Positions 1 through 58,653 of a stretch of 58,653 bases of DNA are shown here, in pieces (the first letter of the stretch is position 1; the number at the start of each line of letters is the position of its first letter). The DNA comes from Muribaculaceae bacterium. GTDB taxonomy: Bacteria > Bacteroidota > Bacteroidia > Bacteroidales > Muribaculaceae. Location of the stretch: positions 1-58,653 of the forward strand of contig JAGCRW010000100.1 of the NCBI GenBank assembly GCA_017964485.1. The letters run 5' to 3'. The notes under the pieces were generated by a model. The model made no database searches, was not told where the DNA came from, and saw only the letters and a program-made list of their open reading frames with translations. A program made the translations under genes and the position numbers.

Positions 1-441
1 GGAGCAATGGTCAAAGGCATACTTACCGATTTTCGTCACCGAGTCGGGGATGCTGACGCTCGTCAGGCCGGTGCAACCTGAGAAGGCGCCCTCATTGATT
101 GCCGTCACCGAGTCGGGGATAACAATGCTCGTCAGTCCGGAGCAATGGCCAAAGGCATACTTACCGATTTTCGTCACCGAGTCGGGGATGGTGACGCTTG
201 TCAGGCCCGTGCATTCAGAGAACGCATTGCTGCCAATCTCAGTCACTGAGTCGGGGATGGTGATGCTCGTCAATCCAATGCAACCCGCGAACGCACAGTC
301 GCCAATCTCGGTCACCGAATTGCCGATGGTGACGCTCGTCAGACCCGTGCAACCTCTGAAGGCATATTCGCCGATCTTGGTCACCGAGTCGGGGATGGTG
401 ATGCTCGTCAGACCCGTGCAGTCTCTGAATGCAAATTCTCC
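1..441 (-). repeat. 69-bp tandem repeats encoding 23-residue LRR units
   Basis: About six and a half near-identical 69-bp units. The core ATCCCCGACTCGGTGACG and the block TGCACSGGCCTGACGAGC recur at fixed spacing on the reverse strand. Differences between units are mostly conservative, so slippage or recombination could change copy number. Confidence 0.8.
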
Positions 442-501
442 AATCTCGGTTGTTCCTTCGGGGATGATTCCCACTCCATCTTTGATTTCGTATTCTGCCA
501 T
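1..501 (-). CDS. BspA-like leucine-rich repeat surface protein (N-terminal part)
   Basis: The reverse strand is open from an ATG at 501 to the window edge, exactly 167 codons with no stop. After a short leader (MAEYEIKDGVGIIPEGTTEI) it is built from consecutive 23-residue units of the form IPDSVTxIGxxAFxxCTGLT, the signature of treponema/BspA-type leucine-rich repeats (LRR_5 family). At least seven units are visible. No signal peptide precedes the first repeat, so this member starts directly in the repeat fold and may be cytoplasmic, or the true start may lie further upstream. In the family such proteins mediate binding to host or bacterial surfaces; function here is inferred from the repeats only. 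The 3' end lies outside the window. Confidence 0.85.
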   Translation of the reverse strand, partial: MAEYEIKDGVGIIPEGTTEIGEFAFRDCTGLTSITIPDSVTKIGEYAFRGCTGLTSVTIGNSVTEIGDCAFAGCIGLTSITIPDSVTEIGSNAFSECTGLTSVTIPDSVTKIGKYAFGHCSGLTSIVIPDSVTAINEGAFSGCTGLTSVSIPDSVTKIGKYAFDHCS

Positions 502-751
502 ATCGGTTTATCGCGATTCACCCTTCACATCGCGAGGTTTCTACGGGGTGTTCTTTAAATCCAAATCTGACTCAAGCAATTTATAGAACGCCCCTTAAGG
601 TTATGAAATGTATTTTTCTACAAAGTTAGCGGTTTTAATGTAAAGATGTGTTGCCCCCCCTTAAAATGTGTTAATGTGTTGTTTTTTGTTGAAATCATGG
701 CAGAGATTGCAACAAACGGGAAGAAAACGACTTTTTCTATTGTTTTTTTGA

Positions 752-907
752 ATCTTAGTGCGAACCTTCTATCTTCTTAACGACAAGGTGGAAGATCGGA
801 TAGACGAGTTCAAGTTGAGACTTGAGAAACTCTATTTAGAAGTGACTCAGATTACAGGATTTGACTATAATGAGGCGAGGGCACTGAAAAAGTCCACGTT
901 TTTATGA
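752..907 (+). pseudogene. possible gene remnant, about 50 codons
   Basis: An open frame ends in TGA at 905-907 and reads like a real, charged helical C-terminus (KVEDRIDEFKLRLEKL followed by an aromatic-rich stretch). It has no ATG; the earliest possible start is GTG at 758, with a stop just before it. It lies in the 489-base gap between the BspA-like gene and comM. The composition looks like coding sequence, but I do not recognise the family. It may be the tail of a decayed gene or chance. The rest of the gap is AT-rich with no other feature seen. Confidence 0.25.
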
Positions 908-936
908 TAGTGGACAAGAAATTCTACTAAAAGAGT

Positions 937-963
937 TGCGAACTTGGCTTATCCAGGTTCGCA
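937..963 (-). terminator. hairpin terminator downstream of comM
   Basis: TGCGAAC and GTTCGCA arms with extra internal pairing. On the reverse strand the hairpin is followed by a short T-rich stretch, 28 bases after the comM stop. Confidence 0.5.
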
Positions 964-990
964 TTTGTTTGTGTTATCCCAAAATTTCTG

Positions 991-2532
991 TCATATATTA
1001 AAGTAGTTGCTGCGGTCGAGGTTGCGGTAGCCGATGGCTTCCATGATGTGGTGCTGGCGGACTTGGACGCTGCCTTCAAGGTCGGCGATGGTGCGGGCGA
1101 CTTTTAGGATGCGGTCGTAGGCTCGGGCGCTCATGTTCATCTTGGTGATGGCTTCGCGGAGTTTTTCCATTCCTTCGGCATCGGGTTCGGCGTATTTGTG
1201 GAGCAGGGCGGTGGTCATCTGAGCGTTGCAGTGCACACCGGGGTTATTCTTGAAGCGCAGGCTCTGGATGGCTCTTGCTTTGATGACTCTTTCCCTTATT
1301 GCCGCACTCGGTTCGCCTGGCTGCTTGCTCGACATCTGCTCAAAGTTCACCGGCTGAACCTCGACCTGCAGGTCAATTCTATCCAGTAATGGGCCACTAA
1401 TCTTGCTCATATATTGATGCCGCTGATGCGGTGTGCAGATGCATTGCTTGGTTGGGTGTCCATAGTAACCGCAAGGGCATGGATTCATGCTTGCCACGAG
1501 CATAAATGAAGCTGGATAATCAATACTGTATTTTGCTCGGCTGATGCTGATGTGCCTGTCCTCAAGTGGCTGGCGCATAACCTCTAAAACGCTGCGATTG
1601 AATTCAGGAAGCTCATCAAGAAAGAGCACCCCATTGTGCGCAAGTGATATTTCCCCGGGCGTGGGATAAGTGCCTCCACCAACTAGGGCTACTGGCGAGA
1701 TGGTGTGATGCGGGGCTCGGTATGGGCGCACGGAGAGTAGGGTAGTGCCTTGCGAGAGTTTGCCTGCCACGCTGTGAATCTTGGTCGTCTCAAGTGCCTC
1801 GCTAAGCGTGAGAGGAGGCAGAATCGATGGCAGTCGCTTCGCCATCATCGACTTTCCACTGCCTGGCGACCCAATCAGCATAATATTGTGCCCTCCGGCG
1901 CATGCCACCTCAAAGGCGCGCTTAACCATCTCCTGGCCCTTTACCTCGCTGAAATCGTAAGGGAACGAGCCTTGCGCGCGTGCAAACTCGGCGCGGGTAT
2001 CGACAATGGTGGGCGTGAGAGTAATCTCATTATTGAAGAATTGAATTACCTCTTGAATATTGTTCACTCCATAGACGTTGAGGTTGTTGACCACGGCTGC
2101 CTCGGTGGCATTATAGCGTGGCAGAATAAAGCCATCGAGCTGCATTTCGCGGGCGAGGATAGCCATGGGCAGGGCTCCCTTAATGGGCTTCACTGCGCCG
2201 TCGAGCGAGAGTTCGCCCATAATCATATATCGCCCAAGACGGTCGGCGCCAACCTTCTCGTCGCTGGCGAGAATGCCGATGGCGATAGGCAAATCATAGG
2301 CCGAGCCTTCCTTCTTGATGTCGGCAGGCGACATATTGATTACCACTGCTTTATGAGGGAATTTTAGTCCCACGTTGGCAATGGCGCACTTCACGCGCTC
2401 AAAACTCTCTTTCACCGCAGCGTCGGGGAGTCCCACAAGCACATAGCCAGTGCCCCAGTCCACTGAGGCCTCAATCTCGACGGAGATGGCATCAATTCCC
2501 TGCAATGCGGCACCAAGTATCTTGCTCAGCAT
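991..2532 (-). CDS. comM: YifB/ComM-family Mg chelatase-like AAA+ ATPase
   Basis: A 513-residue protein, the usual length for ComM/YifB. The N-terminal ChlI-like domain (about 1-165) begins MLSKILGAALQGIDAISVEI and contains INMSPADIKKEGSAYDLPIA. The AAA+ core has Walker A GSPGSGKS near residue 220 and Walker B GVLFLDELPEF. A cysteine cluster (CPCGYYG, CIC) sits between Walker B and the arginine-finger region, and a Mg_chelatase_C domain closes the protein. In naturally competent bacteria ComM is a hexameric helicase that drives branch migration of incoming single-stranded DNA during recombination. Most bacteria keep the gene even without known competence. It stands 60 bases downstream of a lipoprotein gene on the same strand. 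Confidence 0.93.
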   Translation of the reverse strand: MLSKILGAALQGIDAISVEIEASVDWGTGYVLVGLPDAAVKESFERVKCAIANVGLKFPHKAVVINMSPADIKKEGSAYDLPIAIGILASDEKVGADRLGRYMIMGELSLDGAVKPIKGALPMAILAREMQLDGFILPRYNATEAAVVNNLNVYGVNNIQEVIQFFNNEITLTPTIVDTRAEFARAQGSFPYDFSEVKGQEMVKRAFEVACAGGHNIMLIGSPGSGKSMMAKRLPSILPPLTLSEALETTKIHSVAGKLSQGTTLLSVRPYRAPHHTISPVALVGGGTYPTPGEISLAHNGVLFLDELPEFNRSVLEVMRQPLEDRHISISRAKYSIDYPASFMLVASMNPCPCGYYGHPTKQCICTPHQRHQYMSKISGPLLDRIDLQVEVQPVNFEQMSSKQPGEPSAAIRERVIKARAIQSLRFKNNPGVHCNAQMTTALLHKYAEPDAEGMEKLREAITKMNMSARAYDRILKVARTIADLEGSVQVRQHHIMEAIGYRNLDRSNYFNI

Positions 2533-2592
2533 AATATGGTGGTTTTTAAGTTAGTAGCTGATGAGGTAACTCTAATCTCAAAAAAGAGAGAG

Positions 2593-3615
2593 TTAGATAT
2601 TCTCGACTGTCTGTCGTGCTTTGATGGGGTTGTCGCCGCGGTACTGCTGGTTGCCGAGCGAGTCGGTAACGATGATGGTGGGCGTGGTGTTGACCTGAAG
2701 GTTCACAATCTCACCGTTCATCATCGAGCCAGGTACCCAGTAGTGCTTCCAGGTGGTGCCGTCTTGGTGTGTGGCGAAGTACCACCCTGTTGAGTCAATG
2801 TCGAGGCTGATGTCCATCACTTGTACTTGTGAGAGGTCGAGCATCTTCATTTCATCAAAGATTTCTTTGCGCTTGTTTGAGCCCAGCTCCCTGTCCCAAA
2901 AGACGATAACCGATGGTTTGTCACCTTTGATGTGTGCCATTTGAAAGTCGCCGGTGCTTTGCTCAAAAATGTTGAGCGAGGTGAGCTTAGTGGCTGGTTT
3001 CTTGGCTCTTGCCTTGAGCAGGTTGTAGCTGTCGATTAGCGACTCGGGTTTAGCGCTGTCATCGATTTTTTCAAGTAACTTGTCAATTGCCGTGTCATCG
3101 CCTGGACTGTAGTCAAGCATCACGAGCACAGTAGATACTATGCTTTTGGGATTGTCCTTGACAAAGTACTCGATAGCGGTATTGAGGGCCTGCGTGTTGG
3201 CCGACTTATACTCCGTTTTGTGCTTGACCAAGAAGTCGTTGTACTGCTTGGCCATCTCCGAGCCTTCCACCCTAAGGTCGTAAGGCTCAAGGATTTTGCC
3301 CTTCACTTCCAGCTTGTCGCCACCAGCGACAACAAGTTTGATAATGGGCACATTCATCTTGTTATATACCATGAGCAGCGAGGGGTTGGAGCAAGTTCCC
3401 TCAATCTCAAAGGAGTTGTTCTCGCATCTTGCCCAGTAATCGACGATGCCGCCATCGGCGCCGCTATAAACCACTTTCACCTGTTGAGAGCCAAGGCCTT
3501 GCAGCTCCGCCTTCACCTTAAATGGCTTGTTCTCCTTCTTGCAGCCGCACATCACTGCCACAACCAGCGCCAGGCCGACTAACATAAGCGCATGGCTTTT
3601 AAAGTTTATTGTCAT
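2593..3615 (-). CDS. thioredoxin-fold lipoprotein with DUF4369-like N-terminus
   Basis: 340 residues. A signal segment (MLVGLALVVAVMCGC) ends in a cysteine at about residue 25, suggesting a lipoprotein, although the lipobox MCGC is weak. The next ~100 residues resemble the DUF4369 beta domain that precedes many Bacteroidetes thioredoxin-like proteins. The C-terminal ~110 residues follow the thioredoxin/TlpA pattern (PSVIVFWDRE, then TTPTIIVTDSLG with the cis-proline position). The CxxC redox pair is missing where it should follow VFWDRE, so a disulfide role is unlikely and a binding or scaffold role is more plausible. It is probably periplasmic or outer-membrane anchored. It may be cotranscribed with comM downstream. 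Confidence 0.75.
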   Translation of the reverse strand: MTINFKSHALMLVGLALVVAVMCGCKKENKPFKVKAELQGLGSQQVKVVYSGADGGIVDYWARCENNSFEIEGTCSNPSLLMVYNKMNVPIIKLVVAGGDKLEVKGKILEPYDLRVEGSEMAKQYNDFLVKHKTEYKSANTQALNTAIEYFVKDNPKSIVSTVLVMLDYSPGDDTAIDKLLEKIDDSAKPESLIDSYNLLKARAKKPATKLTSLNIFEQSTGDFQMAHIKGDKPSVIVFWDRELGSNKRKEIFDEMKMLDLSQVQVMDISLDIDSTGWYFATHQDGTTWKHYWVPGSMMNGEIVNLQVNTTPTIIVTDSLGNQQYRGDNPIKARQTVENI

Positions 3616-3838
3616 AAAAAAGATGTTTTGTTATTGCTCGCAAAATTAACGAAAACCACGTTAATGGCAAAATTGTTTCGCTACTTTTGTAGATTTTGAA
3701 GACAATTAAGGACAATAATCTTTGTGCTACTTTATTAAGGACAATACCCCGAAACTATAAGATTTCATCGCGCAAAAGCGGTTGATGCCGACGAAATCAA
3801 AAAGTTATTAACAAGTGGGTGTTTTTTGTGGGATTTTG

Positions 3839-3871
3839 TTTGGAAGGGGTGGGTTAAAAGTTATAATTTTG
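3839..3871 (+). promoter_or_regulatory. Bacteroidetes-type promoter of the lipocalin-like lipoprotein gene
   Basis: A -33 TTTG at 3839-3842 and a -7 TAATTTTG at 3864-3871 are separated by 21 bases, matching the primary-sigma consensus of the phylum. The ATG of the downstream gene is at 3898. The remainder of the gap from 3616 is AT-rich with no gene. Confidence 0.65.
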
Positions 3872-3897
3872 CACGACGAAAAACGTAGTTATAAGAA

Positions 3898-4377
3898 ATG
3901 AAGCGCAAAAACATACTTTGGGGCTGGGCCTTGCTTGTAGTGGCAATGATTTGCTGCTATGCCTTCACGTCGTGTGGAGACGACAAGGACAAAGAGCCTC
4001 AAAATCCACTCTTCGGCGCCTGGGAGATTGATAGCGATGCCGAGACGATAGCTCAGCTGGAGGAGATGCTTGTCACCCAACTTGCGCAGCAAGGCGAGCT
4101 CACTCCCGAGGCCATCGATATCCTCACAAGGGCAAAAGATATAATCGCCACTTACGAATTTGTTATTCAGTTCAATGCCGACGGCACAGCGCGCCTCTAT
4201 GGCTACCGCAACGGCATTGGGCCGTTTATCACTGGCAACTGGACAATGACTGAGCAAGCGTTAGTGCTCTCGGTGGGGCCGTTGAAGTTGCCAATTACCG
4301 ACCTACAGACCGACGGAAAGACGCTTCAATGCAAAATAGGACATTTGCCGTTGAAGTTCAAAAAATATAGAAGCTGA
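3898..4377 (+). CDS. lipocalin-like surface lipoprotein
   Basis: 159 residues. The signal peptide ends in lipobox FTSC with the cysteine at residue 26, followed at once by GDDKDKE. Acidic residues directly after the cysteine match the lipoprotein export signal that sends Bacteroidetes lipoproteins to the cell surface. The mature part has the small beta-barrel pattern of lipocalin-like domains: GAWEID near the start, FNADGTARLYGY and NWTMTEQALVLSV in the middle. A similar, divergent copy lies at 32223-32582. The ligand cannot be inferred. It has its own promoter and a hairpin terminator, so it is a single-gene unit. Confidence 0.7.
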   Translation: MKRKNILWGWALLVVAMICCYAFTSCGDDKDKEPQNPLFGAWEIDSDAETIAQLEEMLVTQLAQQGELTPEAIDILTRAKDIIATYEFVIQFNADGTARLYGYRNGIGPFITGNWTMTEQALVLSVGPLKLPITDLQTDGKTLQCKIGHLPLKFKKYRS

Positions 4378-4395
4378 CATTTATTTTATTCAAAG

Positions 4396-4430
4396 GCAAC
4401 GCATCTACTCAATCAGAGCAGATGCGTTGC
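4396..4430 (+). terminator. hairpin terminator after the lipoprotein gene
   Basis: GCAACGCATCT pairs with AGATGCGTTGC, followed by TGTTT. It begins 19 bases after the lipoprotein stop and lies between convergent genes, so it may serve ridA as well. Confidence 0.65.
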
Positions 4431-4468
4431 TGTTTATAACCCTTAATTTCTTGCGAGTGTGGTGAGCA

Positions 4469-4849
4469 TCACTCCACGGCGATCATCTCTATCTCAACGA
4501 GTGCACCTTTGGGAAGGTCTTTAACGGCAAATGCCGAGCGGGCAGGGAATGGTTGCTCAAAGAATTCAGCATATACCTCATTCATGGGGCCAAAGTTTGC
4601 GATGTCGCTCAGCAGCACGGTGGTCTTTACTACGTTGTTGAGGTCAAGGCCTTCGCTTTTGAGGATGGCTTGTGCATTGAGCAGCGACTGGCGTGTCTGC
4701 TCCTGGATGCCTCCTTCGGGGAAGGCGCCGGTGGCTGGGTCGATTGGGAGTTGGCCCGAGAGGAAAAACATTTTACCCTGGGCAGCGATACCCTGGCTGT
4801 AAGGTCCAATAGCGGCAGGTGCCGCAGCGGTGTTTAAAGCGGTTTTCAT
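4469..4849 (-). CDS. ridA: RidA-family enamine/imine deaminase
   Basis: 126 residues, full length for the YjgF/YER057c/UK114 family. It shows the standard features in order: the N-terminal AAPAAIGPYSQGI, FLSGQLPIDPATG, the Arg-containing central helix, NVVKTTVLLSDIANFGPMNEVY, and the C-terminal PARSAFAVKDLPKGALVEIEMIA with the catalytic arginine in PARSA. RidA hydrolyses reactive 2-aminoacrylate and related enamines released by PLP enzymes acting on serine and threonine. Its position beside threonine-degradation genes fits that role. It is a cytosolic trimer in the family. Confidence 0.93.
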   Translation of the reverse strand: MKTALNTAAAPAAIGPYSQGIAAQGKMFFLSGQLPIDPATGAFPEGGIQEQTRQSLLNAQAILKSEGLDLNNVVKTTVLLSDIANFGPMNEVYAEFFEQPFPARSAFAVKDLPKGALVEIEMIAVE

Positions 4850-4875
4850 TGCGATAATGTTGTTTTAAAAGATTA

Positions 4876-4904
4876 TTGTAACTTAGTTTTGTGCAAAGTT
4901 ACAA
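4876..4904 (-). promoter_or_regulatory. promoter of ridA within an inverted repeat
   Basis: TTGTAACTT and AAGTTACAA form a perfect 9-bp inverted repeat separated by 11 bases. The right arm contains a reverse-strand -7 box TAACTTTG (4894-4901). The repeat could be an operator or a leader hairpin; only the -7 box is well supported. Confidence 0.45.
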
Positions 4905-5002
4905 CATTTTCCCGAAAAACTAATGCTCCGACCATCATAAATAAATCTTTGCTGAACATATGGCCTGAGGGTGTAGGTTGAGCGCAATGAACCACACCAA
5001 TA

Positions 5003-5034
5003 AGCGCCACCTCAGTTAAAAACCAGGTGGCGCT
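5003..5034 (-). terminator. hairpin downstream of tdh
   Basis: AGCGCCACCT and AGGTGGCGCT form a perfect 10-bp stem 34 bases past the tdh stop. There is no clear T tract on the reverse strand, so termination is inferred from position and stem strength. Confidence 0.5.
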
Positions 5035-5067
5035 ATTAGTTGTTTATCTAATTCTTGTGCTAAGAAT

Positions 5068-6024
5068 TTATTTCCCGAACTTGATGCGTAATTTCTCGAT
5101 CATGTCTTGTGTCATGGTGTCGAGGTCATACTTGGGGCTCCAGTCCCACTCCATGCGTGCGCATGTGTCATCGAGACGGTTGGGCCAAGAGTCGGCGATG
5201 CCCTGACGCAGCGGATCGGGCTCATATTCCATCTCAAAGTCGGGAATATATTTCTTGATGCAGTTGTAAATGATTTCGGGGTCGAAGCTCATCGACGCGA
5301 TGTTGAACGAGTTGCGGTGCACGAGACGCTCGGGGTTAGCCTCCATAATCTCGATGGCGGCGCGCAGAGCATCGGGCATATACATCATGTCCATAAAAGT
5401 GCCAGCCTTGATGGGGCATTTGAATTTCTCACCCTTGACGGCGCTGTAGTAGATATCAACAGCATAGTCGGTAGTGCCGCCGCCTGGAGGGGTGACGTAG
5501 GAAATAAGGCCAGGGAAGCGCACCGAACGGGTGTCAACGCCAAAACGGGTAAAGTAGTAGTTGCTCAGCAACTCGCCGCTGACCTTGGTCACGCCATACA
5601 TGGTGCGGGGCTGCTGGATAGTGTCCTGGGGAGTGCCGTCCTTGGGAGCGTTAGGACCGAAGGAACCAATAGAACTTGGGGTGAAGACGGCGCAGTTGCA
5701 CTCGCGAGCCACCTCGAGGGTGTTCATCAAGCCTCCAATGCCAATCTTCCACGCCAGCAGGGGCTTGCTTTCGGCAACAGCCGAGAGCAGTGCAGCAAGG
5801 TTGTAGATGGTGTCGATGTCATATTTCTTCACGGCATCGGCAATCTGCTGAGCGTTGGTGATATCAACCACCTCTTTGGGGCCCGACTCAGCAAGCCTGC
5901 CTTTGGGTTCAGTGCCGGGGATGTAACCGGCTACTACGGCATCGTTGCCATAAATGCTTCTCAGCTTCATGGTGAGTTCAGAGCCAATCTGCCCTGTAGA
6001 CCCAATTACTAAAATATTCTTCAT
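5068..6024 (-). CDS. tdh: L-threonine 3-dehydrogenase, SDR/epimerase type
   Basis: 318 residues. The Rossmann motif GSTGQIGSEL is at the N-terminus. The catalytic Ser (TPSSIGSFGP) and the YGVTK Tyr-Lys pair follow, and PGLISYVTPPGGGTTDYAVD is the signature of short-chain-type threonine dehydrogenase, distinct from the zinc-dependent enzyme. It oxidises L-threonine with NAD+ to 2-amino-3-ketobutyrate in the cytosol. It is divergent from kbl, whose product cleaves that intermediate, which makes the assignment strong. A reverse-strand -7 box TAATTTTG lies at 6062-6069. Confidence 0.93.
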   Translation of the reverse strand: MKNILVIGSTGQIGSELTMKLRSIYGNDAVVAGYIPGTEPKGRLAESGPKEVVDITNAQQIADAVKKYDIDTIYNLAALLSAVAESKPLLAWKIGIGGLMNTLEVARECNCAVFTPSSIGSFGPNAPKDGTPQDTIQQPRTMYGVTKVSGELLSNYYFTRFGVDTRSVRFPGLISYVTPPGGGTTDYAVDIYYSAVKGEKFKCPIKAGTFMDMMYMPDALRAAIEIMEANPERLVHRNSFNIASMSFDPEIIYNCIKKYIPDFEMEYEPDPLRQGIADSWPNRLDDTCARMEWDWSPKYDLDTMTQDMIEKLRIKFGK

Positions 6025-6200
6025 TTCGTGATAAAAATAGTTGTTTTAAAGTTATGATTTGCAAAATTAATCACTAAGAATCAAATTTTATAAAATTTCG
6101 GCAAAAAAATTGTTCTATGTCGCAATTTTTTTAGAACTTTGTGCCTAAAGAAGAAAACATAACCAAAAATAAACAACTATTTAATCTTACAAAACTGACT

Positions 6201-7391
6201 ATGTACGGCAAATTTCAAGAACACCTTAGCAATGAGCTGGCAGCAATCAGAGAGGCCGGCCTGTACAAAGAAGAAAGACTAATCACCACAGCCCAAAAGG
6301 CTGCTATCAAAGTGAAGCCCGAAACCGACGTGCTCAACTTCTGCGCCAACAACTATCTGGGCTTGAGCGACAACACCCGACTCATCAACGCGGCACAGGA
6401 AATGATGTCTAAGCGTGGCTTCGGTATGTCGAGCGTTCGCTTCATCTGCGGCACTCAAGACATCCACAAGGAACTCGAGGCTGCCATCAGCGACTATTTC
6501 CAGACTGAGGATACCATCCTCTATGGCTCGTGCTTCGACGCCAACGGCGGTCTTTTCGAGGCTCTGCTTGGTCCTGACGACGCTATCATCAGCGACGCTT
6601 TGAACCATGCATCAATAATCGACGGCGTGCGCCTGTGCAAGGCTAAACGCTATCGCTATGCCAACGCCAACATGGAAGAGCTCGAGGAGTGCCTCAAGCA
6701 AGCTCAAGAGCAGCGCTTCCGCATCATTGCCACCGACGGAGTGTTCTCGATGGACGGCAACGTGGCTCCAGTTGACAAGATTGTGGAGCTCGCCGAGAAA
6801 TACGACGCTATGGTAATGGTAGATGAGTCGCACTCAGCAGGTGTAGTTGGCCCAACTGGTCACGGCGTGGCTGAGCAGTTCAACCTCTACGGCAAGATCG
6901 ACGTGTTCACCGGCACCCTAGGCAAGGCATTTGGCGGTGCTATGGGTGGCTTCACCACTGGTCGCAAGGAGATTATCGCCATGCTGCGTCAGCGCTCAAG
7001 ACCATATCTGTTCTCTAACTCGGTAGCACCTGTCATCGTGGGCGCAAGCCTTGAGATGTTCAAGATGCTCAAAGAGAGCAACGCACTGCACGACAAACTC
7101 ATCGACAACGTAAACTACTTCCGCGACAAGATGATGGCGGCAGGCTTCGACATAAAGCCCACTCAGAGCGCTATCTGCGCCGTGATGCTCTACGACGCCA
7201 AACTCTCGCAAGACTTCGCTGCCGCTATGCAGGAAGAGGGCATCTATGTGACTGGCTTCTACTATCCAGTAGTGCCCAAGGGCGAGGCACGTATCCGCGT
7301 GCAGCTCTCTGCAGGTCACGAGCATGAGCACCTAGACAAAGCCATCGACGCCTTCATCAAGGTGGGCAAAAAACTTGGAGTTATCAAATAA
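6201..7391 (+). CDS. kbl: glycine C-acetyltransferase (2-amino-3-ketobutyrate CoA ligase)
   Basis: 396 residues from the ATG at 6201 (MYGKFQEHLSNEL), the family's usual start; upstream in-frame GTG codons would add an atypical leader. It belongs to the alpha-oxoamine synthases. Visible elements are FCANNYLGLSDN, the PLP-stacking region LYGSCFDANGG, VMVDESHSAGVVGPTGHG with the PLP-contacting Asp and His, and the Schiff-base lysine in TGTLGKAFGGAMGG. It converts 2-amino-3-ketobutyrate plus CoA to glycine and acetyl-CoA. With the divergent tdh it completes the threonine-to-glycine route. Confidence 0.95.
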   Translation: MYGKFQEHLSNELAAIREAGLYKEERLITTAQKAAIKVKPETDVLNFCANNYLGLSDNTRLINAAQEMMSKRGFGMSSVRFICGTQDIHKELEAAISDYFQTEDTILYGSCFDANGGLFEALLGPDDAIISDALNHASIIDGVRLCKAKRYRYANANMEELEECLKQAQEQRFRIIATDGVFSMDGNVAPVDKIVELAEKYDAMVMVDESHSAGVVGPTGHGVAEQFNLYGKIDVFTGTLGKAFGGAMGGFTTGRKEIIAMLRQRSRPYLFSNSVAPVIVGASLEMFKMLKESNALHDKLIDNVNYFRDKMMAAGFDIKPTQSAICAVMLYDAKLSQDFAAAMQEEGIYVTGFYYPVVPKGEARIRVQLSAGHEHEHLDKAIDAFIKVGKKLGVIK

Positions 7392-7417
7392 CATTTGTTT
7401 CTTTTTCATAAGTTGGG

Positions 7418-7457
7418 AATCCCTCGAGCAGCACCAATTGCTTGGGGGATTTTTTTA
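7418..7457 (+). terminator. Rho-independent terminator of kbl
   Basis: AATCCCTCGAGCA pairs (with G-U pairs) with TGCTTGGGGGATT, followed directly by seven T residues. Confidence 0.8.
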
Positions 7458-7491
7458 GTTTTCAGTTATCAGTTCTCAGTTGCCAGTTTTT
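7457..7491 (+). repeat. intergenic repeat family A (CAGTTATCAGTT type)
   Basis: Degenerate tandem array of CAGTTNTCAGTT units. The same motif, on one strand or the other, recurs at 11447, 13984, 16405 and 50264. The rest of the gap to 7760 is AT-rich and holds only terminators. Confidence 0.6.
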
Positions 7492-7662
7492 GCTCCCTCT
7501 TCTCAACTAAAATCCCTTGTTAATAACTTTTTTTGTGAAAAGCTTGTCATTTTCCAAAAAAGTATTAATTTTGTAAAAAATATTGCCTTTTCGCAACCGA
7601 TAGGCGATAATTATCAACTTGATTTATATAGAAATATATAAATATATACCAAATCAAAACGT

Positions 7663-7694
7663 AAAATCACCTGAGGCTTGCCTTGGGTGATTTT
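7663..7694 (-). terminator. hairpin terminator of the sulfatase-family gene
   Basis: AAAATCACC and GGTGATTTT form the outer stem with further GAGGC/GCCTT pairing inside, 66 bases beyond the stop of the reverse-strand gene. Confidence 0.65.
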
Positions 7695-7759
7695 ATATCT
7701 TTGTTGGAGGGACTTGCGCGAAAGATTTTTTCAAGATTGTCCCACGTGCGTGAGATTTC

Positions 7760-9745
7760 TCAAGACTCGGCAGTGAGGCGGTTGCTGTTCATGCGGTCCA
7801 TGTATTGCTGGATGATGGCTTTGATGTCGCGCTCCATTGAGGCTTGCTCAGGCACTTTTCCCACCAGGTTATTACGGAGCATAGGATCGGTCTTGAAATT
7901 GTAGATAGCTTTCACCTTTTCGCCGTCGAACTGCATCATAAGGTCGCCCTTGATGTATTGGTATATGCCGTTGTTGTAGTTCAGGGCCCAGGTTTGCTCG
8001 GCAGGGGTGTTGATGATGTCGCAGCCAAAGGCGAGATATGGCTTGTCATATCCCAGTATGCCCATGATGGTAGGCATGATGCTTGCCTGCTGCATCACCA
8101 CATCGTCGCGCACGGCGGGTGCCAGACTGCCGTCGGGGGTGAAGAAGATGATGGGAATGGAGTAAAGCCCCAAGTCGGTCTTGTAGATGTCGTGGGATGT
8201 CTGGTTAGGATGGTCGGCGACTATGACAAAGAGCGTGTTGTTATACCACGGCTGCTTGGCGGCGTTCTCGAAGAAGTGGCGTAGCGCCATGTCGGTATAA
8301 CGAACGCACTTATGGATAGGTTGGCCACCTTCTTCAGGGAACTGCTTTTCAAGTTGTTCTGGAACTTTAAAGGGGTGGTGCGACGAGGCGGTAAAGACAG
8401 TGGCCAGGAAAGGTTCTTTGTAACCGTTTATCTTCGAGAGAAAGAATTGGAGGAACGGCTCATCCCAAATCGCCCACATGCCATCGTAGTCTTTGTCGCC
8501 ACCGAAGTGTGAATCCTGGTTATACTCATCGCGGCCCATGTACTGATGGTAGCCCGTTGCGCGGGCAAACGCCTGGAAGCCCATCGACCCATTATTGGCA
8601 CCATGGAAGAAGGTTGTACTGTAGCCCTTGCCGTCGAGTTGGCGCGCCAGGCCGCTAAGGTCATTCATAGATGCTGGGGTGAGCAAGAACGGCTCTATCA
8701 TCATAGGTATCCCCGATAGCACGCTGGGCATGGCATCGATGCTCTTGCGGCCGTTGGAATAACTATATTTAAATGTGAGGGAATGGGTTAGCAGTGAGTC
8801 GATAAAGGGCGTGTATCCACGGTAGTTGCCACCGTCAAGGTCTTGGTTAAAGTTTCCTATATATTCCTTGCCTAGGCTCTCCACGATGATTACTACCACA
8901 TTCTTGGGTGTGAACACGGCGGCACTGTCGGGCTGGTGCACAGGAGTGTAGATGGTTTCAAGTTGTGTCTTGTCGTCAAAGTAATGCGGGTCAGTAAACA
9001 CATTCTTGCCCAGCGTGCGCAAGATGGAGAACGGCGTGTTGAGCACAAGGGCGGCATCGATGGGGCGGTCAACATACTGGTTGGCGTTGCTCACCGTGAT
9101 GGGACGCACCGAGTGTGCCAAGCCGCCACGCATTCCGCCAATCACGGCCGGCACCATAGCCGCTAAGCTTAGGGTCAGAACAACATAATATCGCCAGTTG
9201 CGGCATTTGCGTGACTCTAGTCGTGGCGTGACATATAGTTTCCACATGAGCCACACCAGCACAACCGCAAGCAACACAAGATACCAGTGTTTGAGCAGCT
9301 CAAGGCCTATTACTCCCGCAAGGTTGCCCTCGTGGCTGAACTCGCTCATTATAGTGCTGGTGGTGCGACGGCCGGTATACTGGAAATAGACCGCGTCCAT
9401 CAGGTTCATCACCAGCGCTATGCTGTTGATGATAACAAACACCCACTTGCACACCTTATGGTAGGCGCTCCGCTCCTTGAGGTGCAGCGGCAGCAGCGTC
9501 ATAATGATGTAAAGCGAGCAGGTATACATGATTGCCGACGTGTCAAAGACAAAACCGCCAGCAAACGCGTCGACTATCGCCTTGCCATTCAGCCCCTGCG
9601 AGAAGATGTTGTAATTCTCCAAATAAAAGGCTATGCGGGCGATAAAGTAGATGATATAAGCGATAAGAAGATTGCACACCACCGCCACGAGTGGCGCCAG
9701 TGGCGAGGTCATCACCTTGTGCTTAATGTCTTTCAGGAGTTTCAT
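7760..9745 (-). CDS. LTA synthase-like sulfatase-superfamily membrane protein
   Basis: 661 residues. Roughly the first 215 hold five hydrophobic segments, and a periplasmic alkaline phosphatase/sulfatase-fold domain follows from about residue 280. The metal-binding Glu is in VVIIVESLGKEY, the likely nucleophile Ser in NGRKSIDAMPS, and the metal-binding Asp-His in VIVADHPN. This is the layout of lipoteichoic-acid-synthase-type phosphoglycerol transferases. Gram-negative bacteria lack LTA, so the Bacteroidetes members are thought to transfer phosphate-containing head groups to envelope glycans or lipids; the substrate here is unknown. It is a single-gene unit, divergent from the phosphopantetheinyl transferase. 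Confidence 0.85.
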   Translation of the reverse strand: MKLLKDIKHKVMTSPLAPLVAVVCNLLIAYIIYFIARIAFYLENYNIFSQGLNGKAIVDAFAGGFVFDTSAIMYTCSLYIIMTLLPLHLKERSAYHKVCKWVFVIINSIALVMNLMDAVYFQYTGRRTTSTIMSEFSHEGNLAGVIGLELLKHWYLVLLAVVLVWLMWKLYVTPRLESRKCRNWRYYVVLTLSLAAMVPAVIGGMRGGLAHSVRPITVSNANQYVDRPIDAALVLNTPFSILRTLGKNVFTDPHYFDDKTQLETIYTPVHQPDSAAVFTPKNVVVIIVESLGKEYIGNFNQDLDGGNYRGYTPFIDSLLTHSLTFKYSYSNGRKSIDAMPSVLSGIPMMIEPFLLTPASMNDLSGLARQLDGKGYSTTFFHGANNGSMGFQAFARATGYHQYMGRDEYNQDSHFGGDKDYDGMWAIWDEPFLQFFLSKINGYKEPFLATVFTASSHHPFKVPEQLEKQFPEEGGQPIHKCVRYTDMALRHFFENAAKQPWYNNTLFVIVADHPNQTSHDIYKTDLGLYSIPIIFFTPDGSLAPAVRDDVVMQQASIMPTIMGILGYDKPYLAFGCDIINTPAEQTWALNYNNGIYQYIKGDLMMQFDGEKVKAIYNFKTDPMLRNNLVGKVPEQASMERDIKAIIQQYMDRMNSNRLTAES

Positions 9746-9804
9746 TTGAACAATATTTTGCTCGAAAACGCTGCAAAATTACACACAATTTCTATAATAG
9801 TTAT

Positions 9805-9812
9805 TATCTTTG
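9805..9812 (+). promoter_or_regulatory. -7 box of the PPTase gene
   Basis: TATCTTTG matches the TAnnTTTG consensus and is followed by a G/C base. It lies 19 bases before the ATG at 9831, implying a very short leader, and it rules out the in-frame TTG at 9810 as start. Confidence 0.55.
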
Positions 9813-9830
9813 CATTATAATTTTGAAAAG

Positions 9831-10502
9831 ATGACAAAGAGTATTAGTATAGAGATATTGAGGCATTTTGTCTTTGACGGCTGCGAGGTGAAGTTTGCCG
9901 ATGTCACTCCACTGGCTGCGCCTGGAGCGCTCGACGCCGCCTTGCGGCAGTTGTCGCGCCACCGCCGTGACAAGACATTGCGCTATCGCTTTGAGCGAGG
10001 CAAGCTGCTCAGTGCCGGCGTGGGGCTGCTGCTCGACGACATGCTGCGTAGCCGTGGCCTGCGCGAGCGAGACATGCGATATGTTGAAGGCGAGCACGGC
10101 AAGCTGGCATTTGAGCAATATCCCGATTTGCACTTCAGCCTCTCGCATAGTGGCACCCTGGTAGCGTGCGCAGTGGGTGATGTTGCGCTAGGCGTTGATG
10201 TGCAGACCATTGTCACCGCTCGTGAGAGTCTCGTGAACTACATTATGAGCGACAGCGAGAAGGCTAAACTGCAAACCCTTGACGAAGAAGCGCGAAATGC
10301 CTATTTCACCCAATTGTGGACGCTCAAGGAAAGTTACGCTAAAGCCACTGGCAAGGGTTTGACACACGATTTCCCTGCATTTGAGGTCGCCAGCGATGGC
10401 GAGGTGCGGGTGCTGTCGGCCCTCAATCCCCCGGCACGCTTCTTCACTACAGCTCTTGATGGCGCGCAAGGGGCAGTTGCGATGCTTGAAGAAAAAAAAT
10501 AA
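9831..10502 (+). CDS. 4'-phosphopantetheinyl transferase superfamily protein
   Basis: 223 residues from the ATG at 9831, chosen because a promoter -7 box overlaps the earlier TTG. The family signatures are present: HFSLSHSG (substrate binding), LGVDVQ (Mg-binding Asp) and LWTLKESYAKATGKGL, the WxxKEAxxKxxGxGL motif with the catalytic Glu and Lys. It transfers the phosphopantetheine arm of CoA to a serine on carrier proteins. The Sfp-like size and the neighbouring lipid acyltransferase genes suggest a carrier protein of lipid or secondary metabolism, or the acyl carrier protein itself if no AcpS is encoded elsewhere. Confidence 0.88.
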   Translation: MTKSISIEILRHFVFDGCEVKFADVTPLAAPGALDAALRQLSRHRRDKTLRYRFERGKLLSAGVGLLLDDMLRSRGLRERDMRYVEGEHGKLAFEQYPDLHFSLSHSGTLVACAVGDVALGVDVQTIVTARESLVNYIMSDSEKAKLQTLDEEARNAYFTQLWTLKESYAKATGKGLTHDFPAFEVASDGEVRVLSALNPPARFFTTALDGAQGAVAMLEEKK

Positions 10503-10545
10503 TGAGTTTTTGAGAATAAAAGTTCTGATTTTTAGCAATAATATT

Positions 10546-10553
10546 TACCTTTG
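10546..10553 (+). promoter_or_regulatory. -7 box upstream of glsA
   Basis: TACCTTTG, followed by T, 20 bases before the glsA ATG at 10574. No convincing -33 element was found. Confidence 0.5.
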
Positions 10554-10573
10554 TAGTTTAAAAATTGCTACTC

Positions 10574-11404
10574 ATGGAATCTCAGCCACTAAGAATAGAT
10601 GTCGATAGCGTGATAAGGCAACGACTGCCCCGTCACTACAAATATATCCCCAAATTTATGATAAGGTGGCTTGAGCGCATCATCAAGCAAGATGGCCTGA
10701 ACAAGATCCTTACTGATATGGGTGACAAGAAGGGTGTGGATGCCGCCGACATCGCACTCGCCGACCTTAATGTCTCCTATAATGCCATCAACGAGGAGAA
10801 CATTCCCAGCGAGGGGCGTTTCATCTTCGCCAGTAACCACCCTTTAGGCGGGCTCGACGGCATGGCGCTGATTTCGCTTATCGGCCACCGCTATCATGGT
10901 GAGATTAAGTTCATTGTCAACGACCTGCTCATGGCAGTCAAGCCTTTTGACAACGTGTTTATGCCCATCAACAAGCATGGGAGGCAGTCGCGAGAGTATG
11001 CGCTGGAGATTGAGAAGCAGTATAATGGCGACAAGCAGATGATTACCTTCCCTGCAGGACTATGTTCCCGCAGGCTCAAGGGCGGCAAGATTGGCGACTT
11101 GAAGTGGCAGAAGTTTGTAGTGTCTCAGGCCATCAGCAGTCAGCGTGACATCATCCCGGTATATTTCGACGGTTGCAACAGCAAGTTCTTCTACCGCTTT
11201 GCCAAGGCAAGGGAGTGGCTTGGAATCAAGTTCAATATTGAGATGATTTTATTGCCACGAGAGATGTTTAAGTGTTCGGGACAAAAGTTTGACGTGTATT
11301 TTGGCGAGCCCATCAAGTGGCAGTCGCTAGATGCGAAAAACGCCCGAGGCGAGGCCGAGAAAATCAGAGAGTTGGTTTACACACTTAGCGCTTCGCACGA
11401 TTAG
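10574..11404 (+). CDS. glsA: O-acyltransferase of glycine-lipid synthesis (GlsA-like)
   Basis: 276 residues from the ATG at 10574. It belongs to the PlsC/glycerolphosphate acyltransferase superfamily: the HX4D-type motif is FASNHPLGGLDG, and the later block FPAGLCSRR corresponds to the family's FPEGTRS motif. In Bacteroides thetaiotaomicron a gene of this type (glsA) sits beside glsB, and together they make N-acyl-3-acyloxyacyl glycine lipids. GlsA adds the second fatty acid in ester linkage. The gene lies 61 bases before glsB, consistent with an operon. The last codons (ASHD and stop) are shared with a repeat-like sequence also found at 14020-14043. Confidence 0.78.
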   Translation: MESQPLRIDVDSVIRQRLPRHYKYIPKFMIRWLERIIKQDGLNKILTDMGDKKGVDAADIALADLNVSYNAINEENIPSEGRFIFASNHPLGGLDGMALISLIGHRYHGEIKFIVNDLLMAVKPFDNVFMPINKHGRQSREYALEIEKQYNGDKQMITFPAGLCSRRLKGGKIGDLKWQKFVVSQAISSQRDIIPVYFDGCNSKFFYRFAKAREWLGIKFNIEMILLPREMFKCSGQKFDVYFGEPIKWQSLDAKNARGEAEKIRELVYTLSASHD

Positions 11405-11462
11405 GGATCGTGAACGGGAACAATACATTGCGTTTTTTGCGAGAGATAAAACTGAAAACTGA
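11388..11462 (+). repeat. mixed short repeats at the glsA-glsB junction
   Basis: Contains GCTTCGCACGATTAGGGAT (reverse complement near-identical at 14024-14043), GATCGTGAACGGGAAC (variants at about 30709-30735) and AAAACTGAAAACTGAT (family A). The first element supplies the stop codon of glsA. Confidence 0.5.
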
Positions 11463-11465
11463 TAT

Positions 11466-12392
11466 ATGGTACAGGAAATAATTGACAAGGTAGACATCAA
11501 GCTCATTACCCAGGAGTTGACTCCAGAGCGGTTGTTGCGCAAGACCAATAAGGCAGGCAACGAGATTTATGTTGTCGATGCCCACAACTCGCCAAATACC
11601 ATGCGTGAGATAGGACGCCTGCGAGAGGTGGCGTTCCGTCAGGCTGGTGGCGGCACTGGCAAAGACTGCGACATCGATGAGTTTGATCTTATGGAGCCAG
11701 CGTGCCAGCAATTGTTGGTGTGGAACCCCGATGACCAGGAGATTATAGGCGCTTACCGATATATTGTGGGCAAGAATATGCGCTTCAACGAGGATGGGGT
11801 GCCTAATATCGCCATGTCGCACATGTTCCATTTTTCGCAGGAATTCCTAGATGACTATCTTCCCTATACCATTGAATTGGGACGCTCGTTTGTAAGGCCA
11901 GAATATCAGTCTAGTAAGGTTGGCGCCAAAGGCATCTTTGCCCTCGACAATCTGTGGGACGGGTTGGGAGCTTTGACAATCGTCTATCCTGAAATCAAAT
12001 ACCTCTTCGGCAAGATGACGATGTATACCAATTATCCCGTTGACTGCCGCAACCTGCTGCTTGCCTTCCTCCACCTTTATTTCCCTGATCCTGACAAATT
12101 GGTGGTGCCCATCACCCCACTCAACATTGGTGACATGAAAGAGCTGGTGTCATTCTTCGAAGGGAATAACTTCAAGAAAGACTACCTGCTCCTTAACAGC
12201 TACATCCGCAGCAAGAGCATCAACATCCCGCCACTAATCAGCGCTTACATGAGTCTGTCACCCACTATGCGCATGCTCGGCACCGCCATCAACCACGAGT
12301 TTGGCGGCGTGGAAGAGAGCGGCATCCTCATCAACCTCGATGAAATCACCGATTCCAAAAAGAGCCGCCACATCGACACCTTTGTCGGCTAA
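11466..12392 (+). CDS. glsB: N-acyltransferase of glycine-lipid synthesis (GlsB-like)
   Basis: 308 residues, hemolysin/OlsB-like GNAT fold. Typical blocks are MREIGRLREVAFRQAGGGTG, then IIGAYRYIVG and ELGRSFVRPEYQ, seen in acyl-ACP-dependent N-acyltransferases such as OlsB. In Bacteroides GlsB forms the amide bond between glycine and a 3-hydroxy fatty acid; the GlsA-like product just upstream then acylates the hydroxyl. The pairing and order support the assignment over an ornithine-lipid role, though ornithine cannot be excluded from sequence alone. Glycine lipids are major membrane components and precursors of host-active serine-glycine lipids in this phylum. Confidence 0.8.
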   Translation: MVQEIIDKVDIKLITQELTPERLLRKTNKAGNEIYVVDAHNSPNTMREIGRLREVAFRQAGGGTGKDCDIDEFDLMEPACQQLLVWNPDDQEIIGAYRYIVGKNMRFNEDGVPNIAMSHMFHFSQEFLDDYLPYTIELGRSFVRPEYQSSKVGAKGIFALDNLWDGLGALTIVYPEIKYLFGKMTMYTNYPVDCRNLLLAFLHLYFPDPDKLVVPITPLNIGDMKELVSFFEGNNFKKDYLLLNSYIRSKSINIPPLISAYMSLSPTMRMLGTAINHEFGGVEESGILINLDEITDSKKSRHIDTFVG

Positions 12393-12438
12393 CAGTTAAG
12401 AAGGAATCAGCCCTTTTTCTTCATCTTGGGATGAAAAA

Positions 12439-12464
12439 TGCGCCACCCAACTCTGGGCGGCGCA
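12439..12464 (-). terminator. terminator of the SPFH/GYF_2 operon
   Basis: TGCGCC-A-CCCA pairs with TGGG-C-GGCGCA. On the reverse strand the stem is followed by a run of five T, 28 bases past the last gene of the operon. Confidence 0.7.
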
Positions 12465-12491
12465 CACATAAAAACAATACGTTAGAAAAAA

Positions 12492-12851
12492 TTACTCCGT
12501 TGATCTTCTTATCAGCGAGTATAGCACTCCTATGTAAGTGAGGAGTATAAGTCCTATTATAATGAAATAAATAGTGAGCTTGTTAGGGGTGTTGAAACAC
12601 ACGATAAAGTTGACTAAGAGCACCAATACAACGAAGATTGTGCTCACTAAGCGCATATTCACATTGAGGCCTCTGGCGCTGCTCCTGATGGCAAGCATGG
12701 GCAGCAGTGTCACGGCAAGCGAGACGCCGGTGGTGATGCCTATGATGGTGTCATGGCGTGACTCGCACAATGTGGCGGCGAGAAGTCCTATCAATGCCGC
12801 TACGGCAATCGCGATAATTGCGGGTATTACGTTGAAGCTTGTTTCTTTCAT
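12492..12851 (-). CDS. small four-helix membrane protein, last gene of the SPFH operon
   Basis: 119 residues with four predicted membrane helices (about 8-27, 35-54, 67-87 and 91-112) and a charged C-terminus RRSTE. No family recognised. It starts 5 bases after the stop of the single-GYF_2 gene and is followed by a terminator, so it is the distal member of the five-gene operon. It could anchor or partner the SPFH assembly; that is context inference only. Confidence 0.65.
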   Translation of the reverse strand: MKETSFNVIPAIIAIAVAALIGLLAATLCESRHDTIIGITTGVSLAVTLLPMLAIRSSARGLNVNMRLVSTIFVVLVLLVNFIVCFNTPNKLTIYFIIIGLILLTYIGVLYSLIRRSTE

Positions 12852-12856
12852 AATGC

Positions 12857-13216
12857 TCAGCTGTTAATTGGTGGAGGGGTTAGAGCAATTATCTTAAGAA
12901 TCTCGGGCACTTGCTCAATAGGTTTCCAAGCAGGCATTCCAGGCATCCACGCCAGAGTGTCTTTATTGATGCGTCGGTTGTTGACAAGGGCAATTATATC
13001 GCTCTCGTTGAGAGGCCCCACTTGTTTGCCGTCAATGCCCAGGTAGATGATGTTAGTTTGTTGCTGTGGCGCTGGCTGCGGCATAGACTGTATAGAGCCA
13101 GGAACATACATTTGCTTCATGCTCTGATTCATCATGTTCACCATTTGTTGAGCCATTGCCATTCCCATTCCAAACTCAACAAGGCGGTCGACCGAAAAGA
13201 AATTGTTGTCGTTCAT
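12857..13216 (-). CDS. GYF_2 (DUF4339) domain protein
   Basis: 119 residues. The N-terminal third is Met/Gln-rich and helical (VEFGMGMAMAQQMVNMMNQS), followed by a Pro/Gln linker and one GYF_2 domain (about 52-108): YLGIDGKQVGPLNESDI, then DTLAWMPGMPAWKPI. GYF_2 domains bind proline-rich peptides in related proteins; the Pro-rich linkers of the neighbouring operon products are possible ligands. The gap to the upstream double-GYF_2 gene is 29 bases. Confidence 0.8.
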   Translation of the reverse strand: MNDNNFFSVDRLVEFGMGMAMAQQMVNMMNQSMKQMYVPGSIQSMPQPAPQQQTNIIYLGIDGKQVGPLNESDIIALVNNRRINKDTLAWMPGMPAWKPIEQVPEILKIIALTPPPINS

Positions 13217-13245
13217 AATATTTTGAATAATTGTTTATTTTTAAT

Positions 13246-13977
13246 TTATACTTTTGGCATCTGCGGCATTGCTGGGCCGAAGATGGATGCCAGGTCTTCG
13301 ACGTTTCCCGCCGTAAGCCACTCGGGCATACCTTCGCACCACACATACATTTGCTGCGTGAACTCTCCAGCCTGAGCAAATTGCTGCAGCTGCTGTGCGG
13401 TAAAGGGACCCACCATCTGGTTGTTGAGATTGACATAGTAGGCCTTCTGCTGCGGCATTTGTGGCATGGCGGGAGCGGGCTGTTGAGCTGGTTGTTCGCT
13501 TTGCGACTGCTGTGTGCTGGGATTCTTTGAAAAGATGTGCTCCATCATTTTCACTTGCCCTGCAGGTTGCCACTCGGTCATGCCTTCTTTCCACACCATG
13601 GTGTTAGCGTCGGCAAGATCGTTATCCACAAGGCGCTTGAATTGAATCTCGTTGTAAGGTCCGTGCTTTGTTCCCTCGATGATGGCGTAGAACGAGAAAG
13701 TGGGTGCCGCGGGCGTTGAGGGCCCTACTGCTGGCGCTGGCTGTGGCGGCACGCCAGGAGGCATGTTCTGAGGCGGATAACCTTGTGGATATCCCTGTGG
13801 ATAGGCTGTGGGGGAGGGATTGGGCTGGTTATTACTCAAGCCTTTCATCATGGCCGCCCCTGCCAGTCCGGCAGCGACAACCGAACCAGCATCCCTTACG
13901 ATATGCCTTCCGCCCCTTCGTAGCTCATACGAAGCATCATCGATAAGGTCTTTAGCTATATCTAGTAAAAAACTCAT
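13246..13977 (-). CDS. protein with two GYF_2 domains and a Pro-rich linker
   Basis: 243 residues. An N-terminal helical segment with a small hydrophobic stretch (GSVVAAGLAGAAMM, about 31-44) precedes a repetitive Tyr/Pro/Gln-rich linker (YPQGYPQGYPPQ). Two GYF_2 domains follow, at about 94-150 (FYAIIEGTKHGPYN, MVWKEGMTEWQPAG) and 178-235 (YYVNLNNQMVGPFTA, YVWCEGMPEWLTAG), and the protein ends GPAMPQMPKV. The second domain and tail closely resemble the C-terminus of the SPFH protein next door, pointing to domain duplication within the operon. It shows no catalytic motif; an adaptor role is likely. Confidence 0.8.
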   Translation of the reverse strand: MSFLLDIAKDLIDDASYELRRGGRHIVRDAGSVVAAGLAGAAMMKGLSNNQPNPSPTAYPQGYPQGYPPQNMPPGVPPQPAPAVGPSTPAAPTFSFYAIIEGTKHGPYNEIQFKRLVDNDLADANTMVWKEGMTEWQPAGQVKMMEHIFSKNPSTQQSQSEQPAQQPAPAMPQMPQQKAYYVNLNNQMVGPFTAQQLQQFAQAGEFTQQMYVWCEGMPEWLTAGNVEDLASIFGPAMPQMPKV

Positions 13978-13983
13978 ATCTTC

Positions 13984-14046
13984 TATCAGTTATCAGTTAT
14001 CAGTTCATAGTTCTCTACTCCCTAATCTCTAATCGTGCGAAGCACA
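13984..14046 (-). repeat. family A repeat plus GCTTCGCACGATTAG element
   Basis: TATCAGTTATCAGTTATCAGTT directly upstream of the double-GYF_2 gene, followed by TAATCGTGCGAAGCAC, the reverse complement of the element at the end of glsA. It sits in the 89-base gap inside the SPFH operon. Confidence 0.55.
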
Positions 14047-14066
14047 ACTAATCGGTGCGCAGCGCC

Positions 14067-15401
14067 TTATTCAGGCATCTGTGGCATTGGAGGCATGGCT
14101 GGAGCGAAGATGGTTTGCAGCTCTTCTACTTGCCCTGCGTGTACCCATTGTGGCATACCTTGTTTCCACACATAGCTCTGGGCGGTGACTTGTCCACTCT
14201 GTGCCATTTGCATGAGCTGCTGCACTGAGAACGGTCCTGCCTGTTGGTTGTTGATGTTGACGAAGTACATCGACTGTGGCATAGCCGGTGGCTGCTGCAT
14301 GCCCATTTGCGCGCTTTGGCCCATCTGGTTCATCATGCCGCCCATCTGCTGTCCTAGAACTCCGCCCATTGCCATACCGGTCATCATTCCTGCGGCGTTC
14401 ATGCCTCCGCCGCCACCCATCTGGCCCATGGTGCCAAGACTTGCCATACCAGTCTTGAGTACCTCGGCCTGCTGATCAAGGGCGTGGGTGCCAATGAAGT
14501 TGGTCTCGGTCTGCAATCTTTGGGCGCGTTGAGCCTCTTCGCGCTGTATGCGCAGAGTCTCTTCCATGTTCTGGCGGTTAAGGGCTTGCATGTCCTTCAT
14601 GTTCTGGATGTTGACGTCGGTTTGAGCGTTCATCGTGCGGCCAGTATTGCCGGCAGTGAGCTGACGCAGTTCCTGATAGAATGGGCTCTGCTTGTCAACA
14701 TCGATAGCCTCGATATCTAAGGCCTTCAGGTTTATGCCAAAGTCATCGCCAAGTCGGCTCTTCAGCTGAGACTCAATGCGCTCGTTGATGACGTTGATTT
14801 TGCGCTCCATCTGCACCAGTGGAATGCCTGCCTCATCGGGGACATTTATGATGATGCCCTTCACATATCGTGCCACAGCAGCTTGAATCTGGTTACGGAA
14901 CTGGTTGAGGTTGAAACTGATAAGGCGGTTGAGCTTGATAAACGAGCGGTAGTCAGTGAGGTTGAAGGTGATGGTGCCTCTCACTGCTACTGGCACGCCG
15001 TGGTCGGGTAGACGTGGGTCGAATACATCAAAATAGGGCACACCAAATTTTACTTGGTTATTGCCTTGCAGGTTGATGAAATACACCTCGGCCTGGAATG
15101 GCGAGTTGCCACCGAAAGCCATACCCACAATGCTTGCCAGCACGGGGAAGTTGGCGGTCTTAATAGTGTCGTCAAAGGGGCCCAGGATAAAGTCCTGCAT
15201 GGTGCCGTCCTTCTGCTTATATACAAAGACAGCCAGCTCGCCGTCTTTAACCCTGAGGCTGCTGCCATAGCGTATGCTGTTTTCACGACTTGTAGTGTTG
15301 GCCTCTTTTCCTGGAGTCCATTTCCACACAAGATAATTTTCTTCATCGCAGCGGATTACGTTCATTGCGCCGCCGCTTTTTCCTTTTCCAAATACTCCCA
15401 T
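14067..15401 (-). CDS. SPFH-domain protein (YdjI / virion core protein-like) with C-terminal GYF_2
   Basis: 444 residues. The N-terminal ~270 residues match the YdjI-type SPFH group (COG4260): VIRCDEENYLVWKW, then a beta-rich region and FKIxL-type helices ending ALDIEAIDVDKQSPFYQEL. A coiled-coil arm rich in Gln/Arg/Glu (about 275-315) and a Met/Gly-rich linker (about 325-385) lead to one GYF_2 domain (MYFVNINNQQAGPFSV, YVWKQGMPQWVHAG) and the tail APAMPPMPQMPE. SPFH proteins oligomerise into membrane-associated rings or scaffolds. Bacillus YdjI works with YdjG and YdjH in PspA-dependent membrane stress. The gene starts 6 bases after the zinc-ribbon membrane gene, as in that pairing. Confidence 0.85.
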   Translation of the reverse strand: MGVFGKGKSGGAMNVIRCDEENYLVWKWTPGKEANTTSRENSIRYGSSLRVKDGELAVFVYKQKDGTMQDFILGPFDDTIKTANFPVLASIVGMAFGGNSPFQAEVYFINLQGNNQVKFGVPYFDVFDPRLPDHGVPVAVRGTITFNLTDYRSFIKLNRLISFNLNQFRNQIQAAVARYVKGIIINVPDEAGIPLVQMERKINVINERIESQLKSRLGDDFGINLKALDIEAIDVDKQSPFYQELRQLTAGNTGRTMNAQTDVNIQNMKDMQALNRQNMEETLRIQREEAQRAQRLQTETNFIGTHALDQQAEVLKTGMASLGTMGQMGGGGGMNAAGMMTGMAMGGVLGQQMGGMMNQMGQSAQMGMQQPPAMPQSMYFVNINNQQAGPFSVQQLMQMAQSGQVTAQSYVWKQGMPQWVHAGQVEELQTIFAPAMPPMPQMPE

Positions 15402-15407
15402 ATCACA

Positions 15408-16199
15408 TTATTTTGAAAGTTTCAAATCTTTTTCTATCTCTCTTATGGTGTTCATCGCGCCAGCGTCCTCCCTGAGGATGAACTTGGCCTTTGTAGTCAC
15501 TTGCTCGCACTTGTTGCGCCACACCTCGGCCATCTTGTTCTGGTCGCGGATGGGCTCAACACGTTTTTTCAATGCGAAATGACCAACTAACGCGCCTATC
15601 AGGCCAAAGAAGATGCCAAGCGTCAATCCAGCGTCAAAACCTTCGCCTAATGACTTCTGCATGCTTGTTATAAAGCCCAGAATGAAGAAGACCACAAACA
15701 CTATCAATCCTAGTGTCAAAGAGGGCCCTAGAATTCCTAAGAAGCTTTTTTTCTTCTTCGCGTTAGGCGCAGCCATAAACAGGAATTCCATGATGTCCTC
15801 CTTCGTGGTGGGCACAGGGAAGCTCTTGATGGCGTTCTTGATGCGCTCCTGCCGCTGCTCTTTGATAATCTCTTTGGCCGAAATATCATTAATCATGTCC
15901 GAGAGTTTCTGCACCGATTTTGTGGCTCCCACGTTCACGATTTCGGTGCCGCATTGCGGGCAGCGTGTTTGCATATAAGAGATGATGGCGCCACAGGCAG
16001 GGCATTTCCTTACCTTGGCTACAGCGCCTTGGGCGTCAATCTGCATCTGTTGCAGGCGTGAGTTTATATAGATATCTACCTCATCGGGGTCGTAGCCTTC
16101 GAGCAGCGCGCGTTTCTTGATTACAGCGCGTTCCTGGTCGCTCAATATACCGTCGGTCAGGGCGGCATCTATCAGGCTATTAAGTTCGGGGGATAACAT
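15408..16199 (-). CDS. zinc-ribbon membrane protein, first gene of the SPFH operon
   Basis: 263 residues. Residues 1-55 resemble a TerB-like helical segment (LTDGILSDQERAVIKKRA). A zinc ribbon follows with cysteines at 66, 69, 80 and 83 (CPAC and CPQC), then a charged helical region. Two membrane helices (about 153-180 and 188-210) precede a cytoplasmic helical tail. Layout and position next to an SPFH gene parallel Bacillus YdjG, although homology was not tested. It is probably an inner-membrane anchor with a cytosolic sensor-like ribbon. It is first in an operon of five, with a possible promoter at 16287-16294. Confidence 0.78.
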   Translation of the reverse strand: MLSPELNSLIDAALTDGILSDQERAVIKKRALLEGYDPDEVDIYINSRLQQMQIDAQGAVAKVRKCPACGAIISYMQTRCPQCGTEIVNVGATKSVQKLSDMINDISAKEIIKEQRQERIKNAIKSFPVPTTKEDIMEFLFMAAPNAKKKKSFLGILGPSLTLGLIVFVVFFILGFITSMQKSLGEGFDAGLTLGIFFGLIGALVGHFALKKRVEPIRDQNKMAEVWRNKCEQVTTKAKFILREDAGAMNTIREIEKDLKLSK

Positions 16200-16286
16200 A
16201 CTGATTTCTGGTTTTAAGTTATTAGTTTGTTTATGTTTTGTTGCTATTTATAATTAGATATGTGTTTAAAACACAAGTTTAATCTG

Positions 16287-16294
16287 CAAAAATA
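16287..16294 (-). promoter_or_regulatory. possible -7 box of the SPFH operon
   Basis: Reverse-strand TATTTTTG, 88 bases upstream of the first ATG (16199). The region is very AT-rich, so specificity is low. Confidence 0.35.
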
Positions 16295-16404
16295 CAAAAA
16301 AATTACTTTTAAACAATATCCTGTCTTTATTTTAATGAAAAAAACTGCCGATAATGCACTTTTTTACACAATTAGCAAAATATGTGCCAAAAGCGACAAC
16401 CTAA

Positions 16405-16437
16405 AAACTGATAACTGATAACTGAAAACTGAAAACT
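16405..16437 (+). repeat. family A repeat before metG
   Basis: AACTGATAACTGATAACTG followed by AAAACTGAAAACTT, immediately upstream of the metG -7 box. Confidence 0.6.
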
Positions 16438-16443
16438 TTTCAT

Positions 16444-16451
16444 TACCTTTG
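16444..16451 (+). promoter_or_regulatory. -7 box of metG
   Basis: TACCTTTG followed by CA, 32 bases before the metG ATG. The upstream -33 region is formed by the family A repeat and lacks a TTG. Confidence 0.55.
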
Positions 16452-16482
16452 CAGCGAATTTCAAGAAAAAAGTAATATAACT

Positions 16483-18528
16483 ATGGAAGATAAGAAGAAA
16501 TATGCACGCACTCTCGTGACAACTGCGTTGCCTTACGCCAACGGCCCTGTGCACATTGGGCACCTAGCTGGAGTTTATGTACCTGCCGATATCTACGTGC
16601 GCTACCTGCGCCTCAAGGGCGAGGACGTGATAATGATTGGCGGCAGCGACGAGCACGGCGTGCCCATTACCATCAAGGCACAGAAGGAAGGTGTTACACC
16701 ACAAGACATTGTTGACCGTTATCACAAGATAATAAAAGACTCGATGGAGGGGCTGGGTATCTCGTTTGACGTGTATGGCCGCACCACCAGCGCCACTCAC
16801 CGCAAGACCGCCAGCGAGTTCTTCAAGAAACTCTACGACAAGGGCGAGTTCATAGAGAAGACCAGTATGCAGTTCTATGATGAGGAAGCCGACCAGTGGC
16901 TTGCCGACCGTTACATCACCGGCACATGCCCTCATTGTGGCAACGAGGGCGCCTATGGCGACCAGTGTGAGGCATGCGGCACATCGCTTAACGCCACCGA
17001 CCTCATCAACCCCAAGAGTGCCATTACAGGCAACGTGCCTGTGCTCAAGGAGACTAAGCACTGGTATATGCCTCTTGACAAGTGGGAACCTCGCCTACGC
17101 CAATGGATTCTCGAGGAGCACAAAGAATGGAAGACCAACGTCTATGGCCAGTGCAAGTCATGGCTAGATGCAGGCCTGCAGCCCCGTGCCGTAACCCGCG
17201 ACCTTGACTGGGGTATCCCCGTGCCCATCGAGGGTGCCGAGGGTAAGGTGCTGTATGTGTGGTTTGATGCGCCTATTGGCTACATCAGCAACACTATAGA
17301 TTTGCTCCCCGACACTTGGGAGAAATACTGGAAAGACCCTGAATCTCGCATCATCCACTTCATCGGCAAGGACAACATCGTGTTCCACTGCCTTATCTTC
17401 CCCGCTATGCTTATGGCTGAAGGCACCTATCAGCAGCCCGACAATGTGCCGGCCAACGAGTTTCTGAATCTTGAGGATGATAAGATTTCTACTAGTCGCA
17501 ACTGGGCAGTGTGGCTGCACGAGTATCTCGAGGACTTCCCCGGCAAGCAAGACGTGCTGCGCTATGTGCTCACCGCCAATGCTCCTGAGACCAAAGACAA
17601 TAACTTCACTTGGAAGGATTTTCAGGACCGCAACAACAACGAGCTGGTGGCTATCCTCGGCAACTTTGTGAACCGCGCTATCGTGCTCACCAACAAATAC
17701 TTCAACGGCGTGATTCCTGAGGCGCATGAGCTGACTGACTATGACAAGCAGACCATCGATGAGTTTAAGGGTGTGAAAGACGAGCTTAGTAAGGCTCTCG
17801 ACACATTCCACTTCCGTGCTGCCCTCGCCGAGGCTATGAAGCTGGCGCGCATCGGCAACAAATATCTTGCCGATACCGAGCCTTGGAAACTAGCCAAGAC
17901 CGATATGGCGCGTGTGGAGACAATCATGAACATTGCTCTGCAAATCACAGCCAACCTTGCCATTGCCTTTGAGCCATTCCTGCCGTTCAGCGCCGAGAAG
18001 CTGCGCAAGATGATAAATCTTGAGAAAGCCGATTGGAACAAGCTTGGCTCTATCGATATCCTCAAGGCTGGCGACCGCGTGGAGGCTCCAGTGTTGCTCT
18101 TCGAGAAGATTGATGACGAGACCATAAAAATTCAGACCGACCGCCTCGAGCGTATCAAGCAGGAGAATATCCTCAAGAACTTCACGCCTAAGGCTGTGGC
18201 GCCAACCGTGTCGTTTGACGATTTCCAGAAGCTAGACATCCGCGTGGGCAAGGTACTTGAGTGCGAGAAGGTGAAGAAGGCCGACAAGCTGCTCAAGTTC
18301 ACAATCGACGACGGTATGAAAGGCCGCACCATAGTCTCGGGTATCGCCAAGTTCTACAACCCTGAGGACCTCGTGGGCAAGGAAGTGTGCTTTATCGCCA
18401 ACTTCGCCCCCCGCACACTCAAGGGCATTGAGTCGCAGGGTATGATTCTCAGCGCCGAGGATGCCGACGGCCGCCTTGTCGTGATAGGTCCCCACGGAGA
18501 AGTTCGCCCTGGCGTGCAAGTGGGGTAA
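16483..18528 (+). CDS. metG: methionyl-tRNA synthetase with C-terminal tRNA-binding domain
   Basis: 681 residues. The class I signature [14 protein letters not shown] is at the N-terminus and the KMSKS-equivalent is KISTS in [13 protein letters not shown] zinc-binding knuckle (CPHC and CEAC, about 146-168) lies in the connective peptide. The C-terminal ~110 residues from [13 protein letters not shown] form an EMAPII/Trbp111-like tRNA-binding domain that promotes dimerisation, as in E. coli MetRS. It charges tRNA-Met in the cytosol. It is a single-gene unit with its own terminator. Confidence 0.97.
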
Positions 18529-18566
18529 TTAATGCATAATTGGACTGCATCTTGATGCATAAAAAA

Positions 18567-18592
18567 AATGAGACTCATCATCGAGTCTCATT
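18567..18592. terminator. bidirectional terminator between metG and the outer-membrane protein gene
   Basis: AATGAGACTC and GAGTCTCATT form a perfect 10-bp stem with a 6-base loop. It is flanked by a run of A on the left and TTGTTT on the right, so it can serve both converging genes. Confidence 0.8.
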
Positions 18593-18614
18593 GTTTGTTT
18601 ACTTTTATTTCTGT

Positions 18615-19514
18615 TTAGAAGCCCCAGCCGCGGAGGATGATGCCTAGTGTCCAGCGGTTTTTGATTTCAGGACCGAAGCCATCTTTGAATACCGACTGTG
18701 GTGCGTAACGGAAGTAGGCGCCAATGCCTCTCCAGCTTATCATGCCTATGTAGTCGAAAGAGACTTTGCGCTGGTAAAGGCCGTGGGTGGAAACGTTGTA
18801 GTCGCTATTTCCTTCGCTGTAACCATTGCCGAAAGAGGCATAGTAGTTCCAGTTGAGAATTGGTCCTGCTCCAATGCTCCAATGCTTGCCCAACGACTGG
18901 TTGATTAAGAGCGGGAACTGCATTGAGCACACGCCGAGACGGGCATGATACTTGTCGATTTGGTCGGAAGTGGCTTGCAGCCCTACAATCCCCTCGTTGT
19001 TGCGAGTCCAGAACCAGGGTTTGTTGAGGCTATAGTTTGCCCAGTTGAGACCCATACCGATTGAAATCCTTGTGTGGTTGAAATTGAATCCCAGTCCAAT
19101 GAGGTTCAAGATACCAATTTCGGAGTGTGATCTTTTGATAATGTCACGGTTACCAGCCTCCACGCTGTTGCCGCCCCATCCAAAATATAAGTCACTCAAG
19201 AACAAGTCAAAACTTCGTTTAGAGCGAGTGGTGTCGCACTTTGAGAACGGATGCTCAAAACGCAGTTTGTGGTTCTCGGTCTGCTCGGTGACAAAGCCTT
19301 TGTTGCTGGGCTTAGCGCGATACTCATACTTGTAGTCCTTGTCTTTGTAAGCGCCATCAATGTTTACGACCACTTCTTGGCCGTCTTCGGTAATCACTAC
19401 TCGGTCAGGTTTGTTCACTACTTTCACCGTGTCGATTGTGCTGGTCTCTTGCGCCAGCATCAGCAATGGCAACAGAAATATTGCCAGTAAAATAATTAAA
19501 TGTTTGATTGACAT
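18615..19514 (-). CDS. outer-membrane beta-barrel (porin-family) protein
   Basis: 299 residues from the ATG at 19514, chosen because MSIKHLIILLAIFLLPLLML begins a clean signal peptide; a longer in-frame start adds a non-signal leader. The mature part has a short N-terminal region, then alternating amphipathic strands rich in aromatic residues (GLGFNFNHTRISIGMGLNW, WSIGAGPILNWNYYASFG) and ends in an aromatic residue (GWGF), as outer-membrane barrels do. No transport substrate can be inferred. It is followed at 19540 by the XRE regulator on the same strand, with 25 bases between the regulator stop and this start. Confidence 0.75.
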   Translation of the reverse strand: MSIKHLIILLAIFLLPLLMLAQETSTIDTVKVVNKPDRVVITEDGQEVVVNIDGAYKDKDYKYEYRAKPSNKGFVTEQTENHKLRFEHPFSKCDTTRSKRSFDLFLSDLYFGWGGNSVEAGNRDIIKRSHSEIGILNLIGLGFNFNHTRISIGMGLNWANYSLNKPWFWTRNNEGIVGLQATSDQIDKYHARLGVCSMQFPLLINQSLGKHWSIGAGPILNWNYYASFGNGYSEGNSDYNVSTHGLYQRKVSFDYIGMISWRGIGAYFRYAPQSVFKDGFGPEIKNRWTLGIILRGWGF

Positions 19515-19539
19515 AATATTAGAGAATTGTTGTGTGTAT

Positions 19540-19752
19540 TTATTGTTCATTGTCATCGCGATATTCAAGGATATCGCCAGGTGTGCAGTCGAGGGCGCGG
19601 CAGATGGCGTCGAGCGTGCTCAGGCGCACCGCCTTTGCCTTGCCGTTTTTCAGGATGGAGAGGTTGGCGAGGGTGATGCCCACCTTCTCGCTAAGCTCGT
19701 TAAGCGACATTTTGCGCTTAGCCATCATCACGTCGAGATTTACTACTATCAT
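19540..19752 (-). CDS. XRE-family transcriptional regulator (YozG-like)
   Basis: 70 residues forming a single Cro/C1-type helix-turn-helix: MIVVNLDVMMAKRKMSLNEL, then KVGITLANLSILKNGKAKAV as the turn and recognition helix, and the closing LDAICRALDCTPGDILEY. This minimal HTH type is regularly encoded right beside a DUF2975 membrane protein, as here (13 bases downstream of it). The pair is thought to form a membrane-linked regulator, but the signal is unknown. Confidence 0.9.
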   Translation of the reverse strand: MIVVNLDVMMAKRKMSLNELSEKVGITLANLSILKNGKAKAVRLSTLDAICRALDCTPGDILEYRDDNEQ

Positions 19753-19765
19753 AAAGCTGCATTTT

Positions 19766-20248
19766 TTAGATAGTTAATCTTTGCTCCTCGGCAGCGTCAT
19801 AGGCAATCTTGTACAGGAATGCCACAATGAGCGCTATAAGCGGGTAGAGGAAAACATTGTCGGTAATGACTAGCGCCAGCTTGTCGGTCTTCTCACAGGC
19901 GATACTCATGTTATCGCTCAAGAAGGAGTATATTGGCAACACTATTACCATTACCCACAATAACACTACATTGGCATGGCTGAAAATGGTGCCTCCCTTG
20001 AGATACTTTAAGATATTAATCAAGAAGGCGGTGAAAAGCCCTACCATAGTGAGCAGTGCGAGGCGATGGAGGATGAAGAATGTCAACTTGACTCCGATGC
20101 GTGGCGAGTCCCAGTTGATTACTCCATCGCCACTGCCTTTGGTAAGTACAAAATAAGATTGAATTCCATAGAATATCAACCACAATGGAATGAGTGCAAG
20201 CATCACATAGCACACAATTTTCAAGAATTTGACTGATTTTTTGCTCAT
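19766..20248 (-). CDS. DUF2975 membrane protein
   Basis: 160 residues with four predicted membrane helices, at about 9-32, 49-70, 88-105 and 130-148. The pattern fits DUF2975, including the ILKYLKGGTIFSHAN segment between helices 2 and 3. It lies directly upstream of a YozG-like regulator, the classic arrangement for this family. It may sense membrane state and control the regulator; not shown by sequence. Confidence 0.85.
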   Translation of the reverse strand: MSKKSVKFLKIVCYVMLALIPLWLIFYGIQSYFVLTKGSGDGVINWDSPRIGVKLTFFILHRLALLTMVGLFTAFLINILKYLKGGTIFSHANVVLLWVMVIVLPIYSFLSDNMSIACEKTDKLALVITDNVFLYPLIALIVAFLYKIAYDAAEEQRLTI

Positions 20249-20279
20249 AATATAATTGTTTAAAGATTGATTTCGCTGG

Positions 20280-20309
20280 CAAAGATATAATGTGTTTATC
20301 GTAAAACAA
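20280..20309 (-). promoter_or_regulatory. promoter of the DUF2975-XRE operon
   Basis: Reverse strand: -33 TTG at 20309-20307 and -7 TATCTTTG at 20287-20280, 19 bases apart, 31 bases before the ATG. Confidence 0.6.
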
Positions 20310-20415
20310 TAAATTTCTCTCGTTTTTTAATAATTTTTAATCATTTTGCAGAAAATAGTGAAGAAAAATGGTGGTTCGTTTTTCTTCACTTTTGGGAAGG
20401 GAATGGGTAAAAAAT

Positions 20416-20452
20416 AATCGATACCCGAGGCGGTTTGCCGCAGGTATCGATT
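20416..20452 (-). terminator. Rho-independent terminator of glnA
   Basis: AATCGATACC and GGTATCGATT enclose a second GCGG/CCGC stem. On the reverse strand it is followed by ATTATTTTTT. It starts 28 bases past the glnA stop. Confidence 0.8.
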
Positions 20453-20479
20453 GATGTTGTTGTGCTGCCGCTGTGGAGA

Positions 20480-21985
20480 TTATCCGCAGTGGAAATAGGT
20501 GTCAACCAATTTCTTGATGGCTTTGTGATTGCTGCTGATGTCGGCGCGCAAGGTGCTGTCGTTATATGCGCGCAGCTGGTCGATGATGCCGTCGATCATA
20601 GCGGGGCTGAACACTTCGTGCTGCTCATAAACGGCACGTTGCTTCTCGAGGCAGTCGGCGCTAGCCACGCAGCTATCGGGAAGTTGAGCGAGGCTGTTGA
20701 GGCGGTCCTCGTTCTCCTTGTCATGGATGTTGACATTGACATACGTCTTCTCGGCAACTTCAAGGGCATTAGGCATCTCAAAGCCGTGGCGGCAGGCTAC
20801 GCACAAACCAGCGAGCAGCTGATAAAGATCTGCACTGCCGTCGGGCGAACGCATCTCCACGGTCTGCTTGATACTGGTGTCGCGTTTGCTGTCGGTCTCC
20901 TGTGGGTTGGTCTGGTGGCACATGTCAGCATTGGCGTTCCAGCCCAGAGGCACGCGCACGAGAACTGAGCGGTTGCGGTCACCCCAGCACACATTGGTGG
21001 GAGCTTCCTGATGGGGAACCAGGCGGAAGTAAGAAGTTGGGTTCTTGTTGCCAAAGGCGGTGATACTTGGAGCCAGGTCCATCATGCCGGCGATAGCTTT
21101 GCGAGCCACCTCGCTGAGCGCGCCATTCTCGAGCATTTGGTTCTTTCCATCCTTCATCAGACGCATGTGAACATGCAGACCCGAGCCAGCCTTGCCCACA
21201 GTGATCTTAGGAGCGAAGGTGACGTTCAAGCCGAGCTGATAAGCCAAGTTGCGAATTACCCACTTGGCGAGCATCAGTTGGTCAGCAGCCTCTTCGGCGG
21301 GAACGGGCAAGAACTCAATCTCGTTCTGCTCATAGAGCAAGCCGTCCTGAGTGAAGTTGCCCACCTCGCTGTGGCCGTATTTGATTTGGCCGCCGGTCTG
21401 TGCAATATACTTCATGCACAGCTGGCGGAAGTCATTGTTCTTAGCATAAGGAGCGCTCTCGTGATATCCGCGCTGGTCGATGGCGGGGAAGTCCTCAATG
21501 TCCTCCTCAATTACATAATACTCAAGCTCACCCATAGCGTGGAACTCAAGACCAGTGACCTCGGTAAACGAGCGGCAGGCCTTAGCGAGGGTTTGCTCAG
21601 GAGAACTGGCGAGAGGATTGCCATCCTTGTCAAAGTAAGAGCAGAGCATGCAGAGAGTGGGAATCTCGGCAAAGGGATCAACAAAAGCGGTGGAGTAGCG
21701 TGGTAGCACATAAAGGTCGCTGCTGCCTGCCTGGATGAAAGAGAACAGGCTTGAACCGTCAACACGTTCGCCACAGGTGAGGATAGTGTCAAGGTAATCG
21801 AGATCGGTGATTACGAAGTTCAAGGTTTTGAGCTTGCCGTCGCCACCGGGGTACATGAAGTTGACCATCTCAATGTCGTTCTCAATGACAAAGCGCATGA
21901 TGTCGGCCTTGGTAAACTCTTCTTTAGGCTTTTGCAGAAATGCAATCAATTCATTGGCGTTGAATGCCAAAGCGTCGTTGTTCAT
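20480..21985 (-). CDS. glnA: glutamine synthetase (type I fold)
   Basis: 501 residues. The N-terminal beta-grasp contains VNFMYPGGDGKLKTLNFV. Catalytic-domain motifs are MGELEYYVI (metal-binding Glu), GKAGSGLHVHM (the NGSGMHxH loop) and NKNPTSYFRLVPHQEAPTN (the NSYKRLVPGYEAP loop). It condenses ammonia and glutamate to glutamine. It is a little longer than the common ~470-residue enzyme, and several motifs are divergent, for example GKAGSG in place of NGSG, so it is a Bacteroidetes branch of GSI or a close ligase relative. The single gene has a near-consensus promoter and a strong terminator. Confidence 0.85.
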   Translation of the reverse strand: MNNDALAFNANELIAFLQKPKEEFTKADIMRFVIENDIEMVNFMYPGGDGKLKTLNFVITDLDYLDTILTCGERVDGSSLFSFIQAGSSDLYVLPRYSTAFVDPFAEIPTLCMLCSYFDKDGNPLASSPEQTLAKACRSFTEVTGLEFHAMGELEYYVIEEDIEDFPAIDQRGYHESAPYAKNNDFRQLCMKYIAQTGGQIKYGHSEVGNFTQDGLLYEQNEIEFLPVPAEEAADQLMLAKWVIRNLAYQLGLNVTFAPKITVGKAGSGLHVHMRLMKDGKNQMLENGALSEVARKAIAGMMDLAPSITAFGNKNPTSYFRLVPHQEAPTNVCWGDRNRSVLVRVPLGWNANADMCHQTNPQETDSKRDTSIKQTVEMRSPDGSADLYQLLAGLCVACRHGFEMPNALEVAEKTYVNVNIHDKENEDRLNSLAQLPDSCVASADCLEKQRAVYEQHEVFSPAMIDGIIDQLRAYNDSTLRADISSNHKAIKKLVDTYFHCG

Positions 21986-22039
21986 AATTTAGTTTTTTGT
22001 TTTATAAGTTGTTAATAGCTATTGTGTCGAAAATTTTGA

Positions 22040-22072
22040 CAAAGATACAACGATTTTTTTGAATCCCCCAAA
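22040..22072 (-). promoter_or_regulatory. near-consensus promoter of glnA
   Basis: Reverse strand: -33 TTTG at 22072-22069, 21-base spacer, -7 TATCTTTG at 22047-22040, 54 bases before the glnA ATG. Confidence 0.7.
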
Positions 22073-22137
22073 TAATAAGGGGAACAAAACAATTATTGAT
22101 GAATTTTTGTTTTGATTAATGCCGTCTTGACCTTATC

Positions 22138-23376
22138 TTATTGTATCAATTTCAGCAGCATTATGAGGACTTGGTTGGTGGCGCGTGTGATGATTTGGGA
22201 ACGGCCACCAGGGAGGTGATGGCACTGACTAACCACAATATCGCCCACTTTAGCCGCCATCCACACTGTGCCTACTGGTTTCTCGGGGGTGCCGCCACCA
22301 GGGCCTGCCACTCCGCTAGTTGCCACTGCGCAGTGGGTGCGGCACAGTTGGCTCACGCCATATGCCATTTGCTCCACGACAGGCTGGCTTACCGCTCCGC
22401 AGGTGTCGAGGGTTGTCTTATCCACACCCAGAACGCGTTCTTTCACGTCGTTGCTGTAGCTCACCACGCTTCCCATGAAGTAGTCGCTGCTGCCGGCAAT
22501 CTCGGTGATAACGTGCGCCACGTTGCCGCCCGTGCAACTCTCAGCAGTGGAGAGGGTGAGTCCTAGTTCACGAAGGCGTTCGCCAACAATCATTGCTAAA
22601 GGTTTGTCGCTATCGGATATAATACTCTTACCCAATATTTTATGCAATTTCTTAGACTGCTGCTCCATGTCAGAGGCGATGACTTTCTGGTCTTGGTGAG
22701 CGCCCGTGAGTCGCAGTCTGATGACGCCTTGATTTGGTAGGTAAGCGAGGTGGATGTAGCTGGGGAGCTGCTGCTCAAAGTTTTCGAGCTTCTCGGCGAG
22801 CGCACTCTCGGCATAGTCAATGACAACAAAAGTGCGGTATTCGATGTCGAGGTCGCTGTGGAAATGTTTGATAAGTTGTGGAATGACAGCGCGCTCCATC
22901 ATCGTTTGAGTCTCGTGCGGCACGCCAGGCATCGACACCAGCACTTTGCCGTTGCGCTCAAACCACATGATTGGCGCCGTGCCAGCCTCATTCTGTATCA
23001 CACGGCACGAAGAGGGCACCATGGCCTGACCTGCAGTGAGGCGGTTCATAGGGATGCCTCGGCGCTCAAACTGCGCTTCAACATTGCGTTTCACATCCTC
23101 GTTGAGCACCATCTCTCCGCCGAAGTATCGGCACAGGGTGGCTTTGGTGATGTCGTCTTTGGTGGGACCGAGTCCGCCGGTCATAAGAACTACGTCGGTG
23201 ACGGCAAACGCCTCATCTATGGCGCGGAAAATCTCATCGGCATCATCGGCGATTACTTTTACACTCTTAGCTTCCCATCCTAGTGGGGAGAGGTGGCGGG
23301 CAATCCAGCCCGAATTGGTGTCGGTTACTTGGCCTATAAGAAGTTCGTCGCCGATGACTATGGTTGAATAGTTCAT
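22138..23376 (-). CDS. cinA: CinA family nicotinamide-nucleotide amidase
   Basis: 412 residues, full length. The N-terminal MoaB-like (COG1058) domain has IGDELLIGQVTDTNSGWIA, MTGGLGPTKDDITK and VSMPGVPHET. The C-terminal deamidase domain (about 255-410) has STAESCTGGNVAHVITE with the catalytic Ser, and ATSGVAGPGGGTPEKPVGTV. The protein recycles pyridine nucleotides by deamidating NMN to NaMN, and the N-terminal half hydrolyses ADP-ribose in some members. Confidence 0.94.
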   Translation of the reverse strand: MNYSTIVIGDELLIGQVTDTNSGWIARHLSPLGWEAKSVKVIADDADEIFRAIDEAFAVTDVVLMTGGLGPTKDDITKATLCRYFGGEMVLNEDVKRNVEAQFERRGIPMNRLTAGQAMVPSSCRVIQNEAGTAPIMWFERNGKVLVSMPGVPHETQTMMERAVIPQLIKHFHSDLDIEYRTFVVIDYAESALAEKLENFEQQLPSYIHLAYLPNQGVIRLRLTGAHQDQKVIASDMEQQSKKLHKILGKSIISDSDKPLAMIVGERLRELGLTLSTAESCTGGNVAHVITEIAGSSDYFMGSVVSYSNDVKERVLGVDKTTLDTCGAVSQPVVEQMAYGVSQLCRTHCAVATSGVAGPGGGTPEKPVGTVWMAAKVGDIVVSQCHHLPGGRSQIITRATNQVLIMLLKLIQ

Positions 23377-23390
23377 ATTAAGAGGTAATT

Positions 23391-23433
23391 TTTAAGTGTC
23401 AAGTGTTAAGTAGGGACGAGACCTGTCTCATCC
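23391..23433. repeat. intergenic repeat family B
   Basis: TTTAAGTGTCAAGTGTTAAG followed by GTAGGGACGAGACCTGTCTC and ATCC. The GGGACGAGAC/GTCTCATCC half is an imperfect palindrome. Related copies are at 24701, 35256 and 42362. Confidence 0.65.
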
Positions 23434-23445
23434 GCAAAATCAGTT

Positions 23446-24696
23446 TCACGATTCTCGTTCTTTGTGTGAAGCATATATTGCTTCGATTCGTTGGGCAAGA
23501 GGTGGGTGGCTATAGTCCATCCACACTACTGCGGGATGTGGAGTGAGATTGGAGAGGGTGTTGGCGCTGAGTTTTTTCAGGCCAGAGATCAGATGCTCGC
23601 CGTGACCATATTTTGCGGCAAAGGCATCGGCGGCATACTCGCAGCGCCTTGACACGTTGTTGATAATTGGCTCAATAACTAGGTCGATGGGCGAGAACAG
23701 CAGCGAGAAGGCTATTAGAGTCAGGGCAAACGAGTTGTCGCGTGTGCCACCGAGGGCGTGCGAGAGTTCGGGGTTATCGGCAAGCAGCGAGAACACGAAA
23801 AGGTTCACTGCCACCATCACGATACTCATTATCATGGTTTTGATGGTGTCGCGGTGCTTGTTGTGGCCCAGTTCGTGTGCCAACACCGCCACAATCTCCT
23901 CGGTGGTGAGTTGCTCGATGAGGGTGTCATATAGCACTACACGCTTTTTCGTACCAAATCCTGTGAAATAGGCATTGGCTTTAGTGCTGTGTTTGGAGCC
24001 GTTTATAACATAAATGTTCTTGATGGAGAATCCCATCTCTTGGGCGGCATTCTCGATGGCGGTGCGCAGCTCGCCTTCCTCAAGTGGCTTCTGTTTGTTA
24101 AACAGAGGCACAATCAAGTTGCTGTAAAACAGTGAGAAGAATATGATAAACGCGGCGCACACCAGTGTTGCCCATATCCAGAACGACTTTCCAAGATAAC
24201 TGTAAAGAATGAAGATGATGCTGAGCAATATTCCACCGAGCACCAAAGTGAGCAGGAAACTCTTGAGAGCATCGAGCCAGAAGGTCTTGTGGGTGGTCTT
24301 GTTGAAGCCGAACTTCTCTTCAATGACGAAGGTGTCGTAGTAGCTGAAAGGTATGCTGACGATTGTCGATACCACCATAAAGATGCCAAAGAAGATAAGC
24401 AGCTGCAGCAACTGACTGTGACTCCATTGTGTTGTGAGGGTATCGAGCCATCCTAACACTCCAGAGATAACCAGAGCAAGGGTAATTATAAGAGAAACAC
24501 AGCGCTCTATCCATCCCACACGTTTGTTGGCACGCATGTAGGCTTGTTGCTTTTGGTATTTTTCTTCATCATATATGCCTTCGAGCACTTTAGGAATAGG
24601 ATGCGTCATCCACTTGCCGTTGAGCCACGACAACACGCTGCTCACGGCAAATTCCAACAGCATGAAGGCGATGATAAGTATGAGTAATGGATGCAT
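23446..24696 (-). CDS. M48 Ste24-type CAAX-protease-like membrane metallopeptidase
   Basis: 416 residues with seven or so hydrophobic segments. The zinc motif is VLAHELGHNKHRD near residue 270, with the third ligand Glu in CEYAADAFA further on. The N-terminal region FSYYDTFVIEEKFGFNKTT is typical of the Ste24/CAAX prenyl protease 1 branch, as opposed to HtpX. Bacterial members are inner-membrane proteases whose substrates are poorly known; prenylated proteins are not expected here. It lies between two family B repeats. Confidence 0.9.
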   Translation of the reverse strand: MHPLLILIIAFMLLEFAVSSVLSWLNGKWMTHPIPKVLEGIYDEEKYQKQQAYMRANKRVGWIERCVSLIITLALVISGVLGWLDTLTTQWSHSQLLQLLIFFGIFMVVSTIVSIPFSYYDTFVIEEKFGFNKTTHKTFWLDALKSFLLTLVLGGILLSIIFILYSYLGKSFWIWATLVCAAFIIFFSLFYSNLIVPLFNKQKPLEEGELRTAIENAAQEMGFSIKNIYVINGSKHSTKANAYFTGFGTKKRVVLYDTLIEQLTTEEIVAVLAHELGHNKHRDTIKTMIMSIVMVAVNLFVFSLLADNPELSHALGGTRDNSFALTLIAFSLLFSPIDLVIEPIINNVSRRCEYAADAFAAKYGHGEHLISGLKKLSANTLSNLTPHPAVVWMDYSHPPLAQRIEAIYASHKERES

Positions 24697-24700
24697 TAAT

Positions 24701-24751
24701 TAAGTGTAAAGTGTTAAGTTTTAAGTGATAAGTAGGGACGAGCTCGTCCGA
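24701..24751. repeat. intergenic repeat family B
   Basis: TAAGTGTAAAGTGTTAAG, then TTTTAAGTGATAAG and GTAGGGACGAGCTCGTCC. The palindrome here is GGGACGAGCTCGTCC, perfect, with a changed centre relative to the other copies. Confidence 0.65.
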
Positions 24752-24763
24752 ATTATACATTAA

Positions 24764-25774
24764 TCAAATTACCACTCTTGCGAAGGGTGGGGCGGTGATG
24801 GGGCAGGTCTCGCCGCGTAGGAACTTGTAATGGCCCGCCACGGCAATCATGGCGGCGTTGTCGGTGGTAAAGGTGCGCTTTGGGATGAATGCCTTAATGC
24901 CTCGGCGGTCACAATATTGCTGCACAGCGGCACGCACGCCACTGTTGGCACTCACGCCGCCACCTATCGCCACAGTCTTGATGCCTGTGTCTTTGATTGC
25001 TTTGCCAAACTTGTCCATCAAGATGTCGATGATAGTCTTTTGCAGCGACGCGGCGAGGTCGGCTTTGTTTTCCTCTATGAAGTTAGGGTTCTCTTTTAGC
25101 GCGTCGCGCAGGGTGTAAAGGAACGACGTCTTCAGGCCGCTGAAGCTGTAGTTATAACCTTCGATATGTGGTTTTGAGAACTTGAAGCGCTTGGCGTCGC
25201 CTTGCTTTGACAATTCATCGATATAGGGTCCGCCAGGATAGGGCAGTCCCATCACTTTGGCGCACTTGTCAAAGGCCTCGCCTGCAGCGTCGTCAATGGT
25301 CTGACCCATAATTTCCATGTCGTAGGGCGATTCCACCTTTATAATCTGCGAGTTGCCACCACTGATAAGCAGACACAAGAAGGGGAATTCGGGAACTTCG
25401 GTGTTCTCGTCTTCCTTGATGAAATGTGCAAGCACATGGCCGTGTAGGTGGTTCACATCGACTAGCGGAATGTTGAGCGCGAGTGCAAGTCCCTTGCTGA
25501 ATACCGTACCCACATGAAGCGAGCCAGGAAGACCAGGACCACGGGTGAACGCGATGGCGTCAATCTCGCTCTTGTCAATGCCCGCCTGACGTATTGCCTC
25601 GCTCACTACTGGCACGATGTTCTGTTGGTGGGCACGCGATGCCAACTCGGGCACCACACCGCCATAGGCTTCATGCACCTTTTGGCTGGCGATGACGTTG
25701 CTCAACAAAACGCAGTCCCTAATGACCGCTGCACTGGTGTCGTCACATGACGATTCAATTCCTAATATTATCAT
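24764..25774 (-). CDS. tsaD: tRNA N6-adenosine threonylcarbamoyltransferase
   Basis: 336 residues from the ATG at 25774 (MIILGIESSCDDTSAAVI); the upstream in-frame start adds an unrelated leader. Kae1/TsaD signatures are LGIESSCDDTS, the metal-binding HLHGHVLAH, PGGPYIDEL and AIGGGVSANSGVR. With TsaB, TsaC and TsaE it installs threonylcarbamoyl on A37 of ANN-decoding tRNAs, an essential cytosolic modification. The gene stands alone here. Confidence 0.96.
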   Translation of the reverse strand: MIILGIESSCDDTSAAVIRDCVLLSNVIASQKVHEAYGGVVPELASRAHQQNIVPVVSEAIRQAGIDKSEIDAIAFTRGPGLPGSLHVGTVFSKGLALALNIPLVDVNHLHGHVLAHFIKEDENTEVPEFPFLCLLISGGNSQIIKVESPYDMEIMGQTIDDAAGEAFDKCAKVMGLPYPGGPYIDELSKQGDAKRFKFSKPHIEGYNYSFSGLKTSFLYTLRDALKENPNFIEENKADLAASLQKTIIDILMDKFGKAIKDTGIKTVAIGGGVSANSGVRAAVQQYCDRRGIKAFIPKRTFTTDNAAMIAVAGHYKFLRGETCPITAPPFARVVI

Positions 25775-25824
25775 TACTTGTTTATAGTTTTTTGTAAGAA
25801 TCTGCACAAACTCGTGGCGCAGCC

Positions 25825-25858
25825 CAATTGTGCATTATGAATTATGCATTATGAATTG
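25825..25858. repeat. intergenic repeat family C
   Basis: CAATTGTGCATTATGAATTA followed by TGCATTATGAATTG, in the gap between the epimerase stop and tsaD. Related copies are at 42417 and 46442, with a weaker one near 18527. Confidence 0.6.
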
Positions 25859-25860
25859 AT

Positions 25861-26868
25861 TTAGAGCCATCCGGCTGATTTGTACCACTCGATTGCTTCG
25901 TGGATGCCTTGTTTAAGGTCGTAGCGGGCTTTGAAGCCGAAGTCGCGCTCGGCGTCGGTGGTGTCGCAAAGCCAGTTGCGTTGCTTGAGAATGCGGAACT
26001 TGTCGGGGTTGAGGGTGCTGGGCTTGCCAGTAAATCGGCTGAAAAACTCCGACACATGACATACAATTTTCACCACCCATAGCGGACAGGTGACGGGGAT
26101 GACAAATTTCTTGCCCAACTCGCCAAGCACAATCTTGCGAAATTCCTGCTGGGTGTAGCTGCGGTCTTCGCTCATAAAGTAGGCCTTGCGCTTGGGGCCA
26201 GCCTCCAGGGCATCCATCACGCCTCGCACCAGGTCTTTCACGTAGATGAAGGTTAGCATCTGTTTCTTGAAGCCAACACTGAAGTCAAAGCCGCGCTTTA
26301 TGCTCTTGATCATCAAGAAGTAGTCGCGCTCATGAGGACCATACACTCCTGTGCAGCGGAAGATAGTATAGGGGAAGTCTTGCTGCATCTGCAGATAGGT
26401 CTCGCCCTTGAGTTTTGAGGTGCCGTAGCGTGTGTTGGGAGTGGGGATATCGGTGCTCTTGAACGGGGTGTAGTTCACGTCATCGCCAGGTCCCATAACG
26501 CTTAGGCTGCTCATCATCAGGAACACTTCGGGCACTGCGTCAAGTTCCTTCAATTCATCGACAATCGCCTTGAGGCAGCCATAGTTCACTGTCTCGAAGT
26601 CGAGGTAGTTGGTGGCTTTGGTGAGCCCCAGGTTGTGCACCACATAGTCCCACTTGCCATGCTGGGAGACGTGGTCTTTGAGGGTGTTGTGCAAAGCCTC
26701 GCTATCGGTGAAGTCAAGTTCAAGGAAATTTATACGCTCATCGGTCAAGAACTTGCGGCTAGTGGTTTTGCGCACGGCAGCCCATGTCTCGTAACCGCGG
26801 CTTAGGGCTTCCTCCACAAGGTAACCTCCAATAAAGCCTCCGGCTCCTGTTATCAATATCTTCTTCAT
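25861..26868 (-). CDS. NAD-dependent epimerase/dehydratase (SDR)
   Basis: 335 residues. The Rossmann motif is ITGAGGFIGGYLVEEAL, with MMSSLSVMG in the catalytic Ser position and the Tyr-Lys pair in RYGTSKLKGE. This is the extended-SDR sugar-nucleotide epimerase/3-beta-HSD-like group; the substrate cannot be read from sequence. Its ATG overlaps the stop of the upstream GT9 gene by 4 bases, so it belongs to the glycosyltransferase operon and probably provides or modifies a nucleotide sugar for the same surface glycan. Confidence 0.85.
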   Translation of the reverse strand: MKKILITGAGGFIGGYLVEEALSRGYETWAAVRKTTSRKFLTDERINFLELDFTDSEALHNTLKDHVSQHGKWDYVVHNLGLTKATNYLDFETVNYGCLKAIVDELKELDAVPEVFLMMSSLSVMGPGDDVNYTPFKSTDIPTPNTRYGTSKLKGETYLQMQQDFPYTIFRCTGVYGPHERDYFLMIKSIKRGFDFSVGFKKQMLTFIYVKDLVRGVMDALEAGPKRKAYFMSEDRSYTQQEFRKIVLGELGKKFVIPVTCPLWVVKIVCHVSEFFSRFTGKPSTLNPDKFRILKQRNWLCDTTDAERDFGFKARYDLKQGIHEAIEWYKSAGWL

Positions 26869-27911
26869 TGTTCGAGAATGTTTGTAACTTTATCAATAAT
26901 CATTTGTGGAGTGATGTCGTTCATGCAGTGATAGTCACCAAAGCGGCACTTCTTGTTGCCAAAGACCGAGCAAGGACGGCAGTCGAGGTCGAGTTGGACG
27001 GCATTGTCGAGGCTTTGATGCCAGCCCATGAATCCGCACCACGGATGTGTGGCGCCCCACACGCTCACAACAGGCAGGCCTACGAGCGAAGCCAGGTGCA
27101 TGTTGGCAGAGTCCATCGTTACCATCACGTCACAGTGTGCGAGCAGAGCCAGCTCGTCGGCAAAACTATGCTTGATGTGCGGTAGCGACACCACGTGACT
27201 GAGATTCTTGAGGGGATTAAGGGCTTTGCGCTCTTTCTCTCCACCGCCCATAAGAAAAATATAATAGTTTTCTTTGCGAGTGAGTTCATTAATCACTTGC
27301 TCTATTTTCTCCAGCGGATATTCCTTGCCGTGATGCTGTGAGAAGGGTGAGATGGCTATCCACTTAGTGCCGTCTTCTTTAGCGGGCACCATGGGGCTAT
27401 CAGGTATATCTGTGTCTTCAAAAATGCTGGAGAATTCCTTGTGGCCGGTAAGTCCTAATTGACTGAACACTGCTTTGTAGCGGTCATGAGTCGAGGTCAG
27501 TTGTTGTCGCAACTTGCCGCTGATGAGTTTTCGCTTCTCCTTGTGCCCCTTGTCGATGTGTGCAACAGTCACTCCCTTGTGCTTGAGCACAAATCGCATA
27601 AATTTGGTGCGCAGCACATCGTGGAGGTCGGCCATAGTGTCGAAGTCGTAACGGAAATGCAGGTTGCGCGCCAACTTCAATGGTCCCGTCAATCCCTTGT
27701 ATTGGTCAAGGTCAATACCCAGCACGATTAGGTTTTCGGGGGTGTTGATAAACATGGCTGCCGCTTCCTTGCGAGTGACAAAGATGAATTTTACCTCGGG
27801 GTTGGCTTCGCACACTGGATAGACGATGGGAATAGTCATCGCCACGTCGCCCAGTGCCGAGAAGCGTGTGATAAGAACAGTTTTTTGTGTCGTGACTTTA
27901 TTTTTTGCCAT
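26865..27911 (-). CDS. glycosyltransferase family 9 (heptosyltransferase-like)
   Basis: 348 residues with the two-domain GT-B layout. The N-terminal motif ITRFSALGDVAMTIPIVYPV holds the conserved Asp of the SxGD loop, the catalytic base in WaaC. The C-terminal sugar-nucleotide site has DSANMHLASLVGLPVVSVWG. A Cys-rich tail (CRPC, KKCRFGDYHC) is shared with its paralogue at 28511. GT9 enzymes add heptose or related sugars to the lipopolysaccharide core. Its start overlaps the DUF4254 gene by 14 bases and its stop overlaps the epimerase start by 4, indicating translational coupling. Confidence 0.9.
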   Translation of the reverse strand: MAKNKVTTQKTVLITRFSALGDVAMTIPIVYPVCEANPEVKFIFVTRKEAAAMFINTPENLIVLGIDLDQYKGLTGPLKLARNLHFRYDFDTMADLHDVLRTKFMRFVLKHKGVTVAHIDKGHKEKRKLISGKLRQQLTSTHDRYKAVFSQLGLTGHKEFSSIFEDTDIPDSPMVPAKEDGTKWIAISPFSQHHGKEYPLEKIEQVINELTRKENYYIFLMGGGEKERKALNPLKNLSHVVSLPHIKHSFADELALLAHCDVMVTMDSANMHLASLVGLPVVSVWGATHPWCGFMGWHQSLDNAVQLDLDCRPCSVFGNKKCRFGDYHCMNDITPQMIIDKVTNILEQ

Positions 27912-28503
27912 ACAAAACTGGGTTGGTGGCGGGGTCGTTATACATCTTCATCTGACGATAAACCTTCATGTATTTACGTCCTGCGGCAATATCGTCGAGC
28001 AATTGGTCGATGGCGGTGGTGAGGTCCACGCGTTGCTCAAGCAGCACGTCGAGTTTGAACTGGCATTGCTCAATGTGGGCTGGTGAGGCGTCGTTGCGCT
28101 CCACCTGCTCGCGCATGTGGTAAATTTTCAGTGCCAGAATCGACAGGCGGTCCACCGCCCACGCGGGGCTCTCAGTGTTTATAGAGGCATCTTCGAGCAC
28201 CTCAACATCGGCATATAATGAACGAAAGTAGCTGTCGATTTTCTCCACGAGATCGGTGCGGTCCTGGTTGCTGCGGTCGATACGGCGCTTGAGGGCGAGG
28301 GCCTCAACGGGGTCAATTGCTGGGTCACGTATTATGTCCTCGAGGTGCCATTGCACGCTGTCGATCCAGCACTTCGTGAAGAGGTCGGCTTCGATGGTTC
28401 CCTCGGGGTAGGGATTCTCAACTTGTGAATCTATATTGTCGGTGACGTGATACAATTTTATTGTCTCGTCAAATAATATATTGGCATTTTCGGCAAAATT
28501 CAT
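27898..28503 (-). CDS. DUF4254 protein
   Basis: 201 residues, mainly helical and charged, matching DUF4254, a Bacteroidetes family repeatedly found next to GT9 genes (ENPYPEGTIEADLFTKCW near the N-terminus, SPAHIEQCQFKLDVL later). No signal peptide and no membrane helix, so it is cytosolic. It starts 7 bases after the first GT9 gene and overlaps the second by 14 bases. The tight placement suggests it works physically with the two enzymes, but its function is unknown. Confidence 0.85.
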   Translation of the reverse strand: MNFAENANILFDETIKLYHVTDNIDSQVENPYPEGTIEADLFTKCWIDSVQWHLEDIIRDPAIDPVEALALKRRIDRSNQDRTDLVEKIDSYFRSLYADVEVLEDASINTESPAWAVDRLSILALKIYHMREQVERNDASPAHIEQCQFKLDVLLEQRVDLTTAIDQLLDDIAAGRKYMKVYRQMKMYNDPATNPVLYGKK

Positions 28504-28510
28504 AATTTAG

Positions 28511-29608
28511 CTAATTTGTTGAATTGTCTTGTTTCTCAGGTTCAGCGATATTGGCTCGGTCGAGCACTCTTTTAACCTTTTTGATGATCATCTCGGGGTT
28601 GATGTCGTGCAGGCAGTGATAGTCGCCAAAGCGGCATTTTTTGTTGCCGCGCATTGAGCATGGGCGGCAGTCAAGCTCGAGCTGCACAGTGTCGCGCACG
28701 GCTTGGTGCCATCCCATCTCGCCGCACCAGGGGTGCGTGGAGCCCCACACGCTCACTACAGGCAGTCCCACTAGCGCTGCCAGGTGCATATTGGCAGAGT
28801 CCATAGTTATCATCAAGTCGCAATGGCTCATCAAGTCCAACTCGTCGGCAAAAGTGCGGTCTTCGATGTGAGGCACTGAGGTCACATTGTTGTATCGGCG
28901 CATGATGGGGTCGAGGATGTCGCGTTCGTTCTTGCCTCCGCCAAAGAGGAAGATGTGGATATTTTCCCATCGCGCCAGCTCGGCGATAATCATCTGCATC
29001 TGCTCTATGGGGTAGGCTTTGCCATTGTGCTCAGTGAACGGTGCTATGGCAATCCATGTCTCTTTTTCGCCTTTTTCAGGCACTATTTTGCTGTTGATGG
29101 GCTCGCCAAAGTTGAGGATAGAGATGAAGTCCTCGCCCAAGTCGAGATTGAGTTTGCTCATCACTCCACGCATTCGCTCTTGGATGGGAGTTATGGCATT
29201 TCGCAGCTTGCCGCTAGTCAACTGACGGCACTCTTTGCGCCTGCGGTCCACTTTAGCTACAAACACCTTCTTGTCGCTAAGGTACTTGTCAAAGCACCAT
29301 GTGTAGGGCGTGGCTTGCAGGTCGGCGACAGCGTCGAAGTTGTAACGCCGCTGCAGGTTCTTGGCGAGCTTTATGGCGCCCACAAAAGTGCGATATTTCT
29401 TCTTCTCGACACCTACTACTATAAGGTTGGCGGGCTTGTTGACAAACAAGTCGACGTTTTTCTTGTAGGTGGGTAGCGTGAAGGAAATATTAGGATTGGC
29501 TAAGCACACCGAATAGACGATGGGAATAGTCATCGCCATATTTCCTAGTGAGGAAAATCCGGTGAACATCACATTTCTCATTGGTGGGAGAAAAACATCT
29601 TTTGCCAT
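28511..29608 (-). CDS. glycosyltransferase family 9 paralogue with altered SxGD motif
   Basis: 365 residues, a paralogue of the protein at 26865-27911 (same DSANMHLAALVGLPVVSVWG block, same CRPC and KKCRFGDYHC tail). The N-terminal loop reads GFSSLGNMAMTIPI: the Asp that acts as catalytic base in heptosyltransferase WaaC is Asn (codon AAT). It may be inactive or use a different mechanism, perhaps as a partner subunit. A second in-frame ATG (MRNVMFTGF, codon 10) fits family length better than the first. First gene of a four-gene operon. Confidence 0.88.
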   Translation of the reverse strand: MAKDVFLPPMRNVMFTGFSSLGNMAMTIPIVYSVCLANPNISFTLPTYKKNVDLFVNKPANLIVVGVEKKKYRTFVGAIKLAKNLQRRYNFDAVADLQATPYTWCFDKYLSDKKVFVAKVDRRRKECRQLTSGKLRNAITPIQERMRGVMSKLNLDLGEDFISILNFGEPINSKIVPEKGEKETWIAIAPFTEHNGKAYPIEQMQMIIAELARWENIHIFLFGGGKNERDILDPIMRRYNNVTSVPHIEDRTFADELDLMSHCDLMITMDSANMHLAALVGLPVVSVWGSTHPWCGEMGWHQAVRDTVQLELDCRPCSMRGNKKCRFGDYHCLHDINPEMIIKKVKRVLDRANIAEPEKQDNSTN

Positions 29609-29609
29609 A

Positions 29610-29642
29610 TTGCACTAATTTTGATTTGCAAAATTAGTGCAA
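29610..29642 (-). promoter_or_regulatory. perfect inverted repeat over the promoter of the GT9 operon
   Basis: TTGCACTAATTTTG and CAAAATTAGTGCAA, 14-bp perfect arms with a 5-base loop. The right arm contains a reverse-strand -7 box TAATTTTG (29636-29629), and the left arm ends next to the ATG at 29608. It could be an operator or a start-site hairpin. The rest of the gap to 29901 is AT-rich with no gene seen. Confidence 0.55.
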
Positions 29643-29901
29643 GTTGAGAGCAGAACAAAATAATAAACGAAGTTTTTAATTTTTTTGGATAAAATGCTCA
29701 CGCTCGCAAGGTTTTGAGCTAGGCAGCGGACGAAGCTGGCCTCATCCTTACAATTCATTGTTTTGCAACCTCTTTTATAATCAATTATGATTTATGCTAA
29801 TGAAGAGAATCGATGAGCCATATATTTTCTGTGAAAAGATTTTGATATCTGGTATATTATTATGAAATTTGCATATTCGCTGATAGTTAAAGTAAAAAGT
29901 T

Positions 29902-30699
29902 ATGAAACTTGGTGTGATAATATCAACCTATAATAATCCTGTGTGGCTTGAGAAGACACTATGGGGATACATGTGCCAAAAGCGGATGGCTGATGAGATA
30001 ATCATTGCTGATGATGGCTCTACCGATGAAACGCGCGAAATGATAAATACATTTGCCAACAAGTTGCCCATTAAGCATGTGTGGCATGAGGACAACGGAT
30101 TCCAGAAAACGAAAATATTGAATGCTGCTTTGAGGGCAAGTGAGAGTGAATATCTTGTATTCACTGATCAAGACTGTATTCCTCGCAACGATTTCCTGCT
30201 TATTCATGAGAGCAATGCACAGCGTGGCCATTTTTTGAGTGGTGGTTATTTTAAACTGCCCATGGACATTAGCACTCAACTCACACAGGAAGACATATAC
30301 ACGCAGCGAGCCTTTAGCCTTCGATGGCTTAAAGAACAGGGTTTGATTTGGAATTTCAAGTGTACCAAGTTGATAAATGCTCCCTGGTTCTCATTAATGA
30401 TGAATACCATAACACCAACTAAAGCCACTTGGAATGGCATGAACTCTTCGGGGTGGCGTGAGGACATAATTAAGGTACGAGGGTTTGATGAGCGCATGAA
30501 ATATGGCGGCGAAGATCGTGAGTTGGGCGAGAGACTGATGAATATGGGTATTAGAGGTGTGCAAATTCGTTATTTGGCGGTAACACTTCACCTTGACCAC
30601 GACCGCCCTTACAAAAATGAGGAGCACTGGAAGATCAATGATTCCATAAGAGAAACAACACGTCGCTTGAAGCTTACTAGTACTGAGTATGGTTTGTAA
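29902..30699 (+). CDS. glycosyltransferase family 2
   Basis: 265 residues, GT-A fold. It begins LGVIISTYNNPVWLEKTL, with IIIADDGSTDETRE (nucleotide-binding Asp), the DxD-like VFTDQDCIPR, and a C-terminal galactosyltransferase-like block MKYGGEDRELGERL. It lacks membrane helices and probably acts on the cytosolic face during surface polysaccharide or LPS core assembly. It is on the opposite strand to the GT9 operon, and its reading is visibly more AT-rich than that of its neighbours, which may indicate separate origin. Confidence 0.88.
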   Translation: MKLGVIISTYNNPVWLEKTLWGYMCQKRMADEIIIADDGSTDETREMINTFANKLPIKHVWHEDNGFQKTKILNAALRASESEYLVFTDQDCIPRNDFLLIHESNAQRGHFLSGGYFKLPMDISTQLTQEDIYTQRAFSLRWLKEQGLIWNFKCTKLINAPWFSLMMNTITPTKATWNGMNSSGWREDIIKVRGFDERMKYGGEDRELGERLMNMGIRGVQIRYLAVTLHLDHDRPYKNEEHWKINDSIRETTRRLKLTSTEYGL

Positions 30700-30740
30700 T
30701 GCTATTCGGGATCGTGATCGGTAACGTGATCGTGATTATA

Positions 30741-31607
30741 TCATTTGTACTTAATGATATTCAGCGCAGTGCGGCGCACCTGACGTCGCAGGCGTCGGGT
30801 AGTGCATTGCTTGGCTTTAGCTATGGTTTTGAGTGTTTCATTGATGCTCGTCGAGGGTTCGTCATCGGTCTCCACCAGCAGGTGGTCGAGAGGAGTTATG
30901 GCTAGTGCCTGCTCGTTGTGCTTGCTGCCGAAGGAGAGATAGAAGCCGGCATCAAGCAGCTGGCGCGCCACGTTCTCGTTGCCACGGAAGCCGTGAATCA
31001 CCCATGCCACATTATGGGCATGAGGGTTGTCGCGCCACAGCTTGAGAATCTGCTGCGAGGTGCGCACGCAGTGGATGATTAGGGGTTTGCCAGCAGCGGC
31101 AGCGATGTTGATGTGGGCTTGCATCACCTGCTCCTGCACATCGAGCGGTGCGCCCTTGAGCGAGTCGAGTCCTGTCTCGCCTATCGCTACCACCAGTTGA
31201 TGCTGAGCCGCCTCCTCAAGTTGTTTCATCTGCTCTTGCCAGTCATCACCTATGTGCCAGGGATGGATGCCCACTGAATAGACCTTACCATACTGTGGCT
31301 TGAAGTTGTTGACATCCACGCTGATAAGTGCTTGCTGGGCTTCGGTGTCGTGGCTGTGGAAATTGGTGATAACGGGTGGTACTGGGTCGTAGCCATGACC
31401 GCCCCAAGGGTTGCAGCTGACAATGCGCTTGATGCTCATCCATGTGCCCTTAATGGGTCCGTAGGCCTGGATGGCCTCCACGGCATAGTGGCTGCATGTG
31501 GGTGTGTAACGGCACGCTGCAGGAAGCAACGGCGAGATGCACCGCTGGTAGAACTTGATGGGCAGGATAAGGATTTGCTTCGCTATGTTGCCTGGAGTAA
31601 GTTTCAT
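30741..31607 (-). CDS. YidD-TatD fusion protein
   Basis: 288 residues joining two normally separate neighbours. Residues 1-78 are a complete YidD ([29 protein letters not shown]), the factor that aids YidC membrane insertion. From about residue 79 a TatD-type metal-dependent hydrolase follows with all metal ligands: [26 protein letters not shown] and VETDDEP. The TatD half is short (~210 residues), as in the small Bacteroidetes TatD enzymes. The ATG overlaps the rnpA stop by 4 bases, matching the usual rnpA-yidD order. No stop or start lies at the junction, so the fusion is in-frame. Confidence 0.88.
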
Positions 31608-32008
31608 CGCTCGCTGCTGTTGGTTGTGGCGGTGGCTATCTTGCTGAGCAGTTCTTGCATGCTGCGCTCGATGGTTGCATAGTCGCGCTCGTCGTTGGCA
31701 AGCCAGTTGAAGCCTATCAGCACCGTCTTGCCTTGCGAGAGCACAGGCTCCAACAGCGTGCGGTTTAGGCGGTAGGCCTCGCGGGTGCGACGGCGCAGCA
31801 GCACTCGTCCCACAGCGTGGCGTATGCGCTTCTTGGGAATGGAGATAAGGAAGCGGGCTGGCACAGGGTGGCTGCTCTCATCGGCAGGCACGGCGAGATA
31901 GACCGCCCGTAACGGATAGGCAATCAACGACGTGCCCTGCGCATAAAGCCGCTCAATCTCAATCTTGCTGCACAGCTTCTCGCTCTTATATAACTTAAAA
32001 TTTGCCAT
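31604..32008 (-). CDS. rnpA: ribonuclease P protein component
   Basis: 134 residues. The N-terminal [20 protein letters not shown] and the conserved basic helix [18 protein letters not shown] (the RNR motif region) identify the protein subunit of RNase P, which with RnpB RNA matures tRNA 5' ends. It is a little longer than average, with an insertion after RAVYLAVP. It overlaps the yidD-tatD gene by 4 bases. rpmH, often just upstream of rnpA, is not seen here. Confidence 0.92.
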
Positions 32009-32165
32009 TTATTCTCTTTTAGACTGCGAAGTTACAAAAAATCACCGCTCACGCCCCCTAAAAGGCTTGAAAAAATGAATTTGGAGCAGAAAACATATCC
32101 AAAAGTTCCTTGGGAATGCACTTTTTTGAATGAATCGCAGCGGAATCTTGAGGCATGGCACAAAA

Positions 32166-32200
32166 AAGCGGTTGATTTACTTGATGTAAACCAACCGCTT
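32166..32200 (-). terminator. Rho-independent terminator of the lipoprotein gene
   Basis: AAGCGGTTGATTTAC pairs with GTAAACCAACCGCTT (one G-T position). On the reverse strand it is followed by six T, 23 bases past the stop. Confidence 0.85.
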
Positions 32201-32222
32201 ATGCTTTTGGAAGATGTGGGAG

Positions 32223-32582
32223 TTATTTTTTTACTCGATGGAAATCTGCTGTCGTTGTATTTTCATATATAAGATGCATGACATCACCTTCAATGATTAT
32301 TTGACATCTTTGGTTTAAAGTAACTCCATTATTATTAAATGAATAAGCCAAAATATTGCCCTCCAATGACCACCCACCAATTGATGTGTCAATTATATTC
32401 CCATTTAAATACACTTTCGAAATTAGAGTATGATCAGAATCAAAAATATAATGAGTTTCGTATTCATTGTTATCTCCAGCATACCAAACCCATTCACCAA
32501 TCAGTTGCTCCTCCAGAGATTTTTTAGGTTCGTCTTTATCGTCGCCGCAGGAAGTGAGGAGAAAAGGCAGTACAATTGCCAT
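32223..32582 (-). CDS. lipocalin-like lipoprotein with displaced start
   Basis: 119 residues from the internal ATG at 32582. The lipobox LLTSC is followed by GDDKDEPKK, as in the protein at 3898, and the body resembles a small lipocalin-like domain (LIGEWVWYAGD, IGGWSLEGNILAY). From this start the signal peptide lacks its basic N-terminus. An ATG at 32602 is followed by AAAAAA and reads MKKFYY then stop. One more A would give MKKILLLMAIVLP and join the gene in frame. A one-base loss in the A tract, real or a sequencing error, is therefore likely. Confidence 0.6.
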   Translation of the reverse strand: MAIVLPFLLTSCGDDKDEPKKSLEEQLIGEWVWYAGDNNEYETHYIFDSDHTLISKVYLNGNIIDTSIGGWSLEGNILAYSFNNNGVTLNQRCQIIIEGDVMHLIYENTTTADFHRVKK

Positions 32583-32747
32583 CAATAATAGAATTTTTTC
32601 ATTGTCGTGAAATATTAGAAGTTAGACATAGTTTTTGCAAAGGTACTACATTTTTTGATAAAGTGAGGTTTTTTCGGTGAAAATACTGTTTTCACAAAAC
32701 AGGACGAGTAAGATTTAGGTTGAAACGTTGGTCAATACAATTAAGAA

Positions 32748-32779
32748 AATCCCCAAAACTGCAGTGAGCTTTGGGGATT
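32748..32779 (-). terminator. terminator of the hemD operon
   Basis: AATCCCCAAA and TTTGGGGATT form a perfect 10-bp stem. The reverse strand continues TTTTCTT. It lies 23 bases beyond the hemD stop. Confidence 0.75.
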
Positions 32780-32801
32780 GTTGTTTGAGTCAAGAAGCTG
32801 T

Positions 32802-33782
32802 TTATTTCTCGGTCTTCTTGGTGGTTTTCTTTGTTGCCGCCTTCTTAGCTGGAGCTTTCTTAGCTGGAGCTTTCTTAGTAGCGGTTTTTTTTGCAGGAGC
32901 CTTTTTAGCCACTTTCTTTTCTTCCACTTTCACCTCGGCCTTTGGCTCTTCTTCCTTTTCCTCTACCTTGGGTTTTGGAATAGGTTTGTGCTCTGGAACA
33001 ACTTTTGGAAATCGCTCTTGCTCGATGCGTGGCTCGTCGGGATCGTCAAGATGCTCCTTGATGTATTGGTCTATAGCAGCTGCGATGGAAGGAGCCTTTG
33101 GCGATGTGGTGAAATCGAGCCTCAGTCCATTAGCTTTGAGCTCTTCGATAGTCTTGCCACCCATCACGCCAATGGCGATGTTGCCTTGCTCAAAGTGTGG
33201 GAAACTCTGAATCAATGACTTCACACCCGATGGAGTGAAGAGGATGATCATGTCGTAGTCGAATGGCTCATCGTTGCGAATCACGTTGCTCACTGTGCGG
33301 TACATTATCGCCTTGGTGAACTTGATGCTGCCGTCCTCGGGGATGTGCAGCTTTTGGTCGTGAACGTCGCTGATGGGATAGAGATAGGTCTCTTTGTTGT
33401 GCTTTGCAAGCAGTGGCAGCAGAGCCTCGGCATGGCCTGTCTCGCTATAGAAAATCTTGCGCTTGCGGTAGATGATATACTTTTGCAGATAGTGGGCAAT
33501 AGTCTCGCTCACGCAGAAGTATTTCATCGTGTCAGGAACATTGAACCTCAGCTCTTTGCAAAGTCTGAAGTAGTGATCCACGGCGGTACGTGCAGTAAAA
33601 ATCACTGCTGTGTGTGCGTTGATGGGGATTTTTGCCTGGCGGAATTCCTTTGAAGTCAACCCCTCAATTTTAATGAATGGTCTAAAAACCACCTCAACAT
33701 CATACTTATTTGCTAAATCGAAATAAGGAGATTTTTCAGATGATGGTTTCGGTTGGGAAACCAAGATTTTCTTAATCTTCAC
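32802..33782 (-). CDS. hemD: uroporphyrinogen-III synthase-like protein with Lys/Ala-rich tail
   Basis: 326 residues. Residues 1-244 follow the HemD two-lobe pattern (ILVSQPKP, VIFTARTAVDHYF, the Thr/Tyr region MYRTVSNV, and LFTPSGVKSLIQSFP). HemD closes hydroxymethylbilane into uroporphyrinogen III. Sequence identity within the family is low, so the assignment rests on pattern and on the DUF4271 neighbour, common in this phylum. Residues 245-288 form a charged linker and 289-326 a histone-H1-like tail of KKAPAKK units, absent from ordinary HemD. The tail could bind nucleic acid or acidic partners. Confidence 0.8.
   Translation of the reverse strand: MKIKKILVSQPKPSSEKSPYFDLANKYDVEVVFRPFIKIEGLTSKEFRQAKIPINAHTAVIFTARTAVDHYFRLCKELRFNVPDTMKYFCVSETIAHYLQKYIIYRKRKIFYSETGHAEALLPLLAKHNKETYLYPISDVHDQKLHIPEDGSIKFTKAIMYRTVSNVIRNDEPFDYDMIILFTPSGVKSLIQSFPHFEQGNIAIGVMGGKTIEELKANGLRLDFTTSPKAPSIAAAIDQYIKEHLDDPDEPRIEQERFPKVVPEHKPIPKPKVEEKEEEPKAEVKVEEKKVAKKAPAKKTATKKAPAKKAPAKKAATKKTTKKTEK
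32842..32880 (-). repeat. 15-bp tandem repeat in the hemD tail
   Basis: TTCTTAGCTGGAGCT occurs twice in tandem (32842-32871) plus a partial third copy. It encodes the KAPAK units on the reverse strand, so the tail length may vary by slippage. Confidence 0.7.
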
Positions 33783-33800
33783 AGTTTCAAATAATTACGT

Positions 33801-34667
33801 TTATAATATGCTGCATACATAAACTGTACCGGCAAGAGCCAGGAGAGGGGGTACAATTTCGACGGCGCAAAGGTACAAAATAAAATAGACACTAGAGGAC
33901 AAATTGTTGAAAAAAATTCTAAAACCCTTGCAAATAAATACAATTCTCCCTAAAATGTATAGGATAATGGCTATTGTAACCATCAATTTTATGGTGCTTG
34001 GAAAGACTAGGGTAATAACTGCAACGGGGAAGAGCAGCAGTCCCAGCACCGCCTGCGACGCCAGGAAGCCTTGAATCCACATGTCGGTGAGTGAATCGTT
34101 GGCAAAGGTGTAACCGAGGAGGCGGTAGAGCAGCAATTGCAAAGAGACAAATACTGCCATGGCAAGGGTTAGCACCAACACATGGAGGAACACCGAGTTC
34201 TGTAGCGACACGGTAAGTGATGGATTGTACCACAGCAGTCCGTAGTACAGCATTATGCCGCCCATCAGGCAGGTGTTGACAATCATGGCGATGATGATGC
34301 GCGCGTCGCTGCTGGTGTGCTCAGCAAAGAGGTCGTCTTTACCCTTGGGCGAGAACAGGTAGTGGCCCAGGTTGGATATAAAGGATCGACCTAAGCGATA
34401 ACTTGTCAGGAGAAACATGCACGAAAGCAGGAGCATAATCATCGACCCAGTGTCGTGCAGTGGCGACGTGTTATGGGTACGGGCGTTACTGCCTTTGGGC
34501 ACTTCGATTACTGGCATTTGACCAATGTGTGAGGTAGCGGTGTCGTTGCCCTCTGGTGCGGGAAAGCCGTTGAGATACTGGGCTTTGTGCAGCACAGGGG
34601 CGACAACGGTGTCAGAGGCAGTTGTCGAAGTGGTTTCGGTGATATTTTGAACGTTCTCGGTGGGCAT
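33801..34667 (-). CDS. DUF4271 membrane protein
   Basis: 288 residues. A Thr/Pro-rich N-terminal ~75 residues precedes about six to seven hydrophobic segments spanning residues 75-288. The pattern matches DUF4271, a Bacteroidetes inner-membrane family that commonly lies next to hemD. Function unknown. It is 18 bases upstream of hemD and 12 bases downstream of the LOG gene, indicating one operon. Confidence 0.82.
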   Translation of the reverse strand: MPTENVQNITETTSTTASDTVVAPVLHKAQYLNGFPAPEGNDTATSHIGQMPVIEVPKGSNARTHNTSPLHDTGSMIMLLLSCMFLLTSYRLGRSFISNLGHYLFSPKGKDDLFAEHTSSDARIIIAMIVNTCLMGGIMLYYGLLWYNPSLTVSLQNSVFLHVLVLTLAMAVFVSLQLLLYRLLGYTFANDSLTDMWIQGFLASQAVLGLLLFPVAVITLVFPSTIKLMVTIAIILYILGRIVFICKGFRIFFNNLSSSVYFILYLCAVEIVPPLLALAGTVYVCSIL

Positions 34668-34679
34668 CGCAATGATGGT

Positions 34680-35267
34680 CTAATATTTTGATTCTATGGG
34701 TTCGGGAGACTGTTGTAACTCTTGCTCAATGGCTGCAATGGCTTGCTCGGGAGTATCAACGAACTGGACCAAGCGGTGGTGACTCTTGCGCATGAAACCT
34801 TGCTCGATGGCAGTGGTTAGCATGGCAGCTAGATGGTTGTAAAAACCTAACGTGTTGAGCACTACAATGGGTTTTGGGGCGAGGTTGAGCTGCCGCCAGG
34901 TAATGGCTTCGAGCAGCTCTTCCATAGTGCCGCAGCCGCCTGGCAGGGCAATCACGGCTTGCGTCATTTGTGCCAGGGTGAGTTTGCGCTCGTGCATATC
35001 GGCAGTGGTGATGATGCGGGTGAGGCGGTCGTAGTGCCAACCGTTATCCACCATGAACTGTGGAATAACGCCAATGGCTTCGCCGCCAGCGTCGAGCGCT
35101 CCATCGCTCACGGCGCGCATCAGCCCCTCGCAGCCTGCACCGTTGAAGCATGTCCATCGGCGCTGCGCCATGAGCGCGCCCAGTTGGTAGGCAGCATCGA
35201 CGTAGTCCTTCTCCAAGTCACGACTTGAAGCCCCAAAGACGCAGATATTTAATGTGTTAAGTGTCAA
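34680..35267 (-). CDS. LOG family nucleotide 5'-monophosphate phosphoribohydrolase
   Basis: 195 residues. The LOG signature is ALPGGCGTMEELLEAITW, with the N-terminal ICVFGASSRD. Family members cleave cytokinin or nucleoside monophosphates to base plus ribose 5-phosphate. The only start in frame after the upstream stop is TTG at 35267, and it lies inside a family B repeat, so the first residues (MTLNTLN) come from repeat sequence. The original start may have been replaced. First gene of the LOG-DUF4271-hemD operon. Confidence 0.88.
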   Translation of the reverse strand: MTLNTLNICVFGASSRDLEKDYVDAAYQLGALMAQRRWTCFNGAGCEGLMRAVSDGALDAGGEAIGVIPQFMVDNGWHYDRLTRIITTADMHERKLTLAQMTQAVIALPGGCGTMEELLEAITWRQLNLAPKPIVVLNTLGFYNHLAAMLTTAIEQGFMRKSHHRLVQFVDTPEQAIAAIEQELQQSPEPIESKY

Positions 35268-35310
35268 GTGTTAAGTTTTAAGTAGGGACGAGACCTGTCT
35301 CGTCTACAAG
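35256..35310. repeat. intergenic repeat family B overlapping the LOG start
   Basis: TTAAGTGTCAAGTGTTAAG, then TTTTAAGTAGGGACGAGACC and TGTCTCGTC. It contains the palindrome GGGACGAGAC-CT-GTCTCGTC. Confidence 0.7.
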
Positions 35311-35328
35311 TTTTAAGCCGTCAACCTA

Positions 35329-36567
35329 TCAATTCTCCTCTTTATCCTCTTTCTCCTCCTTATTTACGATTTGGAAATCTCGGTCGGGATCTTCATATTT
35401 CTCTGCCCAGTATTCGTCGTCCCATTCTTGCTCTTCAACAACCATCTTGCCGCCAGCGTCGGGCATCTCGTCGTAGTCGGGATCTTGGGCAGCGAAGATG
35501 AAGTCGTCCTCCTCCTGCACGCGGTGTTGCTCGTCGAGGTCGTGGAGCGCCACAGTGTCGGGGATGCGGTTGTGCTCATCGTTGATAGTACGCCACAACA
35601 GGTCTTTGAGTTCGGTGAGTCCTTGCTGCGCCACGCTTGAGATGAACACAACTGGCAAGTCACTGGGCAACTCGGGCCGTAGCATCTCTCTGAGGTCGTC
35701 ATCGATGAGGTCGCATTTGGTGATTGCGAGCACACGTGGTTTCTCCACCAGGTCGGGGTTGAAGGTAGCGAGCTCGTTGCTCAGTATCTCATATTCGCGC
35801 TTGATGTCGTCGGTGTCGCTTGGAATCATGAACAGCAGCACGGCGTTGCGCTCAATGTGACGCAAGAAGCGCAGACCTAGGCCCTTGCCCTCGCTGGCGC
35901 CCTCAATGATGCCAGGGATATCGGCCATGACAAACGACTGCTGGCCGCGGTAGCTCACTATGCCCAGGTTGGGCTCAAGGGTGGTGAAGGGGTAGTTGGC
36001 AATCTTGGGCTTGGCGGCACTGATAACCGAGAGCAATGTCGATTTTCCGGCGTTGGGGAATCCCACGAGACCCACGTCGGCAAGCAACTTCAACTCGAGG
36101 ATGATGCTCTTTTCCACACCGTCCTCGCCAGGCTGTGCGAAGCGGGGAGTTTGACGCGTGGCGGTCTTGAAATGCACGTTGCCCAAGCCGCCGCGGCCAC
36201 CTTTCAGAAGGCGCACCACTTGCCCGTCTTGCGTAACGTCGCACAGGAATTTCCCTGTCTCGGCGTCATAGACGGCAGTGCCGCATGGCACTTCAATGAT
36301 GCGGTCCTCGCCCTTTTTGCCAGTGCATTGGTTCTCAGAACCTGGTGCACCGTCGGTGGCGAAGATGTGTCGCTGATATTTCAGGTGAATAAGAGTCCAC
36401 AGATTGCGGTTTCCCTTAAGGAAGATGTGACCGCCTCGGCCGCCATCACCGCCGTCGGGCCCGCCCTTAGGGATATACTTAGCTCGGTGCAGGTGTTTCG
36501 ACCCTGCCCCGCCATGCCCACTGCGGCACATGATCTTAACGTAGTCAATAAAGTTGCTCTCGGCCAT
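35329..36567 (-). CDS. obg: Obg-type GTPase
   Basis: 412 residues. The glycine-rich Obg fold (about 1-158) contains [15 protein letters not shown] and [14 protein letters not shown]. The G domain has G1 [10 protein letters not shown]3 [16 protein letters not shown] and G4 TKCDLID. A C-terminal acidic extension (from about 335) replaces the OCT domain of other Obg proteins. It associates with the 50S ribosome and links growth, ribosome maturation and the stringent response. A reverse-strand -7 box TACCTTTG lies at 36603-36596. Confidence 0.95.
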
Positions 36568-36755
36568 AATAGATAAGTGTTTCTGTTTCGGGCTGCAAAG
36601 GTACGAAAAATTAGTGCAAACCTAATACAATACAAAATAAAATTTATATTTATTAGATAAAATGCTTTCGATAAGAGGCGAGAATGAAAAACCATTGCAC
36701 AGAAGGAAAATTGTTAAAATTTACACATTATTATAGGAATTGCGAGTTTTTTGTC

Positions 36756-36763
36756 TAATTTTG
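36756..36763 (+). promoter_or_regulatory. -7 box upstream of topA
   Basis: TAATTTTG followed by C, 94 bases before the topA ATG, implying a leader of about 85 bases. No good -33 element was identified. Confidence 0.45.
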
Positions 36764-36857
36764 CACCCGATTTTGAATTAAAACGGCATGTTTGTGTCTG
36801 GTGTGAGTCATGCAACGTGCTGATTATTAAGATAAAGACAATAATTTTTACTAGAAA

Positions 36858-39200
36858 ATGGCAGATAATCTTGTGATAGTGGAGTCTCCGGCAAAAGCCA
36901 AGACCATCCAGAAATTTTTGGGAAAAGACTACAAAGTCATGTCGAGTTATGGTCACATCCGTGACTTGGAGAAAAAGGATTTCAGCATCGATGTGGAAAA
37001 TGATTTTGAACCCATCTACGAGATACCAGAGGATAAATTGACTCTTGTGCAAGAACTCAAGAAGGCCGCCAAGGGCGTGAAGACCGTGTGGCTGGCAAGT
37101 GATGAGGACCGTGAGGGAGAGGCGATAGCCTGGCACCTTAACGAGGTCCTTGGCTTGGATAAGGAGAATACCCGCCGCATCGTGTTCCACGAGATCACAA
37201 AATCGGCAATTCTTGCCGCTATCGAGAATCCGCGCGACATCGACACCAACCTCGTCGATGCCCAGCAGGCACGCCGAGTGCTCGACCGCATTGTGGGCTT
37301 CGAACTGTCGCCGGTGCTGTGGAAGAAGATTAAGCCATCGCTGAGTGCAGGCCGCGTGCAGAGCGTGGCAGTGCGTTTGCTTGCTGAGCGTGAGCAGGAG
37401 ATTCGCGACTTCAAGAGCGAGGAATACTACCGTGTGAGCAGCGAGATGGAACCAAACAACACCAACGAATCGGATGCGCCAGCTTTAGTGCCTTGCGAAC
37501 TTAACAAGCGCTTTGCAACCCGCGACGAGGCAGTGGAGCTGCTTGAGCATTGCAAGAACGCCACCTTCAAGGTTGCCGATGTACAGGTGAAGCCTATCAA
37601 GAAATGTCCGGCTCCTCCTTTCACAACCTCGACCTTGCAACAGGAGGCGTCGCGCAAACTTGGTTTCTCGGTAGCACAGACCATGCGTGTGGCACAGTCG
37701 CTCTATGAGAGTGGACACATCACCTACATGCGTACCGACTCGGTGAACCTGTCGAGTCTCGCCATTGGCACTATCAGCAAGGAAATCAAAGACTCGCTAG
37801 GTGAGCAGTACCTAAAGGTGCGCAAGTACCACACCTCGTCGAAGGGCGCTCAAGAGGCTCACGAGGCTATCCGCCCCACCTTTATCAGCAACCACGACAT
37901 CAGTGGCACCGCCCAGGAGAAGAAACTCTACAACCTGATTTGGAAGCGCACCATCGCTTCTCAGATGGCCGACGCGCAAGTTGAGAAGACTCAGGTTGAG
38001 ATAAGCATCAGCGGCCGCAATGAATTGTTTGAGGCTAGCGGTGAGGTAGTAAAGTTTGACGGTTTCTTGAAGGTGTATTTCGAGACCAGCGACGATGAGA
38101 TCGCAACTCCCGAATTCCACACTCTGCCACCTCTCAAAGTGGGCGACGTGCTCACCGAGAAAGAAGTGGTTGCCACTCAGCGTTTCACCCAGCAGCCTAA
38201 CCGCTACAGCGAGGCTATGCTTGTGAAGCGTCTTGAGGAACTTGGCATTGGCCGTCCTTCGACCTACGCTCCCACCATCTCAACTATCCAGGCTCGCGAC
38301 TATGTTGTCAAGGGCGAGAGCAAGGGCGTGAAGCGCAGCTTTGAGCAAATCACCCTCAAAGGCAACAAGATTACTACCAAGACCAAGACCGAACTCGTGG
38401 GCAACGAGAAGGGCAAGCTCATCCCCACCGACGTGGGTATGGTGGTCAACGACTTCCTCACAAAGTTCTTCCCACAGATTCTCGACTACAACTTCACCGC
38501 AAAGGTAGAGACTGAGTTTGACGAGATAGCCGAGGGCAAGAAGAAGTGGAACGACGAAATTAAGGAGTTCTACAAGAGCTTCCACCCCGAGATTGAGAAG
38601 GTATCGTCGCTGCGCCTGGAGCACAAGGTGGGCGAGCGCATTCTTGGCAATGACCCTGAGACTGGCAAACCCGTATCGGTGAAGATTGGCCGTTATGGAC
38701 CACTCGTGCAGTTGGGCAGCACCGACGACAAGGAGAAGCCCCGCTTCGCCTCGTTGCAGAAGGAACAGAGTGTGGCAACAATCACCCTCGAAGAGGCTTT
38801 GAAGCTCTTTGAGATGCCACGCACATTAGGCACTTTTGAAGGAAAAGAGGTGGTTGTCGCTATTGGCAAGTATGGTCCCTATCTTAAGCACGACGGCAAG
38901 TTTGTGTCGGTGCCAAAGGATATGTCGCCTTACAGCATCACCATTGACGACGCTGCCGAGCTCATCAAGGAGAAGCGTGCCTCCGAGGCCAAGAAGGTGC
39001 TTATGACCTTTGACGAGGAACCTGAGCTGCAGGTGATGAACGGCCGCTTTGGCGCTTACATCGTCTATAAAAAGGAGAACTACAAGATTCCCAAGAAGTA
39101 TGACGCCTCGAAACTCACCCTTGAAGATTGCCGCGCTATCGTCAACGATGAAGGCAATCTCAGCAAGGGCGGGAAACGCAAGGCCGCTGCTAAGAAGTAA
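36858..39200 (+). CDS. topA: DNA topoisomerase I
   Basis: 780 residues. The N-terminal Toprim domain begins LVIVESPAKAKTIQKFLG and has the acidic DEDREGEAIAWHL. The catalytic tyrosine is in ITYMRTDSVNLS near residue 292. The C-terminal part holds repeated Toprim_C_Rpt units (IGRYGPLVQLGS, IGKYGPYLKHDG, NGRFGAYIVY) in place of the CxxC zinc fingers of E. coli TopA, as is usual in Bacteroidetes, and ends in a basic tail KGGKRKAAAKK. It relaxes negative supercoils. Confidence 0.96.
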   Translation: MADNLVIVESPAKAKTIQKFLGKDYKVMSSYGHIRDLEKKDFSIDVENDFEPIYEIPEDKLTLVQELKKAAKGVKTVWLASDEDREGEAIAWHLNEVLGLDKENTRRIVFHEITKSAILAAIENPRDIDTNLVDAQQARRVLDRIVGFELSPVLWKKIKPSLSAGRVQSVAVRLLAEREQEIRDFKSEEYYRVSSEMEPNNTNESDAPALVPCELNKRFATRDEAVELLEHCKNATFKVADVQVKPIKKCPAPPFTTSTLQQEASRKLGFSVAQTMRVAQSLYESGHITYMRTDSVNLSSLAIGTISKEIKDSLGEQYLKVRKYHTSSKGAQEAHEAIRPTFISNHDISGTAQEKKLYNLIWKRTIASQMADAQVEKTQVEISISGRNELFEASGEVVKFDGFLKVYFETSDDEIATPEFHTLPPLKVGDVLTEKEVVATQRFTQQPNRYSEAMLVKRLEELGIGRPSTYAPTISTIQARDYVVKGESKGVKRSFEQITLKGNKITTKTKTELVGNEKGKLIPTDVGMVVNDFLTKFFPQILDYNFTAKVETEFDEIAEGKKKWNDEIKEFYKSFHPEIEKVSSLRLEHKVGERILGNDPETGKPVSVKIGRYGPLVQLGSTDDKEKPRFASLQKEQSVATITLEEALKLFEMPRTLGTFEGKEVVVAIGKYGPYLKHDGKFVSVPKDMSPYSITIDDAAELIKEKRASEAKKVLMTFDEEPELQVMNGRFGAYIVYKKENYKIPKKYDASKLTLEDCRAIVNDEGNLSKGGKRKAAAKK

Positions 39201-39206
39201 AAAATT

Positions 39207-39239
39207 ATGGTGGGCATTGATGCTCACCATATTTTTTTT
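39207..39239 (+). terminator. Rho-independent terminator of topA
   Basis: ATGGTGGGCA and TGCTCACCAT with a 4-base loop, followed by A and nine T. It starts 7 bases after the stop. Confidence 0.88.
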
Positions 39240-39317
39240 AGGTTAAGGGTGGTGAACGCCGGCGGTGTGGCGCACTACTCTAACTGCCCCCATTGTTCAA
39301 TTTGTGGCGCGGGGTGT

Positions 39318-39956
39318 TTAGTATCCAAAATCTTCTCCCACTAGCACCACCACATGGCGGCCAGCGTTGCGGCAGTTGCGCAGCAGGTGGATATAACTGC
39401 AGATGCTCTCGGGGCTGTTGCAGTTATGGCACACGCCATCGATGTGGCATGGGGTTTTGATATCAAATCGTTGCGAATTAATGGGCGACGCAGTGCTGCG
39501 AGCTCGGGCGATGGCGGTCTCAACGGTGGGCGCTACCTTGTTGAGGCCAATGATGAAAATCACCTTCTTAGGTCCCCAAGAGATTGCGGCAATGCGGTTT
39601 CCGTTGCCGTCGATATTAACGATGACACCGTCTTCGCTGAGGGCATTTGCGCTGCTCAGGAACACGTCGGCGCTAAAGGCTCGCAGATACATCTGCTGCT
39701 TCTCTTGTGGGTCGTCAACCACGTCACGGTCGAGCACTTCGAGTGTGCCACGCTCTTTTAGGGCTTGTGGAATGCCCATATCTCGCACCGTCATCGAGCC
39801 TCCCCAGGTCACGCTGCTGCCGTCGGCAATCAGGTCCATCACTTTGCTCACTGCCTCTTGCGAGGTAGGACAGTAGAATGCCTCGATGTTGCGTCGCTTC
39901 AGGTTCTTCACTAATTTCTCTCCAAGCAGGTTGTTTCTTATCTCTAATGGTGTCAT
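39318..39956 (-). CDS. LUD-domain (LutC/YkgG-like) protein
   Basis: 212 residues matching the LUD (lactate utilisation) fold in single-domain form: CPTSQEAVSKVMDL, SSVTWGGSMTVRDMG, then the conserved SANALSEDGVIVNIDGNGNR and VIFIIGLNKVAPTVETAIAR. A cysteine cluster near the C-terminus (CHIDGVCHNCNSPESIC) is seen in this anaerobe subgroup and may bind a metal or cluster. lutA and lutB are absent nearby, so a lactate role is uncertain. It lies 20 bases downstream of the LytTR regulator and is the last gene of that operon. Confidence 0.82.
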   Translation of the reverse strand: MTPLEIRNNLLGEKLVKNLKRRNIEAFYCPTSQEAVSKVMDLIADGSSVTWGGSMTVRDMGIPQALKERGTLEVLDRDVVDDPQEKQQMYLRAFSADVFLSSANALSEDGVIVNIDGNGNRIAAISWGPKKVIFIIGLNKVAPTVETAIARARSTASPINSQRFDIKTPCHIDGVCHNCNSPESICSYIHLLRNCRNAGRHVVVLVGEDFGY

Positions 39957-39976
39957 ATCAGTATTGTTTAATGTGG

Positions 39977-40666
39977 TTATTGAGGTTGTCCAAGTTTGTC
40001 GGCGTAGGCACGGCCCACGGGGATTTCGGTGCCACCGGTGAGGGTGAGTTGGGAGCGTGAGTAGCTCTCGATGCGGTGGCGAGGCACGATGTAGCTCTTG
40101 TGGACACGCACAAACTCGTTCTCAGGCAACATTGCCTCGAGCGACTTCATGCTCATCTGTGTAATGACAGGTCGGCTGTCGACAGCGTAAATCTTCACAT
40201 AGTTGTCCATCGCCTGGATATAGAGTATTGAGCCAAGTTGCACGGTCACGTTTTTATACTCCACCTTGACGGTAATCTCCTGGCCTTCGAGCGGTGGTGT
40301 AGCGCTGTAATTCACGAGTTTGATGGCTTGCTGCACTTTGTTTACCGCTTTCTCAAAACGGCTGAATGAGAAAGGTTTGTGCAGAAAATCCACGGCGTTG
40401 AGGTCGAAGCCATCGACGGCATATTGCGCAAATGCGGTGGTAAACACTAGAAAAGTGCCTTGCGGAATCTCTTTGGCAAGATTCACGCCGTTGACCTCGC
40501 CCATCTTCACATCAAGGAACAGCAGTTGCGGGTGCGTGCGCTTCACATGCTCGATGCCCACGAGGGGATTGGTGAAGGTGTCTAGTTCCATGCCCTCCAT
40601 CCTCTGGCAGAAGTTCTTAATCACTTCAAGAGCCATAGGCTCATCGTCAATAGCTACGCATTTCAT
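39977..40666 (-). CDS. LytTR-type response regulator
   Basis: 229 residues. A receiver domain (1-~120) has the acidic pair in AIDDEP, the phospho-acceptor Asp in LLFLDVKMGEVNG, and Lys in DFLHKPFS. A LytTR DNA-binding domain follows (about 135-229: LYIQAMDNYVKIYA, FVRVHKSYIVP). The ATG overlaps the stop of the histidine kinase by 4 bases, so the two form a cognate two-component system of the LytS/LytR (YehU/YehT) type. Confidence 0.94.
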   Translation of the reverse strand: MKCVAIDDEPMALEVIKNFCQRMEGMELDTFTNPLVGIEHVKRTHPQLLFLDVKMGEVNGVNLAKEIPQGTFLVFTTAFAQYAVDGFDLNAVDFLHKPFSFSRFEKAVNKVQQAIKLVNYSATPPLEGQEITVKVEYKNVTVQLGSILYIQAMDNYVKIYAVDSRPVITQMSMKSLEAMLPENEFVRVHKSYIVPRHRIESYSRSQLTLTGGTEIPVGRAYADKLGQPQ

Positions 40667-41760
40667 GGTTTGTGGTGTTTTAAGTTGATGGTAAGTTTTA
40701 GGTCAAAATGGTCTTCAGTCTCGTTGATGTCGAGGCTGTAGTCGCTGCCATAAATCAGGTCAAGGCGCTTGCGGCTGTTCTCTATGCCGATTCCCACATG
40801 GCTATCGTCCTTGGGCTTGATGCGGATGGGGTTGCTGGTGGTGAGTGTGAACACGCCGTCAACGACCTGCACATCAATATCGATATTAGTGTCGATGCTG
40901 GTGCTTACGCCATATTTCAGGGCATTCTCCACAAAGGTGATAAGCAACATCGGTGCGATGGTGAGTCCTGGGTATTTGCCGTCATTGTTATAGTTGAAAT
41001 TCACTTTGGTGCACTCATTCAAGCGGTTGCACTGCAAGTCGATGTATTGTTGCAAGTAGTGCGCCTCGCTGTCGATGCTCACGCTGTCTTGGTTGGCGTT
41101 GTTGTAGATATAGCGTGTGATATCGATAAACTGTATGAAGGCGTCCTCGGTTTTTGGACTCTGCGTAACCACCATGCTATAGAGGGTGTTGAGAGTGTTG
41201 AACAGGAAATGTGGATCGATTTGCGCTTTGTAGAGCGAGAGCTCGGCTTTGTTCTTAGCGACCTCCAGCTCCTGTCGTCGAGCACGCAAGCGGTAGAGTT
41301 GACCGAGCAGACCTATTGCGCTGCTGAAAGTCATCACAATCACAAAAAGGAACCACACCGCCTGCTGGTGGAGGCGGAACTTCATGGGTGAGAGGGTGCG
41401 TTGCTGTGGTGCGCCAGCTGGCGGTTGACCTGGTTGCCGCTGGAAATGGAACTCCATCTTATATTTTGAGAGCAGATAGGTGATGCCTATCATGGCTATC
41501 ACTATCAGCACAGCCCAAATCAGGCGCTTACGATTCTTGAAAAGAGACGGAATGGTGAACACGCGGTTCACGAAATACACAATATAAAGCCACGCCACGA
41601 GCAGACACACAAACAGGAAGTTGTTCTCTACCCATCGCTCAATGGGAAGCAGGTAAATCATCACTGGCAGCAGCACAAGGCAGAAGAAGAGGTCAATCCA
41701 AAGTTGGACTTTCTTGCCGGTGATGAGTTTGGCATTCTGGGTAATTGATGTTGTGTTCAT
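40663..41760 (-). CDS. LytS/YehU-type sensor histidine kinase
   Basis: 365 residues. Four predicted membrane helices in the first ~165 residues have almost no extracytoplasmic domain; a His_kinase region (AQIDPHFLFNTLNTLYSM with the phospho-acceptor His) and an HATPase region (APMLLITFVENALKYG, GIGIENSRKRL) follow. A Pro/Gln-rich loop (QRQPGQPPAGAPQQ) lies between helices 3 and 4. The lack of a sensor domain suggests sensing within the membrane. It is coupled to the LytTR regulator downstream and follows the GNAT gene by 11 bases. Confidence 0.92.
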   Translation of the reverse strand: MNTTSITQNAKLITGKKVQLWIDLFFCLVLLPVMIYLLPIERWVENNFLFVCLLVAWLYIVYFVNRVFTIPSLFKNRKRLIWAVLIVIAMIGITYLLSKYKMEFHFQRQPGQPPAGAPQQRTLSPMKFRLHQQAVWFLFVIVMTFSSAIGLLGQLYRLRARRQELEVAKNKAELSLYKAQIDPHFLFNTLNTLYSMVVTQSPKTEDAFIQFIDITRYIYNNANQDSVSIDSEAHYLQQYIDLQCNRLNECTKVNFNYNNDGKYPGLTIAPMLLITFVENALKYGVSTSIDTNIDIDVQVVDGVFTLTTSNPIRIKPKDDSHVGIGIENSRKRLDLIYGSDYSLDINETEDHFDLKLTINLKHHKP

Positions 41761-41771
41761 AGTAATAGTTG

Positions 41772-42362
41772 TTATTGAATGCGCTTGCGGTACATATAGC
41801 AGTAGTAAGGCTGATTGGGAGTGCTGAATCGCTCAACTAGCTCCTCGTGCACTCTCTCGTAGCCATGGTTGTCGAAGTATTGCCAGCTGCAGGTGCTGTC
41901 GGTGATGTGGTAAGTCCACTGCACGCCACGTTCGATTAGCATCTGCATGAGTTTCTCTTGGAGTGCTTTGGCGTAACCGCGTTTGTTGCTTACCAGGAAC
42001 GAGAACTTGGCGCTATTTTCGCCCATGAGATTCAGCAAGTCGCGCTCGGTGCGCAGCAGATAAGATGTGGCCTCAAGCACATATTTGCGCTCCTCGTCGT
42101 CTTTGTCAGCCAAAAAATCCTCAACCCATTGCTCCGAAACATTGACACCGTCTTTCATGCGAGCGAAAGCTACTGCCTGCATAGTCCCGTCATCATCACA
42201 GGCTTGAAGCGCAAGTTGTGGGTCGAAGAACATGTTGAGCACCACTTCCCGCAAAAAATAGGTGTTGTGCTCTATGCCGTGTGCAATATCATTATCCCAC
42301 ATCTTGGCAAGCATCGCCACCACGATGTCGATATTGGCCATATCAAAGGGCTTGATGAGCAT
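41772..42362 (-). CDS. GNAT-like acetyltransferase
   Basis: 196 residues with a GNAT-like pattern: an N-terminal LIKPFDMANIDIVVAMLAKM, a central block FSFLVSNKRGYAKALQEKLM in the acetyl-CoA-binding position, and a C-terminal YFDNHGYERVHEELV typical of the last GNAT strands. The acetyl-CoA P-loop Q/RxxGxG/A is imperfect (NKRGYA). Substrate unknown. It is first of the GNAT-kinase-regulator-LUD run, with an 11-base gap to the kinase. Confidence 0.7.
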   Translation of the reverse strand: MLIKPFDMANIDIVVAMLAKMWDNDIAHGIEHNTYFLREVVLNMFFDPQLALQACDDDGTMQAVAFARMKDGVNVSEQWVEDFLADKDDEERKYVLEATSYLLRTERDLLNLMGENSAKFSFLVSNKRGYAKALQEKLMQMLIERGVQWTYHITDSTCSWQYFDNHGYERVHEELVERFSTPNQPYYCYMYRKRIQ

Positions 42363-42453
42363 AAGTTTTAAGTGTCAAGTAGGGACGAGACCTCTCTTGT
42401 CCGTTTGTGTCAAACGCAATTGTGCATTATGAATTGTGCATTATGCATTAATC
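42362..42453. repeat. family B and family C repeats side by side
   Basis: AAGTTTTAAGTGTCAAGTAG and GGACGAGACC (family B, to about 42402), then CAATTGTGCATTATGAATTG and TGCATTATGCATTA (family C, 42417-42451). They fill the whole 89-base gap between ddl and the GNAT gene. Confidence 0.65.
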
Positions 42454-43462
42454 AAAACTGGTTCTCAACAATATCGGTAAGCACGTCGCGCATCTCTAGG
42501 CCTGCGGCGCGCACTTGTTGAGGGATGAAACTGGTGGCTGTCATGCCAGGTGTGGTGTTCACCTCTAGCATGTTGATGCAGTCGCTGCCATCCTCATTCT
42601 TGGTGACAATGTAGTCAACGCGGATAATGCCGTTGCAGTGTAGGATGTCGTAGATGCGGCTCGTCTCGGCCTGCAAGGCGGCGGTAAGTTCTGGACTGAT
42701 ACGTGCGGGGGTAATTTCTTCTACTTGGCCGTTGTACTTGGCGTCGTAGTCGAAGAACTCATTGTCGGTAACCACTTCGGTAACAGGGAATACCACGCTC
42801 TTGGTCTTGGTCTTGTAGCAACCTACTGTGACCTCGATGCCGTCGAGGAAACGTTCTACCATCACTTGATTGAACTGCTTGAAGGCGTTTTTGATGGCTG
42901 GCGCGAGTTGACTCTTGTTTTTAACCTTTGTCACACCAAAACTGGAGCCGTCATCGGTAGGCTTCACAAAGCAGGGCATGCCGAGCTCGCGCTCGATATC
43001 GTCCTCGGTGATATTGCGCTCCACATCCTTGAGCAGCAAGATGCTGTCGGCAACGGTAACGCCAAAGGGCCGCATGTAGTTGTTGAGCATATATTTGTTG
43101 AATGTCAGCGACTCAACAAGCACGTTGCAGGTGGAGTAGGGCAGTTTAATGAGGTCGAAGTAGCCTTGCAGAATGCCATTCTCGCCTGGGGTGCCATGGA
43201 TAGTGATGTAAGCATAGTCGAAGGTAGTGTTCTCGCCTTTCTTGTCTTTGTGCTTAAACGAGAAATCATTCTTGTCGATGGGTGCTATGCTGCCGTCATG
43301 CAGATTCACATGCCAGTCGTTGCCTCTTATCACTACTATATACACGTTGTAAAGGTCACGGTCGAACCAACTGTATAGACCTTGCGCCGAGCGCAGTGAC
43401 ACCTCATGCTCCGACGAGTCGCCACCACACACGATAGCAATATTTCGCTTTGTTTTCTTCAT
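42452..43462 (-). CDS. ddl: D-alanine--D-alanine ligase
   Basis: 336 residues from the ATG at 43462 (MKKTKRNIAIVCGGDSSEHE); the longer frame starts in AT-rich leader. ATP-grasp features are VCGGDSSEHEVSLRSA, YITIHGTPGENG, CFVKPTDDGSSFGVTKV, and EVNTTPGMTATSFIPQQ near the end. It makes the D-Ala-D-Ala dipeptide for peptidoglycan. The usual HGxxGEDG is HGTPGENG here, as in many Bacteroidetes ligases. A reverse-strand -7 box TAACTTTG lies at 43506-43499. Confidence 0.94.
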   Translation of the reverse strand: MKKTKRNIAIVCGGDSSEHEVSLRSAQGLYSWFDRDLYNVYIVVIRGNDWHVNLHDGSIAPIDKNDFSFKHKDKKGENTTFDYAYITIHGTPGENGILQGYFDLIKLPYSTCNVLVESLTFNKYMLNNYMRPFGVTVADSILLLKDVERNITEDDIERELGMPCFVKPTDDGSSFGVTKVKNKSQLAPAIKNAFKQFNQVMVERFLDGIEVTVGCYKTKTKSVVFPVTEVVTDNEFFDYDAKYNGQVEEITPARISPELTAALQAETSRIYDILHCNGIIRVDYIVTKNEDGSDCINMLEVNTTPGMTATSFIPQQVRAAGLEMRDVLTDIVENQF

Positions 43463-43498
43463 TTCAGTTTTTGTGTTATAGGTTTTAAATATTAGGTG

Positions 43499-43506
43499 CA
43501 AAGTTA
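43499..43506 (-). promoter_or_regulatory. -7 box of ddl
   Basis: Reverse-strand TAACTTTG followed by CA, 36 bases upstream of the chosen ATG. It falls inside the longer open frame, supporting the shorter start. Confidence 0.5.
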
Positions 43507-43603
43507 CTATGATACCGTTTATTTACCAAATTTTTATACTCAAATCGGTGATAAAACCATAATTGCAAGGTTGTCGTTTTTCTGGGAGCTGGTTTTTAGG
43601 GTA

Positions 43604-43611
43604 TAATTTTG
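43604..43611 (+). promoter_or_regulatory. -7 box of the VWA gene
   Basis: TAATTTTG followed by TGG, 55 bases before the ATG at 43667. Confidence 0.5.
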
Positions 43612-43666
43612 TGGTGTAAAAAGCAATCAACCACATTTTTTATTCATTTTAAAAACAAATTAAATT

Positions 43667-44374
43667 ATGGAAACCAACAACACAAATGAGACAATGAACC
43701 GCGCCCGTGTTTACAACGTGATTATCCTTGACAAGAGTGGGTCGATGACGAGCATCGCCAAGCAGGCCGTAGATGGCGTGAATGAGAGCATCGCAGCTAT
43801 CAAGCGCAGCCAGGAGGAGCACCCCGAGCAAGACAATGTGCTCACGCTGGTGGCATTCTGCGGCTGTGAGATCAAGAAAATCTACGAGCAATGCCCCATT
43901 GGTGAGGTGAAGCCCATCACCCCTCAAGACTATCACCCCTGCTGCATGACGCCGCTCTACGACGCCATTGGCAACACCATCACAGCCGTGCATCGACTGA
44001 TGGAGAACGAGAAGAATGCTATCGCCAGCGTTACTATCATAACCGACGGTTATGAGAATGCCTCTAGGGAGTTTACCCACAAGGCAATCAAGAGCCTTAT
44101 TGAGGCCTACAAGAGCGAAGGATGGCTCTTTGCTTATATAGGTGCTGATCACGATGTTGAGTCAGTAGCTTTTGGGCTGTCCATTGACAACAATATTAGA
44201 TTTGAGAAAACCAAAGAGGGCACTCGCCATATGTTCAGCAAGTTTCAAGAGTGTCTAGGCGATTATGTAGGTGAAGTGACGTCAATGATGCTTGATGAAG
44301 ACCTTGACGAAGAGGTGAAAAAAGAAAAACTTCGTAAGAGTTCTATGAGTTTCTTCAGTAGAAGAAAAGATTAA
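43667..44374 (+). CDS. von Willebrand factor type A domain protein
   Basis: 235 residues. A single VWA domain carries a complete MIDAS: DKSGSM (Asp22, Ser24, Ser26), the Thr in CMTPLYDAIG and the Asp in IITDGYENAS. There is no signal peptide or membrane helix, so it is cytosolic. A charged C-terminal tail (DEDLDEEVKKEKLRK) ends SFFSRRKD. VWA proteins of this stand-alone type often assist AAA+ ATPases or act in stress (TerY-like) modules, but no such partner is next to it. It is followed after 82 bases by an uncharacterised gene on the same strand. Confidence 0.9.
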   Translation: METNNTNETMNRARVYNVIILDKSGSMTSIAKQAVDGVNESIAAIKRSQEEHPEQDNVLTLVAFCGCEIKKIYEQCPIGEVKPITPQDYHPCCMTPLYDAIGNTITAVHRLMENEKNAIASVTIITDGYENASREFTHKAIKSLIEAYKSEGWLFAYIGADHDVESVAFGLSIDNNIRFEKTKEGTRHMFSKFQECLGDYVGEVTSMMLDEDLDEEVKKEKLRKSSMSFFSRRKD

Positions 44375-44388
44375 CCTGAAGGTGTGAC

Positions 44389-44423
44389 AAGTGTGTCATG
44401 TGCAGCAAAATGGCACACTTTTT
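44389..44423 (+). terminator. hairpin with T tract between the VWA gene and its neighbour
   Basis: AAGTGTG pairs with CACACTT (with an inner TGTGC/GCACA alternative), followed by TTT. It may be a partial terminator that lowers expression of the second gene. Confidence 0.45.
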
Positions 44424-44456
44424 GCTATTTCTTTATTGTTATAAAACTTTACAACT

Positions 44457-45623
44457 ATGCCTATTACCATTAAAGAAATCAAAAAAATAAATACTGAACT
44501 GAGGTATGGCGTGATATATCTTGCCATGCCGTTAGAAAAATTTAGTGATAACTTAGGTTTTGATTGCAAGCGGCTCATAAACTCGCCAGAAATAATGTCA
44601 TGGCTTAGAGCCAAGACAGGCTTTGATATCGAGATTATAGATATGCCTGCTATTGAAATTCCCACCCTCATAGCCAGGCGCATCAATGTGGGCAATGCTG
44701 GCAAAGATGCCTTGCTGCAAATGCCACTCAGCAGTGAGTCAATGGATGAAATTCAGCGTTTTGCCGAGTGTGCTATTGATGTGGTGAGCATTGATGAGGG
44801 TGATAAAGTGCTGCCACCTAAAGTCTTGAATGAGCTGGTGCGTTCTAGGTATTGCGATTTCCATCAGAGCATTGACCAAAGCGTGTTGATAGGTCGTGAG
44901 GCAGATTTCAACCTAGAAGCGCGGTGGCAAGAAAGGTCAGATTACAAGGAAAAGAAAAGCGAAGATGCTATTGAATTTGATACTGATTATGCCGAAAATG
45001 ATGATCTTGACTATTGCCGAAGAACTTCGGAGCCATCAACCGAGATTGAGGAGGAGGTACAAATTCTTAATATTGAGCAGGAGCGAGAGCAGGCACTGAA
45101 AGCTATCCAGGCGCAGATTATTGACTATGTGACAAAGTATCATGACGACCCGTCGCAACTCATCAATGTTCTGCTCGAGGGAAAAATTGTGATTGGTGGC
45201 AAAGATGAGCTTAGCCCCCTCGTAGTAAATAACGACGTAAAGATTGTGCTGCCTTACTATAACGAGGTGGAAGTGAAGATGCCTGCTATGTGTCGTGCCA
45301 TCTATATCCTCTTCCTGAAGCACCCCGAAGGCATAGCGCTGCGTGACATAGGTGACTATCGTGCCGACCTTGAGAACATCTACTCGATGGTGATGCCCGG
45401 GCGTAGCGAGGAAAAGGCAAAAGAGGCCATCGACAATCTGCTCGATCCTATGAGCAACACTCTCAACGAGTATCTCTCAAAGATTAAGCGATGCTTCAAG
45501 TCGTGCATCATCGATGAGAAACTGGCAAGCAACTACATTATAACCGGCAAGCGCGGAGAGCCTTACCGCATCACCCTCGACCCATCGCTCATCACCTTGC
45601 CCCGAGCTGTGATAGAAGAATGA
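44457..45623 (+). CDS. uncharacterised two-part protein next to the VWA gene
   Basis: 388 residues, no signal or membrane helix. Residues 1-155 form an alpha/beta region of unknown fold (ELRYGVIYLAMPLEKFSDNL). An acidic linker follows (about 160-205, EFDTDYAENDDLDY). The C-terminal part (about 215-385) has AIYILFLKHPEGIALRDIGD, DNLLDPMSNTLNEYLSKIKR and ASNYIITGKRGEPYRITL. I recall similar C-terminal regions in other uncharacterised Bacteroidales proteins; it resembles a winged-helix-like output module, but this is not certain. It may be an effector or regulator working with the VWA protein. Confidence 0.8.
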   Translation: MPITIKEIKKINTELRYGVIYLAMPLEKFSDNLGFDCKRLINSPEIMSWLRAKTGFDIEIIDMPAIEIPTLIARRINVGNAGKDALLQMPLSSESMDEIQRFAECAIDVVSIDEGDKVLPPKVLNELVRSRYCDFHQSIDQSVLIGREADFNLEARWQERSDYKEKKSEDAIEFDTDYAENDDLDYCRRTSEPSTEIEEEVQILNIEQEREQALKAIQAQIIDYVTKYHDDPSQLINVLLEGKIVIGGKDELSPLVVNNDVKIVLPYYNEVEVKMPAMCRAIYILFLKHPEGIALRDIGDYRADLENIYSMVMPGRSEEKAKEAIDNLLDPMSNTLNEYLSKIKRCFKSCIIDEKLASNYIITGKRGEPYRITLDPSLITLPRAVIEE

Positions 45624-45664
45624 GAATGTAAGTTCATGTGTTTAGAGGTTATTTCCAGAAACCT

Positions 45665-46204
45665 TTAAAATAGGGAGGGTTTCATAGCATTGAAAAAGTG
45701 CCACATCACGATAGCGGCAGAACAGGCGATGTTCAAGGAGTGCTTAGTGCCGAATTGAGGGATTTCGATGCAGCATTCGCTGACATCAACTACAGCTTGA
45801 CTCACGCCTTTAACCTCGTTGCCGAAAACGAGGGCATATTTCTCGCCTGGCTCAATAGGAAAATTCTCAAGGCTGACGCTGCCGTGAACCTGTTCGATGG
45901 CACAAATTTTGAAGCCTTGCTCTCGCAGTTGCTCAACAGCCTCGAGGGCTGTTTTGTGATAAGTCCATTCTACCGAGTCCTCAGCGCCGAGGGCAGTTTT
46001 GTGAATCTCGTGACTTGGCGGCTTGCCAGTAATGCCGCATAAGGCTATTTGCTCAATGACAAAGGCGTCGGCAGTGCGGAACACACTGCCCACATTCATC
46101 TCGCTGCGCACATCGTCGAGCACCACTGCCACCGGTATTTTCTCCACCTGCTTAAATTCCTCGGTGCTCACCCGATGCAGATCAAGCATTGATTTCTTTT
46201 GCAT
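45665..46204 (-). CDS. TrmH/SpoU-family RNA 2'-O-methyltransferase
   Basis: 179 residues. The SPOUT knot motifs are clear: motif 1 NVGSVFRTADAFVIEQI, motif 2 LVFGNEVKGVSQAVVD and motif 3 IEIPQFGTKHSLNIACSAAI. It methylates ribose in tRNA or rRNA using SAM. The short form without an N-terminal RNA-binding domain makes the exact target unclear. It is separated by only 2 bases from the small gene upstream. Confidence 0.92.
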   Translation of the reverse strand: MQKKSMLDLHRVSTEEFKQVEKIPVAVVLDDVRSEMNVGSVFRTADAFVIEQIALCGITGKPPSHEIHKTALGAEDSVEWTYHKTALEAVEQLREQGFKICAIEQVHGSVSLENFPIEPGEKYALVFGNEVKGVSQAVVDVSECCIEIPQFGTKHSLNIACSAAIVMWHFFNAMKPSLF

Positions 46205-46206
46205 AG

Positions 46207-46434
46207 TCAGTTTTTTGTTGAGATTATCACTTTTGCCCAGTCGCCAGAGTTGTGGTCAATGATGCCGAAGAAGTCGGGCTCATCGACTATTTCAGTATCG
46301 TGGCAGCCAAGAAACTGCGCTTTGATTATCTCCTTCAGGCTCTCGAATTTCTCCTGAGCCTCGCCCTCATTCGAGAAACGATAATCATCGCGCCCGTCCT
46401 CACTCTCGCTATAATATTGAAAAGAAACGATCAT
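46207..46434 (-). CDS. small acidic hypothetical protein
   Basis: 75 residues from the ATG at 46434 (MIVSFQYYSESEDG); the longer frame begins inside a family C repeat and is less likely. It is acidic, with predicted alpha/beta structure (EGEAQEKFESLKEIIKAQ, DWAKVIIS at the end). No family recognised. It is between the BASS transporter gene and the methyltransferase gene, 2 bases from the latter, so cotranslation is likely. Confidence 0.6.
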   Translation of the reverse strand: MIVSFQYYSESEDGRDDYRFSNEGEAQEKFESLKEIIKAQFLGCHDTEIVDEPDFFGIIDHNSGDWAKVIISTKN

Positions 46435-46441
46435 AACTAAA

Positions 46442-46470
46442 GATTGTGCATTGTGCATTATGAATTATGC
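46442..46470. repeat. family C repeat supplying a stop codon
   Basis: GATTGTGCATTGTGCATTAT followed by GAATTATGC. On the reverse strand it encodes the final His-Asn-Ser and stop of the BASS transporter gene (stop at 46458-46460). Confidence 0.6.
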
Positions 46471-47420
46471 TTTTGTTTTTCATGATGCCAAATCTCTAGG
46501 CTATTGAAGGCATTCTGCCACAGGATGTAGAAACCTAGTCCCACAGCGGCTAGCGGATGTAGCCAAGCGCTTGATATCCAAATGGCAAAGGCGGTGTTCT
46601 TTTGGCCCATCGCCTGCCCCATCTCGGTAGTGGCATGAAAGTAGCGGCCCACGTAACGTCCCATGGAAAACTGCACAAAGGTTATGGCAAGGCTGGTAAG
46701 CGCAACCACTACAATAAACCACACCGTTGTGCCAGAGTTCATGATGTTGCGCATTGTGGCACCCGAAATCACCAATAGCAGCACTCCCCACAGGTAGAAC
46801 GACAAGTCTTTGTTGCTGATGATAAGGCTGTGCAAGCGGGGTGCGAAGTGCTTGACTAAATAAGCAAGTGCCATTGGGGCTAGCAACACAGTGCACACAC
46901 GCTCCAGCAACGCAAGGAATGCGTCCCAGAAGGGCATATCTATGCTCTCGTCAACGAGCGGGAACACTGCAGGAATCAACACCGCCGCGAGAAAGTTGCT
47001 CAGCAGCATGAATGTTGTCATCTTCTCAAGGTCGCCGTCGAGTTTGGCGGTTACCACTGGGGCGGCCGTGGCGCAAGGACATATCACGCAGCAAATTATG
47101 CATTCCATCAGCACCAGTTCGTTGCCTTTGGCGTTGTAGTGCACGATAAGCACCGTGCTCAGTATCACCAGCACAAGTTGCATGGCAAGAATCACAAAAT
47201 GCCACCAACAGGGGCGCATGCGATGAAAGTCGGCGCGGCAGAAGGTAACAAACAGAATCACAAACAAAATCCACGGCAGGATAAAGTCAAAGAAACTGTT
47301 GAACACCCTCGACGCCTCATCAAGCGCAGGAGTGAAATAAAAAATGAAATAGACCAATATGCCAGTCGTCATCGACACTGGCAACGTCCACTCTTTCAAT
47401 ATTTTGACAAGTTTGTTCAT
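46458..47420 (-). CDS. BASS-family (bile acid:Na+ symporter-like) transporter
   Basis: 320 residues with about ten hydrophobic segments. The layout fits the bile acid/sodium symporter superfamily, including the discontinuous-helix region CVICPCATAAPVVTAKLDGD and MGQKNTAFAIWISSAWLHP in the second repeat. Substrates in the superfamily range from bile acids to organic anions and arsenite; none can be chosen here. The last residues come from a family C repeat, so the native C-terminus may have been changed. Confidence 0.82.
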   Translation of the reverse strand: MNKLVKILKEWTLPVSMTTGILVYFIFYFTPALDEASRVFNSFFDFILPWILFVILFVTFCRADFHRMRPCWWHFVILAMQLVLVILSTVLIVHYNAKGNELVLMECIICCVICPCATAAPVVTAKLDGDLEKMTTFMLLSNFLAAVLIPAVFPLVDESIDMPFWDAFLALLERVCTVLLAPMALAYLVKHFAPRLHSLIISNKDLSFYLWGVLLLVISGATMRNIMNSGTTVWFIVVVALTSLAITFVQFSMGRYVGRYFHATTEMGQAMGQKNTAFAIWISSAWLHPLAAVGLGFYILWQNAFNSLEIWHHEKQKHNS

Positions 47421-47546
47421 TTGTCATTAGTCCCTATGGGCTATCGGCAATGCACCCTAAAAACTATGCAAAAGTAGTCATTCCCGCCCATTTTGGCAAG
47501 ATAATTATCTCTAATTGTTAGTAATTTAGTAATTCATTTGAAAATC

Positions 47547-49427
47547 TTAGCGGGAGGTTAGACTTTGGATGTAATGGTAAAGTTTGCGGTAGAATGGATG
47601 CTTTGTCATGGTGTTGCTGTCGCCCATGATAAAGAGTTTCATGCGTGCGCGGGTGATGGCGACGTTCATGCGTCGCAAGTCACGCAGGAAGCCTATCTGG
47701 CCATCTTCGTTGTTGCGCACTAGGCTGATGACGATGATGTCGCGCTCCTGACCCTGGAAACCGTCGACGGTGTTGACCGAAATAAGTTGGCGCAAAGGCT
47801 TGAAATAGGCGCTTTTGCGTAACAGTCGCCGCAGATATTGCACTTGTGCGCGATAGGGAGAGATGATGCCTACGTCAAGGCGTTCATCAAGCACCCGCTG
47901 ACGCCCTAATCGCTCGAAATATTGCTGCAAAGTGTCGATTGTGAGTCGTGCCTCAGCGCGGTTGATGCGTCCGTAGGTCTCCCCAACCAGTTCCTCATGC
48001 GCCTCCAGTCCCAAGTCGGCAGTATCTACCCATGTAATTGGCGTGTCGAGGTCAAGGATGCTGCGGTATTTCACTTCGGGGGCGCTCTCCACCTGACTGC
48101 CGTAGAACCAGTCGCTCGAAAAGCGCATGATGTCATCGTTCATGCGGTATTGCACCTTGAGCAGCGTTACCACCTGCGGGTTGGTCTGCACGATGCGCTC
48201 CATCAAGGTTTTGGCGAGACCGCCTTTTATCGCTTCCAAACACTTGATGGTGGGAGGCAACTGACAGTGGTCGCCAGCAAATATCACACGTCCCGCTTTG
48301 CGGATGGCTATCCAGCACGCTGCCTCGAGCGCCTGAGCTGCCTCGTCGATAAAGAGGGTGGCAAACTTCATTCCTTCCAACACCCGGCTTGCGCTGCCTG
48401 CGAGGGTGCAGGAGATGACTCGCGCGCTGTTGAAGAGTTCGTTGTTGATACGCAGTTCAAGTTCGGTCTCTCGGCTTTTGAGGCGGTCGAGTTTCTGATG
48501 ATAGCTGTCGCTGCCACGCCGCTTAGCGCTGCGTAGTTCGCGTATTGCCTTGCGTATCGCCCATAGTTGTGGATAGTCGGGATGAGCCTCAAAGCGACGC
48601 TCATAGGTGAAACCCAGCATCTTGTCGTTTACTTTGGTGGGATTGCCAATGCGCAGCACCTCAACGCCACGATCCACTAGCCGCTCGCTAATCCAATCGA
48701 CAGCCATATTGCTTTGAGCGCACACCAGCACCTGGTTCTCGCGCCGCAAAGTCTCATAGATGGCCTCAACAAGCGTGGTGGTCTTGCCAGTACCTGGTGG
48801 GCCGTGCACAATCGCCACATCCTTGGCGAGCAGCACCTCGTTGACTGCGTGTTCCTGAGTGGGGTTGAGCCACGGGAAACGGATAGGGGCAAAGGTGAAC
48901 TTCTCGGTCTTGCCACGGTTGTAGAACAAGTCGCGCAGCTGAGCGAGGCGGCTGCCCTTTGCCTTTGTCACGCGGTCAATGGCTTGGAGCATAAGTTGGT
49001 AGGTGTGTTCGTCAAACGATAACTGCACTCCCACCCGCTCGCGGCCCTGCAACTCGGCAACGGCATTACCATCGGGCACTACAATCACCATGCGGTTTTC
49101 CTGGGCATAGCTCACCGTGCCAGCAAACTTGAAATAGCTGATATTGTCGTTGCCGTCAACATGGAAAAACATCACTTGGCGGCCATATTCGAAGTTGTGC
49201 TCAATGTCGGTATCCTCATTGCGGCTCACCTCCACAACCAGTTGGTTGAGTGAGTTGTAGTAGCTGCGTCCCACGGCTATAGGCCACCAGCAGTCGCCAC
49301 GCTTTACCTTGCGCCCAAGCCCAACGGTCTCGGTCTGCCGCTGAAACTCGTTGCGCTCGGCGTCGCGCTCCGCCACCAGCAACGCCCGTTGCTTCTGCAA
49401 TTCCAATATAGGTGATACCGACTGCAT
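47547..49427 (-). CDS. IGHMBP2/SMUBP-2-like superfamily 1 helicase
   Basis: 626 residues. It has a beta-barrel N-terminal region with a conserved start (LQKQRALLVAERDAERNEF), Walker A in VHGPPGTGKTTTLVEAI near residue 205, Walker B FIDEAAQALE, GDHCQLPPTI, and the late motifs ISPYRAQVQYL, NTVDGFQGQERDIIVISLVR and MNVAITRARMKLFI. This is the UPF1-like 1B family with 5'-3' helicase activity on DNA or RNA. It is a single gene, divergent from the SDR. Confidence 0.92.
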   Translation of the reverse strand: MQSVSPILELQKQRALLVAERDAERNEFQRQTETVGLGRKVKRGDCWWPIAVGRSYYNSLNQLVVEVSRNEDTDIEHNFEYGRQVMFFHVDGNDNISYFKFAGTVSYAQENRMVIVVPDGNAVAELQGRERVGVQLSFDEHTYQLMLQAIDRVTKAKGSRLAQLRDLFYNRGKTEKFTFAPIRFPWLNPTQEHAVNEVLLAKDVAIVHGPPGTGKTTTLVEAIYETLRRENQVLVCAQSNMAVDWISERLVDRGVEVLRIGNPTKVNDKMLGFTYERRFEAHPDYPQLWAIRKAIRELRSAKRRGSDSYHQKLDRLKSRETELELRINNELFNSARVISCTLAGSASRVLEGMKFATLFIDEAAQALEAACWIAIRKAGRVIFAGDHCQLPPTIKCLEAIKGGLAKTLMERIVQTNPQVVTLLKVQYRMNDDIMRFSSDWFYGSQVESAPEVKYRSILDLDTPITWVDTADLGLEAHEELVGETYGRINRAEARLTIDTLQQYFERLGRQRVLDERLDVGIISPYRAQVQYLRRLLRKSAYFKPLRQLISVNTVDGFQGQERDIIVISLVRNNEDGQIGFLRDLRRMNVAITRARMKLFIMGDSNTMTKHPFYRKLYHYIQSLTSR

Positions 49428-49453
49428 TTATTGTATATTTCTAAAAAACAGAG

Positions 49454-49461
49454 CAAAGTTA
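49454..49461 (-). promoter_or_regulatory. -7 box of the helicase gene
   Basis: Reverse-strand TAACTTTG followed by C, 27 bases before the ATG at 49427. Confidence 0.5.
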
Positions 49462-49483
49462 ACTATTTCTTGATAATTATTAT

Positions 49484-49491
49484 TATTTTTG
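49484..49491 (+). promoter_or_regulatory. -7 box of the SDR gene
   Basis: TATTTTTG followed by CA, 25 bases before the ATG at 49516. It excludes the earlier in-frame start at 49489. Confidence 0.5.
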
Positions 49492-49515
49492 CAAAAGAAT
49501 AAACACGTCATCTTT

Positions 49516-50241
49516 ATGAAAAAAGCGATAGTAATAGGTGCCTCATCGGGACTGGGGAATGAGGTGGCGCGGCTTCTGCTGGAGCAGGGGTGGACGCTCG
49601 GCGTGGCGGCACGGAGAGTGGAGTCACTTGAACTGTTGCGCGAACTGGCGCCTGAAAGAGTGCAGATACAAGCCCTTGATGTCACTAGCTATGATGCCAC
49701 AGCGGCTCTCAACGAGCTGATTGCAAAGGTGGGAGGCATGGACCTACTGTTCTATGCCGCAGGTATCGGCAAACAGAATATGGACTTGGAGCCTGACATC
49801 GAACTCAACACCGTGACCACCAACGGCCTTGGCTTTACCCGCATGATTGGTGCTGCTTACCGATATATGGCTATTCACGGTGGTGGACACATCGCAGCCA
49901 TCAGCAGCATAGCCGGCACGAAAGGTCTAGGCGCCGCGCCGTCCTATTCGGCGACCAAAGCCTTCCAAGCTACTTATCTGCAAGCCCTGGAGCAGCAAGC
50001 CAATATGCGCAAGTTGAACATTCGTTTCACCGACCTGCGGCCAGGCTTTGTCGCTACTCCATTGCTGGGAGATAATCCAAAATATCCTATGCTACTCGAG
50101 ACCAAGAAAGTGGCGCGAGAGATGGTAAAGGCGATTAACAGCGGCAAACATGTGTGGGTAATCGATTGGCGTTGGCGCATAACCACAGCCCTCTGGCGCC
50201 GAATCCCAAAATGCATCTGGCGAAGGCTGAAAATAAAGTAA
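49516..50241 (+). CDS. short-chain dehydrogenase/reductase
   Basis: 241 residues from the ATG at 49516. The cofactor motif is VIGASSGLGNEVARLL, with AAGIGKQN (NNAG position), the catalytic Ser in AAISSIAGTKG and Tyr-Lys in SYSATKAF. The sequence AARRVE after strand 2 suggests NADPH preference. A basic C-terminal helix (WRWRITTALWRRIPKCIWRR) may touch the membrane. Substrate unknown. Confidence 0.9.
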   Translation: MKKAIVIGASSGLGNEVARLLLEQGWTLGVAARRVESLELLRELAPERVQIQALDVTSYDATAALNELIAKVGGMDLLFYAAGIGKQNMDLEPDIELNTVTTNGLGFTRMIGAAYRYMAIHGGGHIAAISSIAGTKGLGAAPSYSATKAFQATYLQALEQQANMRKLNIRFTDLRPGFVATPLLGDNPKYPMLLETKKVAREMVKAINSGKHVWVIDWRWRITTALWRRIPKCIWRRLKIK

Positions 50242-50263
50242 CGATCAAGAAAATTGGCCACTG

Positions 50264-50284
50264 GTAACTGACTACTGATAACTA
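50264..50284 (+). repeat. family A repeat before the RNase H gene
   Basis: GGTAACTGACTACTGATAACT, a degenerate copy just upstream of a -7 box, the same arrangement as before metG. Confidence 0.5.
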
Positions 50285-50289
50285 TTTAC

Positions 50290-50297
50290 TATCTTTG
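50290..50297 (+). promoter_or_regulatory. -7 box of the RNase H gene
   Basis: TATCTTTG followed by TA, 20 bases before the ATG at 50317. Confidence 0.55.
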
Positions 50298-50316
50298 TAG
50301 TGAAAAACTGAGAAAT

Positions 50317-50973
50317 ATGTCAAGCAAAAAGAGAAAATGGTATGTGGTGTGGATAGGCACCGAGCCGGGAATCTGCGACACGTGGACTGAGTGCCAGATA
50401 CGCACAAAAGGCTATCCAGGCGCACGTTATAAGAGTTTTGACAGCCAAGAGGAGGCTGTGGAAGCGTGGCGCAACGGATATGAGGAGGAAGCGCGTCAAG
50501 TGCTGCGGGCAATAGCCAATGCCCCTCGCCGCAAAGATGATGTGGACTACACTCAGATACCCGAGATTATCCCTGGCAGTTGGGCTGTGGATGCCGCATG
50601 CAGCAAAAATCCCGGCACGATGGAGTATCGTGGTGTGGACGTTTACACTGGTGCGCAGATTTTCCACCAGGGGCCGTTTGAGCAAGGCACCAATAACATC
50701 GGCGAGTTCCTTGCAATAGTTCATGCCTTGGCGATGCTCTACAACCAAGGCGACGGCACTACAGCCATTTACAGCGACAGCCGTACGGCACAGATTTGGG
50801 TGCGCAAGCGCAAATGCGGCACAAAACTCGAGCGCACACCCCAAAATTCTCGCCTCCTCGACATAGTGCTCCGTGCCGAGAATTGGTTGCAGACACACCA
50901 AACCTCCAATCCCATTTACAAATGGCAAACTGACAAATGGGGCGAAATCCCCGCCGACTTCGGGAGAAAATAA
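50317..50973 (+). CDS. viroplasmin-type ribonuclease H
   Basis: 218 residues. The N-terminal viroplasmin (Cauli_VI) domain is WYVVWIGTEPGICDTWTEC followed by YPGARYKSFDSQEEAVEAW. The RNase HI domain (from about residue 88) has catalytic acids in WAVDAACS, NNIGEFLAI, AIYSDSRTA and the late WGEIPADFGRK. It degrades RNA in RNA-DNA hybrids; the viroplasmin domain binds the hybrid. This two-domain form is the common RNase H1 of Bacteroidetes. Confidence 0.92.
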   Translation: MSSKKRKWYVVWIGTEPGICDTWTECQIRTKGYPGARYKSFDSQEEAVEAWRNGYEEEARQVLRAIANAPRRKDDVDYTQIPEIIPGSWAVDAACSKNPGTMEYRGVDVYTGAQIFHQGPFEQGTNNIGEFLAIVHALAMLYNQGDGTTAIYSDSRTAQIWVRKRKCGTKLERTPQNSRLLDIVLRAENWLQTHQTSNPIYKWQTDKWGEIPADFGRK

Positions 50974-50997
50974 AGGCACACCAATGAAACAATAAAC

Positions 50998-51032
50998 AAA
51001 GAGAGCCAGTCGCTAAGCAACTGACTCTCTTT
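50998..51032. terminator. bidirectional terminator between the RNase H gene and tRNA-Gln
   Basis: AAAGAGAGCCAGT and ACTGACTCTCTTT pair along 13 positions with one wobble. The A and T tracts at the ends let it act on both converging transcripts. Confidence 0.75.
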
Positions 51033-51035
51033 ATG

Positions 51036-51106
51036 TTGGCCTACCCGGATTCGAACCAGGAAATGCGGCACCAAAAACCGTTGTGTTACCGTTACACTAT
51101 AGGCCA
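51036..51106 (-). tRNA. tRNA-Gln (anticodon TTG)
   Basis: 71 nt on the reverse strand. The acceptor stem TGGCCTA pairs with TAGGCCA, with discriminator A. The D-loop region AGTGTAACGGTAACAC, anticodon loop TTTTGGT with anticodon TTG, and T-arm loop TTCGAATC are all recognisable. The anticodon stem has a weak A27-C43 position. CCA is not encoded. It is located between a bidirectional terminator and tyrS. Confidence 0.92.
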
Positions 51107-51297
51107 ATCCTAACATCATGAGAACAGAATTCCCAAATGCGGTGCAAAATTACACTAGTTTGTGCAATCTACCAAATTTTTCGCGATTTTTTTTCAAAAA
51201 GCGCAGAAAAGTGAAAAGAAACTAAAAGGCTTGAGAAATCCCGCGTGGGCGTGGTTGCGCCGTCGTCGTTTGATAATTCTCTTTCTTCCCTTTCCCC

Positions 51298-52590
51298 TTA
51301 TTTGGCAATTAGCAGGAAGTAGTTTTTCTTGCCACGCTGGGCGAGGATGTATTTGTCGTTTAGCAGCATAGTGCTGTCGATGAGCATGTTTTGGTCGGTG
51401 ACTTTTTCCTTGTTGATGCTTACGCCACCGCCCTGAGTCATCTTGCGCATCTCGCCCTTGCTGGGGAAGACTGCAGCGTTCTCGGTGAGCAGCACGATGG
51501 CTGGCACGCCCTCGTTGAGGGCCTCACGGCTTACCTCAAACTGTGGCACTCCCTCAAATACCGAAAGCAGTGTGTCCTCGTCAATCTTGTGGAGGATGTC
51601 TTTTGCTTTGTTGCTGAAGAGGATTTGCGAAGCTTCAACAGCCATCTCATAGTCCTGCTCGCTATGCACCATGATGGTGATTTCCTTGGCGAGACGCTTC
51701 TGCAATGGGCGCAGACCTGGGTCACGCTCCTGCTCTTCCTCGAGGGCTTTGATTTCGTCTTGAGGCAGATCGGTGAAAATCTTGATGTACTTGGCAGCAT
51801 CGGCGTCGCTCACGTTGAGCCAGAACTGATAGAACTTGTAGGGCGAGGTGCGCTTGGGGTCGAGCCATACGTTTCCACTCTCGGTCTTGCCAAACTTGCC
51901 GCCGTCGGCCTTGGTAATAAGTGGGCAGGTGATGGCGAAAGCCTCGCCGCCAGCGATGCGGCGAATCAGCTCAGTGCCTGTGGTGATATTGCCCCATTGG
52001 TCGCTGCCGCCCATCTGTAGCTTGCAGCCCTCATGCTCATAAAGGTAGAGGAAGTCATAGCCCTGGAGTAGCTGGTAACTGAATTCGGTGAACGACATTC
52101 CGTGGTCGGCGTTGGCAGCAAGGCGCTTCTTCACGCTGTCCTTAGCCATCATATAGTTCACAGTGATGTGCTTGCCGATGTCGCGGATGAAGTTCAGGAA
52201 CGAGAACTCCTTCATCCAGTCGTAGTTGTTCACGAGGATGGCGTGGTTAGGAGCGTCGCTATCGAAGTCGAGGAAGTGCGCCAACTGAGCCTTGATGGCC
52301 TCCTGGTTGTGGCGAAGGGTCTCCTCATCGATGAGTTTGCGCTCCTGCGACTTCATAGAGGGGTCGCCAATCATACCTGTGGCACCGCCAACGAGGGCGA
52401 TGGGACGATGACCGGCACGCTGGAAGTGCTTGAGCATCATGATGCTTACCAAGTGGCCTATGTGTAGTGAGTCGGCTGTGGGGTCAATGCCCACGTAGGC
52501 GCTCGTCATCTCTTTATTCAACTGTTCTTCAGTACCTGGCATGATATTGGCAATCATGCCTCTCCAAGTTAGTTCTTCTACAAAATTCAT
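51298..52590 (-). CDS. tyrS: tyrosyl-tRNA synthetase
   Basis: 430 residues. The class I HIGH signature is [16 protein letters not shown] and the KMSKS-equivalent KFGKTESG. The Tyr-binding [20 protein letters not shown] and GGSDQWGNI identify TyrRS. The C-terminal ~80 residues form an S4 RNA-binding domain, starting near VSINKEKV. It charges tRNA-Tyr. In related genomes tyrS is often near yidD and tatD; here it is 20 kb away from that cluster. Confidence 0.96.
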
Positions 52591-52634
52591 CGATTTATAA
52601 CGTGTTTTTTAGTGAATATTCCATTTTCAGGCTG

Positions 52635-52642
52635 CAAAGATA
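52635..52642 (-). promoter_or_regulatory. -7 box of tyrS
   Basis: Reverse-strand TATCTTTG followed by CAG, 44 bases before the ATG. Confidence 0.55.
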
Positions 52643-52709
52643 GTAATTTTTTTGAACGCAAAAAAATTATATAGTAGAGTGTTAATGCTTTTATTTACAG
52701 AAATATCTG

Positions 52710-53204
52710 TTAATCAATTAGTTCCTTTGCAATCCAAGCGCAAGCTTGGGCATCGGCGAGGGCATGGTGGTGGTTTTCCATGTAAAGACCTAGGGCTGCA
52801 GCTACGGTATCGAGTTGATGGTTAGGCAGGTGTGGCATTTTGCGGCGGGCGGCGCGCAGCGTGTCGAGGAAAATATAATCGGGATAGTCCATCTGATAGG
52901 TGCGGAATACAGCCTTGAGGCAGCCTTCATCAAAACGACTGTTGTGCGCCACGAGCGGCAAACCTTCAATAAGTGGTTCAATCTGCGCCCACACATCAGG
53001 GAAAATAGGGGCATCATCGGTATCGTCGTAGCACAGGCCGTGCACGCGAGAACACCAGTAGCTATAGTAGTTTGGTTCGGGTTGGATAAGCGAGTAGAAG
53101 GAATCTACAACCTCTCCACCACGCACTATCACCACCCCAACCGAGCACACCGAGGAGCGCTCACCATTAGCAGTCTCAAAATCTATTGCCGCAAAATCGG
53201 TCAT
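52710..53204 (-). CDS. DnaQ-like 3'-5' exonuclease
   Basis: 164 residues from the ATG at 53204 (MTDFAAIDFETANGERSS); the longer frame crosses a promoter and is rejected. The DEDDh motifs are complete: AIDFETAN (Exo I), VAHNSRFDEGCL (Exo II) and HHHALADAQACAWI (Exo III His and Asp). It is a stand-alone proofreading-type exonuclease rather than the polymerase III epsilon subunit proper. A reverse-strand -7 box TACCTTTG lies at 53230-53223, 19 bases upstream of the start. Confidence 0.9.
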   Translation of the reverse strand: MTDFAAIDFETANGERSSVCSVGVVIVRGGEVVDSFYSLIQPEPNYYSYWCSRVHGLCYDDTDDAPIFPDVWAQIEPLIEGLPLVAHNSRFDEGCLKAVFRTYQMDYPDYIFLDTLRAARRKMPHLPNHQLDTVAAALGLYMENHHHALADAQACAWIAKELID

Positions 53205-53290
53205 TGTCTTGTCCTTTTTTTGCAAAGGTACAACAAAGTTGCACCAAATCGTGGCAATGGTTTGAAAAAAGTGAGGAAAACTGCAAAAAA

Positions 53291-53318
53291 AGCGGCGCCT
53301 CATCCTCGAGGTGCCGCT
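53291..53318 (-). terminator. Rho-independent terminator downstream of the Spy-like gene
   Basis: AGCGGC-G-CCTC pairs with GAGG-T-GCCGCT. The reverse strand continues with a run of eight T. It lies between the Spy-like gene stop (53427) and the exonuclease promoter, insulating them. Confidence 0.8.
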
Positions 53319-53426
53319 GAGTGTATCTAATCATTCCTTTATAGCCTTACTAATCAATCTAATTATTAACCTAAAACAAATGCTTATGAAAAATTTTATC
53401 TTCTATGATGTGAGTGTGTTGGCGTG

Positions 53427-53903
53427 TTACTCGCCCATATCGCGGTCAAAGCCGCCCATTCCGCCAGGTCCGCCAGGACCTCTGTGACCGCGACCTGGTC
53501 CGTGTCCTCTGCCCGGTCCATGGCCTTTGCCTTGCTCGAAGCCCTTGCGACCTTCTTTCCACATTTCTTTCTCCTTATCCTTCATCTCGGAATATTTTGC
53601 TTTCTGATCATCACTTAGGATAGAGTTGATCTTGCCGTCGAGGGCTTCGCGGTCTTTCATCTCCATCAGGCGCATCTGCTCCATGCGTGCCATCTGGGTT
53701 TTGTCAAACTCCTGGTAGAACTCCGTGAGCTGCTTCTTCTGCTCGTCGGTGAGGTTGAGTTTCTTGTCAAGGCGCTTAACCTGGTGCTCGATGCGCTTCT
53801 CCGGGTCCGGTCCACGGCGATCGCCGCGCTGCTCAAAATCTTGTGCTGTCACTGCTGTAGTGGCTACTACAGCCATTAATGCTAATAAAAAAGTCTTTTT
53901 CAT
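53427..53903 (-). CDS. periplasmic Spy/CpxP-like protein with Gly-rich tail
   Basis: 158 residues. The signal peptide MKKTFLLALMAVVATTAVTA is cleaved around residue 20. The middle is charged helix with LTDEQKKQLTEFYQEF and ILSDDQKAKYSEMKDKE, the LTxEQ motif type of Spy/CpxP (LTXXQ) and related Bacteroidetes families. The C-terminal ~35 residues are GPGRGHGPGRGH-type repeats ending FDRDMGE. Spy-like proteins are periplasmic chaperones induced by envelope stress; a metal-binding role for the His/Gly tail is possible. Confidence 0.8.
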   Translation of the reverse strand: MKKTFLLALMAVVATTAVTAQDFEQRGDRRGPDPEKRIEHQVKRLDKKLNLTDEQKKQLTEFYQEFDKTQMARMEQMRLMEMKDREALDGKINSILSDDQKAKYSEMKDKEKEMWKEGRKGFEQGKGHGPGRGHGPGRGHRGPGGPGGMGGFDRDMGE

Positions 53904-53944
53904 GATGTTATTATTTTTTGTGAATAAACTGTTTACTTAAAAAA

Positions 53945-53978
53945 GTGGACCCTGATCCACATGTGGCGCAGGGTCCAC
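53945..53978 (-). terminator. Rho-independent terminator of the 151-aa secreted protein gene
   Basis: GTGGACCCTG and CAGGGTCCAC, a perfect 10-bp stem, followed on the reverse strand by six T. It lies 18 bases past the stop. Confidence 0.85.
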
Positions 53979-53995
53979 GGGATTATTATTTTTGA

Positions 53996-54451
53996 TTAGA
54001 TGAAGCCGGCGATGCGGAACATTACTCTGCCGTTGCTATGCATTGGGCTATAGATGATTCCTTTGTGAACATAGTGCTTAACGCCGTTGCGAATCATTAC
54101 GGTGTGACCTACTGGGAGTGAGGGAACGATCATGCCAATTCTTGGACGAACTACCTCAAAACCGCGGTTGATAGCGCTGTAGAATACTCCGTTATCGTAG
54201 ATGAAGCTTAAGCCTCCAAAGTTTACCACGATTCCCGAAGGACGGCTTGTCACGCGCATGCCGTAGTGAATAGTTGCTGGACGCACTGGCGGCATTGGCT
54301 TTACAACTCGAGGACCATGACCTGGACCACGCATTTCAACACTTGGTCTGTGGCTCATTGCACCGCCACGCCCGCTGCGTGCCATTGCCGATGGTGCTGC
54401 CAGACCTGCAGTCACCAGCAAGATTACGATGCTAAGTAATAATTTCTTCAT
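53996..54451 (-). CDS. secreted small protein resembling DUF6515-type proteins
   Basis: 151 residues. The signal peptide MKKLLLSIVILLVTAGLAAP is followed by a basic Arg/His/Pro-rich region (RGPGHGPRVVKPMPPVRP). The C-terminal half has repeated short strands built as YDNGVFYSAINRGFEVVRP, VGHTVMIRNGVKHYVHKGI and IYSPMHS, like the (Y)xxGVYYxP repeats of DUF6515-like periplasmic proteins. Family assignment is from memory of the pattern. Function unknown. Own terminator; probably a single-gene unit. Confidence 0.65.
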   Translation of the reverse strand: MKKLLLSIVILLVTAGLAAPSAMARSGRGGAMSHRPSVEMRGPGHGPRVVKPMPPVRPATIHYGMRVTSRPSGIVVNFGGLSFIYDNGVFYSAINRGFEVVRPRIGMIVPSLPVGHTVMIRNGVKHYVHKGIIYSPMHSNGRVMFRIAGFI

Positions 54452-54657
54452 GATTGTGAGTTTTTATGCTGTTGCCAGCGGTTAAATAAATATATTTGTT
54501 GCAAAGTTAAGGTGGTTTTCCACTGTGTGCAATAGTTGTTGCAAAAGTTGGTGGTCAACGACCTGAAAGTGATGGTAAACGACATTTTGCTGTTTTTTGC
54601 TGTGTCTTTCTCACCGCTTTCTGTCATTTAGATTGCAATGGAGGGCAATAGTTTAAA

Positions 54658-54696
54658 GGCGTTAGCCCCAACCCCTCGAGGTTGATGGCCAACGCC
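54658..54696 (-). terminator. hairpin downstream of the S8 protease operon
   Basis: GGCGTTAGCCCC and GGCCAACGCC arms with inner CAACCTC/GAGGTTG pairing. It lies 35 bases beyond the small coupled ORF. The flanks carry the phrase GTGATGGTNAACGACA twice (about 54570 and 54704). No gene was seen in 54452-54730. Confidence 0.45.
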
Positions 54697-54730
54697 CAAA
54701 ATGTGATGGTGAACGACAATTATTGCATTG

Positions 54731-54811
54731 TCAATTCTCGGAAATACCACTGGCTTGTGACGATAAAATGGCGGTAACAAGTGCCAACACTAATAATATT
54801 CTTGCTTTCAT
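54731..54811 (-). CDS. 26-residue signal-peptide-like ORF coupled to the S8 protease
   Basis: The ATG overlaps the TGA stop of the S8 protease gene (ATGA arrangement). The product is 26 residues: MKAR, a hydrophobic stretch ILLVLALVTAILSS, a likely cleavage site QASG and then SEN before a stop. It is either a genuine small exported peptide translated by coupling, or the surviving start of a gene whose body has been lost. The sequence after the stop does not continue as protein in any frame I followed. Confidence 0.4.
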   Translation of the reverse strand: MKARILLVLALVTAILSSQASGISEN

Positions 54812-57192
54812 AGTCTTATAAGTGTGGAGCCAGTTGTTTCTTTGTTCCCGGTATTCAGTTGCACGGCATATACTCCTGGAGTGAGAGCCGATAGGTCGAT
54901 AGCAGTGCCGTTTGCAGCAGCTACTAGCCGGCCGTCAAGAGAATACACGTTTAACTGTGCATTTTGTGATGATTCCTCGTCGCACACCACGCTGAGAATG
55001 CGGCTATTTAGCCTGAAGCTTGCCTTCAGTGGCTGATGATCAGATAATTCTCCAATAGTATTTGTCACATTAAGAATGTATAGCAGACCACGATAAGCAT
55101 CTATCTGTCCATAACCATAGATGTTATTGGGATAATCCAGTGATGGTTCGGGATGTGTGCAGGTGTGCTCAAACACATCAAGAATGTCCTGTGGAGTCAG
55201 GTCGGGTTTAGCCTCCAGCCACAAAGCTATAGTGCCAGCAATTACTGGCGTAGACATCGAAGTGCCACTTTGTGCAGTATAGTAATAGTCTTTGCCGTTG
55301 TATGTAACCTTGTCGGTAAGCTCGGAGCGCACCTTGTCGGTGATTTCGACATATCCGTTGAATGCGGCATTGATGCTCACGCCTGGGGCGCAGACGTCGG
55401 GTTTGGTAAGACCATCAAATGTCGGACCTTTCGAAGAGAACCGGGCTATCAGTCCTGGCGCGCTGGCGGCAAGGTCAGCTATCTCATCGTTGGTTTGACC
55501 GTCAATGTTCACAAATGTCGACTTATAGCCTGTCGCACCTACGGTTATCAATCCTGGCAGAGTGCCTGGCCACCACATTGAATGCCCTGAGCTACCATAG
55601 CTATAGGCATCAACGCCATCAATATTTACAAAGGGACAATACTTGATGTCGGAATACACCCATGCAGGGCCATCTCCCGTGAACAGCACTAGAGCTCCGC
55701 ACAACATTAAATAAGCCAAATTGGGCATGTCGCCATGAATGTGGAACACGTCGCCTCGCTCATCATAATGATTGGTTTTCCATATCTTCAAGTGAATGTC
55801 ACCCAGCATTACAGTCGTCTCAAGGTAGCAGGTATCTTGAAGCGCAAGAATACTGTCGGTGTTAAAGATGAGAGTCTTCTCGATGTGAGTGTCTATTAGC
55901 CTTATGCTAAGGAAGTCAATGCGAACTTGCTGGTTAACGGGCGTGACTATGTCCATGTCGATTTTGTTTCCACCTCCAATGCCATTGACTATAGCGGTGC
56001 CGGCTTGATACACATCGGCAGGTTTTTCCAAGTAGGCAGTGTGATAGCCGTCGTTGCCAGCGCATGTCACAATAATGCGCCCTGGACCAGTGAGTGCTTG
56101 CAGTGCTTCGCTTTCAAGGATACGCTCGTTGGCATAGGTGCAGCTTTCGCCGCTGCTGAAATTGATAACACATGGCTTGCCAGCTTCTTGTGCTTGGTCA
56201 AAGATGTATTTGAAACCTAGCACACACACCGCCGATGTCATCTCGTCGGGGCTCTCAAAGTCTTCTTCATACGAATTGAAGTGGGCAACATACAAGTCCG
56301 ACCCTGGAGCCATGCCCTGATACTTGCCATTAACTGCACTTCCGGTCATGATGCCCATCACATGTGTGCCATGTAGGGAGGCGCCAGCATGGTGAGTGTG
56401 CCCGTAGGCCAAAATTTCTTCGGGGCTTGTCATGGCATGTCCTAAGGTGCCGTCTTCATTCTGCCAGCAGAAGTCGTAGTAATACTGTGCACGAGATTTG
56501 CCCTTGGAATCTAGGAATGCGGGATGTGTGAAATCGTAGCCGTTGTCGAAGATTCCAGCTGCCACGCCTTTGCCAGTGAATGCGTGTGGCAGACCTGAGC
56601 CACTTGCGGGAGTGGGTTGAGCGTCCCCCAAAAGGATGTTGTAAAGTAATGTCACATCGGTGCTGGTCACGGTGCCGTCGCCGTTCACGTCGCTGGTGCT
56701 GAGGTAAGTGTCGGTTCCATTAAGCAAATAGTCATAGATTATAGTGATGTCGGTGGCAGTAATGTCGCCATCGCGGTTCACGTCTTCTATGAAGTAATCA
56801 TCAACTTCATAAATTGGAGTGGCGTTTATTTGCCCTGGCGTCACGTCCATTGCTAGTCGTGGCACACTTTCGGCCTCGATGCGCTCAACTCGATTGTCCA
56901 TTGTCAAAGCGCCCACACTTTCAATGGGAACACGCACAATGTAAATGCGTCCAATACTATCAATAACATCCACATTATAGTTTTTGAGGATGTCAGAGTT
57001 GTTCTTGCTGCCAATGAATGACATTAGAGCCAGAAACTTGCCTTTGTCGGCATTTGCCTTTAGGCTTTTGCTGTTTGCTCGGTTGCAGATTGAGACAACA
57101 CCTGCCGACAATTTCTTGGTGTCAATGTGCTGCATCGCACCGATGTTGAGTGCCATAAGCATCAACAATATGAGAACAAAAATTTTTTTCAT
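54808..57192 (-). CDS. secreted S8 (subtilisin-like) protease with internal dockerin and T9SS-like tail
   Basis: 794 residues. A signal peptide (1-~19) and a propeptide region (to ~125) precede a type I dockerin (about 137-190) with two Ca-binding halves (DVNRDGDITATD and DVNGDGTVTSTD), and then the catalytic domain. The triad is Asp216 (AAGIFDNGYDFTHP), His (LHGTHVMGIM) and Ser (GTSMSTPVIAGTIALW). A PA-like insertion lies before the Ser block. The last ~70 residues (LNVYSLDGRLV, ALTPGVYAVQL) resemble type A sorting domains of the type IX secretion system, suggesting surface attachment. The dockerin position between propeptide and protease is unusual. Confidence 0.9.
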   Translation of the reverse strand: MKKIFVLILLMLMALNIGAMQHIDTKKLSAGVVSICNRANSKSLKANADKGKFLALMSFIGSKNNSDILKNYNVDVIDSIGRIYIVRVPIESVGALTMDNRVERIEAESVPRLAMDVTPGQINATPIYEVDDYFIEDVNRDGDITATDITIIYDYLLNGTDTYLSTSDVNGDGTVTSTDVTLLYNILLGDAQPTPASGSGLPHAFTGKGVAAGIFDNGYDFTHPAFLDSKGKSRAQYYYDFCWQNEDGTLGHAMTSPEEILAYGHTHHAGASLHGTHVMGIMTGSAVNGKYQGMAPGSDLYVAHFNSYEEDFESPDEMTSAVCVLGFKYIFDQAQEAGKPCVINFSSGESCTYANERILESEALQALTGPGRIIVTCAGNDGYHTAYLEKPADVYQAGTAIVNGIGGGNKIDMDIVTPVNQQVRIDFLSIRLIDTHIEKTLIFNTDSILALQDTCYLETTVMLGDIHLKIWKTNHYDERGDVFHIHGDMPNLAYLMLCGALVLFTGDGPAWVYSDIKYCPFVNIDGVDAYSYGSSGHSMWWPGTLPGLITVGATGYKSTFVNIDGQTNDEIADLAASAPGLIARFSSKGPTFDGLTKPDVCAPGVSINAAFNGYVEITDKVRSELTDKVTYNGKDYYYTAQSGTSMSTPVIAGTIALWLEAKPDLTPQDILDVFEHTCTHPEPSLDYPNNIYGYGQIDAYRGLLYILNVTNTIGELSDHQPLKASFRLNSRILSVVCDEESSQNAQLNVYSLDGRLVAAANGTAIDLSALTPGVYAVQLNTGNKETTGSTLIRL

Positions 57193-57246
57193 AATCCGTT
57201 GATTTTAAAATAATAGGAGAAAGGATAACACTTCACATAACAAATA

Positions 57247-57254
57247 CAAAATTA
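57247..57254 (-). promoter_or_regulatory. -7 box of the S8 protease gene
   Basis: Reverse-strand TAATTTTG, 54 bases before the ATG at 57192. The remainder of the 349-base gap to 57542 is AT-rich with no gene seen. Confidence 0.45.
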
Positions 57255-57492
57255 ATTATATGGCTCAATATTTATCTTCTCAACATGTTAAATTAGATTA
57301 AAATTTCGGCACTGGATAATTTTTGTGAAAGTATGACGATTACTAAGAAAGGTTTTGACAGTATTTGAGTTAGATATTTTAGGAGTGGTCTTTGTTTGAT
57401 TGGTGACTAGGATTTTCCCACCAATAGTAACCATTTTCATCACTTTATGAAATTTAAAGTGCATAGATTGAGATTGTTTAAAGGAAAATCAT

Positions 57493-57500
57493 TAACTTTG
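57493..57500 (+). promoter_or_regulatory. -7 box of the coiled-coil gene
   Basis: TAACTTTG followed by CA, 41 bases before the ATG at 57542. A TTG at 57468-57470 gives a 22-base spacer. Confidence 0.55.
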
Positions 57501-57541
57501 CACCCTCAAAAGGATAAAAACAAAAATAAAATACAGGAATT

Positions 57542-58653
57542 ATGAGTTTTAATAATGCATTGAAGAAAGTCTTGGGACTTGGTGATTTTGGGGAAGGCGT
57601 TGACGACCTCGATTACTTCGAGAAGAGAAACTACGACAACCCCTGGCGCAAGGACGAAGACGAGAAGAAACCGAGAAGTGCCCAAAACAAGGAGAATGGC
57701 AACGACGAGGAGGCTCCTCAGGAGCAGGCCGAGAAGCCTGTTTATACCCGAGTTGAGCTCCCACGTCAACAGGTGGATATGTCGGGACTCGCTGCTAGCA
57801 AAGAAGCTGGTGTGCCCGAGAATATCCTCAAGAGAATTATGATGATTATCAACGGCAACCTGCCCACTCAAATCCTCAACAACCTTAACGTAGAGGCCGA
57901 GACACAGGCTATCGTCGAGACTCTCAGGCCACAGTTCCGTGACTACGAGACACGCCTGCGCAAAGATGTGCTCGACAGTGCAGCCGAGAAGTGGAACAAG
58001 GAGCGTGCCGAGATTATTGAAAAACTTAAAGAGACCGACGACAAGGCTCTGAATGCCTATGAAGAAATTGAGGATCTCAAAGATAAGATAAAAGCTACCG
58101 AGAACTCTCGCAAGGCTACCCTCACTCGCTATAACGACTTGCAGATGAAGATGCAGGAGTTGATGACCTCCAAAGAAAAAGTGGAGATGGAGAACCGTAG
58201 CCTTCAGAACAAGATGAAGGTGCTCCAGATGAATGAGGAGAAGAACAAGAGTGGTGACGAGGCAAAAGAGGAACTCCTGAAACTTAACGATGAACTTAAT
58301 AAGGAGAAGAACGAAGGCCTCAAGTCTAAAGAGCGCATCGCTCAACTGCAGAAGCAGATCGATGAACTCAAGGCTAGCGCCAACAATACTGCTTCAGTAG
58401 CTCCAGTAGCAGCGGTAGACGCTAAGGTTCTTGAGGAAAAAGATGCCGAGATCGACAACCTTGCAGCACAAGTGGCATGGCTCCACAACCGCCTCGACCA
58501 AGCAAACGAGGAACTTGAGAAGGCCAACGAAGAACTCGCGCAAGCCGAGGAACTTGTAGGCGACATCGAGAAGTTTGAGGAAATCAAACGTCGCAAAGAC
58601 GAAGAGATTGCCAGCCTCAAGAAAAAACTCCTCGAGGCAGGTGGTGATGACAA
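57542..58653 (+). CDS. long coiled-coil protein (3' end outside window)
   Basis: Open from the ATG at 57542 to the window edge, 370 codons without a stop. The N-terminal ~35 residues (LKKVLGLGDFGEGVDDLDYF) are followed by an acidic Lys/Glu/Asn linker. A compact segment comes next (LPRQQVDMSGLAASKEAGVP, then ILKRIMMIINGNLPTQILNN). From about residue 140 to the edge the sequence is continuous heptad-rich coiled coil, with one short Ala/Val-rich break (SANNTASVAPVAAVDA). There is no signal peptide, so it is cytosolic. The layout recalls filament or cell-shape scaffold proteins, but I do not recognise the family. Confidence 0.85.
   Translation, partial: MSFNNALKKVLGLGDFGEGVDDLDYFEKRNYDNPWRKDEDEKKPRSAQNKENGNDEEAPQEQAEKPVYTRVELPRQQVDMSGLAASKEAGVPENILKRIMMIINGNLPTQILNNLNVEAETQAIVETLRPQFRDYETRLRKDVLDSAAEKWNKERAEIIEKLKETDDKALNAYEEIEDLKDKIKATENSRKATLTRYNDLQMKMQELMTSKEKVEMENRSLQNKMKVLQMNEEKNKSGDEAKEELLKLNDELNKEKNEGLKSKERIAQLQKQIDELKASANNTASVAPVAAVDAKVLEEKDAEIDNLAAQVAWLHNRLDQANEELEKANEELAQAEELVGDIEKFEEIKRRKDEEIASLKKKLLEAGGDD

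Follow-up and report, generated by a model that had tools for sequence, protein, structure and literature searches.

Some Bacteroidota carry a conserved gene cluster that, judged from its sequences, looks like a membrane scaffold equipped with predicted proline-binding adaptor domains. Its core is four genes, encoding a zinc-ribbon membrane protein (ZTM), an SPFH protein, a small GYF_2 protein (PX) and a membrane protein with four hydrophobic segments (TM4), and the cluster looks related to, yet distinct from, the membrane-stress proteins of Bacillus. Our leading interpretation, held tentatively and at somewhat less than an even chance, is that the operon encodes an SPFH scaffold which is tethered to the membrane, works without PspA and serves membrane homeostasis. 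Membrane organisation by SPFH proteins is found in every domain of life; to our knowledge, how the bacterial ones choose their clients is poorly known. A four-gene unit with an adaptor domain, a matching Pro-rich end, a variable slot and sometimes a linked channel would offer a compact model for this choice. The operon would also show how bacteria lacking PspA may manage membrane stress, and it would supply a concrete setting for bacterial GYF_2 domains.

The stretch analysed, hereafter the window, comprises 58,653 nt of a Muribaculaceae bacterium (contig JAGCRW010000100.1, assembly GCA_017964485.1), and all positions refer to its forward strand. Five ORFs of 263, 444, 243, 119 and 119 aa span 12492-16199 on the minus strand (Table 1), with intergenic gaps, counted from the ZTM side, of 6, 89, 29 and 5 bases. 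A terminator-like hairpin (12465-12438) lies directly past the TM4 stop and was the sole match within 12300-16600. As shuffled sequences gave on average 4.4 hairpins against one in the real sequence, it is the position and not the count that favours a terminator-like element. ORF, Pfam, hydropathy and hairpin data agree with the preliminary description of this DNA, which had listed five genes in one orientation with gaps of 5-89 bases and one terminator.

Table 1. Features of the five-gene operon in the window.
Feature	Position	Strand	Evidence
ZTM, first operon gene: 263 aa, zinc ribbon and two hydrophobic segments	15408..16199	-	ORF, Pfam scan, alignment, hydropathy
ZTM zinc ribbon CxxC-x10-CxxC	15948..16004	-	Sequence, 5-sequence alignment
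SPFH protein, 444 aa, Band_7_1 and GYF_2 tail, without hydrophobic segment	14067..15401	-	ORF, Pfam, hydropathy
SPFH (Band_7_1) domain	14694..15284	-	No other match in this genome
GYF_2 domain of the SPFH protein	14118..14267	-	Domain match
SPFH Pro-rich C-terminus APAMPPMPQMPE	14070..14105	-	PP in final 15 residues, 83/84 operon-locus SPFH proteins
Double-GYF_2 protein, 243 aa, Pro/Gln-rich linker, add-on between SPFH and PX	13246..13977	-	Pfam, locus comparison
PX, 119 aa, core protein: conserved N-terminal motif, then GYF_2	12857..13216	-	Pfam; 81/84 loci
PX conserved N-terminal motif RLVEFGMGMAMAQQM...MN...VPG	13088..13216	-	Comparison of relatives
TM4, 119 aa, four hydrophobic segments	12492..12851	-	Hydropathy; 76/84 loci
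Terminator-like hairpin past the last gene (TM4)	12438..12465	-	Hairpin search

The five genes cluster beyond chance, because their order is retained across many relatives. The preliminary description had proposed to look for the gene order beyond close relatives, and the core order ZTM-SPFH-PX-TM4, intervening genes permitted, was indeed found in 64 of 84 loci. By profile matches PX was detected in 81 of these loci, ZTM in 79, some of which may be other zinc-ribbon proteins, and TM4 in 76. SPFH, PX and TM4 also co-diverge (r 0.76-0.81 vs. at most 0.14 in shuffles), although plain vertical descent would yield the same pattern, which counts against taking it as a mark of a joint scaffold. The slot between SPFH and PX varies and holds double-GYF_2, bPH, TMEM43-like or small membrane proteins; the double-GYF_2 gene, present in 8/84 loci, is a lineage add-on outside the four-gene core. 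The operon is rare: of 393 genomes of the order 7 had it, as did 9 of 395 genomes of the class, and within the genus full-length SPFH was found in three of 25. One carrier, Bacteroides sp. 214 (L070), seems to be an isolate; its record bears no MAG label. Among 18 genomes with the operon SPFH whose stretches were read, six had no PX and two no TM4, so no single partner is indispensable, which also weighs against our scaffold interpretation. For an empty-site comparison, 27 genomes of the genus that have metG as well as glsB were examined; the two genes lay on one contig in five and within 5 kb of each other only in G000 and G001. Literature searches returned no earlier description of the conserved operon, and the proposal of an undescribed membrane system stands.

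The window's SPFH protein matched Band_7_1 (PF13421) with 84.3 bits (cut-off 24; 1.2e-23), and GYF_2 (PF14237) scored 74.0, 105.4 and 54.1 bits in the SPFH, double-GYF_2 and PX proteins, respectively (cut-off 25.8). No hydrophobic segment above 1.6 was found in the SPFH protein with a 19-residue hydropathy window, which a shallow hairpin could escape; with that reservation it differs from the self-anchored flotillin type, which has an N-terminal membrane segment or hairpin. The hydrophobic segments of ZTM and TM4 are assigned by hydropathy, and no Pfam family over cut-off was found for TM4. All four cysteines of the ZTM ribbon are invariant in the aligned sequences, and the ribbon scores under the Pfam cut-offs (Zn_ribbon_3, 20.7 vs. 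27 bits). According to the accessible passages of a Bacillus study, YdjI has no anchor and its foci vanish without YdjG or YdjH (PMC8581546). Since the window's SPFH protein likewise lacks a membrane segment, ZTM and TM4 would tether it, by analogy with this dependence, and the scaffold would sit on the cytosolic side of the cytoplasmic membrane. Its SPFH subunits may build a ring or cage, as other SPFH proteins suggest, with GYF_2 domains and Pro-rich tails arrayed at the C-terminal end, and PX would add more GYF_2 modules to the assembly. Through the variable slot it could accept lineage-specific adaptors or clients. The GYF_2 domains would most likely cross-link the assembly via Pro-rich stretches of operon members or clients. 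Such an assembly would keep membrane proteins in one patch, in some lineages together with a CASTOR/POLLUX-like channel, and may thereby steady the membrane when envelope or ionic stress sets in.

The pairing of GYF_2 tails with Pro-rich ends is the feature on which this proposed cross-linking draws. PP occurs within the final 15 residues of all 83 GYF_2-tailed SPFH proteins from operon loci and of all 17 shorter SPFH-GYF_2 proteins (100/100), and in none of the four SPFH proteins without GYF_2 (L031, L036, L037 and L156). Several counts speak against the scaffold interpretation. Eleven of 81 PX proteins have no PP close to the end, and a PPG-hydrophobic motif is nearly absent (1/10 extra GYF_2 genes, 1/85 SPFH, 0/81 PX). 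Outside the operon, 12 of 16 GYF_2 proteins have PP at most 25 residues past GYF_2, never at the C-terminus, which indicates that GYF_2 proteins in general tend to carry Pro-rich stretches. It had been suggested that GYF_2 domains may act as adaptors through Pro/Gln-rich linkers. The association of Pro-rich C-termini with GYF_2 tails speaks for the general adaptor idea, whereas the double-GYF_2 protein and its YPQGYPPQ linker are weakened as the key adaptor: the linker is confined to the add-on, and the conserved element is the Pro-rich C-terminus. By eye, the window's double-GYF_2 protein has PPGV, a PPG-hydrophobic motif.

Several known proteins resemble the SPFH protein in part. Bacteroidales also have shorter SPFH-GYF_2 proteins of 364-389 aa, for which "YdjI-like" is a label only; they share its SPFH domain, GYF_2 and Pro-rich end (17/17). 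Unlike the window's protein, they match Band_7_1 strongly where scanned (L167, from the same order, 3.4e-100), and this difference from 1.2e-23 places the window's SPFH in a divergent branch. In 9 of their 17 stretches there is also a protein of 362-373 aa that carries four CxxC, and none of the 17 has a match to TM4 or a gene for PX on its own. Among PDB sequences the window's SPFH protein matched one, Myxococcus GltJ (AgmX; 7z3c), with which it has the GYF_2 domain in common (9.3e-07; profile 6.2e-08), yet it reached only 34.1 bits against the cut-off of 450 for NCBIfam NF033761. In SHOCT-domain SPFH proteins, as portrayed in the accessible part of their description (PMC3581485), Band_7_1 likewise comes with a small module at the C-terminus, which is SHOCT there and GYF_2 here. 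The idea that PX is a truncated copy of the C-terminal part of SPFH was rejected: the profiles matched over 20 columns with a score of 18.7 (probability 18%), which exceeds 60 column shuffles (maximum 14.8), while an unrelated SPFH stretch scored 19.7.

The nearest known system is PspA-YdjG-YdjH-YdjI of Bacillus subtilis which, as far as its available description goes, also combines in one operon an unanchored SPFH protein with two membrane proteins, one of them bearing a zinc ribbon; this likeness is drawn from the Pfam family and descriptions. The window's genome (90.66% complete) gave no match to PspA (PF04012), and PspA was missing or under cut-off in 15 of 18 operon genomes; in the other three it exceeded the cut-off on non-operon contigs. 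The PspA-independence that had been proposed from the lack of a nearby gene thus holds genome-wide. The cluster could nevertheless be a Bacteroidota YdjGHI module minus PspA, in which the zinc-ribbon membrane protein and SPFH monitor damage to the membrane and GYF_2 stands in for the zinc-finger tail with no new function. We regard this as possible but somewhat unlikely. The common SPFH superfamily and, in the Bacillus description as available, a soluble SPFH with membrane partners argue for it, as does relative L031, whose tail is a zinc ribbon as in YdjI. The divergence of the window's SPFH argues against it, and the Bacillus operon, going by its description, has no protein named as a counterpart of PX or TM4. 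Of the comparison with YdjG/H/I, the SPFH superfamily survives, whereas the window's SPFH has GYF_2 in place of a YdjI-type C-terminal zinc finger, PspA is missing and the core has extra proteins.

A bolder reading, which we consider unlikely, sees a new PspA-independent membrane-maintenance machine, in which the matched C-terminal tails would be the working interface, SPFH and PX tails would swap together and PX would fill the place of Bacillus PspA. The paired swap comes from one relative, L031, where zinc ribbons replace GYF_2 on SPFH and PX alike. In the family of G036, no genome besides G036 itself had a zinc-ribbon-tailed relative of the operon (one of six genomes), and none was found among eight other genomes of the class with a match. 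The proposed place of PX draws on PspA exceeding the cut-off in 0/12 operon genomes with PX vs. 3/6 without it (p 0.025, kinship not corrected).

As stomatins regulate channels, we also considered a stomatin-like complex that would act mainly on an ion channel, CASTOR/POLLUX-like or other, which it would cluster or gate and whose gene would lie away from the operon in most genomes; we find this rather improbable. A CASTOR/POLLUX-like channel gene adjoins the operon in 8 of 93 loci, on the operon's strand in 8/8. It starts 7 bases past TM4 in L068, and likewise in L069, provided that the tblastn-aligned Met is its start, and in L093 a ligand-gated-channel-like gene follows TM4 after 33 bases. 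The control gave 0/38 other stretches (0.30 Mb), a small set that includes the window, which has the operon and no channel. Against this reading, no channel gene was seen in 85 of 93 stretches, some of them short contigs; this minority linkage counts likewise against the channel as a part of our scaffold.

An anti-phage defence system, raised beforehand as a possible role and in keeping with the patchy spread (the 3/25 genus and 7/393 order genomes above), is highly improbable, since the best PADLOC match on the five operon proteins was 0.0049, over the ZTM zinc-ribbon region and with no known system found, and no family occurred on more than 3 of 125 neighbours, among the best 25 of 30 families and with no background set beside it. 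These neighbours were the nearest complete gene per side (100-900 aa, at most 1500 bases away) of L038-L117 minus L040 and L041; their leading matches were helicase models, for which a Pfam scan suggests RecQ, and the PADLOC scans gave no sign of a defence island. Viral contigs yielded 70 pattern-matching stretches, none confirmed as an operon relative. The sole match in a phage record (MT835670) is an unverified, unannotated contig whose genes are bacterial by eye; it was read as mislabelled and phage carriage was rejected. Twelve plasmid records matched, with at most 28% identity. Kinase-like genes lie near the operon at 7 loci and regulator-like genes at 12, and these may belong to large paralogous families.

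The minus strand of the window carries five tandem open reading frames (16199–12492), separated by gaps of 6, 89, 29 and 5 bases. A terminator-like hairpin, the only one matched in 12300–16600, comes after the operon's last stop. Apart from the SPFH and double-GYF_2 proteins, the products were given names coined here: ZTM (zinc-ribbon membrane protein), PX (a 119-aa core protein) and TM4 (four-helix membrane protein). Hydrophobic segments were assigned by hydropathy, which stood in for topology prediction; by this measure the SPFH protein has none. A glycine-lipid synthesis pair, GlsA and GlsB, both above NCBIfam equivalog cut-offs, converges on the operon; in locus L029 a GlsB relative (92%) occupies the equivalent place, with a similar gene preceding it.

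Genes of the SPFH operon, in order of transcription, and of the converging pair in the window
Feature	Gene	Coordinates	Strand	Length (aa)	Content
ZTM	1		-	263	CxxC-x10-CxxC ribbon (below Pfam cut-offs); two hydrophobic segments
SPFH	2		-	444	Band_7_1 (1.2e-23); GYF_2 (Pfam)
Double-GYF_2 protein	3		-	243	two GYF_2 domains
PX	4		-	119	conserved N-terminal motif; GYF_2
TM4	5		-	119	four hydrophobic segments; no Pfam family over cut-off
GlsA		10565–11404	+		glycine-lipid synthesis
GlsB		11466–12392	+		glycine-lipid synthesis

To this set we compared relatives from a genome-contig scan that used two peptide patterns of the SPFH protein just ahead of its tail. The best 80 of 176 relatives were kept and, with the window, L029, L030 and L031, gave 84 loci, among which L029/L040 and L030/L041 are duplicate pairs (apparently identical contigs). 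The general loss of gene order that the preliminary description had named beforehand as refuting its reading was not seen: the order ZTM-SPFH-PX-TM4 was found in 64 of the 84 loci, intervening genes permitted; ZTM-SPFH-PX was seen in 7 and SPFH-PX-TM4 in 6 and, followed by a downstream ZTM, in 4 more. Profiles made iteratively from the same loci on which they were then counted matched SPFH in 84, PX in 81 (absent from 3), ZTM in 79 and TM4 in 76; other zinc-ribbon proteins may account for some of the ZTM count. Record titles of the loci include Prevotellaceae, Muribaculaceae, Bacteroidaceae, Rikenellaceae, Flavobacteriales, Cyclobacteriaceae and one Kapaibacterium. In the 67 loci having all four genes, SPFH, PX and TM4 diverge in step (r 0.76–0.81; shuffles ≤0.14), and ZTM tracks the other core proteins less closely (r 0.41–0.53). 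This fits joint inheritance, vertical or by transfer.

The double-GYF_2 gene is a lineage add-on present in 8/84 loci, lying between SPFH and PX (window, L038, L039, L040/L029, L042) or at the end of the operon (L041/L030); L065 and L154 carry other additional GYF_2 genes. In other loci nothing lies between SPFH and PX, or the place is taken by different genes, for example ones encoding a bPH_1 protein (L081), a TMEM43-like protein (L075), small hydrophobic proteins (L072, L109, L111) or unknown proteins. The YPQGYPPQ linker, previously proposed as the adaptor target, is indeed present in the double-GYF_2 protein but, the gene being an add-on, is not part of the core.

Loci were ranked by likeness to a GYF_2-tailed query, which favours such tails; in this set PP occurs within the last 15 residues of 83/84 SPFH and 70/81 PX proteins. 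The sole SPFH exception, L031, has a zinc-ribbon tail. Outside the operon, a C-terminal PP was found in 17/17 SPFH proteins with GYF_2; it is missing from L036 and L037, which have a zinc ribbon, and from L156, which has neither domain. Overall, the C-terminal PP was present in 100/100 GYF_2-tailed SPFH proteins and absent in 4/4 others, and thus goes with GYF_2. Pro-tail codons were mixed across seven examples, with L062 and L068 mostly CCA. Among 16 GYF_2 proteins outside the operon, PP lay ≤25 residues past the domain in 12 and at the C-terminus in none; this proximity counts against a special role of the operon. Eukaryotic GYF domains bind a PPG-hydrophobic motif, which occurs in 1/85 SPFH, 0/81 PX and 1/10 extra GYF_2 proteins; the window's double-GYF_2 protein contains PPGV. 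Among solved structures, sequence likeness is greatest to the GYF domain of Myxococcus AgmX/GltJ (7z3c), with weak matches to human GIGYF2 and GIGYF1.

L031, from another family of the order (genome G036), has this operon plus an additional 81-aa gene. Its SPFH protein shares 54% identity with that of the window (63% for residues 1–272) and its PX keeps the N-terminal motif, yet in both proteins the tail consists of zinc ribbons (DZR, 7e-15 and 6.5e-13) and GYF_2 is absent. Being the only zinc-ribbon-tailed case among 18 operon genomes, it is suggestive of a coupled tail exchange and cannot prove coupling. A second kind of SPFH with a zinc-ribbon tail was seen in the window's genus (L036:2479–8846), near three genes without Pfam families (750, 302 and 335 aa), and genes similar by eye follow such an SPFH in another family (L037:5726–11166).

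The suggestion that the system is PspA-independent held: no PspA was found in the window's genome (90.66% complete), and among the 18 operon genomes 4 matched at 0.001 and 3 over cut-off, on contigs apart from the operon's. The 3 over cut-off all lack PX: 0/12 genomes with PX against 3/6 without (p 0.025, uncorrected for relatedness). Bacillus YdjI has no membrane anchor and forms membrane foci that depend on YdjG and YdjH; towards its end it carries a zinc finger (PMC8581546). The window's SPFH protein likewise has no hydrophobic segment. Band-7 proteins are encoded adjoining pspA in Bacteroidota, among other phyla, according to PMC9239133; the present arrangement is PspA-free.

Gene content and order, co-divergence, absence of PspA, pairing of tails and channel linkage are observed; together they best support a model in which a membrane-tethered SPFH scaffold serves membrane homeostasis. 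The SPFH protein would form rings held at the membrane, GYF_2 and the Pro-rich tails would bind as its client interface, and the system may act in stress. No description of this operon (GYF/GYF_2 with SPFH, zinc ribbon or YdjI) was found among the open-licence papers searched, the nearest mention found of GYF domains in a bacterial system being in planctomycete GTPase systems (PMC7159879).

The operon is sparse in the genomes surveyed. Full-length SPFH matches occurred in 3/25 genomes of the genus (G000, G001, G010), and strong SPFH-body profile matches in 7/393 of the order (E < 1e-70); at 1e-40, 9/395 of the class and 2/395 of the phylum matched. The last three counts all include the window's genome, and class loci L180–L183 appear to duplicate contigs among L038–L117. 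In the 18 operon genomes we found ZTM in 18 (weak, 1e-5, in G746), TM4 in 16 and PX in 12. A further 71 genomes of the order matched at 1e-12, and in 15/15 stretches read from these the match was a shorter SPFH-GYF_2 protein. Within the order, such matches outnumber the operon; all 17 read (L157–L169, L032–L035) have a GYF_2 tail and Pro-rich end, and 9/17 share their stretch with a 362–373-aa four-CxxC protein. Locus L170 (MT835670.1 6466–22331), labelled Bacteriophage sp., holds bacterial-looking genes, including one like ZTM and one for an SPFH-GYF_2 protein that shares 51% identity with the window's across 90% of the query; the label is probably mistaken.

A PADLOC scan at 1e-10 of the 125 nearest neighbours alone gave no family matching more than 3 members; the leading families were helicase models, for which Pfam suggests RecQ. 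In 8 of 93 loci, both duplicate pairs included in the total, a CASTOR/POLLUX-like channel (~630 aa) is encoded no more than six genes from SPFH, always on the operon's strand (8/8; sign test 0.008); in L068 it follows TM4 by only 7 bases. Three channels scanned singly matched Castor_Poll_mid, to 8e-35. No channel was found in 38 control stretches (0.30 Mb), which include the window, itself having the operon without a channel. Though absent from most loci, the linkage points to possible clients of the scaffold. In seven Prevotellaceae or Bacteroidaceae loci (L043, L045, L049, L054, L056, L065, L086) a gene that by eye resembles a kinase, often accompanied by a small regulator-like one, is found ≤7 genes from SPFH, on the opposite strand in five.
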